Shown: positions 1 to 50,204 of the stretch, piece by piece
Layout: every line of letters begins with the position of its first letter
How positions within the stretch are numbered: position 1 is the first letter of the stretch
Assembly: GCA_946481345.1 (NCBI GenBank)
Contig: CAMLMY010000012.1
Location: 1 to 50,204, forward strand
Direction: 5' to 3'
Length of the DNA stretch: 50,204 nucleotides
Source of the DNA: an uncultured Gilliamella sp.
GTDB lineage: Bacteria > Pseudomonadota > Gammaproteobacteria > Enterobacterales > Orbaceae
Notes under the pieces: generated by a model
Told to the model about the DNA's origin: nothing
What the model saw: the letters and a program-made list of their open reading frames with translations, nothing else
Databases searched by the model: none
Translations under genes and position numbers: made by a program

Positions 1-52
1 TGAAGGTGGTCGTACTGTTGGTGCTGGTGTTGTTGCTAAGGTTATTAAATAA
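1..52 (+). CDS. tuf: Elongation factor Tu, C-terminal end only (partial)
   Basis: The reading frame entering the window ends in EGGRTVGAGVVAKVIK followed by TAA. This is the conserved last strand of EF-Tu, the GTPase that delivers aminoacyl-tRNA to the ribosome. Only about 16 codons are present. Position just ahead of secE-nusG is the same as E. coli tufB, so this copy is probably the tufB-type one. The start and any upstream tRNA genes lie outside the window. Confidence 0.9.
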   Translation, partial: EGGRTVGAGVVAKVIK

Positions 53-71
53 TTTCAGCAATCGCAATCAT

Positions 72-100
72 AGAAAGGGTATCTTTTGATACCCTTTCTT
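72..100 (+). terminator. Hairpin terminator after tuf
   Basis: A perfect 12-bp stem (72-83 with 88-99) closes a TTTT loop 19 bases after the tuf stop codon. The stem ends in TTTCTT but the T-tract is short, so some read-through into secE is possible. Confidence 0.75.
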
Positions 101-186
101 ACCTAGTCTGTTTAGCAAAATGTTTTTAGAGAAAGAGCATTTTGGAAAATGGATAATATTATAAATAACATAATCATAGGTTTTAT

Positions 187-588
187 ATGCTAGTAAGTAA
201 CGAGAGTCAAGATACAAATACTGTTCTAGACAAATTTAAATGGGTTTTGGTTCTAGTATTAATTGCGCTAATTGTTTGGGGAAATTCTTATTTCTCTTTA
301 CCTAATGATATATATCAACCAAATGCGATCGTTCGAATTATTGCAGTTGTTGTGGTTTCGCTTTTAACCTTATTTATTGCATTTACAACCGCTAAAGGGA
401 AATCGTTTATAGCTTTTCTGCAAGAATCACGAAAAGAACTCAGAAAAGTTGTATGGCCTACTCGTAAAGAAGCTGTACAAACAACTTTATTAATCGCTGT
501 TATTACCGTTATTGTTGGTACTGCGCTTTGGGGAATGGATTCTTTGTTCCGTTCAATCATCTTTTATTTAACTTCAATAGGGCGTTAA
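187..588 (+). CDS. secE: Preprotein translocase subunit SecE
   Basis: SecE is the small essential subunit that clamps SecY in the inner-membrane SecYEG channel. The product is 133 aa, close to the 127 aa of E. coli. Three hydrophobic segments are visible (about 17-33, 48-67 and 99-118), as in the three-helix enterobacterial type. The diagnostic cytoplasmic stretch [16 protein letters not shown] sits at 80-95, just before the last helix. An AGG at 178-180 gives the ATG a suitable ribosome binding site. The nusG start lies one base after the secE stop, so the two are co-transcribed and probably translationally coupled. Identification is secure. Confidence 0.96.
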
Positions 589-589
589 T

Positions 590-1135
590 ATGAGTGAAAC
601 ACAACAAAAACGCTGGTATGTGATCCAAGCTTATTCTGGCTATGAAGCACGTGTTGCACAATCATTACGTGAATATATTAAATTACATAATATGGAAGAT
701 TCTTTTGGGGAAGTTTTAGTACCAACCGAAGAAGTTGTTGAAATGAAAGGTGGACAGCGCCGTAAAAGCGAACGTAAATTTTTCCCAGGTTATGTTTTAG
801 TTGAAATGATGATGAACGATGCAACTTGGCATTTAGTTAAAAGTGTACCAAGAACAATGGGATTCATTGGTGGGACATCAGATAGACCAGCGCCAATTAG
901 CCAACGTGAAGTTGATGCAATTATGAATCGTCTACAGCAAGTTGGTGATAAACCGCGTCCTAAAACATTATTTGAACCAGGTGAACTTGTTCGTGTTAAC
1001 GAAGGTCCATTTGCTGACTTTAATGGTGTAGTTGAAGAAGTAGATTACGAAAAAAGTCGCTTAAAAGTGTCGGTTTCTATTTTTGGTCGTTCTACTCCAG
1101 TTGAACTTGATTTTAGCCAAGTAGAAAAAAGCTAA
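590..1135 (+). CDS. nusG: Transcription termination/antitermination protein NusG
   Basis: NusG binds RNA polymerase through its N-terminal NGN domain (about 6-120) and links it to Rho or ribosomal protein S10 through a C-terminal KOW domain (about 125-181; [18 protein letters not shown] is the KOW entry). At 181 aa it has exactly the E. coli length. The N-terminus [20 protein letters not shown] and the [10 protein letters not shown] motif are typical. It is the second gene of the secE-nusG unit. In most bacteria rplK follows directly; here a strong terminator and a convergent gene follow instead. Confidence 0.97.
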
Positions 1136-1168
1136 AAACTTAACTGTTTTACTGCACGATATTTATAG

Positions 1169-1198
1169 AAAAACACAGAGCATATGCTCTGTGTTTTT
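1169..1198. terminator. Bidirectional terminator between nusG and yheS
   Basis: A perfect 30-bp palindrome (15-bp arms, centre at 1183/1184) with five A's on one flank and five T's on the other. Being symmetric, it can end transcription of nusG on + and of yheS on -. It lies 33 bases from each stop codon. Confidence 0.88.
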
Positions 1199-1231
1199 GT
1201 TTTAAACAAATAAATTTTATTGAAGTTATGA

Positions 1232-3154
1232 TTATTCAGCTTCAAATTCTTCTAACTGTTGTTGTAAATCAAACCAATTTGACTCTGCTTTATCTAATTC
1301 TATTTTTAAATTACTTTGATTGAGTAGCAATTGCGTCAGTTCTGTTTTTTTATCTGAACCGTAAAGATCGGGATCCGCTAATTGCTCTTCAATAATTTTT
1401 AATTGATCATTTAATCGAGCAATAATTTTCTCTTCTTTTTGTAACTGCTTTTTAAGTGGCTGTAATTGTGCTCGAGCCTCAGCATCCTTACGTTTCTGCT
1501 CTTTACGTTCTTGAGCTGAAACTTTAGGTAAATTTTCTTTTTTTATTGGCTTATTTGTTTCTTGTGGTTGGTTTTCTGTTTTCTGTTCTTCTGTAAGCCA
1601 TTTATGATAATCATCAAGATCACCATTAAAAGGTTCGACTTTATGATCATGAACTAAGTAAAACTCATCAGTAGTAGAACGCAATAAATGCCTATCATGA
1701 GAGACCACAACTAACGCCCCCTCAAAATCGATTAATGCTTCAGTCAAGGCTTGTCGCATATCTAAATCTAAGTGGTTTGTTGGTTCATCGAGCAACAGTA
1801 AATTTGGTTTTTGCCAAACAATTAACGCTAAAACTAATCGAGCCTTTTCACCACCAGAGAATGTTTTTACTGGTTCACTAACTTTATCACCATGAAAATC
1901 AAAACCTCCCAAATAATTACGTAATTCTTGTTCGGTATTTTTCGGCTCCGCAAGTTGTTTTAAATGCCATAAAGCTGATTCATCTGCCCGTAAATATTCT
2001 AATTGGTGTTGAGCAAAATAGCCAAGCTGTACCCCTTTAGCCAAGCTAACCTGACCTTGCATTGGTGGTAATTCACCAGCCAATAACTTGATGAGTGTTG
2101 ATTTACCAGCACCATTACGACCTAATAAACCTATGCGAGAACCTGGAACTAAATTAAGTTTAATCTGTTCTAATACAATTTTGTCACCATAGCCGGCAAC
2201 GATATTTTCCATCGTTAATAAAGGACTTGGTAAGAATTCAGTTTGTCTAAATTTAAAGTGAAATGGATTATCAACATGTGCTGGTGCAATTAATTCCATC
2301 CTTTCTAACATTTTTATTCGGCTTTGAGCTTGTTTAGCTTTGGTTGCTTTAGCCCTAAAACGATCAATATAGCTTTGTAAATGTGCAACTTTAAGTTGCT
2401 GGCTTTCATACATTGATTGTTGCTGAGCCAGTTTTGCTGAGCGTTGTGTCTCGAATGATGAATAATTACCGGTATACTCAAATAATTTCTTTTGTTCAAT
2501 GTGAATAATTTTATTAACCAATGGATCTAAGAAATCACGGTCATGTGAAATTAAAATAAGTGTACCTTGATAATTACTTAACCATTTTTCTAACCACATC
2601 ACAGCATCTAAATCAAGATGGTTGGTTGGTTCATCAAGAAGAAGTAAATCAGAACGGCACATTAACGCTTGCGCTAGATTAAGTCGCATACGCCAACCAC
2701 CAGAGTAGGATTTAACCGGTAATGTTAATTGTTCATTGGAAAAACCTAAACCATGCAGTAACGTTGCCGCTCGAGAGCGGATAGTCCACGCATCAATGTT
2801 ATCAAGTTTTTCATGAATAAGCGCAATTTGCTCACCATTATTTTTTTCGTAAGCAATCTCTAAATCTTGTTCTAATTTTCGAAACTCACGATCACCATTA
2901 ATAACATATTCGATAGCGGCTGTATCTAATGCTGGTGTTTCTTGATTTACCCATGCTAATTGCCATTGAGCAGGAATAGAAACACTACCGGCATCAGTTT
3001 GAATTTCACCTTTAATTAATGAAAAAAGTGTGGACTTACCACAGCCATTTTTACCGACTAATCCAACTTTCTGTTTAGGATTTATTGTTGCTGATGCATT
3101 ATCTAAAAGTAGATTAATGCCTCTACGAATTTGGATAGAATCAAACACTATCAT
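1232..3154 (-). CDS. yheS: ABC-F family ribosome-associated ATPase YheS
   Basis: A soluble twin-ABC ATPase of the ABC-F class, which acts on ribosomes rather than in transport. The 640 aa hold two nucleotide-binding domains. The first has Walker A GKNGCGKST near residue 34 and LLLLDEPTNHLDLD; the second has Walker A GRNGAGKST near 345, SGGEKARLVLAL and a second LLLLDEPTNHLDLD. Between them is the long charged P-site tRNA-interaction linker (AHLQSYIDRFRAKATKAKQA). A lysine/glutamate-rich coiled coil fills about 545-640. There are no membrane segments. Start MIVFDSIQIRRGINLLLDN and length match E. coli YheS almost throughout, separating it from Uup, EttA and YbiT. Confidence 0.93.
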   Translation of the reverse strand: MIVFDSIQIRRGINLLLDNASATINPKQKVGLVGKNGCGKSTLFSLIKGEIQTDAGSVSIPAQWQLAWVNQETPALDTAAIEYVINGDREFRKLEQDLEIAYEKNNGEQIALIHEKLDNIDAWTIRSRAATLLHGLGFSNEQLTLPVKSYSGGWRMRLNLAQALMCRSDLLLLDEPTNHLDLDAVMWLEKWLSNYQGTLILISHDRDFLDPLVNKIIHIEQKKLFEYTGNYSSFETQRSAKLAQQQSMYESQQLKVAHLQSYIDRFRAKATKAKQAQSRIKMLERMELIAPAHVDNPFHFKFRQTEFLPSPLLTMENIVAGYGDKIVLEQIKLNLVPGSRIGLLGRNGAGKSTLIKLLAGELPPMQGQVSLAKGVQLGYFAQHQLEYLRADESALWHLKQLAEPKNTEQELRNYLGGFDFHGDKVSEPVKTFSGGEKARLVLALIVWQKPNLLLLDEPTNHLDLDMRQALTEALIDFEGALVVVSHDRHLLRSTTDEFYLVHDHKVEPFNGDLDDYHKWLTEEQKTENQPQETNKPIKKENLPKVSAQERKEQKRKDAEARAQLQPLKKQLQKEEKIIARLNDQLKIIEEQLADPDLYGSDKKTELTQLLLNQSNLKIELDKAESNWFDLQQQLEEFEAE

Positions 3155-3343
3155 GACGGAGTCACCTATGATTCAATATAAAATGTGTTATGCTAACAAA
3201 AAATAAAGCGTATGCAAAATCATAATAGGAAATTTAACATGGTAATGAATTCTTATTGCCTAAATTTGAAAAGTTATTGTTAATAAACTGTCAATTTGAT
3301 GATATTGTTAAGAAAGCCTGAGAGATTGAATACGTTAGATTGT

Positions 3344-3557
3344 GAGGCTGAATCAAAACTATTGTAAGTTTTGTAATTTATGACGGTAATTGTTATTGTT
3401 GGCAGTTTGGGCAATAAAGCTGAAACCATTTATCCTTATGGTATTAATGCCATGTTCAGTATTTTAAGTAAAGTTGCGACTTTGGCGGAAGTATTAGAAG
3501 CAACAAAGGCAAAAGAATATTGCCTTAACACTTAAATTAGTCCGTAACCTTAAATAG
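3344..3557 (+). pseudogene. Degraded C-terminal remnant of a glycerate kinase (GarK/GlxK family)
   Basis: From ATG 3380 one frame reads a GSL motif, then YPYGINAMFSIL and a TL, the pattern I recognise from the end of glycerate 2-kinases (GSL...HGIDAxFSxL...TLxxA). That frame stops at 3535. The expected family ending NIALTLKLVRNLK appears in the neighbouring frame at 3516-3557, so a frameshift lies near 3505-3515. Upstream, 3345-3363 reads like G-(stop)-I...T-I, possibly the GRIDSQT motif with CGA mutated to TGA and sequence deleted. The rest of the about 380-aa gene is gone. I infer a relic of a lost glycerate/glycolate utilisation locus. No function is expected. Confidence 0.6.
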
Positions 3558-3566
3558 TCATAAATA

Positions 3567-3592
3567 CCCTTTATCAGTATTCTGATAAAGGG
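3567..3592 (-). terminator. Terminator of the OPT transporter gene
   Basis: A perfect 11-bp stem (3567-3577 with 3582-3592) around a 4-base loop, 13 bases beyond the OPT stop codon. Read on the minus strand it is followed by TATTTATGAC, a weak T-tract. Confidence 0.7.
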
Positions 3593-3605
3593 CATCATAA
3601 TTATA

Positions 3606-5609
3606 TTATCGTTTAAGTGCTGACAAAGATCTGCGAATAATAAGACAACAGATCGTAATGAAAACAAATAATCCTAAATATTGAGACACATCGCCTAAGT
3701 CAGGGAATATTGCCAGAGGTGCATCTCCACCACCATTAGTGACGCTAATGACAATCACAATGGCAAGTATAACACCAACTAAACTTTCACCGACGATTAA
3801 GCCTGATGCAATTAAAGACGCTTTACGATCTACTTTTTTGAACTCACTTTCTGGATCTAAATTTAGTTTTTGTGCTTTTGCATATGCCTGACGTTTTACT
3901 ATCCATGATAATAATGAACCAGTAAATATAGCCAATGTAATACTTGGTGGTAAGTAAATACCTAATCCGATAGCTAAAGCAGGTAGACGGAATTTAGTTT
4001 TCTTTTTGGCTAAAATTAGGTCAATGATGATAACTGTTGCGCCTACAGCTAAACCTATCAAGATCATTGTCCAATCTAGATTATGAGAAAAAATTCCTTT
4101 AGCAATGGTTGTCATCAAAGTTGCTTGAGGCGCGGCTAATACTTGGGTAGGATCCATATTTGTACGAGGAACCGCACCAGTAAAACCATAAGCGTTATAG
4201 AGTATTTCAAGAATAGGGGCAATGACAATAGCACCGACAACACAACCAATTAAAAGGGCTACTTGTTGTCGCCATGGCGTGGCATGAACTAAATAACCTG
4301 TTTTCAAATCTTGTAAATTATCATTTGAAATACATGCAATTGATAGCACAACACTAGTTGTAAATAGGGCTAATGCAGTGATAAAGTCAGTTCCTTCGAC
4401 AGAGGATAACATACCGTGTGTTTCACTTAAGCCAAGTAATATTAGTGAAATAGCTATAGCGGCAACAATGGCAATACCTGATATAGGACTGGCTGAAGAA
4501 CCAACTAAACCAGCCATATAACCACAGGCAGCTGCAACTAAAAATCCCATAATAAATGCAAATAAAACAGCACAAATTACTAGTAACCAAGCAATACCAG
4601 TTGATAAACCACTATCAGAAATAAAAGAGTGAAAGGTTGCAACTAAGATAATTAGCATGCCAGCCATAATGATAAAAATTGTTTTTGGTGACAAGTCTCT
4701 ATCTGTTCGCTCAATATCATTTACAGAAATATCAGAGCGAAGTGTTTTTAACGATGTTTTTAAACCCTCAATAACCGGTTTGATTAAAGTCAGTAATGTC
4801 CAGACTGCGGCAATTGCTATGGTACCTGCACCGATAAAACGAATATCTGTGGCCCACATTCCCATTGCGATTTTAGATAAAGGTTGCGAGGTATCATAAT
4901 CTGTTAGGGCACTTAGGATTGGAATACCAAATCCCCAAGCTATAATGGTTCCGATTAATACCGCAATTCCTGAAATAATACCAATTAGGTAGCCAGCGCT
5001 GAGTAATGCTAATGAAAATCCCATTGGGATCTGAAATATCGATTTACCACCTGTAAACCAATAAGCAGTGCTATCAGACAATAAACGAAATCCATTAGTA
5101 AATAAGCTCACTATAGAGGCGATAATACCGCCAAATACGATATCCTTTAATCCATCATTTGCTTCTTTATCGTCAGTTTTCGAACCAGCTTTTAATATTT
5201 CAGCCGCAGCGACACCTTCTGGATAAGGTAAATCACTTTTTACTACCATAACATGACGTAATGGAATAGAAAATAATACCCCTAACATGCCACCAGCAGC
5301 GCAAACCGCAAAGGTTAACCAGAAAGGAAAATTACTCCAATATCCCATCATTAATAAACCTGGCATAACGAAAATAACAGATGATAAAGTTCCAGCAGCG
5401 GAAGCTTGAGTTTGCACCATATTATTTTCTAAAATTGTCGATCCTGAAAATAATCGTAAAATAGCCATGGAAATGACGGCGGCAGGGATGGCTGATGAAA
5501 AAGTTAATCCGACTTTCAAGCCTAAATAGACATTGGAGGCTGTAAAGACGATAGTAATTAAAGCACCAAGAATGGTACCGCGTAGTGTAAGTTCTCGTAA
5601 ATTATTCAT
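3606..5609 (-). CDS. OPT family oligopeptide transporter
   Basis: A secondary transporter of the OPT/YSL superfamily, which couples uptake of small peptides or metal chelates to protons across the inner membrane. The 667-aa protein is almost entirely hydrophobic, with about 14-16 membrane segments. Early family features are visible: TASNVYLGLKVGLTFSSAIP (23-42), the ENNMVQTQASAAGTLSS stretch (61-77) and LPYPEGVAAAEILKAG (127-142), followed by the K-rich loop KTDDKEANDG. The C-terminal LPALAIGLGIYLPPSITLAI motif is also typical of bacterial OPTs. It is a single-gene unit with its own terminator. Substrate cannot be read from the sequence; small peptides are the usual family inference. Confidence 0.88.
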   Translation of the reverse strand: MNNLRELTLRGTILGALITIVFTASNVYLGLKVGLTFSSAIPAAVISMAILRLFSGSTILENNMVQTQASAAGTLSSVIFVMPGLLMMGYWSNFPFWLTFAVCAAGGMLGVLFSIPLRHVMVVKSDLPYPEGVAAAEILKAGSKTDDKEANDGLKDIVFGGIIASIVSLFTNGFRLLSDSTAYWFTGGKSIFQIPMGFSLALLSAGYLIGIISGIAVLIGTIIAWGFGIPILSALTDYDTSQPLSKIAMGMWATDIRFIGAGTIAIAAVWTLLTLIKPVIEGLKTSLKTLRSDISVNDIERTDRDLSPKTIFIIMAGMLIILVATFHSFISDSGLSTGIAWLLVICAVLFAFIMGFLVAAACGYMAGLVGSSASPISGIAIVAAIAISLILLGLSETHGMLSSVEGTDFITALALFTTSVVLSIACISNDNLQDLKTGYLVHATPWRQQVALLIGCVVGAIVIAPILEILYNAYGFTGAVPRTNMDPTQVLAAPQATLMTTIAKGIFSHNLDWTMILIGLAVGATVIIIDLILAKKKTKFRLPALAIGLGIYLPPSITLAIFTGSLLSWIVKRQAYAKAQKLNLDPESEFKKVDRKASLIASGLIVGESLVGVILAIVIVISVTNGGGDAPLAIFPDLGDVSQYLGLFVFITICCLIIRRSLSALKR

Positions 5610-5836
5610 ACTACCTATATATTAAAGTTAAATTGATAGCCTGTTATTATATACTTAATTATGTTTTATCTGCTATAAAATCTACGATTAAGTCCAACTT
5701 TTGCTTCTTTTCATCGGTTTATTCACTGCACGCTATTTTTATTTTAAACATTAAAATTTAAGCAAAATATGCATATTAAAGATTAGTAACTGAATAATTA
5801 TGCTATGCTGGTTATATTCTTAATCATTAACCAATT

Positions 5837-6643
5837 ATGAGAAAAATGTTAAGCGAATTAAAACGATTGCAGGATATTACTAAAAAGTTGCGCAACCCTA
5901 TTGATGGTTGTGAATGGGACAGCAAACAAACTTTTGACTCGTTAAAATCCTATACTTTAGAAGAGACCTATGAAGTCTTAGATGCAATTGATAGACAAGA
6001 TATGGTTGAACTTAAAAGTGAACTGGGTGACCTACTGTTTCAGATTGTGTTTTATGCGGATTTAGCCAACGAACAAGGTTTGTTTAATTTTGATGATATT
6101 TGTCAATCAGTGGCTGATAAATTGATAAGCCGTCATCCGCATATTTTTTCAAATAATATGAGTAAACCAAATTGGGAACAGCTTAAACAACAAGAACGTG
6201 ATAAGCGTGCGCAATATTCGCTGTTAGATGATATTCCCAACGCTATTCCAGCATTAATGAAGGCTGAAAAAATCCAAAAACGTTGTGCGTCAGTTGGATT
6301 TGATTGGACTGAACTACAACCAGTTATAGCTAAAGTTAAAGAAGAACTTAATGAAGTTGAACAAGAATTAGCACAATCAACTATTGAGCAATCAAAAGTT
6401 GCAGAAGAAATGGGCGATCTGTTGTTTGCTACCGTCAATTTGGCAAGACATCTAAAAGTTAAATCAGAGTTATGCTTACAAAATGCTAATAACAAGTTTA
6501 TTAGGCGATTTAAACAAGTTGAATTGTTACTAAAGCAAAAAAATCGCAATTTAGTTGATGCAACACTTGAAGAAATGGAAGATGCATGGCAAATTGTCAA
6601 GCAAACAGAAAAATCAACTAGCGAAGTAAATAAAAATGACTGA
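5837..6643 (+). CDS. mazG: Nucleoside triphosphate pyrophosphohydrolase MazG
   Basis: MazG hydrolyses NTPs and dNTPs to NMP and PPi, cleaning the nucleotide pool and modulating ppGpp-linked stress responses. The 268 aa contain two tandem MazG domains as in E. coli (263 aa). The first has the metal-binding EETYEVLDAI...ELGDLLFQIVFYA pattern (EExxE-x-ExxD). The second has KEELNEVEQEL...EEMGDLLFATVNLARHL. The linker DDIPNAIPALMKAEKIQKRCASVGFDW is strongly conserved. A second in-frame ATG at 5846 is an equally possible start; no clear Shine-Dalgarno decides it. The last eight bases overlap the next gene. In E. coli mazG follows relA, which is not here. Confidence 0.94.
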   Translation: MRKMLSELKRLQDITKKLRNPIDGCEWDSKQTFDSLKSYTLEETYEVLDAIDRQDMVELKSELGDLLFQIVFYADLANEQGLFNFDDICQSVADKLISRHPHIFSNNMSKPNWEQLKQQERDKRAQYSLLDDIPNAIPALMKAEKIQKRCASVGFDWTELQPVIAKVKEELNEVEQELAQSTIEQSKVAEEMGDLLFATVNLARHLKVKSELCLQNANNKFIRRFKQVELLLKQKNRNLVDATLEEMEDAWQIVKQTEKSTSEVNKND

Positions 6644-7076
6644 ACAAAAAAATGAATTATATCAAGAAATAGAAGCTTGGTCTCAAAATGCTATTTTACA
6701 TAGCCCAACGTGGAGTATTAATCAATTAGATTACTCGGAAAAGAGTATTTCTGTTGTTGAAATGATTATTGGTGAAATGGCAGATAAAAGCTTTGGTCTT
6801 CCTGAAGAACAACTCAATATGATTTCACAAGAATATGGCTGTTATTTATTATTAACTGCACATAAATTATATGGTGGTCAGTTTTATTGGAATCAAGAAT
6901 TAGAACAACCAATGTTAATTTGCTGTGAACCCGATTCGACCATAGCATTATTAACATGGAATAAAGTAAAAGGGCGTTTATTAGGCGATAAAACTGATCA
7001 TATCGCTTATTTTCTAGATGAATTTGGCAAAGCAGTTTTCCAACCAGAAAAAGGTACCAATTTAGTTTATCTATAA
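6636..7076 (+). CDS. Hypothetical protein translationally coupled to mazG
   Basis: I do not recognise this 146-aa protein. It is soluble, with no signal peptide or membrane segment, rich in glutamate and glutamine. A central block (about 65-115) reads EYGCYLLLTAHKLYGGQFYW followed by an aspartate-containing strand and a TWNKVKGRLLGDK segment. This resembles small alpha/beta domains of the immunity or regulator type, but I cannot place it in a family. Its ATG lies inside the end of mazG (8-base overlap), so it is co-translated with mazG. That suggests, without proving, a role linked to nucleotide pools. Codon use looks like its neighbours. Confidence 0.75.
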   Translation: MTEQKNELYQEIEAWSQNAILHSPTWSINQLDYSEKSISVVEMIIGEMADKSFGLPEEQLNMISQEYGCYLLLTAHKLYGGQFYWNQELEQPMLICCEPDSTIALLTWNKVKGRLLGDKTDHIAYFLDEFGKAVFQPEKGTNLVYL

Positions 7077-7166
7077 ATCATATTTGCAATAAATATAATT
7101 AAAAAAAAGTTGCTAAACAGATAAGTTTTCCGACTTTAATAAATTTTGTTAAAAGGAGTTCTAAAT

Positions 7167-7859
7167 ATGAACTATACACTTTATATTGGTAATAAAAACT
7201 ACTCAACATGGTCTATGCGACCTTGGGTTGTATTGAAATATTTTGATATTCCTTTTAATGAAAAGCTAATTAAATTTGATAGTTTTGCTGATGATTCTTT
7301 GTTTAAAAGAACGATGCTCTCAGTTTCAAAATATGGCACGGTACCAATTCTGATTGATGATGATCTGGTAATAAGTGATTCTTTAGCTATTTGTGAATAT
7401 TTGGCTGAAAAGCACAATGATTTAGCATTATGGCCGACTGATAGCAAAAAGAGGGCAATTGCTCGAAGTTTAGTGGCAAAGATGCATTCTGGATTTCAAG
7501 CTATTCGAAATTATTTGCCAATGAATATTGAAGCAGAATTACCGGAAATAGGACAAATAATTTTACGAGATCATCAAGATGTAAAAAATGAAATCATGTT
7601 TTTAGATGAGTTATTATCTTCGTTATTAACTTCAAAAAATTCAGATGGTGACTATTTGTTTGGTAATTTTAGTATAGCCGATGGATTTTATGCCCCTTTA
7701 TGTCTAAGACTAAAAAATTATCATATAGCAACAAGTTCAGTTCTCAGCGATTATATTGATACTATTTGTAACACTAAAGGTGTGAAAGATTGGATAGCAG
7801 ATGCATTGCAAGAACAATCTTTTGTAGCCATGGATGAACCTTATCGTATACACAGATAA
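7167..7859 (+). CDS. Glutathione S-transferase family protein
   Basis: A cytosolic GST-fold protein of 230 aa. The N-terminal thioredoxin-like domain (1-80) begins TLYIGNKNYSTWSMRPWVVLKY, the signature of a proteobacterial GST subfamily, and includes GTVPILIDDDLVISDSLAICEYL, with the cis-proline and the SxA glutathione-gamma-glutamyl contact. The all-helical C-terminal domain contains NFSIADGFYAPLCLRL, the usual N-capping and hydrophobic staple region (S/T-x-A-D). I chose ATG 7167 because AAAAGGAG at 7151-7158 is spaced for it; an upstream in-frame start at 7146 lies before that site. Reaction and electrophile unknown. E. coli YfcF is the nearest kind I can name, with modest confidence. Confidence 0.85.
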   Translation: MNYTLYIGNKNYSTWSMRPWVVLKYFDIPFNEKLIKFDSFADDSLFKRTMLSVSKYGTVPILIDDDLVISDSLAICEYLAEKHNDLALWPTDSKKRAIARSLVAKMHSGFQAIRNYLPMNIEAELPEIGQIILRDHQDVKNEIMFLDELLSSLLTSKNSDGDYLFGNFSIADGFYAPLCLRLKNYHIATSSVLSDYIDTICNTKGVKDWIADALQEQSFVAMDEPYRIHR

Positions 7860-7880
7860 TTAAGCATTGCTGGAAATAAT

Positions 7881-8411
7881 ATGAAAATACCATCCCATCT
7901 AACTCAATATGCTGAAGACATTATCGAAAATGGGTACAATGGTTTAACCTCTTTTTCTCTTCAGTCATCAACTAAAGAGCAATGGTTTGACATCTATTAT
8001 TATGGTGAATTAGAAAATGGTTATATTACAGGGGTAGAACCGTCTTTCGCAAATATTAAAATTGTTGCAAAATCTACTAACAGTAAAGAAGAAATATTAC
8101 TATTTGATGAAACTGAACATGGTTATAACGCAATGTTTTGTGATAGTCATTCTGATGAAGAAAAAGCGAATAGATTACTTGAAAAATTTAATGTTCCATC
8201 GTCAAAAATAAAATTAACAATTGGTTATAGTATTGACTATGATTCAGAAAAAGAACTTTATGAGTTTGATGAACAAGGTAATGTAATATTGCTTGATGGG
8301 CGAAAAATAGCTTGGCAACAACTACTTTGTGACGGCATTGACTGGTTATCAATTATATTAATTGACGAAACTGGCAATGAACAAGTGATAGTGGATGCAG
8401 AGCTGTCTTAA
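7881..8411 (+). CDS. Hypothetical acidic protein
   Basis: I do not recognise this 176-aa product. It is strongly acidic (many Asp and Glu, few Arg), lacks a signal peptide or membrane segment, and looks like mixed alpha/beta with several beta strands (EQWFDIYYYG, YITGVEPSFANIKIVAK, LLDGRKIAWQQLL). The start has a GGA at about 7871-7873. It begins 21 bases after the GST gene, so the two probably share a transcript, and a strong terminator follows. Acidic single-domain proteins of this size are common among immunity proteins, but no toxin gene is adjacent, so I make no functional call. Confidence 0.7.
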   Translation: MKIPSHLTQYAEDIIENGYNGLTSFSLQSSTKEQWFDIYYYGELENGYITGVEPSFANIKIVAKSTNSKEEILLFDETEHGYNAMFCDSHSDEEKANRLLEKFNVPSSKIKLTIGYSIDYDSEKELYEFDEQGNVILLDGRKIAWQQLLCDGIDWLSIILIDETGNEQVIVDAELS

Positions 8412-8474
8412 CAGTGATATCTATTTTATTGTCGAAACTGAACTATCACTGAAATAAATTTCTTTGCCATTAAA

Positions 8475-8500
8475 AAACCCGCTTGGATTGAAGCGGGTTT
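8475..8500. terminator. Bidirectional terminator between 7881-8411 gene and gltD
   Basis: A perfect 10-bp stem (8475-8484 with 8491-8500) with a 6-base loop. On + it is followed by GATTTTTTAA and on - by TTTTTTA, so it suits both convergent genes. Confidence 0.88.
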
Positions 8501-8524
8501 GATTTTTTAAACAATGATTAGTGA

Positions 8525-14409
<5,885 letters not shown>

Positions 14410-14803
14410 ATCATTGCCTCAAATTCATCGTTATTATTTTTTGTGAAGGTATAGGCATTAATCCCATATTAGGTGTGAAGGTAATTAAAAATAGGTTTTA
14501 GGTCAAATAAATATTATTTATAAGTCAATATTTTAATCACTTAACCCATATATATTAATGAAGCTTATATCTTGTGTTAACTAATTGTTTTTATTGGTTT
14601 TAAATTTTTTTTAAGATTAAAGCTATTTAATTTAAAAATTTTTTCATAATAAGAATTAATATCTGATTAAAAAAAGTTTGAGGAAAGGGGTTTTTAGCTA
14701 TAAAAATTGATTATATTTGCTGATTTTTTCCAAAATCAGGGAGTTATAATCACCAGATTTATGCTGTTATAATAGATTATCGATTATTGGTTATAGATGA
14801 AAT
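14410..14803. promoter_or_regulatory. Divergent intergenic region between gltB and yhiN
   Basis: This 394-base A+T-rich stretch holds no gene I can support. It must carry the gltB promoter (minus) and the yhiN promoter (plus). For yhiN two TATAAT hexamers are visible at 14745-14750 and 14768-14773, neither with a clear -35. A small hairpin (14720-14727 with 14732-14739) lies just before them. A short motif at 14677-14699, starting TTTGAGGAAAGGGG, recurs near 35149 and is listed separately. Confidence 0.5.
14677..14699 (+). repeat. Intergenic repeat copy (TTTGAGGAAA family)
   Basis: The 23 bases from 14677 are nearly identical to 35149-35173, differing only in one extra G and one extra T in the second copy. 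The 10-base core TTTGAGGAAA also occurs at 26685-26694 and, inverted, at 47211-47220. All four are intergenic. In the 35149 copy the motif forms the right arm of a terminator; here no matching left arm is seen. Nature unknown. Confidence 0.5.
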
Positions 14804-15991
14804 ATGCAAACTAAAATTACAATTATAGGTGCTGGCGCTGCAGGGCTTTTTTGTGCTGGTCTGTTGGGACAACAAGGTCATGATGTTACTGTCATTGATA
14901 ACGGTAAAAAATTAGGTCGTAAAATCTTAATGTCTGGTGGTGGTAAATGTAATTTTACCAATCTTAATGTCGAAGCAAATCATTATATTTCTGAAAATCG
15001 TCACTTTTGTAAATCTGCTCTAAAACGGTTTAGCCAATGGGATTTTATCCAATTGGTTAATCAATATGGTATTGCCTATCATGAAAAAGATCATGGTCAG
15101 CTATTTTGTGATAATTCAGCGCAAGATATTGTCGATATATTGGTCAAAGAGTGCCAAAAAGGACAAGTTAAATTTATGTTAAAAACACAACTTGAAGATG
15201 TTAATGAAGAGCAACAAGGATTTAAGTTATCTACTTCACAGGGTTGTGTTTATACTGATAAATTAATTGTGGCAACGGGTGGACAATCGATGCCTGCACT
15301 TGGTATGACCGCTATTGGCTATAAAATTGCTGAAAAATTTTCTATCCCAGTGGTGCCTGTAAAAGCAGGGCTAGTGCCGTTTACCTTACATAAACCTTTG
15401 TTAGCTGTATTATCGACGTTAGCAGGAATTGCGTTATCAGTTGAAGTATCGAACGAACGCATTAGTTTTAAAGAGAATCTATTATTTACCCATCGAGGAT
15501 TATCTGGACCAGCTATTTTACAAATATCCAGTTATTGGCAAGCAGGAGAAGCCATCACGATCAATTTATTGCCTGACTTTAACTTTGAGGATGATTTTAA
15601 ACCTCTGTTAGATAATAATCGTAATCAAAGTCTCAAAAATTGTTTAGCACAAATATTACCTAAGCGGTTAATTGAAGCATTAATACAACTAAATTTGATT
15701 GTTGATTTAACTGTTAAACAGTTAACACCTACTCAGCAACAAGCGCTGTATCAGACATTAACAACATGGAATGTAATACCAAATGGAACGGAAGGTTATC
15801 GTACCGCAGAAGTAACTTTAGGCGGAGTGAGTTGCGATGCGTTATCTTCAAAAACCATGGCAGCACAAAAACAGCCTAATCTTTATTTTATTGGTGAGGT
15901 TGTTGATGTAGCTGGTTGGCTTGGTGGTTATAATTTCCAATGGGCTTGGAGCAGTGCATTTGCCTGCGCCCAAGCCTTGAGTCAAGTATAA
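14804..15991 (+). CDS. yhiN: NAD(P)/FAD-dependent oxidoreductase of the HI0933/YhiN family
   Basis: A flavoprotein of unknown substrate. The 395 aa begin with a dinucleotide-binding GAGAAGLFCAGLL motif (about 8-20), followed by GKKLGRKILMSGGGKCNFTN (about 34-53), which is diagnostic for the family. A middle beta domain precedes a second FAD contact region with TGGQSMPALGMTAIGYKIA. The C-terminal EVTLGGVSCDALSSKTM and GEVVDVAGWLGGYNFQWAWS close the FAD site. Length matches E. coli YhiN (400 aa). It ends exactly where the convergent regulator gene ends (zero bases between stops) and no terminator is visible, so the two transcripts must overlap at their 3' ends. Confidence 0.92.
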   Translation: MQTKITIIGAGAAGLFCAGLLGQQGHDVTVIDNGKKLGRKILMSGGGKCNFTNLNVEANHYISENRHFCKSALKRFSQWDFIQLVNQYGIAYHEKDHGQLFCDNSAQDIVDILVKECQKGQVKFMLKTQLEDVNEEQQGFKLSTSQGCVYTDKLIVATGGQSMPALGMTAIGYKIAEKFSIPVVPVKAGLVPFTLHKPLLAVLSTLAGIALSVEVSNERISFKENLLFTHRGLSGPAILQISSYWQAGEAITINLLPDFNFEDDFKPLLDNNRNQSLKNCLAQILPKRLIEALIQLNLIVDLTVKQLTPTQQQALYQTLTTWNVIPNGTEGYRTAEVTLGGVSCDALSSKTMAAQKQPNLYFIGEVVDVAGWLGGYNFQWAWSSAFACAQALSQV

Positions 15992-17425
15992 TCAATTATC
16001 AATAACACCCATTTGGATATGATATTTTTTCACTTTATATTGTAATGTCGTTCGTGAGATATTGAGTAATTTTGCTGCAGTAATAATTTTACCATTGGCT
16101 TGATTTAATGCATCAATGATAAGTTGCTTTTCATAATGTTCAACTTGTTCGATTAGATTATGATTACCCGTTAACTCGTTAATACTTGGTTTTTCTATCT
16201 TATTTTCAAGTTGATGTTGTGGATAAGGACTATGAATATCAAATAGTTCTTCATCGAGAATAATTTTTTGTAATTCACCAGGTTCATTTTGTAATACCAT
16301 ACTACGGACAATCGCATTTTCCAGCATTCGTACATTGCCTGGCCACGGTGCTGACATTAATTGCTGCAACGCATGTTCACTGATACCGGTGATCACTATA
16401 TTGACATCAGTTTTATGTTTATCGATAAAATATCGTGCCAATACAGGGATATCTTCTTGTCTTTCCCGTAAGGCTGGAAGTTTGATTAAACCAACATTTA
16501 ATCGATAAAATAAGTCACTGCGCATTTTACCGCTTTTTAACAATTCCGCTGGAGACTCATTCATCGCCGCTACAATTCGTACATCAGCATATTTCTCTTT
16601 ATTTCCACCTAAAGACCAATAGGTTTTTTCTTGCAAGAAGCGTAATAGTTTGCTTTGCATTTCAAGAGGCATAGCGTTGAGTTCATCAAGAAATAAGGTT
16701 CCGCCATTGGCCAGTTCGAGATAACCTTGACGATTTTCAGCACCGGTAAAGGCTCCTTTAACCGTCCCAAATAAAGTACTTTCAATCAATGTGGTTGGTA
16801 AAGCGCTACAGTTTAGTGAAATGAATGCTTTATCTCGGCGTTGACTGGTTTGATGAATTAAGCGAGCAAATAGCTCTTTCCCTGTACCAGTTTCACCAAC
16901 AATTAATACCGGAACATCATTACTACCTAAAATATTAGTTTGATCGATAACCTCTTGCATTTTTTTCGACGCAAAAACAATTTCCGGTAGCGGTTGTTCT
17001 TTATTGTGATATAACTTTCTATTAAGGCGAAAAACCTGATCTTGCAACTGCCGAACATTGGATATATTTCGACCTATTTCAACTGCGCCGATAATTTCTT
17101 TATTATGATTATAAAGCGGTACAGTTGTGTGTTGATAATCAACTAATTTACCCACATGATTATAGTAAGTTTGATAGGTATCTTGATATTCTTTACCTTG
17201 TAAAGCTTGTAGCATAGTACTATCTTCTTTTTTCAAATTAGGGTAAACTTTAAGCATTGGTTTACCGATGGCTTGCTCCATTGTATAGCCATCAAGTTCT
17301 GCGCTTTCCTGATTGTAGTAAATATATTTACCTTCTTTATCAATAATAGCCATTGGCTGATGTATTAAATCAAAAAAATGTTTAAATATTTCCAATGCTT
17401 GTAATAATTCAGGATCAATTATCAT
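15992..17425 (-). CDS. PAS-domain sigma-54-dependent transcriptional activator
   Basis: A bacterial enhancer-binding protein of 477 aa. Order: PAS sensor domain (about 12-125; PMAIIDKEGKYIYYNQESAE), AAA+ domain (about 148-375) with Walker A GETGTGKE (177-184), the sigma-54-contacting GAFTGA loop (224-229) and Walker [13 protein letters not shown], then a Fis-type helix-turn-helix at the C-terminus (AAKLLNISRTTLQYKVKKY). There is no receiver domain, so it probably responds to a small ligand through the PAS domain, as RocR-type activators do with ornithine. It is divergent from the decarboxylase/racemase operon, which starts at a perfect sigma-54 promoter. I infer that it controls that operon; it matches the position I recall for Salmonella STM2361. 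Confidence 0.88.
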   Translation of the reverse strand: MIIDPELLQALEIFKHFFDLIHQPMAIIDKEGKYIYYNQESAELDGYTMEQAIGKPMLKVYPNLKKEDSTMLQALQGKEYQDTYQTYYNHVGKLVDYQHTTVPLYNHNKEIIGAVEIGRNISNVRQLQDQVFRLNRKLYHNKEQPLPEIVFASKKMQEVIDQTNILGSNDVPVLIVGETGTGKELFARLIHQTSQRRDKAFISLNCSALPTTLIESTLFGTVKGAFTGAENRQGYLELANGGTLFLDELNAMPLEMQSKLLRFLQEKTYWSLGGNKEKYADVRIVAAMNESPAELLKSGKMRSDLFYRLNVGLIKLPALRERQEDIPVLARYFIDKHKTDVNIVITGISEHALQQLMSAPWPGNVRMLENAIVRSMVLQNEPGELQKIILDEELFDIHSPYPQHQLENKIEKPSINELTGNHNLIEQVEHYEKQLIIDALNQANGKIITAAKLLNISRTTLQYKVKKYHIQMGVIDN

Positions 17426-17509
17426 GATTCTAAAACCTTTTTAAAATTGGATTATTGCTAAGTATAGCTAGCGTTGATTTAAATATCTTTCAAGTATTAA
17501 TAAAAATAG

Positions 17510-17556
17510 TGACAAATTTTCGTCAGAAAACCATATTTCTTACTAAATGACTAGTA
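17510..17556. promoter_or_regulatory. Candidate upstream activator sites for the sigma-54 regulator
   Basis: Two short inverted repeats lie 50-100 bases upstream of the -24 element: TGAC-N8-GTCA at 17510-17525 and TACTA-N6-TAGTA at 17541-17556. Position fits enhancer sites of a Fis-HTH activator, but the two do not share a sequence, so at most one may be real. Confidence 0.35.
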
Positions 17557-17608
17557 TTTTATTTGTAATTATTTCGTTAAGATATTGATTATTTGTGTTT
17601 TTATAAGT

Positions 17609-17623
17609 TGGCACGTTGATTGC
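17609..17623 (+). promoter_or_regulatory. Sigma-54 (-24/-12) promoter of the amino-acid decarboxylase operon
   Basis: TGGCACG-TTGA-TTGC matches the sigma-54 consensus TGGCACG-N4-TTGC at every defined position, with GG at 17610-17611 and GC at 17622-17623 at the correct 12-base separation. It lies 60 bases upstream of the decarboxylase ATG and faces it, with a sigma-54 activator gene divergently adjacent. Confidence 0.92.
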
Positions 17624-17682
17624 ATTGTAAGTGAGTAATCTTTTTACTTACCTTTTTTATGTACTAATTAACTGGAGGTCAT

Positions 17683-19080
17683 ATGTCCGACACAATTATG
17701 TCAAATTATAACAAATTACGTACCGATCTAATAACAAAAGATCGTCGTTTTAGTGCGCAAAACGGCAAACTTTGTTTTGATGGTGTGAATTTGGAAGAAT
17801 TAGCAAAGAAATATCCAACACCTTTCTATGTATTTTCTGAAAAAGAAATCGATCGTAATATTCAGGAAATCAAAGATTCGTTTAAAGCTCATCCAAACAC
17901 AAAAATTTTCTATGCGTCAAAAACATGTTCAGTAATGGGGGTACTTAAAGCGATTAAAGATGCGGGTATCTATGCAGAAGCGAACTCAATGTTTGAAGTG
18001 CGTAAATGTTTAGAAATTGGTTTCCCTGGTAGCCAAATTGTTTTCAATGGTGTAGTTAAAAAACCGGTAGATTTAGAATTTGCTATTCAAAATGATCTTT
18101 ATATCATCAACGTTGATAGCTTATATGAATTAGATATCATCGATGAAATTTCTCGTCGTTTGAAAAAAATGGCTAATGTTTGTGTGCGTGTTGAGCCAAA
18201 TGTTCCATCTGCTACTCATGCAGAATTAGTTACTGCTTATCATGCTAAATCAGGTATTGATTTAGAACAAGCTGAAGAAACTTGTCGTCGTATTCTTGAA
18301 ATGCCTTATGTACATTTACGTGGTTTACATATGCACGTGGGTGACCAAGTGCCAGAAGCGGAACCATTTGCTAAAGCGACTAAAGTATTAGTTGATGAAT
18401 CACGCCGTTTAGAAGAAGTTTTAGGCATTAAATTTGATTTAATCAACGTCGGTGGTGGTATTCCTGTTCCTTATAAATATGATGATGAAAATGGTAACCC
18501 ATTACAAGACAACATGTATGCAGGTATTACAGCACAAGATTTCGCTGATGCGGTAATTAGTGAAGTACATAAATGGCGTAAAGACGTTGAAATCTGCATC
18601 GAACCAGGTCGTAAAGTTACCGGTTCAGCAGGTGTACTTTTAACTGAAGTTGCTTGTGAAAAACGTAAAACTAACTACGATTTAGATGGTAACATCGAAG
18701 AACATGTTGAATGGAAATTTGTTGACGCAGGTTATAGCGTATTATCTGATAGTCAACATTTTGATTGGTTCTTCTATGTATATGATGCATCAAAAATTAC
18801 TGAACAACATGATGAATACATTAAATTAGCTGGTCCATTATGTGATGGTGGTGACTATTTCCATGTTGGTGTTAAAGGTGAAGAATTCTTATTACCTAAA
18901 GACACTGAGATTGGCGATATCATTGCTTTCCTTGATGCTGGTGCTTATACCATCGAAAGCCAAACGGTTTATAACAATCGCCCACGTACGGCTGTTGTTA
19001 TGATTGATAAAGAAGGCAAAGACCGATTGATTCGCCGTGAAGATACTTACGAGGATATGGTTGGATACGACGTGTATTAA
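17683..19080 (+). CDS. Fold-type III PLP decarboxylase, probably D-ornithine/D-lysine decarboxylase type
   Basis: A 465-aa protein of the diaminopimelate/ornithine decarboxylase fold (alanine-racemase-like barrel plus beta domain). The PLP lysine is K80 in FYASKTC; HMHVGDQ (216-222) and GGGIPVPY (257-264) bind the cofactor, EPGR is at 307-310 and the partner-subunit cysteine motif is CDGGD (387-391) where LysA proteins have CESGD. True LysA is about 420 aa, so this is a longer, separate branch. The neighbours (racemase, two basic-amino-acid-type permeases, sigma-54 activator) match what I recall around Salmonella STM2360, a D-ornithine/D-lysine decarboxylase of the same length. Products would be putrescine or cadaverine. 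GGAGG ahead of the ATG supports the start. Substrate is inference. Confidence 0.82.
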
Positions 19081-19088
19081 TCATGAGC

Positions 19089-19115
19089 TATCTGGGGCAC
19101 TCAGTGCCCCAGATA
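19089..19115 (+). other. Intercistronic hairpin in the decarboxylase operon
   Basis: A perfect 12-bp G+C-rich stem (19089-19100 with 19104-19115) on a 3-base loop, nine bases after the decarboxylase stop and without a T-tract. It sits between two genes of one operon, so it probably stabilises or processes mRNA, or attenuates, raising decarboxylase over permease levels. Confidence 0.65.
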
Positions 19116-19135
19116 TTATAATGTGAGGTTATTTT

Positions 19136-20548
19136 ATGAGTGATTCTAAAGATTCAAGTTTACTTGGTATTAAAGACATTGTGTTTATGAATGTCATTGC
19201 GATTCTAAGTTTACGTCAAATTCCTAATGTTGCTCCTTATGGAGCGTCAGCAATGGTGCTTTGGCTACTTGCTGCATTTTGTCTGTTTTTCCCATTAGCT
19301 ATGGTTTGTGGCGAACTTTCTACTGGTTGGCCTAAAGATGGTGGGATATTTGTCTGGGTAAAAGAAGCGTTTGGTAAACGAATTGGCTGGATAGTAGTCG
19401 TTTGTTTCCTATTCTCATGCGTGCTTTTCTTCCCACTCATGTTGCAATTTGGTTTTACTGCAATTGGTTACATGTTTAGTCCTGAATTAGCACAAAATCA
19501 GGTGTTTATTGGTGTTGGCTCTATGGTGGTATTCTGGATCTTAACATTAATGAATATCAAAGGGATGAAATGGACTAAAATCATTAACAGTGTTAGTGCA
19601 TGGTTAGGGGTATTTATTCCTGCTGGTATTATCGTGTTATTAGCTATTGTATGGTTAATGACTGGTCATCCAATGGCAACTGATTATAGCCATGTTAGTG
19701 ATTGGATTCCGGATTTAAGTAGCTGGGACACTATTGTATTTTTATCAAGCATGATGTTCGCTTTTGCTGGACTTGAAGTTGCACCAATGATTGCAGGCCG
19801 TACTCGTGATCCACAACGAGACTTCCCTAAAGCAATGGCAGTATCTGCAATTGTTATTGTAGGTATCTATATGATCGGAACTTGGGCAATTAATACTTTA
19901 TTACCTGCTGCTGATACTGATATTGTTGCCGGTGTAATGCAAGCGATGGAAGCTGCCGCTGAAGAATTAAATATGCCTTGGTTATTACCTGTAATGGCAA
20001 TCTGTTTATTCTTTGGTGCATTAGGTCAAATTAACTCATGGTTAGTTGGTCCTATCTATATGTTACAAGAAGCATCAAAAGAAGATAACTTACTTGGTGA
20101 ACGTATTGGTCGTTTACATCCAGTATATCAAACACCAGCATTTGCTTTAGTTATCCAAGCGATAATTGTAACGGTACTTTGCTTCTCAACATTTGTATCG
20201 CCAAGTATTGCTGCTGCATATTGGATGTTAACCGCATTAACAACCATTTGTTATTTTATTCCTTACTTAGTAATGTTTATTGCCTATTATCGTTTACGTA
20301 TTACTCAACCTGATGTACCACGTAGCTTTAAGATCCCAGGTAAAGTATTACCAATTGTTTTACCAGGTTTAGGATTCTTATCTACATTATTTGCGGTGAT
20401 CTTAGTCTTTATTCCACCAGCACAAATTGATATGGGTGGATATGTTGAGTATATCGCTAAAATTGTTGGTGGTGCAGTGCTTGCAATTGTGTTAGCTGAA
20501 TGGATATACCATCGCGCACAAAAACGTAATCGCTTGCAACAACAATAA
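19136..20548 (+). CDS. APC superfamily amino acid permease (glutamate:GABA-antiporter-like type)
   Basis: A 470-aa inner-membrane transporter with about 12 hydrophobic segments. The first helix DIVFMNVIAILSLRQIPNVAPYG and the following LSTGWPKDGGIFVWVKEAFG are the pattern of the GadC/YjeM-like branch of the APC superfamily, many of whose members exchange an amino acid for its decarboxylation product. FAFAGLEVAPMIAGRTRDPQRDFPKAM is the conserved helix-6 region. A good GAGG site precedes the ATG. As second gene after the decarboxylase it most likely works as substrate/amine antiporter, which would make the pathway consume protons. Substrate is inferred from context only. Confidence 0.85.
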   Translation: MSDSKDSSLLGIKDIVFMNVIAILSLRQIPNVAPYGASAMVLWLLAAFCLFFPLAMVCGELSTGWPKDGGIFVWVKEAFGKRIGWIVVVCFLFSCVLFFPLMLQFGFTAIGYMFSPELAQNQVFIGVGSMVVFWILTLMNIKGMKWTKIINSVSAWLGVFIPAGIIVLLAIVWLMTGHPMATDYSHVSDWIPDLSSWDTIVFLSSMMFAFAGLEVAPMIAGRTRDPQRDFPKAMAVSAIVIVGIYMIGTWAINTLLPAADTDIVAGVMQAMEAAAEELNMPWLLPVMAICLFFGALGQINSWLVGPIYMLQEASKEDNLLGERIGRLHPVYQTPAFALVIQAIIVTVLCFSTFVSPSIAAAYWMLTALTTICYFIPYLVMFIAYYRLRITQPDVPRSFKIPGKVLPIVLPGLGFLSTLFAVILVFIPPAQIDMGGYVEYIAKIVGGAVLAIVLAEWIYHRAQKRNRLQQQ

Positions 20549-20566
20549 GATATAGAGGAGTAATTT

Positions 20567-21673
20567 ATGTACAAACCTATATTAGAAATTGATTTAGGTA
20601 AATTAAAAGACAATGCTCGTGTTGAAAAAGAGCTATTAGCTAAACACGGCATTGAAGTTATGGCTGTAAATAAAGTTTTTGATGGTTGCGTTGAAACTGC
20701 CAAAGCAGTGCTTGATGGTGGTATTGATGTTATTGCTGAATCAAGAACCTACAATTTGAAGAAACTTAAAGATACATTAAATTGTAAAACTTGCCTATTA
20801 CGCAGCCCTTGTTTAAGTGAAATCAGTGAAGTTGTTAAGTATGCTGATATCAGTTTAAATAGTGAAAAACAAGTTATTCAAGCACTTTCTGATGAAGCGG
20901 TAAAACAGCAAAAAGTCCATCAAGTTTTATTAATGGTGGATATGGGGGATTTACGCGAAGGGATTTGGTTTGAACATGTAGACGATATTATTGAAACGGT
21001 CAAACTGATCCTTTCTTTACCCGGTGTTGAGCTTTATGGGCTTGGTACTAACTTTAACTGCTATGGAACTGTGCTACCGACAGTGAAAAATGGCGTAGAT
21101 TTTTTACACATAGCACGCAAAGTTGAAGAAGCTTGTAATATCAAGATCAAATATCTATCTGCTGGTAACTGTACTAGTTACCATCTGCTTGATAAAGGGA
21201 TCTGGCCAGAAGGACTAAATCACATCCGTATTGGTGGTTTACATGAGTTTGGTATTGAGTATGTCGATATGAAATATCTTGATGAGTTTCATCACTCAAA
21301 CAAACCGGTCGAGAAAGCTTGTAGTGACATGTATAAATTATATGCACAAGTTATCGAACTTAATAGTAAACCTACCGTGCCTGTTGGTGAATTAGGTGTT
21401 GATGCCTTTTTGAACAGCAAAACTTTTGTTGATCACGGTACTCGTAAACGAGCTTTGCTTGCTTTTGGTCGTCAAGATGTGCCGGCGGAAAACTGTGTAC
21501 CGGTAAATGATAACATTACGGTATTAGGTCAAACGAGTGATCATACTATCGTTGATATTGAAGATGTTTCTGAAACATTGCGAGTTGGCGATATGATCGT
21601 TTTTGAGCTTGATTACACAGCTCTGCTTATGGCTTGCCAAACCAACGGCGTAGAAAAACGATTTGTTTATTAA
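20567..21673 (+). CDS. Alanine-racemase-fold amino acid racemase, ornithine/lysine racemase-like
   Basis: A 368-aa PLP enzyme with an N-terminal alanine-racemase barrel. The PLP lysine is K36 in VMAVNKVFDG. The stretches VDMGDLREGIW, VPVGELGVDAFLNSK and RKRALLAFGRQD closely resemble what I recall of the clostridial ornithine racemase Orr, and differ from Alr/DadX. RBS GAGGAG lies 10 bases ahead of the ATG, 18 bases after the permease. It would interconvert L- and D-ornithine (or lysine), so that the operon's decarboxylase can reach whichever form is taken up. YhfX-type racemases are the alternative assignment. Family confidence is high, substrate moderate. Confidence 0.85.
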   Translation: MYKPILEIDLGKLKDNARVEKELLAKHGIEVMAVNKVFDGCVETAKAVLDGGIDVIAESRTYNLKKLKDTLNCKTCLLRSPCLSEISEVVKYADISLNSEKQVIQALSDEAVKQQKVHQVLLMVDMGDLREGIWFEHVDDIIETVKLILSLPGVELYGLGTNFNCYGTVLPTVKNGVDFLHIARKVEEACNIKIKYLSAGNCTSYHLLDKGIWPEGLNHIRIGGLHEFGIEYVDMKYLDEFHHSNKPVEKACSDMYKLYAQVIELNSKPTVPVGELGVDAFLNSKTFVDHGTRKRALLAFGRQDVPAENCVPVNDNITVLGQTSDHTIVDIEDVSETLRVGDMIVFELDYTALLMACQTNGVEKRFVY

Positions 21674-21682
21674 TATATAACT

Positions 21683-21702
21683 GCTGCTGGGCAACCAGCA
21701 GC
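21683..21702 (+). other. Second intercistronic hairpin in the decarboxylase operon
   Basis: A perfect 8-bp G+C-rich stem (21683-21690 with 21695-21702) closed by a GCAA tetraloop of the GNRA type, nine bases after the racemase stop and without a T-tract. Position relative to the stop is the same as for the hairpin after the decarboxylase. Confidence 0.6.
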
Positions 21703-21727
21703 TATTATTGATTACTAGGCGGTTTAC

Positions 21728-23131
21728 ATGGCAACATCAGAACCTCAAGAAAGTCCTTATCCCAGTACTTTAAAGAAAAACTTAAAGAATCGTCATTTAT
21801 TGATGATTTCATTAGGTGGTTCAATTGGTACAGGATTATTTATTGGTATTGCAGCGCCACTTAGCACTGTTGGACCTTTAGGGACCATTATCGCTTATCT
21901 ACTTGCCGGCAGTATTATGCTGTCTACCATGCTTTGCTTAGGTGAACTTTCTTGCGCATTCCCTCATGCAGGGTCTTTCCAGCATTATGCATTAATGTTT
22001 ATTCCACATCCTATTTGGAGTTATACTATTGGCTGGTTATATTGGTTAAGTTGGGTACTATCTATGGCTGCTGACTTAACAGCGGCGTCTATGATTGCTC
22101 ATCAAGTTTTTTCCTCTATTCCTATCTACATTCTTAGTCTAATTATTCTAACCGTTATCACTTGTGTTCATTTAACCTCTGTTCGAGCTTTTGGTGAAAG
22201 TGAATATTGGTTTTCAACAATCAAGGTATTAGCCATTATTACGTTTATAGCAGTTGGTATATATCTACTTTATCAACAATATAATCAAACACATGTGTTA
22301 CCAACTTTTAAGACAGAGCAGGGCTGGTTTCCTAATGGATTTTTATCAATCTTTGTTTGTATGACTATTGTGACTTATTCATTTCAGGGGGTTGAATTAA
22401 TTGGTAGTGCCGCAGGTGAAGCGCAATCACCCCAAACTGTTTTGCCTAAAATTATCACCGGTGTGGCGTTTCGGATAATTTTGTTTTATGTGTTAGCAAT
22501 AGCCGTGTTAGCACTGGTATATCCCTATGGTACAACACATGATGAAATTAGCCCATTTGTTTGGGTATTCAATAAAGCGGGGATAACCTTTGCATCGTAT
22601 GCAATGCTGTTCGTTATATTTTGTGCTGCGATTTCGGCTGCTAATTCGGCAGTTTATGCTAGTTCTAGAATGTTATGGTCGATGGCTCAGGATAATTTAG
22701 CACCAAAATATTTCTCAGAAGTGAATAAACGTGGCGTGCCAACCAAAGGAATATTGTTTATTGCTATTATTGCTTTAGTTTCGCTATTTTCTAAGTATAT
22801 CGCAGCTGAAAAATTATACCTCTATTTAGTAGCAAGTACTGGGCAAGTTGGTTGTTTTGCTTGGATTATTATTGCTTGGTGTCAGTATCAATTTCGGAAA
22901 GGAGTAAATGAAGGTAAATATAGTAAAGATATGATTAAATTTAAATCCCCACTATTTCCTTGGTTAGCGATAATATCTATTACCGTTAACATTGTTATTA
23001 TTGTTGGGGTCTGGTTTGGTGAATCAGGACATTTTATTTTATTATCTGAGGTAATCTTAATTTTTGTTATCTTGAGTACATACTACTTTTTTAAAAAACG
23101 AAAAGTTAAGTTGGATAACCAAATAGATTAA
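21728..23131 (+). CDS. Amino acid permease of the AAT (LysP/AroP-like) family
   Basis: A 467-aa, 12-segment transporter. Its N-terminal KNLKNRHLLMISLGGSIGTG followed by LFIG is the hallmark of the AAT family (LysP, AroP, PheP), and helix 6 carries FQGVELIGSAAGEAQSPQTV with the usual glutamate. It therefore belongs to a different branch from the operon's first permease and probably performs proton-driven uptake of the amino acid, with the other doing exchange. The ATG has a poor ribosome site (AGGCGG) and follows a hairpin, so expression may be lower. It is the last gene of the operon; a hairpin follows. Confidence 0.87.
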   Translation: MATSEPQESPYPSTLKKNLKNRHLLMISLGGSIGTGLFIGIAAPLSTVGPLGTIIAYLLAGSIMLSTMLCLGELSCAFPHAGSFQHYALMFIPHPIWSYTIGWLYWLSWVLSMAADLTAASMIAHQVFSSIPIYILSLIILTVITCVHLTSVRAFGESEYWFSTIKVLAIITFIAVGIYLLYQQYNQTHVLPTFKTEQGWFPNGFLSIFVCMTIVTYSFQGVELIGSAAGEAQSPQTVLPKIITGVAFRIILFYVLAIAVLALVYPYGTTHDEISPFVWVFNKAGITFASYAMLFVIFCAAISAANSAVYASSRMLWSMAQDNLAPKYFSEVNKRGVPTKGILFIAIIALVSLFSKYIAAEKLYLYLVASTGQVGCFAWIIIAWCQYQFRKGVNEGKYSKDMIKFKSPLFPWLAIISITVNIVIIVGVWFGESGHFILLSEVILIFVILSTYYFFKKRKVKLDNQID

Positions 23132-23146
23132 TCATATTCATTATAT

Positions 23147-23183
23147 ATGTAATCACCTAATGATTAATTATCGGTGATTACAT
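23147..23183. terminator. Probable bidirectional terminator between permease and marC-family gene
   Basis: An 11-bp perfect stem (23147-23157 with 23173-23183) with a 15-base loop between convergent genes. T-tracts are weak on both sides. Confidence 0.55.
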
Positions 23184-23247
23184 ACAATCAAATATTAATA
23201 TTTGCTGACAATACACAAATTCTATTTCTAACCTATTGTTAGCCAAA

Positions 23248-23853
23248 TTATTTTAAGAATGCGGAGACACCTGTAAATACCACTTGCGCTGCAATAGCCG
23301 ATATTAATAACCCCGTTAGTTTTGATAGAATAGCAATACCTGTATTTTTTAATACTTTAGCAATGCTTTTAGCGCATAATAGCATGGCATAAATACCACT
23401 AGAGGCAATTAGTAGAGAAATTGCACCAATCAAATTTTGCATAATACCAACTGAACTTGTGCCCATTACAATAATTGTACCGATTGATGCCGGCCCCATA
23501 CATAATGGTATTGCTAGTGGTACGACACTAATATCATCATCGTCACTATGAATTTTATTTTTTTCCGGTGAATCATTCATTAAAGCAACAGCGGTAATAA
23601 ACAGTAACGCTCCCGAGCCAATTCTAAACGCATCGAGTGTAAAACCGAACACACTAAACATGGCATTACCAAAAAAGAATAGCACAATACCAATAATAAA
23701 TACTGCACAAGATGTTTTTAATGCTATTTTGCGACGTTGTGCTTCATCATATTGTTTGGTACCACTTAAAAATGCACTTAACACTGCTGGTGGCGTCATC
23801 AATGCGAATAACTTGGTTGTGGTGGCAAGAATCTCAACAAGATAGTTATCCAT
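23248..23853 (-). CDS. MarC family integral membrane protein
   Basis: A 201-aa inner-membrane protein with six predicted hydrophobic segments in two repeats. The repeats carry related motifs: LFALMTPPAVLSAFLSG near the start of the first and VPLAIPLCMGPASIGTIIVM at the start of the second, characteristic of MarC/YchE/YhgN (UPF0056). A short acidic loop (SDDDDIS) separates the halves. Length agrees with the family (195-220 aa). Function is not established; the old antibiotic-resistance link of E. coli MarC was not upheld as far as I recall. It is a single gene convergent with the permease operon. Confidence 0.88.
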   Translation of the reverse strand: MDNYLVEILATTTKLFALMTPPAVLSAFLSGTKQYDEAQRRKIALKTSCAVFIIGIVLFFFGNAMFSVFGFTLDAFRIGSGALLFITAVALMNDSPEKNKIHSDDDDISVVPLAIPLCMGPASIGTIIVMGTSSVGIMQNLIGAISLLIASSGIYAMLLCAKSIAKVLKNTGIAILSKLTGLLISAIAAQVVFTGVSAFLK

Positions 23854-23940
23854 TATGTTACCTTTTATATCATTTAGATATTACTTGAATTGTGTCAACG
23901 ATTGTTGGCGGGAATGAACATTTACTATACACATAAAAAC

Positions 23941-23959
23941 GGTCACCATAAAGGTGACC
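23941..23959 (-). terminator. Terminator of the rpsP-rimM-trmD-rplS operon
   Basis: A perfect 7-bp stem, GGTCACC (23941-23947) with GGTGACC (23953-23959), around a 5-base loop, followed on the minus strand by GTTTTTATG. It lies about 50 bases past the rplS stop. Confidence 0.8.
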
Positions 23960-24010
23960 ATTTTAATTGGATATATTTTAATTAGTTTATTAAATATGAA
24001 CCAATTGGAA

Positions 24011-24361
24011 TTAGTTAAGGCGCTCTTTGATACGAGCTGCTTTACCACGAAGTTCGCGTAAGTAGTAAAGTTTAGCTTGACGTACTTGACCACGACGTTT
24101 CACAGTAATTGAATCAACAATTGGTGAGTGAGTTTGGAATACTCGTTCAACACCTTCGCCATTCGAAATTTTACGTACTGTAAATGCAGAATGTAAACCA
24201 CGATTACGAATTGCTACAACTACACCTTCATAAGCTTGAAGACGTTTTTTGTTACCTTCAACAACCCATACTTTTACTTCAACCGTATCACCCGGACGAA
24301 AAGACGGGATGTCTTTTTTCATTTGTTCTTGTTCTAATTGCTGAATAATTGCATTTTTCAT
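24011..24361 (-). CDS. rplS: 50S ribosomal protein L19
   Basis: L19 lies at the 30S-50S interface. The 116 aa match E. coli L19 (115 aa) nearly residue for residue: [40 protein letters not shown], then [20 protein letters not shown] and the C-terminal [10 protein letters not shown]. It is the last of four co-directional genes and begins 31 bases after the trmD stop; a terminator follows. Confidence 0.98.
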
Positions 24362-24392
24362 AATTTTGTCTCTTACTAGTTATACTGAAATA

Positions 24393-25145
24393 TTAATGGC
24401 TCTGTTCATCACGATATTCACGTTGGAATTCAGTGAGTAAACATTGCTCTTCATCAGTCAGAGCTAGATTTTCAAGAAGATCTTCTCTTCTCAACCAAGT
24501 TCGTCCTAGGGATTGTTTTAATCGCCAGCGACGAATCGCTTCATGGTGACCAGACATTAATACGTCAGGCACCGCCATTCCATCTAACACCTCAGGTCGA
24601 GTATAGTGTGGACAATCAAGTAACCCGTTAGCAAAAGAGTCTTCTTCTGCTGATGATTCATGATTTAATACGCCAGGAATAAACCTTGCTAATGCATCAA
24701 TCATCGTCATCGCCGGTAATTCACCGCCACTCAACACGTAATCCCCAATTGACCATTCTTCATCAATTTCGGTTTGGATAACGCGTTCATCTATACCTTC
24801 GTATCGACCACAAATCAAAATCAATTTTTGATATTGTGATAACTCGCAAACACCTTGTTGGTTTAATTTGCGCCCTTGTGGGGAAAGATAGATTACTTTT
24901 GTATCGTTACCTGCTACTGTTTTTGCTGCATGAATTGCATCGCGAAGTGGTTGTACCATCATTAACATGCCGGGACCACCGCCATAAGGCCTATCATCGA
25001 CAGTCTTATGCTTATCATGCGCAAAATCGCGCGGGTTCCAATAATCTACTGTTAACAGCCCATTTTTAACGGCTCGACCAGTTACGCCATAACAGGTAAT
25101 AGCTTGGAACATTTCGGGAAAAAGGCTAATTACGCCAATCCACAT
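24393..25145 (-). CDS. trmD: tRNA (guanine-N1)-methyltransferase TrmD
   Basis: TrmD uses S-adenosylmethionine to methylate G37 next to the anticodon of tRNAs reading CNN codons, preventing +1 frameshifts. The 250 aa show the SPOUT trefoil-knot SAM site: [23 protein letters not shown] and [19 protein letters not shown]. The catalytic aspartate region [11 protein letters not shown] and the C-terminal tRNA-binding helix ([20 protein letters not shown]) are present. Third in the rpsP operon, 16 bases after rimM. Confidence 0.97.
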
Positions 25146-25161
25146 ATTCTTACCTTACCAA

Positions 25162-25695
25162 TTAAAATGCAGGATCCCAATCGACCACAATCATTTTTGT
25201 TGTTAAATCAACTTGTTTAATAAATTGTTCTTCAACAAAAGGGATTAAACGTTCTGTTGCTCCAAATGCATCTTTTAGATTTGCTTTAACAACCAATACA
25301 TCATTAGAACCGGTTTCCATTAAATCAGTTACCTGACCTAAGTCATAACCATTAACTGTTTTTACTCGACAGCCAATCAAATCTTTCCAATAAAAATCAC
25401 CTTGATTTAGTTCAGGCAATTTCTCAGCATCAACAAATACTTCAGCATTCGTTAACGCATTAGCTTGGTCGCGATCATCAACGCCTTTGAGTTTAACAAT
25501 CATGTCCTGATTATGAGGTTTAAAGCTCTCAACGACTACTTCTTGCCATTTACCAGCACGCTGGATATACCAAGGTTTGTAATCAAAAATACTATCTGGA
25601 AATTCTGTAAACGAAAAAATCCTGAGCCATCCACGAATGCCGTAGCTTGAACCAAGTTTACCCACAACAATTAGATTCTCAGTATTCATCATCAC
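25162..25695 (-). CDS. rimM: Ribosome maturation factor RimM
   Basis: RimM assists assembly of the 30S head by binding S19. The 177 aa (E. coli 182) contain the N-terminal RimM beta barrel ([20 protein letters not shown], about 9-28) and a C-terminal PRC barrel with [11 protein letters not shown] and the [12 protein letters not shown] strand. The operon position between rpsP and trmD is universal. The start may be any of the first three methionines MMMN; downstream ones would trim only two residues. Confidence 0.96.
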
Positions 25696-25711
25696 AGTTA
25701 CTATTACTTAA

Positions 25712-25960
25712 TTAAGCAGCTTTTTGTGCTTGTTTGATCAATGCATTAACACGATCAGAAACAGTTGCACCTAAACCAACCCAATGATTTACGCGATCAA
25801 GATCTAAACGTAATTCTTCTGCTTTACCTTGTGCAATTGGATTAAAAAAGCCAACGCGCTCAATAAAACGACCATCACGTGGGTTACGGCTATCAGTGAC
25901 AACTACTTGATAAAAAGGGCGCTTTTTAGAGCCACCACGAGCTAAACGAATAGTTACCAT
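25712..25960 (-). CDS. rpsP: 30S ribosomal protein S16
   Basis: S16 is an early-binding 30S assembly protein. The 82 aa equal the E. coli length and begin [20 protein letters not shown], followed by [19 protein letters not shown]. It is the first gene of the rpsP-rimM-trmD-rplS operon; a clear sigma-70 promoter lies about 70 bases upstream. Confidence 0.98.
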
Positions 25961-26025
25961 AACATCCTCTTAAATTAAAAAATAATCTTTCTTTTGCCCA
26001 ACATGGACAAAATCAAAGCCCCAGA

Positions 26026-26053
26026 ATTATACTCTTTCTAGCAAAAAGTGCAA
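26026..26053 (-). promoter_or_regulatory. Sigma-70 promoter of the rpsP operon
   Basis: On the minus strand TTGCAC (26053-26048) and TATAAT (26031-26026) are separated by 16 bases. The -10 is a perfect consensus and lies about 65 bases from the rpsP start. No other good pair is seen in this gap. Confidence 0.75.
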
Positions 26054-26234
26054 TGATTGATTGAGTGTGAAAAAGCGTGGTGGATTTGGTTATTGGCAAG
26101 TTTTGTTATGAATGAATATAAATTAATCTTTTAACCAATTTATATTATAGATAATAAGCTTAAGTTATGTTGGCTAATTAGCTGAATTATAATATTGCGA
26201 TAGTTAGCCTTTTAAATAGCTGTGTGCCCAATAA

Positions 26235-26603
26235 TTAAGGCTTTTTACGCCTAAATGCGCGAATTAAAACATCAAAAAAACCTAATGATTTAACCATTCT
26301 CTGACTATCAACATATACTCGGATAGCTCTTAATACTTGTTTGGGATCTTTAGATGCAAATGCAAATGTACCATCTTTTTTGGTTTGTATAGAGTAACGT
26401 GATATCCATCTTCCTTTAAAAAATACCGATGCGATGACATAATCGACTTCTTCCCAAGGTATTTGAATATATTTGCGAGGATCTCGCTGATGATAAAATT
26501 CGAACGCTTTATCGCCAATCATAATATGACCGTATTCTGAAAGTCCTGAAAAAGCTGTCGCTTTTACTGTTAAATCTATTTTGCTATTTAATGACTGAAC
26601 CAT
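26235..26603 (-). CDS. DUF956 family protein associated with mannose-type PTS
   Basis: A 122-aa soluble protein. The stretches YGHIMIGDKAFEFYHQRDPR, KYIQIPWEEVDYVIASVFFK, SRYSIQTKKDGTFAFASKDP and FFDVLIRAFRRKK are those I recognise from DUF956, the family called ManO downstream of manLMN in lactobacilli and other Firmicutes. Function unproven; proposed to adjust mannose PTS use. It follows manXYZ in the same direction after 150 bases that hold two inverted repeats, so it is either the distal gene of that operon after a partial terminator or a separate unit. The last residues are strongly basic. Confidence 0.85.
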   Translation of the reverse strand: MVQSLNSKIDLTVKATAFSGLSEYGHIMIGDKAFEFYHQRDPRKYIQIPWEEVDYVIASVFFKGRWISRYSIQTKKDGTFAFASKDPKQVLRAIRVYVDSQRMVKSLGFFDVLIRAFRRKKP

Positions 26604-26645
26604 TTAGTTGTTTGTATCCCTTATGCAAATTTGAGTTACTCATTA

Positions 26646-26729
26646 CACCCTTTTTCGATTATTTTGAAAAAAGGGTGATTAATGTTTGAGGAAAGCGACA
26701 ATTTTTGCTTTAAAAAGTACTCTCCTCAA
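26646..26729. repeat. Two inverted repeats between manZ and the DUF956 gene
   Basis: First, CACCCTTTTT (26646-26655) pairs with AAAAAGGGTG (26668-26677). Second, TTGAGGA (26686-26692) pairs with TCCTCAA (26723-26729), with an inner AAAGC/GCTTT pairing and a run of seven T's after it on the + strand. Both flanking genes are on the minus strand, so the T-run is on the unexpected side. They could weaken read-through from manXYZ. The second arm contains the TTTGAGGAAA repeat core. Confidence 0.6.
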
Positions 26730-26753
26730 TTTTTTTAGTCAAAACTATTATTT

Positions 26754-27665
26754 TTATAAAAGACCGACAACGTGACCCAAAATACCGACTAAAAATAGTC
26801 CAAGAATAATTAAAATTGGCGATACTTTTTTACGAAGTAACCACATACATAAGAAAGTTAATAATAATGGCACTAGTCCAGGTATTAACTGATCTAAGTT
26901 ATTTTGTAAAGTAGTGACTTTTTCTTGGTTAAGCGCTAATCCACTTTGCATTTGAATCAATGCTTGGTGAATACCTTCGGCACCAGCTGGAAGGGAATTC
27001 CAATCGATAAATGCACCATTATCTAATTTAACCGTTGATACAATTGGTTGGAATTTTATTGAAACCCATCTTTGCACTAATGCTGCTAGTACAAACATCC
27101 CCAAGATAGATGCACCTTTGGTGATTTTTTGTAGCAAACCACCACCTAAATTGTCGGTAATTTTTGAGCCAGTACGGTACCCGAATTCTTGGGTAAACCA
27201 CATAAAGCTCCCACGAATAATATTCCAAAATAAGAAGAATAAAATTGGTCCTAAAATGTTACCGCTTAGGGCAAGTGATGCACCAAGTGCGCCGAGCATC
27301 GGGCGAACAGTAAACCAGAACACAGGATCACCTACACCGGCTAAAGGTCCCATCATTCCCACTTTTACCCCTTGAATTGCAACATCATCAACTGGTGCAC
27401 CATTAGCTCGTTCTTCTTCTAAGGCTAGAGTTACACCTAGTACTGGTGATGCTAAATAAGGGTGAGTATTAAAAAATTCTAAATGGCGTTTCAAAGCTGC
27501 TGAACGGTCTTCTTTTGTAGTATATAATTTTTTGATAGCGGGAATCATTGAATAGGCCCAACCACCATTTTGCATACGTTCATAATTCCAAGAACCTTGG
27601 AGGAAAGTTGAACGCCAAGCTACCGCTAAACGGTCTTTTTTGCTTAATTGAATTCGATCTGTCAT
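26754..27665 (-). CDS. manZ: Mannose-family PTS permease component IID
   Basis: IID forms the sugar-translocating membrane complex with IIC. The 303-aa product carries the family pattern SWNYERMQNGGWAYSMIPA, then HLEFFNTHPYLASPVLGVTL and ALEEERANG, then MGPLAGVGDPVFWFTVRP. A single cluster of hydrophobic segments is near the middle, with one at the C-terminus. I start it at 27665 (MTDRIQLSKKDR) because GGAGAAG precedes that ATG; an earlier in-frame ATG (27692) would overlap manY and lacks a site. Same order as E. coli manXYZ. Sugar specificity is not readable; mannose, glucose or amino sugars are typical. Confidence 0.94.
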   Translation of the reverse strand: MTDRIQLSKKDRLAVAWRSTFLQGSWNYERMQNGGWAYSMIPAIKKLYTTKEDRSAALKRHLEFFNTHPYLASPVLGVTLALEEERANGAPVDDVAIQGVKVGMMGPLAGVGDPVFWFTVRPMLGALGASLALSGNILGPILFFLFWNIIRGSFMWFTQEFGYRTGSKITDNLGGGLLQKITKGASILGMFVLAALVQRWVSIKFQPIVSTVKLDNGAFIDWNSLPAGAEGIHQALIQMQSGLALNQEKVTTLQNNLDQLIPGLVPLLLTFLCMWLLRKKVSPILIILGLFLVGILGHVVGLL

Positions 27666-27681
27666 GTTCTTCTCCAAGTTC

Positions 27682-28482
27682 CTAGTAATCATTCAAAATA
27701 TCATCAAGTGGATCGCCTTTACTTCCACCGCTTGATGAATTACCACGTTCAGAAAGGTTTATATAAATCAGTGCTAAAGCGATACCTAAGGCACCGAGTG
27801 CAATCAAAGTTAATTGTGATATTGCTGCAACCACAAAACCGATAATGAAAAATGGCCAAACTTCGCGGTTTGCCATCATATTGATTACCATGGCATAACC
27901 AACGGCAACAACCATTCCACCACCAATAGCCATACCAGTTGTTAACCATTCAGGCATTGCGTTTAATGCTTCTTTGACGGCTTCAGCAGGAATAAATAAT
28001 AGTGCAGCAGCTGGAATAGCAATACGTAGACCTTGTAAACAAACACCTAACATTTGTAGCCATTCTATTTTGCGAATATTACCTTCTTCAGCTGCGGCAT
28101 CCATTAAGTGTACTAAAGGTACGGCAATCGTTCGCACAATCATAGTTAAAAATAGGCCGGCAACAGCAAGCGGAATGGCAACGGCAATCGCAGTTGATAC
28201 ACCTGCAACACCTTGACCACCAAGCACTAAGATAATTGATGAAGCTACAGCAGCAAGAGCTGCATCAGGTGCTACAGCGGCACCAATATTTGCCCAACCT
28301 AATGCAATCATCTGTAATGATCCACCTAGTACGACACCTGCTTCTAGATTACCTGTTACCAGACCAATTAAGGAACAAGCAACCAATGGTTGGTGGAATT
28401 GGAATTGATCCAAAATACCTTCCATCCCGGCTAAAAAAGCAATAACTATCACTAGAATGATAGCAACAATTGATAAAGTCAT
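27682..28482 (-). CDS. manY: Mannose-family PTS permease component IIC
   Basis: A 266-aa inner-membrane protein with about seven to eight hydrophobic segments. Family features: the N-terminal FLAGMEGILDQFQFHQPLVA, then GLVTGNLEAGVVLGGSLQMIALGWANIG, which is the substrate-pore signature, then AVAIPLAVAGLFL. Length equals E. coli ManY (266 aa). The end is polar and glycine/serine-rich (SSGGSKGDPLDD). Its stop lies 16 bases before the chosen manZ start. Confidence 0.95.
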   Translation of the reverse strand: MTLSIVAIILVIVIAFLAGMEGILDQFQFHQPLVACSLIGLVTGNLEAGVVLGGSLQMIALGWANIGAAVAPDAALAAVASSIILVLGGQGVAGVSTAIAVAIPLAVAGLFLTMIVRTIAVPLVHLMDAAAEEGNIRKIEWLQMLGVCLQGLRIAIPAAALLFIPAEAVKEALNAMPEWLTTGMAIGGGMVVAVGYAMVINMMANREVWPFFIIGFVVAAISQLTLIALGALGIALALIYINLSERGNSSSGGSKGDPLDDILNDY

Positions 28483-28503
28483 AATAATAACCCCTTAATT
28501 AAA

Positions 28504-29475
28504 CTAGTTTTGTTCAGCTAATTCTTGTTTCGCTTTTTTTAATAATTCATTCATATTATCGTTTGAATCATTAGGTACTTTGCGAACGTCAAATTTCACA
28601 TTTTTCGCTTTCAATTTTTCGAATGCATCAACATCTTCAGCGCTCATTGATAACACTTTATTGACCATTACTTTGCCAACTGAATGTGCCATTGAACCGA
28701 CATTTAATGTTTCAATATCGACACCACCGTCTAAAGCTCGCAGTACATCTTCAGGGTTTTCGAACAGTAATAAGGCTTTGGTATTGCCAAAACGCGGATC
28801 ATGGGCAACTTGAATAATCTTTTTAATTGGCACGACATTGGCTTTAACACCAGGAGGAGCCGCCTCTTCAATTAGTTTTTTCCGTAATTCATCTTTGGCT
28901 ACTGAATCGGAAACCACGATAATCCGATTAGGATTTGTGGCTTTAGTCCAAGACGTCGCCACCTGACCATGTAATAAGCGCGAATCAACACGAGCTAATA
29001 CTATTTTCAACTTACCATCACCTAACACTGTACCTTCTGGGATAGTATTTGATTGTTGGTTGTTTACTTGTGGTTTAGCCGCAATTTCAACAGTTGTTCG
29101 AATTCCTTCCTGAGCTGACTCTATAATTGCTGTAGCCACTTGTTTGGCACTATCCATGGATAAACGTGATGAATAGGCTTCGATTAGCATAGGAAGATTC
29201 AAACCAGCAACGATAGCCCAATTAGGGTGTTCGCCACAGAGTGTATTGGCTTGATTAAATGGTGTTCCACCCCATAAATCAACTAAAAACAGTACTTCAT
29301 TTGGGTTATCGAAAGTAGCTATTGCTGCTAGCATCCGTTCTTTTAAACTTTCTGGACTATCACTTGGGTGCAAGGTAACGGCTTTAACGTTTTCTTGCTC
29401 GCCAAATATCATCGTCCCTGATTGTAAAATACCTTCAGCAAACTCACCATGAGTTGCTAGGATAATTCCAACCAT
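28504..29475 (-). CDS. manX: Mannose-family PTS component IIAB
   Basis: The cytoplasmic phosphotransfer subunit, 323 aa as in E. coli. IIA (about 1-135) has the phospho-accepting His9 in ILATHGEFAEG and the VDLWGGTPFNQA loop. A glutamine/asparagine-rich linker (about 135-150) joins IIB (about 155-318), with the second phosphohistidine His169 in RVDSRLLHGQVATSW. First gene of the manXYZ operon; AGGAGG lies just upstream of the ATG, and an FNR-type box with a possible -10 lies about 65-110 bases upstream. Confidence 0.96.
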   Translation of the reverse strand: MVGIILATHGEFAEGILQSGTMIFGEQENVKAVTLHPSDSPESLKERMLAAIATFDNPNEVLFLVDLWGGTPFNQANTLCGEHPNWAIVAGLNLPMLIEAYSSRLSMDSAKQVATAIIESAQEGIRTTVEIAAKPQVNNQQSNTIPEGTVLGDGKLKIVLARVDSRLLHGQVATSWTKATNPNRIIVVSDSVAKDELRKKLIEEAAPPGVKANVVPIKKIIQVAHDPRFGNTKALLLFENPEDVLRALDGGVDIETLNVGSMAHSVGKVMVNKVLSMSAEDVDAFEKLKAKNVKFDVRKVPNDSNDNMNELLKKAKQELAEQN

Positions 29476-29541
29476 AACGTACCTCCTAGGTTTTTATATT
29501 ATTGCTAATATAAAGTTAATAAAATAGAGCAAAGTAATTTT

Positions 29542-29583
29542 ATTTTAGTTAACAACATAAGCTATTACCTTGATCTGTATCAA
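29542..29583 (-). promoter_or_regulatory. FNR-type box and -10 upstream of manXYZ
   Basis: TTGATCTGTATCAA at 29570-29583 matches the FNR consensus TTGAT-N4-ATCAA at all ten defined bases. A TAAAAT hexamer on the minus strand at 29547-29542 would put the transcription start near 29535 and the box centre at about -41.5, the position of class II activation. This is prediction from sequence only. Confidence 0.6.
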
Positions 29584-29686
29584 AGATTAATAACAATAAT
29601 TGTCAACTGATTAAATAATCTTCATTTAACTAACATATTAAAATTATGTCATGCTTTCTAAGGCTACAGCGTAATAAGAGAATAAA

Positions 29687-30598
29687 TTAGGTATTATTTT
29701 GTACTAATGCTTTACGAATGAAGCCATTATTTTGTTCGAGTTTTGTTTTTGCTTGCTGAGCGGTTAGTCCGGCAAGAATCATTAAAATAGCTGTTTTACA
29801 ATGTTGATTACATTGATTTAACGTTGTTATAGCTGTATCTCGGTTGCAATCGGTGGCTTGCATAACAATTGATATTTGCCGTTCAACAAGCTTAGCATTA
29901 GTGGCTTCAACATCAACCATTAAATTACCATAAACTTTACCGATTTTAATCATACTGGCTGTTGTTAACATATTGAGGATCATCTTTTGTGCAGTGCCGG
30001 CTTTCATTCTTGATGAACCGGTAATGACTTCGGCTCCGACAATAGGAGTAATAGCAATATTAGCCAAATTAATCATTGGTGCATTAGGGTTGCAACATAA
30101 ACTTACCACTGTAGCGCCAAGTGATTTTGCATATTGCATGCCGCCAATAACATAAGGTGTGCGCCCACTAGCAGCGATACCAACTAAAATATCTTTAGCA
30201 CTAAAATTAATATGTTTTAAATCATTAATTGCCAATTCGGGTGAATCTTCTGCATTTTCGACAGCTTTAAATATGGCAGGTTTACCGCCAGCAATTAGAC
30301 CAATGACTTGTTCTGGAGGGGTTCCATAAGTGGGTGGGCATTCGCTAGCATCTAAAATACCTAATCTCCCCGAGGTCCCAGCTCCAAGGTAGATTAAACG
30401 GCCATGATTTAGGAATGCATTGCTGATTGCATCCACGGCATTAGCGATGTAGGTAAGTTGTTTTTCGACTGCGAGTGCCACTTGTTTATCTTCATTATTG
30501 ATAATTTGCAGAATTTCAATTGTGGATGCGCAGTCAATATTTTCGCTCGCATTGTTGCGATTTTCGGTGACCATAGCCGATAAATTAATGTTTGGCAT
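29687..30598 (-). CDS. murQ: N-acetylmuramic acid 6-phosphate etherase
   Basis: MurQ cleaves the lactyl ether of MurNAc-6-phosphate to GlcNAc-6-phosphate and D-lactate in cell-wall recycling. The 303 aa (E. coli 298) form a SIS-fold protein: [20 protein letters not shown] (sugar-phosphate site and catalytic glutamate), [33 protein letters not shown] and the C-terminal three-helix GGFIRKAL-type ending (here [10 protein letters not shown]). The start overlaps lplT by 14 bases, so it is the third gene of aas-lplT-murQ. No murP or murR is near. Confidence 0.95.
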
Positions 30599-31772
30599 GT
30601 GATTTTAATCCTAACCATACAAAAGCAATAAGAATAGCAAATAGCATACCAAAACCGACGCCAATTGTAATGACTGATAATCCACCAGCGACAGCTAAGG
30701 TATAAGCACTTAACATAATCATCATTGCGCTATACTCGCTTAAGTTCTGTATTGAAATAACACTTCCGGCACCGACAAGCTCTTTACCAATTTTTTGAAT
30801 TAGTGCATTTAATGGCACTAAAAAATAACCGCCTAATGCACCAATCACAACTAATAATATATAAGAGCTAATCATATTACTTTGTAACGTGAATGCGATG
30901 ACGGCAAATCCCATTAATATCCCAGCTGGAATACAACGTAATGTATTCGAAATTGAAACCAAAGCACTAGCCAATGCCGCACCAATAACAATACCTATTG
31001 CTACAACAGCATTTAGATTCGTTGGAGTTGAATTGTCGGTAATACCTAAAACAATTGGTACCCAGCTGATTAATAAGAAACGCAGAGTAATGCCTGCCCC
31101 CCAAAATAGACTGGTACCAAGTAAAGTATAAAGGGCTTGTTTATTATTGAAGATGATTTTGATGGTTTTAGCGAAATCTTTTATCATACTTATCAACTTC
31201 CACTCAATATCTTGTCGAGCAGCAGGTAATTTGGGAATAAAAATATTTGCTATTACCGCTAGTCCATACATAACAACACAAGTAAGCAACGCTAAAGTAA
31301 TATCTAAATCAGCAATATGGCCACCGGCAAGTGAACCAAGCAAAATAGCTGCAATGGTTGACGCTTCTATTAAGCCATTCGCTTTAACTAAATTATCGCC
31401 GGAAGTGAGTTCTCCTAAAATACCATATTTTGCTGGTGAGTAACCGGCTGCGCCAACACCGACTAAAAAATAGCCTAAAAATGGATTGATATTTAAGCAG
31501 ATAATCGCTGCACCTAATAATTTAACCCCATTTGCAATCATCATCGCTTTGCCTTTCGACATACTGTCAGCAAATTGACCAACAAAAGGAGAAAGAAGGA
31601 TAAAAGGAATTACAAAACCGATTTGCAATGCTGATTGGCTCCATTCTGGATAATGGAGCTGCTTAATAAAAGCAAGAATAGCAAAAAAAATTGCATTGTC
31701 AGCAAAGGCTGAAAAAAACTGAGCTAGCATGGTCGCTGCCATGCCAACTGATAACAATGGTTGTTTAGACAT
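30585..31772 (-). CDS. lplT: Lysophospholipid transporter LplT
   Basis: LplT flips lysophospholipids (chiefly lyso-PE) from the outer to the inner leaflet of the inner membrane so that Aas can re-acylate them. The 395-aa major-facilitator protein has 12 hydrophobic segments and begins [51 protein letters not shown] and [20 protein letters not shown] are the family marks. Length matches E. coli (397 aa). It starts 15 bases after the aas stop. In E. coli the order is lplT-aas; here aas comes first. Confidence 0.95.
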
Positions 31773-31787
31773 ATCGAATCCTTGCTG

Positions 31788-33935
31788 TTATTGATTCTCA
31801 TCGGCCATTTTGCGTAAGGTAATAAAATCGATTTTACCTGTACCCAATAATGGTAACTCTTTAACAACACGAATATCTCGAGGGATCGCTAATGCAGGGA
31901 TACCTAAATCCTTCGCAGCCTGATTCAGCTGTTCCCTAGTTAATTTAGTCGAGGTAGTAAATAGCACAATAGCTTCTCCTTTGGCTGCATCGGCTTTTAC
32001 TGTTGCACCATGCATGGCATCAACATCGACCTTTTTAGCTAAAGCTTCAACATTTTCAAGTGAGACCATTTCGCCAGCAATTTTTGCGAAGCGTTTTAAT
32101 CGTCCTTTGATAGTTAAAAACTCATCTTTATCAATCGCAACGATATCACCGGTATCATACCAACCTTTATCAACATTACCGTTTTCATCAATAGCAACTG
32201 GCTCTTCAAGTATCCCCGGTTTCTCAACACGTAAGTAACCCTTCATTACGTTAGGTCCTTTAAGTTGTAGCTCTCCGCCATTGCTAATGCCTGGAACGGG
32301 TATTAATCTTGATTCCATTCCCGGTAATAAACGACCAACAGTACCAGCTTTAAATGCCATCGGCACATTAAGAGCAACAACGGGTGCACATTCGGTTACA
32401 CCATAACCTTCTAAGATTCGAATACCGTATTTATCTTTCCATTGTTCACGCACCGCATCAGAAAGTTTTTCAGCACCAGCAACTACGTAGCGTAAACGCA
32501 TAAAATCGTATGGATGTGCATATCGGGCGTAGTTGGCTAAAAATGTTGGTGTTCCAAATAACACTGTACAGTTTTGGTCATAAATGATTTCCGGTACCAT
32601 ACGATAATGTAACGGATTTGGATATAAAAACGTACGACTGCCAGAGAACAACGGTAAAAATAAGCCTGCGGTAATGCCAAAGGCGTGGAAAAGAGGTAAC
32701 GCCGACATAAAACGGTCAGCAGGCGTTGGATCGATAACAGTACGAATTTGTTCGACATTAGCCAATAAACTGCCATGGCTATGGACGACCCCTTTCGGAT
32801 TACCTTCTGAGCCTGAAGTAAATAGAACTAAAGCCTCGTCTTGACTTGATTGTCGTCGTTTAACTAATCGAGGAATGTATTGATGTACGGCAACGTATAG
32901 TTTATCAAAAAAGTTCAAACTGCTGCGCAAATCTTCAAGGAAATACCAATTTACATCGTTAATTTCTTCTAAAAGGTAATCAAGCTTTCCTTTTTTAATA
33001 AATTTGCGTGAAGTAATAATGGTTTTTATTTCAGCAGCAGTAATTGCACAGGTTAATCCTTTAGTACCAGCCGTGTAGTTGAGCATTGCTGGAATACGAT
33101 TTTTAACTGATAAACCAAAAATAGTGGCAACAGTAATTGTTGCATTGGGTAGTAATAGGCCAACTCGTTCTTTCGGTTTGGTAATTTTAGAAATAATACA
33201 ACTTACACCGATAATCTGCTTAAGTAAGTTTCGATAGGAGGCTTCATGAGTGGTAGGGTCTTGAACCATTCGTGATTTTACGCCATAACGAACTTGAGCT
33301 TCAAGTAGAGCCTCAAAAAGGGTTAATTTAGGGCGACTTGCCATTCTGGCATTCATCATAATTTGATGTAATTTTTCACCAGCAATATATCTTCGATCAC
33401 TTGCTTTTGCTGCGTCAGGCATTGGGATTGATTTTGGTTCCAATACATGAATAGTAATTTTTGGAAATAGACGACGTTTAAATAGGCCTTTTAAGCGGCT
33501 GGTTAAGGTAAATTCGGCACCTTCTATCCAAACAGGTACAATTGTTGCTTGAGAACGTGCCGCAACAAATGCCGCACCATCATAAATCTTCATTAATGAT
33601 CCGGTTATGGTAATTCGACCTTCCGGAAAAATAACAATTGGTCGGCCTTTTTCAATTTCACGGACCAATTTTTTTATTGCCATAGGACTTAATGGATCCA
33701 TTGGCACAAAATCGACATAGCGTTTGGCTAAACGAACTAGCCAGTGATTAATATATCCTGCGTAGATAGCAAATACTGGTTTTACTGGTAAAAATACGCC
33801 GATTAAAACGCCATCTAGAAAGGAAACATGATTAGGAGTGATAAGAAGTCTGTCTTGTTTTAGGTTATCAAGATTACCTTGAATCTTGACATGGAATAAA
33901 ATCTTTAAAAAAAATTTTAATATTTTAAATAACAT
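31788..33935 (-). CDS. aas: Bifunctional 2-acylglycerophosphoethanolamine acyltransferase/acyl-ACP synthetase
   Basis: Aas activates fatty acids on ACP and transfers them to lyso-PE at the inner membrane. With the start at 33935 ([14 protein letters not shown]) it is 715 aa, near E. coli Aas (719). The acyltransferase domain has the HX4D motif NHVSFLDG near 36-43 and [19 protein letters not shown]. The AMP-forming synthetase domain has [27 protein letters not shown] and the YDTGD...GRLKRFAK hinge. An upstream in-frame ATG at 34016 would add 27 residues not found in the family. First gene of aas-lplT-murQ. Confidence 0.94.
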
Positions 33936-34135
33936 CTGATTTCTCAATTTCCGTGCAAAATTGCACTCTGTCATAATAGTGAAAATTATTGCAATATACA
34001 AGAAGCTAAATTTCAATTGAATTTAATTGATATTAAACAATTTGTTATGCGAATTATTCTAGTTTGAAATATTAATTAATAGACAATAAAGAGTAAAAAA
34101 GTAAAATAAAAGTTAAATAACAGTAAGGAATGAAA

Positions 34136-35110
34136 ATGTTAATTTTAACAGCTCAAGATATCCAACAATTTTATACCATGAAAGATGCTGTAGCAGCAGA
34201 TAAACAAGCATTAAAAATTTATACTCAGGGTAATAGTGAAGTGCCTTTACGTATCAACTTTGATATGCAAAAAGGACAATGCCTAGTTATGCCAGCTCAT
34301 ATTAAAGAAAACGATGTTGTTGGTTTAAAGATTGTCTCGGTTTTTCCTGATAATCCTAAATTGGGCAAACCATCGGTTCCGGCGCAAGTGTTTATGATCG
34401 ATCCTCAAACTGGCGAAGTTTGTGCGATATTAGATGGCACGTTTGTTACGCAATTGCGAACCGGTGCGGTACAAGGTGCTGCTACCGATTTATTAGCAAA
34501 AAAGGATGCTAAACGAGCAGTATTAATTGGTACTGGTGGGCAAGCTGCTGCACAATTAGAAGCTATGTTAACGGTACGGCAATTAACGGATGTGGCTATT
34601 TATGGGCTTGATGCTAATAAAGGCAAGCAATTTACTGAAGAGATGAAAAAACGATTTGGCCATTTTTCGGCTAACCTCTATTTTACACAAGATTTGGATG
34701 AAGATATTCGCCATGCTGATATCATTACGTCAGTGACTACATCAAAAGAAGTGACTTTCAATGGTGAGTTAGTTAAACCCGGAACTCATATCAATGGTGT
34801 AGGTGCTTACACACCAGAGATGCACGAAATCCCAAGTAATATAGTGGCAAAAGCAGATCTTCGTGTACTTGATACTAAAGATGGTGTATTTGCTGAAGCT
34901 GGTGATATTATCGACCCAATTAATCAAAATTTAGTCACAAAACAAGATTTTTATGAATTGGGAGATTTAGTTATCGATCCGCAAAAATGTCGTCAAAACG
35001 ATCAGCAAATCACGTTATTTAAAACTGTGGGAACGGCAGTTTTAGATGTCTATGTCGGTTATGATATTTATCAGAAAGCTAAACAAAAGGGTATTGGAAC
35101 GACTATCTAA
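34136..35110 (+). CDS. Ornithine cyclodeaminase/mu-crystallin family protein
   Basis: A 324-aa NAD(P)-dependent enzyme. The N-terminal half has the dimer/substrate lobe with FVTQLRTGAVQGAATDLLA (typical RTGA-x2-(A)...LA), followed by a Rossmann motif LIGTGGQAAAQLEAM. GVGAYTPEMHEIP holds the acidic residue in the position of the catalytic aspartate region of cyclodeaminases. Members include ornithine cyclodeaminase (ornithine to proline and ammonia), alanine dehydrogenase, ketimine reductase and opine-like reductases, and I cannot choose. I prefer ATG 34136 over 34130 because AAGGA at 34125-34129 is six bases before it. Monocistronic, with its own terminator. Confidence 0.85.
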   Translation: MLILTAQDIQQFYTMKDAVAADKQALKIYTQGNSEVPLRINFDMQKGQCLVMPAHIKENDVVGLKIVSVFPDNPKLGKPSVPAQVFMIDPQTGEVCAILDGTFVTQLRTGAVQGAATDLLAKKDAKRAVLIGTGGQAAAQLEAMLTVRQLTDVAIYGLDANKGKQFTEEMKKRFGHFSANLYFTQDLDEDIRHADIITSVTTSKEVTFNGELVKPGTHINGVGAYTPEMHEIPSNIVAKADLRVLDTKDGVFAEAGDIIDPINQNLVTKQDFYELGDLVIDPQKCRQNDQQITLFKTVGTAVLDVYVGYDIYQKAKQKGIGTTI

Positions 35111-35133
35111 TAATTCTTTTTAACCCCAAATCA

Positions 35134-35169
35134 CCCCTTAACCAAAAATTTGAGGAAAGGGGGTTTTTT
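35134..35169 (+). terminator. Terminator after the ornithine-cyclodeaminase-family gene
   Basis: CCCCTT (35134-35139) pairs with AAGGGG (35157-35162), followed by a G and six T's. The right arm and T-tract are the second copy of the TTTGAGGAAA repeat seen at 14677. It lies between convergent genes and could also affect gpsA. Confidence 0.6.
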
Positions 35170-35272
35170 AGCTCTTAAAATCGTCGTTAATGGTATTACT
35201 TATTAACATCAACAATAGATTAGCCATTATCAATAAAATAATGCGAGGTAAAAGCGGCTCTAAGATCGAAAC

Positions 35273-36286
35273 TTAGCTTTTCAGCTCTTCTTTTTGTGAA
35301 CGACCTAATAATGACATAGCTGCCTGTTTTGGATCTTTATGTTCATAAAGTACTTTATAGATTTGTTCAGTAATAGGCATGTCGACGTGATATTTTTGTG
35401 CTAATGACCAAACTTCTTTAGTATTTCTACAGCCTTCAACTACTTGAGCAATGATCTCTTGTGCTTCTTGAATTGATTTGTTTTGACCCAGTAAAATACC
35501 AAAACGGCGATTTCGAGATTGATTATCGGTACATGTCAGTACCAAATCACCTAATCCTGCCATCCCCATAAAAGTGGCGGGATCGGCACCAAGTGCTTCG
35601 CCTAATCGCATCATTTCAGCCAATCCACGAGTGATTAATGCTGTTCTGGCATTAGCACCAAACCCAAGCCCATCCGACAATCCAGCACCAATGGCGATCA
35701 CATTTTTGACTGCTCCGCCAAGTTGAACACCGATAAAGTCTTTACTGCTATAGACTCGAAACGATTTACTACAGTGGAATAAATTTTGTAGTTCTGTTAA
35801 AAATTGTTCATCAGTTGACGCAACAGTAACTGCAGTGGGTAAACCAGATGCCACTTCTTTAGCAAATGTAGGACCAGAAATAACCGCTAATGGAATTTTG
35901 TCATCTAAAACTTCGCGTGCAACATCTTGTAATAATCGTCCAGTATCAACTTCAAGGCCTTTCGTTGCCCAAACAATTTTACTATCCTTTCTTAACAATG
36001 GTTTTATTTGTTTAAGAATACTACCAAACGCATGGCTAGGTACAACAATAAGTAAAATAGGTGCAGCAGCAACAGCAGTGGCTAAATTAGCTTCAATTTG
36101 CAGTTGCTCTGGGAAAGGGATATCAGGCAAAAACTGTCTATTTTGTCTATCATTCTGCAAAATAGCCATCTTATCTGGGTTATGTCCCCACAATAAGGTT
36201 TCATGGCCATTACGTGCTAGTAATATTGCTAGTGAGGTTCCATAAGAACCTGCGCCAATTACAGTCACTGCAGCATCTTTACTCAT
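35273..36286 (-). CDS. gpsA: Glycerol-3-phosphate dehydrogenase [NAD(P)+]
   Basis: GpsA reduces dihydroxyacetone phosphate to sn-glycerol-3-phosphate, the backbone of phospholipids. The 337 aa (E. coli 339) begin with the dinucleotide motif [20 protein letters not shown] (9-28). The catalytic lysine region is [20 protein letters not shown] with [16 protein letters not shown] after it, and [12 protein letters not shown] follows. It is the third gene after yibN and secB, 42 bases past secB; in E. coli cysE comes next, which is not here. Confidence 0.97.
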
Positions 36287-36328
36287 ATATAATCCAATAG
36301 ACTTTATTAATTAACTTAACAATTACGA

Positions 36329-36811
36329 TTATTGTAAGGTTTCAGTTACACTATTTTGCGCTTGTTGTTCTTGTTGTTGTAAATAGTTAATGAACAATGC
36401 TTCAAAATTTACTGGCTCTAAATTAAGTTGTGGGAATGTCCCTTTATTCACTAGGCTTGAAATAACCTCACGCGCATAAGGGAATAAAATGTTTGGACAA
36501 TAAGCACCAACACAATGTTGAATTTGTGCATCATCAAAACCAATAAGAGAGAAAATTCCTGATTGGGTAACTTCACAAATATACACAACTTCTTCTTGTT
36601 GTTTTACCGTTACGGTAACACGTAAAGAAACTTCATGCACTTCATCACTTAATGCTTGTGATGCTGAATTTAGCTCTAAATTCATTTCTGGTTGCCACTG
36701 CTTAGTGAAAATTTCAGGGACATTATTGGTTTCAAAAGAAACATCTTTAGTGTAAATACGTTGAATTGCAAATTGTGTTTCTGGTTGTTGTGTATTGTTT
36801 TGTTCTGTCAT
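36329..36811 (-). CDS. secB: Protein-export chaperone SecB
   Basis: SecB is a homotetrameric cytoplasmic chaperone that keeps preproteins unfolded and hands them to SecA. The 160 aa (E. coli 155) show the conserved core [38 protein letters not shown], and [20 protein letters not shown] followed by [15 protein letters not shown]. The C-terminal tail is glutamine-rich ([11 protein letters not shown]). It lies between yibN and gpsA; grxC, which sits before secB in E. coli, is absent. Confidence 0.97.
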
Positions 36812-36836
36812 GATAAAACCTTATTTTAAAATTATA

Positions 36837-37277
36837 TTATTTTCTAACTAATGGTAAGTTTTCGCCGTTCCAACCAGCAATACCATCTTTTAATGTAAAT
36901 ACATGTAAAAAACCTTGTTTGACTAATACTTCACCAATGCCTGCTGATGTTAAGCCATTTTCATCAATCACAATAATGATATTTTCTTTAAATTTTTCTA
37001 TAGTTTTAGCACTAGCATTCTTTATATCAACAGGTAAGATGTTGTGTGATTCAGTGATATGCCCTTTTTTGAAGCTATCTGCTGAACGAATATCAACAAT
37101 AACTGCATTTTGTTTATTGATCATATTAATTGCTTGCGCGTTATTAATTATTTTTACTTTTGACAATTTACTTTTTACGGTTAATACAATGATTGCAACA
37201 AATAACACAACCCAACCTAATGAAAGTAAAAGATGATTTTTGACAAAAGGTATAATTTCGAGCGTAACAAAGTCCAT
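36837..37277 (-). CDS. yibN: Membrane-anchored rhodanese-like protein YibN, probably without the catalytic cysteine
   Basis: A 146-aa protein with one N-terminal membrane anchor (about 13-31) and a cytoplasmic rhodanese domain (about 40-144; NAVIVDIRSADSFKKGHITESHN is the first conserved block and LKDGIAGWNGENLPLV the last). Length and ending match E. coli YibN (143 aa). The active-site loop here reads DENGLTSAGIGE; in E. coli, as I recall, a cysteine stands where this has serine, so sulphurtransferase activity seems unlikely. First gene of yibN-secB-gpsA, 25 bases before secB. Confidence 0.9.
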   Translation of the reverse strand: MDFVTLEIIPFVKNHLLLSLGWVVLFVAIIVLTVKSKLSKVKIINNAQAINMINKQNAVIVDIRSADSFKKGHITESHNILPVDIKNASAKTIEKFKENIIIVIDENGLTSAGIGEVLVKQGFLHVFTLKDGIAGWNGENLPLVRK

Positions 37278-37409
37278 ACTTTTATGATTACCTAATTTTT
37301 ATTAAAAATAAGATAAGATTATAACGATATTGTCTACTGAAATACAGATCTAAAGGGAGAAATCTTATTTTAAGCTAATAAGAACTAAAGAATTCTAAGG
37401 TGAGAATTA

Positions 37410-37712
37410 ATGTTATTTAGATGATTTATCTTAGTGGTTTTGCTTTTAGTTACTATAATCTCGTCTGTTTTAGCCGAACAAAATAATTGTGCTACAAATA
37501 AAACCGTAAACTTAGATCAAAACATGCAAATAACCGATGAGCCATTACTATTTGACCCAAATTTAACCTGTCGAAATTTTTTTCTGGAAATTGATGCTAA
37601 TGCACCTGATTATTTTAAATATTATGATTGTCAAATACAAGATGAAGGTCAAACATGGCGGATAACTGTAGTTTATAAAGTTGACGGTAAATATGCTAAG
37701 CAAGCCCATTAA
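37410..37712 (+). pseudogene. Small putative exported protein interrupted by an early in-frame TGA
   Basis: ATG 37410 has a good ribosome site (AAGGTGAG at 37398-37405) and opens MLFR, then TGA at 37422-37424, then continues in the same frame through a textbook signal-peptide core (FILVVLLLVTIISSVLA) with a likely cleavage after VLA, and about 80 further residues ending YKVDGKYAKQAH. Without the stop this would be a secreted protein of about 99 aa with three cysteines. A GTG at 37434 could start a shortened version, but it has no ribosome site and loses the positive N-terminal residue. I do not recognise the family. Likely a recently inactivated gene, though a sequencing error or natural read-through is possible. 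Confidence 0.5.
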
Positions 37713-37980
37713 TATTTGATTAAAACTATGAGGATGGGTGAACTGAAACATTTATGCTGTTATTGGCATCAACAAAATCCAGTAATGATCGCTAATTCAA
37801 AAGATAACTTATTGTATGAAACTTCGTTTTTTTTAAATGAAACATTTAAACGTGATGGGGATGAAATGATTTTTTATTTAATCATAATCGGTTTTCGAAG
37901 ATTCGATATATAACTTAGTAAAGAAGCGTCGCCAATTAACTACTTTGTCATGGAGCAAAATAGTGGCATAAATGGCTTTA

Positions 37981-38030
37981 TGTAACATTTTGGTGCATTA
38001 TTTTGGTGCTTTATGCATTATCATGGTGCA
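37981..38030 (+). promoter_or_regulatory. Cluster of NtrC-type binding sites upstream of glnA
   Basis: Three 17-base matches to the NtrC operator TGCACYA-N3-TGGTGCA pattern: 37981-37997 (weaker left half), 37994-38010 (TGCATTATTTTGGTGCT) and 38014-38030 (TGCATTATCATGGTGCA, best). The first two overlap by one half-site. The cluster is about 65-110 bases upstream of the -24 element, the usual enhancer spacing at glnAp2. Confidence 0.8.
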
Positions 38031-38091
38031 TTAATGCTTTTTCTGCTATTATTTAATCACTAAAAACCGTCTAAAATGGTTAATGAAAAAC

Positions 38092-38106
38092 TGGCATCAT
38101 ATTTGC
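38092..38106 (+). promoter_or_regulatory. Sigma-54 promoter of glnA
   Basis: TGGCATC-ATAT-TTGC matches the -24/-12 consensus except T for C at the sixth base and C for G at the seventh; GG and GC are correctly spaced. It lies about 70 bases ahead of the glnA ATG. Confidence 0.88.
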
Positions 38107-38177
38107 ATGTAATCTAATAAATAGGCAAAATGCCTTTAAACTGAACAATTATTATATGTCCTCAATGGAGAAGCTAC

Positions 38178-39587
38178 ATGTCTACACAAAAAGTTTTAAC
38201 GCTAATAAAAGAAAACGATGTTAAGTTTGTTGATTTACGTTTTACTGATACTAAAGGTAAAGAACAACACGTTACAATTCCTGTAAGTCAAATCGACGCT
38301 GATTTTTTTGAAGATGGTAAAATGTTTGATGGCTCTTCCATTGCTGGTTGGAAAGGCATTAATGAATCAGATATGGTTTTAATGCCAGATGCATCAAGCG
38401 CAGTAATTGATCCATTTTTTGAAGACGTAACATTAAATATTCGTTGTGATGTTTTAGAACCAGCGACTTTACAAGGTTATGACCGTGACCCTCGCTCAAT
38501 TGCTAAACGTGCTGAAGAGTTTTTAAAATCATCAGGTATTGCTGATACCGTTATTTTTGGACCAGAACCTGAGTTTTTCTTATTTGATGATGTTCGTTTT
38601 GGATCGCCAATGTCTGGTAGCTTTGTTCATATTGATGATATCGAAGCAGCTTGGAACTCTGGTACTAAATACGAAGAAGGTAATAAGGGGCATCGTCCTG
38701 GCGTTAAAGGTGGTTATTTCCCACTTCCTCCGGTTGACTCGTCACAAGATATTCGTTCTGAAATGTGTTTAATCATGGAACAACTAGGTTTAGTTGTTGA
38801 AGCTCATCACCATGAAGTTGCAACTGCAGGCCAAAATGAGATTGCTTGTCGTTTCAATACATTAACTAAAAAAGCTGATGAAGTTCAAATTTATAAATAT
38901 GTTGTACAAAATGTTGCTCATGCTTATGGTAAAACCGCAACATTTATGCCAAAACCTATGTTTGGCGATAACGGTTCAGGTATGCATTGTCACCAATCTC
39001 TTGCTAAAGATGGCGTAAACCTTTTTGCTGGTGATAAATATGCTGGCCTTTCTGAAATGGCGTTATACTATATTGGTGGTATTATCAAACATGCTAAAGC
39101 AATTAATGCTTTTGCGAACCCAGCGACTAACTCTTATAAACGTTTAGTACCAGGTTATGAAGCACCAGTTATGCTTGCATATTCTGCGCGTAATCGTTCT
39201 GCATCAATTCGTATTCCAGTGGTTACTAGCCCTAAAGCGCGTCGTATTGAAGTTCGCTTCCCTGATCCAGCAGGTAACCCATACTTATCATTTGCAGCAC
39301 AATTAATGGCAGGTTTAGATGGTATTATCAATAAGATTCATCCGGGTGATGCGATGGATAAAAACTTATATGACTTACCACCAGAAGAGTCTAAATTAAT
39401 TCCACAAGTTGCTGGTTCACTTGAAGAAGCTCTTGACGCGTTAGATGCGGATCGTGAATTCTTAACTCGTGGTAATGTATTTACTAATGACACTATTGAT
39501 GCTTATATTGACTTAAAACGTCAAGATGTTGATCGTGTTCGTATGACACCACATCCGGTTGAATTTGAACTCTACTACAGTCTATAA
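38178..39587 (+). CDS. glnA: Glutamine synthetase type I
   Basis: GlnA makes glutamine from glutamate, ammonium and ATP as a cytosolic dodecamer. The 469 aa equal E. coli GlnA. Visible are [17 protein letters not shown] (N-terminal latch), [11 protein letters not shown] (metal site), [10 protein letters not shown] (ATP site) and NRSASIRIP. The adenylylation tyrosine is in [10 protein letters not shown] near residue 398, so activity is probably controlled by GlnE. First gene of glnA-glnL-glnG, driven by a sigma-54 promoter with NtrC sites. Confidence 0.98.
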
Positions 39588-39614
39588 GTCATTATTGTAT
39601 TATTTAAAGCTTTA

Positions 39615-39636
39615 ACCACCGCTGAAGGGCGGTGGT
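39615..39636 (+). terminator. Hairpin between glnA and glnL
   Basis: A perfect 8-bp G+C-rich stem (39615-39622 with 39629-39636) with a 6-base loop and no T-run. E. coli also has a partial terminator here, lowering glnLG relative to glnA; I infer the same role. Confidence 0.65.
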
Positions 39637-39661
39637 ATGTAATGAGAACGGAGAGCCAACG

Positions 39662-40711
39662 ATGACATTTGATAATGAATCTGATGCAAATCTTGTTCTC
39701 GACTCAATGATTACCAATATTTTATTACTCGATAAAAAACTCAATATTCTTTATGCCAATACCGCGGCACAGCAGTTACTTGCTCAAAGTTCGAAAAAAA
39801 TATTAGATAGTTATTTTCCTGACTTATTAGGTTATTTTTCCCTCGACCTTGAGTTGATGCAAAATGCATTAGATCAGAATCAAGGATTTACCGATAGCGA
39901 AGTTAATTTAGTCATAAACAATGAATTACATATTTTATCATTAACCGCACAATTGCTGGCTAATGGTCATGTACTTATCGAAATGGCACCATTAAATAGT
40001 CATAAAAAGTTGAGTCAAGAACAACTACAACAAGCTCAACAAAATGCTGCCCGCGAATTAGTGCGCGGACTTGCTCATGAAATTAAAAATCCGCTTGGTG
40101 GACTAAGAGGAGCGGCGCAATTATTGTCACGAGAGCTACCTAACAATGATTTGCAAGATTATACAAAAATTATCATTGAGCAGGCTGATAGGTTAAGAAA
40201 TTTAGTTGATAGATTATTAGGTCCTCAACAGCGGTTACAACAGAAACAACAGAATATACATCAAGCTATCGAACGGATCTATGCGCTTTTATGTTTAGAA
40301 AAACAGCTAAATGTTGAGATTATCCGTGATTATGATCCTAGTTTGCCTGAATTCACTCACGATTCAGAACAGATTGAACAAGTGGTTTTAAATATTGTTC
40401 GTAATGCTTTACAGGCAATTGGTACGAAATCTGGTTGTATTAAGATCAGGACTCGAACAGCATTTCAAGTTACCTTGCATGGTCAACGTTACCGACTTTG
40501 TGCGCGTATCGATATTGAAGATAATGGCCCTGGAGTGCCCGTGCATATTCAAGATACATTATTTTACCCAATGGTTAGTGGTTATGAAGGAGGTACCGGC
40601 ATTGGCTTGTCGATTGCCCATAATATTATTGACCAGCATAATGGAAAGATTGAATTTAATAGTTGGCCAGGTCATACTGAGTTTTCTATCTATTTACCAA
40701 TCAAACAATGA
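39662..40711 (+). CDS. glnL: Nitrogen regulation sensor histidine kinase NtrB
   Basis: NtrB phosphorylates or dephosphorylates NtrC according to PII state. Starting at 39662 (GGAG at 39650-39653) the protein has 349 aa, like E. coli. A PAS domain fills about 8-112. The phospho-accepting histidine in [20 protein letters not shown] is residue 139, the same number as in E. coli, which supports this start. The HATPase region has [14 protein letters not shown] (N box), [10 protein letters not shown] (G1) and [14 protein letters not shown] (G2). There are no membrane segments, as expected for a cytoplasmic kinase. Followed directly by glnG. Confidence 0.96.
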
Positions 40712-40722
40712 GGTTAATGACG

Positions 40723-42162
40723 ATGAATGTTTGGATTGTTGATGATGATAGTTCGATTAGATGGGTTTTAGAGAAAGCGCTTACTAATGCTCATTTTAAC
40801 TGCATCAGTTTTTCGAGCGGTCAAGAAGTGATTGATGCTTTAGTTAATCATCCACAGAAGCCAGCAGTATTATTATCCGATATTAAAATGCCAGGTATTG
40901 ATGGATTATCTTTGCTTAATTATATCAAAGAGCAAATGCCTAATTTACCGGTGATTATTATGACAGCTCATTCAGACCTTGATGCTGCAGTGAATGCTTA
41001 TCAAAAGGGAGCTTATGATTATATTCCTAAACCTTTTGATGTCGATGAAGTTATTCAATTGGTTGAGCGGGCTATTTTACAAAGTCAAAGTAATAAATCT
41101 AATAGTTCCTCTACTAGCAAAGCTTCTACAGGTATTATTGGTGAAGCACCAGCCATGCAGGAAGTGTTTCGTATTATTGGACGACTCTCTAAATCATCTA
41201 TCAGCGTACTTATTAATGGTGAATCAGGAACGGGTAAGGAGTTAGTGGCTAAAGCTTTGCATACTCATAGCCCACGATCACAGTCGCCATTCATCGCTCT
41301 AAATATGGCAGCTATTCCTAAAGATCTGATTGAATCGGAACTATTTGGGCATGAAAAAGGCGCATTTACTGGTGCTGCTCAAATAAGGCATGGCCGATTT
41401 GAACAAGCTAACGGTGGAACGCTATTTTTAGATGAAATTGGTGATATGCCATTGGATGTGCAAACTCGATTATTAAGAGTTCTTGCTGATGGTCAATTTT
41501 ATCGGATAGGTGGTTATTCACCTGTAAAAGTTGATGTACGTATTATTGCCGCTACGCATCAAGATTTACAAGCTAGAGTAAAGGAAGGTAAATTTAGAGA
41601 AGATTTGTTTCATCGGCTAAATGTGATTCGAATTTTATTACCACCATTACGTGATAGAGCGCAAGATATACCTAAATTAGCTGAACATTTTTTACGGACC
41701 ACTGCCAAAGAATTAGGTGTTGAAAGTAAAGTGCTAAGCCTTGATGCTCTCAATCTTTTATGTCTGTTCAATTGGCCGGGTAATGTAAGGCAACTAGAAA
41801 ATGTTTGTCGTTGGGTAACAGTAATGTCGTCCAATAATGAAGTTTATGTACAAGATTTACCACCAGAACTATTACAATTATCGGCTTCTGATGCCTCAGC
41901 TAATTATGAGGTTACTACCAATGTAACCAATCAGATATTACCAGAAACCGATTGGAAAAAACTGTTAGAACAGTGGGCTAAACAAGCCTTATTAGCTGGT
42001 CAAACAGGAATTTTGACGCAAACAGTGATTGATGTCGAAAGAATTTTATTGAGGTGTGCGCTTAATTTTACTCGCGGACATAAGCAAGATGCGGCTAATC
42101 TGCTTGGCTGGGGACGAAATACTTTAACGAGAAAACTCAAAGAATTATCAGATGATAATTGA
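40723..42162 (+). CDS. glnG: Nitrogen regulation response regulator NtrC
   Basis: NtrC-P activates sigma-54 promoters such as that of glnA. Domains: receiver (1-120; [15 protein letters not shown], phosphoaspartate D53 in [12 protein letters not shown]), AAA+ (about 140-370; [34 protein letters not shown]) and a Fis-type DNA-binding helix-turn-helix ([20 protein letters not shown]). 479 aa if started at 40723 (AGG at 40711-40713); in-frame ATGs at 40708 and 40717 are alternatives, and the first would overlap glnL by 4 bases. Third gene of the glnALG operon. Confidence 0.96.
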
Positions 42163-42173
42163 TTATGATAGCA

Positions 42174-42190
42174 TGCCGATTTTTTCGGCA
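42174..42190 (+). terminator. Possible terminator after glnG
   Basis: TGCCGA (42174-42179) pairs with TCGGCA (42185-42190) around five T's, 12 bases past the glnG stop. The stem is short and no T-run follows, so this is weak. Confidence 0.4.
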
Positions 42191-42297
42191 ATAAGTCATA
42201 ATGTTATCATCTAATGTTTTTACCAATTTATTTATTATTATTTTACTGTTTGCTTAAAGTTCATTGAACACTTATTTATTTTTAGTTACAATCGAAT

Positions 42298-42316
42298 GCA
42301 AATGATAATTATTCTA
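42298..42316. promoter_or_regulatory. Fur box upstream of the siderophore transporter
   Basis: The 19 bases starting GCAAATGATAATTATTC agree with the Fur consensus GATAATGATAATCATTATC at 14 of 19 positions. The site is 48 bases upstream of the lipoprotein gene start, in the expected promoter zone. It predicts repression by iron. Confidence 0.75.
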
Positions 42317-42363
42317 TTTATCATACATTCGCTTTTGGACTAAGCTAATAACTAGGAGTTACA

Positions 42364-43320
42364 ATGTATTCATCTATCAAAGTTAAATTTTTAGTATTAA
42401 TAGCCGCTTTATTTGTATTAGCTGGCTGTGACGATAAAAAACAAGAAGCACCAGTAGCTAATAAAACTATAGCTGTTGAACATGCTCAAGGTAAAACAGA
42501 TATTCCTGAAAACCCGAAAAAAGTGGTAGTTTATAACACAGCGACACTGGATATTATTGATGCATTAAATATTCCTGTAACTGGTGTTCCACAATCAGAT
42601 GTACATTTCCCTGAATTCTTATCAAAGTATGCTGATAAAGCTTATACCAATGTTGGTACTTTATTTGAGCCAAATTATGAAGTGTTAAGTTCATTACAAC
42701 CTGATGTGATTATCGCAGGTGGCCGTGCCAATGATGTTTATAAAAAATTAAGTGATATAGCACCAACTATTTCGCTTGATATTGATCCTAATAATTTTGT
42801 AGCTAGCTTAACCGAGCGTACTGAACAGTTAGGCGATATTTTTGGTAAACAAGCAGAAGCTAAAAAATTAATTGCTGATTTTAACCAAAAAATTGAAACA
42901 CTAAAACCTAAAACAGATACAGCAGGAACTGCCTTAGTGATTATGGTTAATGGTGGTAAAATGTCTGCTTATGGCCCTAAATCCCGTTTTGGTTTTATCT
43001 TTGATGTATTAGGTTTCAAACCTGCAACAACCTTCCAAGAAGCTGGCCGTCATGGTAATGCAGTAACTTCTGAATTTGTATTAAGTGTTAATCCACAATG
43101 GTTATTTGTATTAGATAGAGACAATGCAATTGGTAATAAAGAAGCTCAATCAGCACAACAAGTTCTAAATAACGAATTAATTCAAAAAACTGATGCATGG
43201 CAACAAAATCATATTGTTTATTTAGATTCAACTTCAATGTATATCTCTGGCGGTATTCAAACTTATAGTCAATTAATCGACCAAATAAGTGATGTTTTAC
43301 AAAAAACATCAGCCAACTAA
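42364..43320 (+). CDS. Ferric-siderophore ABC transporter substrate-binding lipoprotein
   Basis: The periplasmic capture protein of an iron-chelate importer, 318 aa. A signal peptide (1-20) ends in a lipobox LAGC, so Cys21 is lipidated. The mature part is a type III binding protein (FatB/CeuE/YclQ type): NPKKVVVYNTATLDIIDALN, then LSSLQPDVIIAGGR, a long connecting helix (about 145-180), ALVIMVNGGKMSAYGPKSRFGFIFDVLG and the final HIVYLDSTSMYISGGIQT. FatB/YclQ relatives bind catecholate siderophores such as petrobactin or vibrio siderophores; the exact ligand is not readable. First gene of a four-gene operon under a Fur box; TAGGAG precedes the ATG. Confidence 0.9.
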   Translation: MYSSIKVKFLVLIAALFVLAGCDDKKQEAPVANKTIAVEHAQGKTDIPENPKKVVVYNTATLDIIDALNIPVTGVPQSDVHFPEFLSKYADKAYTNVGTLFEPNYEVLSSLQPDVIIAGGRANDVYKKLSDIAPTISLDIDPNNFVASLTERTEQLGDIFGKQAEAKKLIADFNQKIETLKPKTDTAGTALVIMVNGGKMSAYGPKSRFGFIFDVLGFKPATTFQEAGRHGNAVTSEFVLSVNPQWLFVLDRDNAIGNKEAQSAQQVLNNELIQKTDAWQQNHIVYLDSTSMYISGGIQTYSQLIDQISDVLQKTSAN

Positions 43321-43329
43321 TCATAAGTT

Positions 43330-44289
43330 ATGACAAAAACGGTTTATTTTATTGCAGGCATTGCTCTTTTAATAGCAATGGCTGCATTAAGTCTGTTTAT
43401 TGGTGCTGGGCATGTGACGTTGGCCGATCTTTGGTCAGATAGTAATATGCGACAAATCTTTTTTGTTAGCCGTGTTCCTAGAACAGTTGCATTAATATTA
43501 GCTGGTAGTGCTATGAGTGTTGCCGGCTTAATTATGCAATTACTTACGCAAAATCGGTTTGTTGAACCTTCGTTAGTGGGGACAACCCAGTCTGCGAGTC
43601 TTGGGCTATTAGTCATGATGGTATTTGCTCCTGGCGCAACGGTAATGACGAAAATGGTAGTGGCAAGTTTATTTGCAATGGCTGGCACGATGTTGTTTAT
43701 GTTTATCTCACGTAAAATCATCTTTAAATCTGCCTTAATGGTACCACTTATTGGGATTATGCTTGGTGCAGTAATCAGTGCAATTTGTACTTTTTTTGCC
43801 ATGTATTTTGATTTATTACAATCACTAGGTGGTTGGGAATCAGGTGATTTTTCTGGCATTTTGCAAGGTCGCTATGAACTATTGTGGTTAGTTGGTGGTA
43901 TTACCTTACTTGCCTGTTGGAGCGCCGATCGTTTTACTGTCGCTGGATTAGGGCGGGACTTTTCCGTCAATGTCGGACTTAATTATAATAGAGTAATGTT
44001 AACAGGCCTGATTGTCATTGCACTTATTGGTGGGATTGTCGTTGTGGTGGTAGGTGTACTGCCATTTTTGGGCTTAATTGTTCCTAATATTGTGAGTTTA
44101 TTGTTTGGCGATAATGTTCGTAAAACTATTCCGTGGATCTGTCTACTAGGCAGTGGTTTGGTTTTACTCTGTGATATTATTGGACGAGTTATTCGCTACC
44201 CCTTCGAAATTCCAGTTAGTGTAATCCTTGGTGTAGTCGGAGCTGTCATATTTTTAGTATTGTTGAGTAAAAAACGTCATGCTGGTTAA
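43330..44289 (+). CDS. Siderophore ABC transporter permease (FatD/YclN-type)
   Basis: A FecCD-family permease of 319 aa with 8-10 hydrophobic segments. Features: SRVPRTVALILAGSAMSVAG (about 48-67), then LIMQLLTQNRFVEPSLVGTT, the glycine-rich loop GLGRDFSVNVGL that contacts the ATPase, and VVVVGVLPFLGLIVPNIVSLLFGDN. It starts nine bases after the binding-protein stop and overlaps the next permease by 11 bases. Together with the next gene it forms the heterodimeric inner-membrane channel. Confidence 0.92.
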   Translation: MTKTVYFIAGIALLIAMAALSLFIGAGHVTLADLWSDSNMRQIFFVSRVPRTVALILAGSAMSVAGLIMQLLTQNRFVEPSLVGTTQSASLGLLVMMVFAPGATVMTKMVVASLFAMAGTMLFMFISRKIIFKSALMVPLIGIMLGAVISAICTFFAMYFDLLQSLGGWESGDFSGILQGRYELLWLVGGITLLACWSADRFTVAGLGRDFSVNVGLNYNRVMLTGLIVIALIGGIVVVVVGVLPFLGLIVPNIVSLLFGDNVRKTIPWICLLGSGLVLLCDIIGRVIRYPFEIPVSVILGVVGAVIFLVLLSKKRHAG

Positions 44290-45250
44290 TCAAAAACGCT
44301 TTATTTCAAGTCGAAATACTGTACTGATATTACTAGGTATTGCGCTATTTTGTGTCATTTTTTTCATGACATTCAATTTAAAAGGCAATATTAGTTATAT
44401 ATTGACTCATCGTGCTTGGATTGTTTTAACGATGATTTTAGTCGCTTTTTCAGCTGCAACGTCGACTTTGCTTTTTCAGACTGTTACTAATAATCGAATT
44501 TTAACCCCTTCGATAATGGGATTTGAATCTTTGTTTGTATTGATTCAAACAGTTGTAATATTTTTTATTGATGCGCAAGGTATTCCTTATATTGGTATTG
44601 TGGGTAAATTTATCTTCGAATCATCATTATTAATTTTATTTTCTCTATTTCTGTATCGAGGATTATTTACCAAACTTAAACAAAACCTTCATTTGGTTTT
44701 ATTAATTGGCATTATTTTAGGAACACTATTTCGTAGTTTCTCCAATTTATTACAACGATTAATGACGCCAACGGAATTCGCTGTTTTGCAAAGCCGTATT
44801 TTTGCAACATTTACCCGAGCAGAACCTGTCTTAATCGTATTTTCATTAGTCATTGCCTCAATTATTGGCCTGTTTTTATGGCGAATGCGCTTTCGATTTG
44901 ATGTATTAGCTTTAGGAAGGGATAATGCCATTAATCTTGGGGTCGATTATCAGAAAAGTGTCACTATCATTCTATTACTCGTCTCGGTATTAGTTTCAAT
45001 ATCAACCGCGTTAGTTGGGCCTTTCACATTCCTAGGTCTACTTATTGCTAATTTAGCTTATAGTATTAGTGGCTCTAGCCAGCATCGTTTTTTATTACCG
45101 ACAGCGTTTTTATTAGGCGTGATTTTTCTTGTTGGTGGACAGATGTTTTTAGAGCGGGTACTAAATATGGTGGGCGCATTATCGATAGTCATTGAGTTTA
45201 TTGGTGGTTCATTGTTTATCTTCTTATTATTGAAAAAGGTTCCGATGTGA
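44279..45250 (+). CDS. Siderophore ABC transporter permease (FatC/YclO-type)
   Basis: The second FecCD-family permease, 323 aa. RAWIVLTMILVAFSAATSTL replaces the stricter RLPR motif, as usual for the YclO/FatC partner. It has NRILTPSIMGFESLFVLIQT, the ATPase-contact loop ALGRDNAINLGVDYQ and VGPFTFLGLLIANLAYSISG. The start overlaps the previous gene by 11 bases and the end overlaps the ATPase gene by four (GTGA-type overlap), indicating coupled translation. Confidence 0.92.
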   Translation: MLVNQKRFISSRNTVLILLGIALFCVIFFMTFNLKGNISYILTHRAWIVLTMILVAFSAATSTLLFQTVTNNRILTPSIMGFESLFVLIQTVVIFFIDAQGIPYIGIVGKFIFESSLLILFSLFLYRGLFTKLKQNLHLVLLIGIILGTLFRSFSNLLQRLMTPTEFAVLQSRIFATFTRAEPVLIVFSLVIASIIGLFLWRMRFRFDVLALGRDNAINLGVDYQKSVTIILLLVSVLVSISTALVGPFTFLGLLIANLAYSISGSSQHRFLLPTAFLLGVIFLVGGQMFLERVLNMVGALSIVIEFIGGSLFIFLLLKKVPM

Positions 45251-46002
45251 TAGAAATTGATAATATTAGTAAAAAGTATCAAACCATACCTGTATTAAAA
45301 AATGTGAAAGCAACCATACCTCAAGGTGGTATTACGGCGATCATTGGTCCAAATGGTGCAGGCAAATCAACCTTATTATCAATTATTAGCCGTTTATTAC
45401 TTGCCGATGAGGGACAAGTAAAAATTCAGAATATGGATGTGGTTAATACGCCTAGTGATAAACTTGCGACCTATTTATCTGTGTTAAGACAAGAGAACCG
45501 TTTTACCAGTCGATTGACTGTGTTTGAATTGGTTGGATTTGGCCGTTATCCTTATTCAAAAGGCCGATTAAATAAAGATGATTTAGTCCATATTAATCGT
45601 GCCCTAGAATTTTTAAATCTAACTGAATATAAAGATAGATTTTTAGATGAACTGTCAGGCGGGCAACGGCAGCGTGCTTATGTGGCAATGGTACTTTGCC
45701 AGGATACTGAATATGTATTACTGGATGAACCATTAAATAACCTTGATATGAAACATGCGGTTGCTATGATGAAACAGCTAAGGCGAGCTGCTGATGAACT
45801 GGGGAAAACCATTGTGATTGTTATTCATGACATTAACTTTGCTTCAGTCTATTCCGATTATATTTTAGCGATGAAAGATGGCCAATTGGTTTATCAAGGC
45901 AGCCCTAAACAAATTATGGATTCAACGATATTAGAGGAAATTTTTGATACACCAGTCAAAATAGAAAATATTCATAATCAAAATATTGCTATTTATTATT
46001 AG
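45247..46002 (+). CDS. Siderophore ABC transporter ATP-binding protein
   Basis: The ATPase of the importer, 251 aa. Walker A is GPNGAGKST (about 34-42), the Q-loop lies in LSVLRQENRF, the signature is LSGGQRQRAYVAMVL, and Walker B is YVLLDEPLNNLDM, with the switch histidine in VIVIHDINFA. The start codon is GTG, inside the end of the preceding permease gene. Like YclP/FatE it ends with the segment DTPVKIENI. Last gene of the operon; a strong terminator follows 21 bases later. Confidence 0.93.
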   Translation: MIEIDNISKKYQTIPVLKNVKATIPQGGITAIIGPNGAGKSTLLSIISRLLLADEGQVKIQNMDVVNTPSDKLATYLSVLRQENRFTSRLTVFELVGFGRYPYSKGRLNKDDLVHINRALEFLNLTEYKDRFLDELSGGQRQRAYVAMVLCQDTEYVLLDEPLNNLDMKHAVAMMKQLRRAADELGKTIVIVIHDINFASVYSDYILAMKDGQLVYQGSPKQIMDSTILEEIFDTPVKIENIHNQNIAIYY

Positions 46003-46023
46003 TATCTAATTTTCCTTAACTAC

Positions 46024-46055
46024 AAGGATTTAGAGAATAGCTAAATCCTTTTTTT
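46024..46055 (+). terminator. Terminator of the siderophore transporter operon
   Basis: A 10-bp perfect stem (46024-46033 with 46041-46050), 7-base loop and an uninterrupted T-run directly after it. A classic intrinsic terminator. Confidence 0.92.
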
Positions 46056-46104
46056 ATTTCTAGCATTTAATTATTTAACTTATTTATAAATAGTATAACT
46101 TTTG

Positions 46105-46133
46105 TTTACATTTAATTTATGTTCTTGTTAAAT
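46105..46133 (+). promoter_or_regulatory. Possible cra promoter
   Basis: TTTACA (46105-46110) and TTAAAT (46128-46133) are spaced by 17 bases, ending 28 bases ahead of the cra ATG. The match is moderate in an A+T-rich background. Confidence 0.4.
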
Positions 46134-46161
46134 AATAAGTAGTTTTTTTTGAGATTTAGTC

Positions 46162-47190
46162 ATGAAATTAGAGCAGATTGCATTGTTAGCTGGCGTATCG
46201 AGAACCACAGCGAGTTATGTGGTTAATGGTAAAGCCAAACAATATCGGGTTAGTGATAAAACCATTGCAAAGGTGATGGCGGTGGTAAATGAATACAATT
46301 ATCAACCCAACGCAGTAGCTGCCGGATTAAGAGCGGGTAAAACTCGCACTATTGGTATCATTATTCCTGATTTCGAAAATATCAGTTATACCCGAATTGC
46401 TAGTTATTTAGAGCAATTAGTAAAAAAAGAAGGTTATCAATTACTCCTCTCTTGTTCTGAAGATGATCCGAAAATTGAAAAAGAGTGTGTTCGGCATTTA
46501 AAACAGCGACGAGTGGATGCGTTGGTGATCTCTTCGTCATTTGTTGCTGAATCAGATTATGCATTTTATGATGGTTGGCGAAATAGTGATATCCCTCTGT
46601 TCGCATTAGATAGAACATTATCTGTATCAGAGTTTAGGAATGTTGTTGGTGCGGATAAAGAAGATTCAAAAATGCTAGCTGAAGCATTTGATCAGTTAGT
46701 CAATGGCACAGTAGTTTATATTGGTGCCTTACCCAATCTATCCGTTAGCCAGCAACGTATGGAAGGCTTTAAGGAAATTGCATTAAATAGTAGCAATAAA
46801 GTTGATTTTTTATGTGCAAATAATTATAGTCGTCGCGACGCTGAGGCTACCTTTAGTCAATGGTTAGAATATAATGATTTACCAGATGGTATTTTTTCTA
46901 CTTCTTTTTCTTTGTTACAAGGCACAATTGATGCAATTTTGAAAAAGTTTGATCATCTGCCAGAAAATCTAACTATTGCCACTTTTGGTGATAATGAGTT
47001 ACTTAATTTTTTACCTTGCAAAATGATTGCGTTATCACAAGATCATAAAGCGATATCAGAAGTAACCATTAAACTATTATTTGATAGTTTACATAATAAA
47101 AACTATCAGCCAGGAACTACAGTTATTCCTCGACGCTTAATTTATCGAGGTAGCCTGAGTCGAAAAAGTATTGCTAAAAAGTCAATTTAA
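46162..47190 (+). CDS. cra: LacI-family catabolite repressor/activator Cra (FruR)
   Basis: Cra senses fructose-1-phosphate and controls fru and central carbon genes. The 342 aa start with a LacI-type helix-turn-helix, MKLEQIALLAGVSRTTASYV, and NGKAKQYRVSDKTIAKVMAV with the hinge NAVAAGLRAGKTRTIGIIIP. The effector domain keeps SYTRIASYLEQL, the ALDRTL/VVGAD contacts and TIATFGDNELLNFLPC. Similarity to E. coli Cra (334 aa) runs the whole length. Here the gene sits next to fruBKA, as in vibrios and pseudomonads, rather than apart as in E. coli. Confidence 0.95.
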   Translation: MKLEQIALLAGVSRTTASYVVNGKAKQYRVSDKTIAKVMAVVNEYNYQPNAVAAGLRAGKTRTIGIIIPDFENISYTRIASYLEQLVKKEGYQLLLSCSEDDPKIEKECVRHLKQRRVDALVISSSFVAESDYAFYDGWRNSDIPLFALDRTLSVSEFRNVVGADKEDSKMLAEAFDQLVNGTVVYIGALPNLSVSQQRMEGFKEIALNSSNKVDFLCANNYSRRDAEATFSQWLEYNDLPDGIFSTSFSLLQGTIDAILKKFDHLPENLTIATFGDNELLNFLPCKMIALSQDHKAISEVTIKLLFDSLHNKNYQPGTTVIPRRLIYRGSLSRKSIAKKSI

Positions 47191-47219
47191 GTCGTCATAT
47201 CGACAATTATTTTCCTCAA

Positions 47220-47241
47220 AAAAACGATCTAGATCACACTT
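47220..47241. promoter_or_regulatory. CRP-like site upstream of fruBKA
   Basis: The core GATCTAGATCACA matches the ideal CRP site right half and spacer; the left half has AACGA in place of TGTGA. The centre (47230.5) would be near -70 from a start predicted at about 47301. Confidence 0.5.
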
Positions 47242-47265
47242 TAGGAATTAATAGATATAATTTAT

Positions 47266-47311
47266 TTGATAATTAGCCAGTTTATATTCATTATTGCTGA
47301 AACGATTCAAT
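47266..47311 (+). promoter_or_regulatory. fruBKA promoter with overlapping Cra operator
   Basis: GCTGAAACGATTCAAT at 47296-47311 is a near-perfect Cra operator (core TGAAACGATTCA). A possible promoter, TTGATA (47266-47271) and CATTAT (47289-47294) at 17-base spacing, would start transcription inside the operator, so binding would repress. The operator is well supported; the hexamers less so. Confidence 0.65.
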
Positions 47312-47391
47312 ATGATTCAATAACGAACTATTGTGGGATTGCTGAGTTGTTTTTAGTTGACCCAACATTATAACCCAGAGGTATTTATTTT

Positions 47392-48594
47392 ATGTTTCAT
47401 TTAGTTAAAGAAGATATTCATTTAAATGAACAAGCAACCAATAAAACGGAAGCAATTAAGAAAATTGCAGCTGCATTAACTAGTGCCGGCTTTGTCGGTG
47501 AAGGATATGTTGATGGTATGCTTGAGCGTGAAGGTCAGGCGGCAACTTATTTAGGTATTGGTATTGCTATACCTCATGGTACGCCTAAAACTCGTCACTT
47601 AGTTAAAAAAACCGGTGTTCAAGTTTTCTGTTTCCCTGAAGGTGTAGAATGGGGAGATGATGGTGAAAAAGCCTATCTTGCCATCGGTATTGCGGCAAGT
47701 TCTGATGAACACTTAGAATTACTTCGTCAATTAACTCACGTACTTGGTGCTGATGGTGTTGAAGAAAGAATCAAGAATATTCAATCAGCCGATGAAGCTC
47801 TCGCTATTTTAACTGGTAAAGAGAGTTTAGAAGATAGTCAATTTGTTATTAATGAATCTACATTATTATTAAATATTCAAGCTGACAGTTTGGCTACTTT
47901 ACAAGCTTTAAATGCATCACGATTAAAACAACAAAATGCTGTTAATGCTAGCTTTATTACTAACGTCCTTGATAATACACCGAATTATTTGGGTGACGGC
48001 GTATGGTTAAATGACAGCCGTGAAGGTAATTTAAAAAATGCAATTGCGATTAGTCGTACAGTAAGTGAGCTAAATCAAGACGGTAAGCCAGTTAAACTTC
48101 TAATCACTATTTCAGCGGTTGATGATAATGTTACAGCTATTGTAAATAACATTGCTACCTTAGCTTACAATCAAAAATTAAACTTACTAATCGCTGCAAA
48201 TAGCGATGATTTCAGCAATATTTTATTATCAGGTTCGCAGTCAGTTTCATCTCAACGAGCAGAAACTCAATCTACAACATCAAGTGCTTCGTCAGAAAGT
48301 GTTGGATCTAATGGTGAGCAAAGCAGAGAATTTGTCATTCCTAATGAAAATGGATTGCATACTCGCCCTTCATCGGTGCTAGTTAAATTAGTAAAAGAAT
48401 TTAATAGCAAAGTCACCGTTGCCAATATCGATGGTAAAAATGAACCTGTAAGTGCTACCAGTTTAATGAAAATTGTGGCATTAGGTGCTAAAAAAGGCAG
48501 TCGATTACGCTTTACTGCTGTAGGTGATGATGCAGAGCAAGTATTAGATGCAATTGGTAAAGCTATTGAAAGTGGCTTAGGTGAGGGTGTTTAA
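47392..48594 (+). CDS. fruB: Fructose PTS diphosphoryl transfer protein (EIIA-FPr)
   Basis: FruB accepts phosphate from enzyme I on its own HPr domain and passes it to FruA through IIA. The 400 aa comprise EIIA (1-145; phosphohistidine His62 in GIGIAIPHGTPKTR), a middle domain (about 155-280), a serine/threonine/glutamine-rich linker (about 281-311) and a C-terminal HPr domain (312-400; His323 in ENGLHTRPSSVLVKLVKEF). His62 has the E. coli number. The linker is longer than in E. coli FruB (376 aa). First gene of fruBKA; CAGAGG precedes the ATG. Confidence 0.95.
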   Translation: MFHLVKEDIHLNEQATNKTEAIKKIAAALTSAGFVGEGYVDGMLEREGQAATYLGIGIAIPHGTPKTRHLVKKTGVQVFCFPEGVEWGDDGEKAYLAIGIAASSDEHLELLRQLTHVLGADGVEERIKNIQSADEALAILTGKESLEDSQFVINESTLLLNIQADSLATLQALNASRLKQQNAVNASFITNVLDNTPNYLGDGVWLNDSREGNLKNAIAISRTVSELNQDGKPVKLLITISAVDDNVTAIVNNIATLAYNQKLNLLIAANSDDFSNILLSGSQSVSSQRAETQSTTSSASSESVGSNGEQSREFVIPNENGLHTRPSSVLVKLVKEFNSKVTVANIDGKNEPVSATSLMKIVALGAKKGSRLRFTAVGDDAEQVLDAIGKAIESGLGEGV

Positions 48595-48596
48595 TC

Positions 48597-49532
48597 ATGA
48601 CTTATCGTGTTGCGACTATTACCTTAAATCCTGCTTATGACCTCTTAGGTTTTTGCCCTAAAGTTGAGTTAGGTGATGTTAATTTAGTGCAAACTAATGC
48701 TTTACTGCCAGCAGGTAAAGGTATCAATGTTGCTAAAGTTTTATCTGACTTAGGTATAAAATTAACCGTTGGTGGTTTTTTAGGTAAAGAAAATCGAGAT
48801 GGTTTTAATTTACTGTTTGAATCATTAAATGTTACTGATAAATTCCAAACAGTCGAAGGCCGTACTCGTATTAATGTTAAATTAACCGAAGAAAACAGTG
48901 AAGTTACTGATCTTAATTTTTCTGGTTTTACTATTAGCGAGCAAGATTGGCAAACATTTGTGACTACTTCATTGGAATGGTTGAAAGAGATTGATATGGT
49001 TGCCATTAGTGGCAGTTTACCTGCAGGCGTATCTCTTGAAAAATTTACTGAGTGGATGAAACAAGTAAAAGCAATTTGTCCTAAAGTTGTGTTTGACAGT
49101 AGCCGTGATGCTTTAGATGCTGGGCTTAAAGCTAATCCATGGTTAATTAAACCGAATGATAAAGAACTCGAAATGTGGGTTGGTAGAAAACTAACTACAT
49201 TATCAGAAATCAAAACTGCTGCTATGGAGCTTATCGATGGTGGCGTAGAAAACGTAGTAATTTCACTAGGAAGTAAAGGTGCTTTATGGGTTACTAAACA
49301 TGAAGCATGGTTAGCCAAACCGCCTAAATGTAAGGTGGTTAGCACGGTTGGTGCTGGTGATTCAATGGTCGGTGGTTTAATGTATGGTTTATTAACTAAC
49401 CAATCAATTAAAGACACCTTAGTATTTGCATCAAGTGTTGCCGCTTTATCAGTTGAACAAGCCGGTGTTGGGGTATCAGACCGTCAAGCGGTTACCAACA
49501 TGTCGGAAAAAATTGAAATAATTGCGGGATAG
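48597..49532 (+). CDS. fruK: 1-phosphofructokinase
   Basis: FruK phosphorylates fructose-1-phosphate to fructose-1,6-bisphosphate. The 311 aa (E. coli 312) are of the PfkB/ribokinase fold: TITLNPAYDLLGF, the sugar-binding AGKGINVAKVLSDLG, then ISGSLPAGV, and the ATP/catalytic motif STVGAGDSMVGGLMYGL with the base aspartate. It begins two bases after the fruB stop and ends eight bases before fruA, so the three are one operon. Confidence 0.96.
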   Translation: MTYRVATITLNPAYDLLGFCPKVELGDVNLVQTNALLPAGKGINVAKVLSDLGIKLTVGGFLGKENRDGFNLLFESLNVTDKFQTVEGRTRINVKLTEENSEVTDLNFSGFTISEQDWQTFVTTSLEWLKEIDMVAISGSLPAGVSLEKFTEWMKQVKAICPKVVFDSSRDALDAGLKANPWLIKPNDKELEMWVGRKLTTLSEIKTAAMELIDGGVENVVISLGSKGALWVTKHEAWLAKPPKCKVVSTVGAGDSMVGGLMYGLLTNQSIKDTLVFASSVAALSVEQAGVGVSDRQAVTNMSEKIEIIAG

Positions 49533-49540
49533 GAGTATTC

Positions 49541-50204
49541 ATGAATATATATATTGTTGAAGGAAGTAATTCAGGCCCAGTTAATGGCCGTTTAGCTAAA
49601 GCGGAATTAGCGTTAGCCGCTAATTCATTAAATTTCAAAGTTGTTGATAATGCGACATCAGCCGATACGATTATTTCGGTTGGTGATGGAAATATCAGCG
49701 ATAAATCAGTGATTGGCAAAAAAGTTTATGTGGTAAGTGATCTCAATGAAATTTTTGCTGATCCTAAAAAAATCTTAAATAATGCAAAACTTAAAGCAAC
49801 TGTTTATGAACAATCTGCTAGTTCTGCATCTGTATCAGCAGCAAATAACGGACAAAAACGTATTGTTGCGGTAACCGCTTGTCCAACTGGTGTTGCTCAT
49901 ACATTTATGGCTGCTGAAGCGATTGAAGAAGAAGCGAAAAAACGTGGCTGGTGGTGTAAAGTTGAAACTCGTGGTTCGGTTGGTGTTGGTAATGAATTAA
50001 CACCAGAAGAAATCGCTGCAGCTGATGTAGTGATTGTAGCATGTGATATTGACGTTGATTTAAGTAAGTTTGCAGGTAAAAAAATGTACCGAACTAAAAC
50101 CGGTCCAGCCCTTAAAAAAACTGCACAAGAATTAGACAGAGCTTTTAACGAAGCTACAATCTATCAACCAACTAGTTCTGCTTCAACAACAAAATCAAGT
50201 AACG
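49541..50204 (+). CDS. fruA: Fructose PTS permease IIB'BC, N-terminal part (partial)
   Basis: Open from ATG 49541 (AGGAG at 49531-49535) to the window end, 221 codons. The degenerate IIB' domain (about 1-90) begins MNIYIVEGSNSGPVNG. After a short serine/alanine-rich linker comes the active IIB domain with the phosphocysteine Cys114 in VAVTACPTGVAHTFMAAEA. E. coli FruA has the equivalent cysteine at 112. A second serine/threonine-rich linker has begun at the cut. The membrane IIC domain (about 340 aa) lies outside the window. Confidence 0.95.
   Translation, partial: MNIYIVEGSNSGPVNGRLAKAELALAANSLNFKVVDNATSADTIISVGDGNISDKSVIGKKVYVVSDLNEIFADPKKILNNAKLKATVYEQSASSASVSAANNGQKRIVAVTACPTGVAHTFMAAEAIEEEAKKRGWWCKVETRGSVGVGNELTPEEIAAADVVIVACDIDVDLSKFAGKKMYRTKTGPALKKTAQELDRAFNEATIYQPTSSASTTKSSN

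Follow-up and report, generated by a model that had tools for sequence, protein, structure and literature searches.

We wanted to establish which metabolic route is encoded by a cluster of five genes in a 50,204-nucleotide stretch of DNA from an uncultured Gilliamella sp. (contig CAMLMY010000012.1, hereafter the window), and how the bacterium may benefit from it. The first-pass annotation, made from the sequence alone, had described a divergent activator and four further genes, and had read them as a sigma-54-controlled system for racemisation and decarboxylation of a basic amino acid, matching Salmonella STM2357-2361. We consider it very probable that the cluster is the Gilliamella counterpart of the Salmonella DokD operon STM2361-2357, with a racemase-DokD enzymatic route controlled by a sigma-54 activator. 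The open reading frames lie exactly where they had been placed, the activator gene being divergent from the dokD, antiporter, racemase and permease genes:

15992-17425, minus strand: PAS/AAA+ sigma-54 activator (bEBP) with Fis-type HTH, STM2361-type, 477 aa (Pfam PAS_4, Sigma54_activat, HTH_8)
17510-17525, no strand assigned: candidate enhancer (UAS) palindrome TGACAAATTTTCGTCA for the activator, at a conserved position
17609-17624, plus strand: sigma-54 -24/-12 promoter TGGCACGTTGATTGCA, zero-mismatch match
17683-19080, plus strand: dokD, predicted D-ornithine/D-lysine decarboxylase, fold III PLP enzyme, 465 aa (Orn_Arg_deC_N and Orn_DAP_Arg_deC)
19136-20548, plus strand: APC-family antiporter, GadC-like, putative amino acid/diamine exchanger, 470 aa (AA_permease_2)
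20567-21673, plus strand: Orr-type PLP amino acid racemase, probably for ornithine and/or lysine, 368 aa (Ala_racemase_N)
21683-21702, plus strand: terminator/attenuator-like hairpin between the racemase and permease genes, from the terminator scan
21728-23131, plus strand: APC-family permease, LysP-like, putative basic amino acid uptake, 467 aa (AA_permease, 348 bits)

A neighbourhood search had been proposed as a check of this reading. For this search 35 loci were fetched, of which 33 span dokD; partial loci L034 and L035 were set aside and L029 is in pieces. The identical five genes stood in identical order in 31 of the 33 loci, also in other Enterobacterales (Salmonella, Citrobacter, Kluyvera, Yokenella, Mixta and Edwardsiella). 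Because this order recurs so widely, the arrangement is not due to chance. The two exceptions were L019, with no match to the activator, and L031, where the activator gene is found at the distal end of the cluster.

Further, we examined the identity of the decarboxylase. It scored 891.9 bits on the NCBIfam equivalog model NF052544 (cut-off 700). The structure of the Salmonella enzyme (6n2h) aligned to residues 1-465 of Gilliamella DokD with zero gaps, and the Gilliamella protein carries K80, C387, Y430 and D388. According to the accessible part of PMC13294871, the C387A variant is approximately 1% active. Gilliamella and S. enterica diarizonae DokD are identical at 388 of 465 positions. Between Gilliamella and the two Salmonella loci (S. 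enterica diarizonae and arizonae, L026 and L028), identity was 75% for the racemase, 82% for the antiporter, 58-60% for the permease and 55-57% for the activator; gene order, divergent activator and sigma-54 layout are alike. The claimed match to Salmonella is borne out by the equivalog score, the gap-free alignment and the shared gene order. The system is less under-described than had been held, as this operon type is already known from Salmonella, where the enzyme has been characterised and crystallised.

The racemase was assessed in a similar way. Its best family by far, over its full length, was Orr (NF040742), the ornithine racemase of clostridial origin, but the score of 365.8 bits is under the cut-off of 480; the Alr model gave only 29 bits. 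Three DokD-linked racemases of other genera scored 354-361 bits, likewise below 480, and the Salmonella diarizonae homologue scored 353.5. Lysine 36 was invariant in 12 aligned sequences. The predicted structure has an alanine-racemase fold (medium confidence, pLDDT 69.5) and matched, without distinction, VanT, BsrV, alanine racemases, lysine racemases and D-threonine aldolase, so the substrate is not readable from the fold. When the sequence was compared with PDB chains, no match was obtained at E 0.001. STM2358 was reportedly found by Phillips in 2017 to have ornithine racemase activity. We observed no sequence sign of an alanine-only racemase, an outcome that had been named as contrary to the first reading, and the protein is probably an Orr-type racemase of ornithine and/or lysine.

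The antiporter remained under the cut-offs of the NCBIfam GadC models (323 vs 650, 299 vs 640 and 193 vs 673.5 bits); its best PDB match was 4dji, GadC, followed by AdiC. For the permease the best PDB match was 9eyd, a lysine-specific permease (E 4e-75). Since both proteins are below every curated cut-off shown, their substrates and transport directions are guesses.

We then analyzed the control of the operon. The promoter TGGCACGTTGATTGCA is the sole zero-mismatch sigma-54 match in the window; 50 more matches carry one or two mismatches, with 27 expected by chance overall. The -24/-12 elements were recognisable in 32 of the 33 loci scanned, and rpoN was found in the genome. The activator is 55-59% identical to homologues beside dokD in L020 and L022-L029. 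Its best NCBIfam model was NF041552 (367.3 bits vs cut-off 795), and identity as PrdR was rejected. In the portion of PMC3844500 available to us, the Salmonella operon is listed among sigma-54-dependent operons as STM2360-56, ubiX included, with the promoter TGGCATGCCTTTTGCTTT and the value 100, which we read as a fold change, in an array driven by the promiscuous activator DctD250. The predicted sigma-54 control is thus supported by the promoter, the divergent bEBP gene, rpoN and the Salmonella array data.

Upstream of the -24 element, at a spacing of 80-83 bp, a TGACGAATTTTCGTCA-like site is conserved. TGACAAATTTTCGTCA at 17510-17525 is the only zero-mismatch place in the window, where three matches with up to two mismatches are no more than expected by chance. 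The consensus was derived from the very sequences in which it was then counted (n = 34, of which 24 are from Gilliamella and not mutually independent), and only the fixed spacing and position are independent of it. In L017, L019, L021 and L031 some other place in the locus matched at least as well as this site. In one Gilliamella, strain Choc4-2 (L019), the activator, the palindrome site and the promoter were all lost together, and the enzyme genes were still open. The accessible text of PMC4987338 listed both site and signal of the STM2361-type activator as not known in 2016. The palindrome offers a concrete candidate binding site for this uncharacterised activator.

On this basis the following route may be proposed. 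The LysP-like permease would import L- (or D-) ornithine or lysine, and the Orr-type racemase would interconvert the L and D forms. From the D-form DokD, a relative of LysA acting on a D-configured carbon, would split off CO2, using up a proton and leaving putrescine or cadaverine, and the GadC-like antiporter would swap the product for fresh substrate. The operon would be turned on by the PAS-type activator bound at the palindrome, some 83 bp ahead of the -24 element. The D-substrate, the racemase substrate and the transport directions are assigned here by homology. Inducible decarboxylase-antiporter systems are represented by CadBA, SpeF-PotE and AdiAC. The DokD operon shares with them the working principle of a decarboxylase and an exchanger, but it differs in the decarboxylase fold, the D-substrate predicted from homology, the extra racemase and the sigma-54 control, and its antiporter is GadC-like and not PotE/CadB-like.

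We found dokD in 32 of 35 genomes of the genus Gilliamella and in none of nine other genomes of the family. In Gilliamella it occupied one chromosomal site, between yhiN and marC, and it was rare in wider samples; therefore the operon was probably acquired. Searching 20,395 E. coli records with blastn gave no dokD match. Spread by plasmids was rejected, as only 3 of 72,556 plasmid records matched dokD at E 1e-60, all of them non-mobilizable Salmonella plasmids of approximately 500 kb. Base composition was not foreign either (G+C 35.8% in the cluster vs 36.3% in the rest). These results extend a little-studied pathway of D-amino-acid decarboxylation from scattered enterobacteria to a core bee symbiont, nearly genus-wide in the genomes searched.

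No CadA/SpeC/SpeF/AdiA-type (OKR-family) or SpeA decarboxylase exceeded its cut-off in any of the 35 Gilliamella genomes. Therefore the DokD operon may be the only route of basic-amino-acid decarboxylation in the genus; this, the yhiN-marC site and the near genus-wide presence set it apart from the Salmonella operon. We suggest, tentatively and with less than even confidence, that Gilliamella lacks an ordinary L-lysine, L-ornithine or L-arginine decarboxylase and makes and exports diamines solely through a horizontally acquired pathway that racemises first. If so, a D-amino-acid intermediate would be an ordinary metabolic branch point for the core community of the bee gut. Microbial sources of cadaverine are of interest because, in the available part of PMC13214017, bee-gut cadaverine was positively associated with learning success. 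The dropout experiment described there did not point to Gilliamella, as cadaverine was significantly lower only without Bombilactobacillus. The part of PMC13299595 at hand also ascribes bee cadaverine to other bacteria.

We infer that the most likely benefit is a breakdown of basic amino acids that consumes protons and is coupled to exchange, serving pH and energy homeostasis, and not polyamine supply. Two other benefits, both compatible with the enzymatic route, were weighed. Putrescine biosynthesis in place of SpeC/SpeA would suit the lack of another putrescine route by the OKR-family and SpeA models, and a spermidine-synthase-like gene lies 4-5 kb from dokD in 8 of the 35 genomes. We hold it unlikely, since an antiporter-like gene of its own and regulation by sigma-54 seem to fit catabolism better, neither dokD nor the racemase gene was seen in 2 of the 35 genomes (G004, G011), the spermidine-synthase match in the window's own genome is marginal (23.3 bits vs cut-off 22.9), and PMC7857480, in its accessible part, regards a role of D-ODC in polyamine metabolism as unlikely. 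It is equally improbable that the operon scavenges free D-lysine and D-ornithine that other bacteria of the gut release, with conversion of D to L by the racemase feeding biosynthesis and DokD removing the excess. In favour are the uptake-type permease and the racemase, whose reaction is naturally reversible; against it, DokD breaks down the D-form, a waste if assimilation were the purpose, and no specificity for D-amino-acid uptake was seen (D-serine/D-alanine/glycine transporter model, 261 bits vs cut-off 732).

LysA is, like DokD, a fold III PLP decarboxylase acting at a D-configured centre. DokD scored marginally, by 4.6 bits, over the cut-off of the LysA model TIGR01048 (302.5 vs 297.9), but we consider a second diaminopimelate decarboxylase, paralogous to LysA, extremely improbable and rejected it on the far higher DokD equivalog score, a separate lysA gene elsewhere in the genome (521 bits vs cut-off 298) and the specificity residue. 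DokD and this LysA are 29-32% identical. From the active-site Cys onward LysA reads CESSD and DokD CDGGD, with Asp388 in place of the DAP-type Glu that comes after the Cys, and the Arg of the LysA motif RPALYD is replaced by Asp356. In Thermotoga LysA this Glu (E315) strongly shapes the substrate range, and ornithine/arginine decarboxylases carry Asp there, as far as the accessible part of PMC8277567 describes. A LysA-type enzyme acting only on meso-DAP, the other contrary outcome named beforehand, likewise left no sign in the sequence. The DokD tree (32 DokD rows; L001, L029, L034 and L035 left out beforehand) was midpoint-rooted without a LysA row and is silent on nesting of DokD inside LysA. 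The points against a DokD operon are the racemase and transporter scores under their cut-offs, the missing PDB match of the racemase, the dropout cadaverine and the DokD score marginally over the LysA cut-off.

Some minor observations were also made. The spermidine-synthase-like gene near dokD was read in L078, whose gltB-yhiN interval has two frames; the longest stop-free stretch of this interval in L079 is 445 codons. No link to the operon was shown. A sigma-70 promoter scan gave 40 sites (46.8 in shuffles), and a repeat search of the intergenic region gave seven inverted pairs, none of which was taken up. The terminator scan gave seven sites in 11 kb, with 7.1 expected in shuffles, so that neither it nor the sigma-70 scan is informative; the hairpin at 21683-21702 is one of the seven. 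Predicted hairpins of unlike sequence stand at the equivalent position between racemase and permease genes in other lineages.

We observed five open frames of 368-477 codons at the coordinates below, and family scans gave the following identities:

15992-17425, minus strand: sigma-54 activator (PAS/AAA+/Fis-HTH)
17683-19080, plus strand: dokD, decarboxylase (fold III PLP)
19136-20548, plus strand: first transporter (APC antiporter-like protein)
20567-21673, plus strand: racemase (alanine-racemase-like protein)
21728-23131, plus strand: second transporter (APC permease)

The window is part of a 75% complete genome (G000, contig C12), and the closest named relatives of the locus were Gilliamella apis and other Gilliamella. 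We judged the overall reading, a cluster for racemisation and decarboxylation of a basic amino acid, to be real and correctly made. The neighbourhood comparison that the annotation had proposed agreed with it: dokD was spanned in 33 of 35 fetched loci, 23 from Gilliamella and 10 from elsewhere, and the same five-gene order occurred in 31 of the 33. The operon belongs to a known kind, that of Salmonella STM2361-2357, and Gilliamella is a further member.

The decarboxylase is DokD. It carries C387 and Y430, and K80 lies within a YASKTC motif and, going by its position, would be the PLP lysine. A separate, proper lysA was found elsewhere in the genome; its product scored 520.8 bits on the LysA model and was 32% identical to DokD. 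The Arg of the LysA motif RPALYD, which we take to be the residue holding the distal carboxylate of DAP, is replaced by Asp356 in DokD. Gilliamella DokD (17683-19080 in the window) itself scored 302.5 bits on the LysA model, slightly over the cut-off of 297.9, and annotation pipelines may therefore call it lysA. At the specificity position DokD has Asp388 (CDGGD), whereas the LysA of the same genome has Glu (CESSD). CDGGD was conserved in all 31 loci examined, 30 times in the same column and once off by a residue. By our own alignment, Asp388 corresponds to E315 of Thermotoga LysA. According to excerpts of PMC8277567, E315 is the specificity position of that enzyme, ornithine and arginine decarboxylases have Asp at the equivalent position, and the wild-type, Glu-bearing Thermotoga LysA has weak activity on D-ornithine. 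Replacement of C387 by alanine in the Salmonella enzyme left about 1% of activity, as stated in part of PMC13294871, where a 2022 stereospecificity paper naming Y430 in its title is also cited.

LysA-type decarboxylases act on a D-centre, according to the same excerpts of PMC8277567. Since DokD is of the LysA type, the racemase would be required before it whenever L-lysine or L-ornithine is supplied, and this requirement would explain why racemase and DokD are found together. The operon would serve proton-consuming catabolism and not polyamine supply, as the antiporter-like gene and the sigma-54 control suggest. Part of PMC7857480 likewise considers a role of D-ODC in polyamine metabolism improbable.

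The best model for the racemase was Orr, with 365.8 bits against a cut-off of 480, while the Alr model gave 29.4 bits. Homologues from S. enterica diarizonae (353.5), Edwardsiella (355.0) and Photobacterium (360.5) scored similarly on Orr, so the shortfall is common to the DokD-linked racemases tested. Ornithine racemase activity was reportedly found for STM2358 by Phillips and co-workers (2017). A sequence search of PDB chains at E 0.001 returned no match to the racemase, and its AlphaFold model (pLDDT 69.5) had the alanine-racemase fold, a prediction from which the substrate is not readable. GadC was nearest to the first transporter and AdiC next, while LysP, a lysine-specific permease, was nearest to the second by solved structure. 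Because both proteins scored well under every curated cut-off shown, we regard exchange by the first and uptake by the second as putative.

The sigma-54 control claimed earlier was supported: TGGCACGTTGATTGCA at 17609-17624 was the sole zero-mismatch -24/-12 match in the window, and the genome encodes rpoN. Fifty further matches had one or two mismatches, with 27 expected in all; therefore only the perfect match was informative. Excerpts of PMC3844500 give Salmonella STM2360-56 a value of 100, which we read as fold change, in a sigma-54-dependent transcript array driven by the promiscuous DctD250, and name STM2361 as the predicted activator. Both the site and the signal of STM2361 are given as not known in part of a 2016 review (PMC4987338).

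Alignment of 12 upstream regions revealed a conserved palindrome, TGACAAATTTTCGTCA at 17510-17525 in the window. We surveyed 34 sequences (the window and loci L001-L033), 24 of them Gilliamella. In 32 of the 34, a recognisable -24/-12 was preceded, at a distance of 80-83 bp, by a site that shares 12-16 of 16 bases with TGACGAATTTTCGTCA. The exceptions were L019, where the decayed promoter and palindrome occupy the same place, and L031 of Photobacterium, with a weak site at 106 bp. Spacing between promoter and start codon was more variable (44-70 bp). In two Edwardsiella both arms were altered together, to CGCCGAATTTTCGGCG. A degenerate form matched in 26 of 33 loci, always at the upstream site alone. 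Several points weigh against the site. The consensus was derived from the same sequences in which matches were counted. With up to two mismatches allowed, there were 3 matches in the window and 2.04 expected. Arm pairing was weak (4-5 of 8 pairs) in L016, L017, L019, L021, L029 and L031, and in L017, L019, L021 and L031 the site did not exceed the best match found in the rest of the locus. We propose the palindrome as a candidate enhancer of STM2361-type activators, which gives an uncharacterised activator a testable candidate binding site.

Gilliamella Choc4-2 (L019, whose DNA is identical to that of G008 in L080) is a natural variant. Its activator was reduced to a 64-residue remnant match:

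L019:7370-8001 / L080:8580-9200: activator remnant, Gilliamella Choc4-2

Its palindrome had decayed and the GG of the -24 element was lost (TGATCTATCAATTGCA). The dokD, antiporter, racemase and permease genes were free of internal stops across the matched stretches and were 93%, 94%, 89% and 86% identical, respectively, to those of the window. The joint loss of activator, palindrome and promoter supports these three elements forming one functional unit, and suggests that another promoter acts in this strain.

A terminator-like hairpin lies between the racemase and permease genes (21683-21702), such sites being no commoner than in shuffles. We saw an inverted repeat in this gap by eye in all 16 sequences viewed, unlike in sequence between lineages, and a hairpin formed in all nine of these gaps that were folded. 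It may trim permease expression relative to the other genes.

We found dokD in 32 of 35 Gilliamella genomes (as two pieces in G024) and not in G004, G011 or G031 (59% complete). G031 has the racemase gene, which brings the racemase count to 33 of 35. Neither gene was found in nine genomes of other genera of Orbaceae, and the dokD survey had one positive (G121) among its other 154 genomes from the order. When 394 genomes were drawn more widely from the order, 28 had dokD, 26 of them Gilliamella; of 398 drawn from the phylum, two had it, the window's own and G121.

The operon was preceded by gltB and yhiN and followed by marC in all 23 Gilliamella loci; rplS and trmD were also present in 22, as L015 ends first. 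None of these five genes matched in the DNA taken around the 10 non-Gilliamella loci. In genus g3 of the family, rplS adjoins yhiN with a gap of approximately 80-150 bp in four of four loci (L056, L057, L059, L062), which looks like an empty site. It was less plain in the other genera: in G037 5.7 kb separate the two genes, and rplS was not found in 16-18 kb of G035 and G041. In G011 other open frames fill the yhiN-marC interval, and rplS was not found in 19 kb; in 17 kb of G004 we found neither marC nor rplS. The interval in G011 (L066:8726-12364) holds two similar open-frame sets of unknown function. In a midpoint-rooted tree of 32 DokD rows (L001, L029, L034 and L035 omitted), the 23 Gilliamella rows formed one group apart from eight enterobacterial rows (support 96/88, 98/95). 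The base composition of the operon was not foreign. The simplest reading is that dokD was gained once, on the branch leading to most Gilliamella, and that G004 and G011 either diverged earlier or lost the gene.

PF01276, which we take to be the family of CadA, SpeC, SpeF and AdiA, was over cut-off in none of 35 Gilliamella genomes, three of nine other Orbaceae and three of 14 controls; sub-threshold matches (<21 bits) occurred in 10 of the 35. SpeA (TIGR01273) was over cut-off in none of the 35 and in five of 14 controls. Its weak matches, apart from one G012 fragment, fell at DokD places or at frames of 416-439 codons, which are LysA places where listed in the genome survey. As these two models returned no other basic-amino-acid decarboxylase, DokD may be the only route in the genus from basic amino acids to diamines. 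We found no report of a DokD operon in Gilliamella in the open-licence literature searched. The operon is of moderate interest for its near-complete presence across a core symbiont of bees whose genomes yielded no second decarboxylase of this sort, and for the candidate activator site.

A PF01564 match lay 4-5 kb from dokD, by position, in eight of 35 Gilliamella genomes and not in the window. Between gltB and yhiN, L078:4520-6674 holds a spermidine-synthase-like gene with a hydrophobic N-terminus and a second hydrophobic frame. In Kluyvera YDC799 (L029:8001-13445) dokD, antiporter, racemase and permease each matched in at least two pieces, a pattern that resembles sequencing errors or decay along the whole operon. 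Three Salmonella plasmid records, non-mobilizable and each of approximately 500 kb (CP148755.1, NZ_CP148876.1, CP148763.1), carry dokD, labelled alanine racemase in two, and may be misfiled chromosome pieces.
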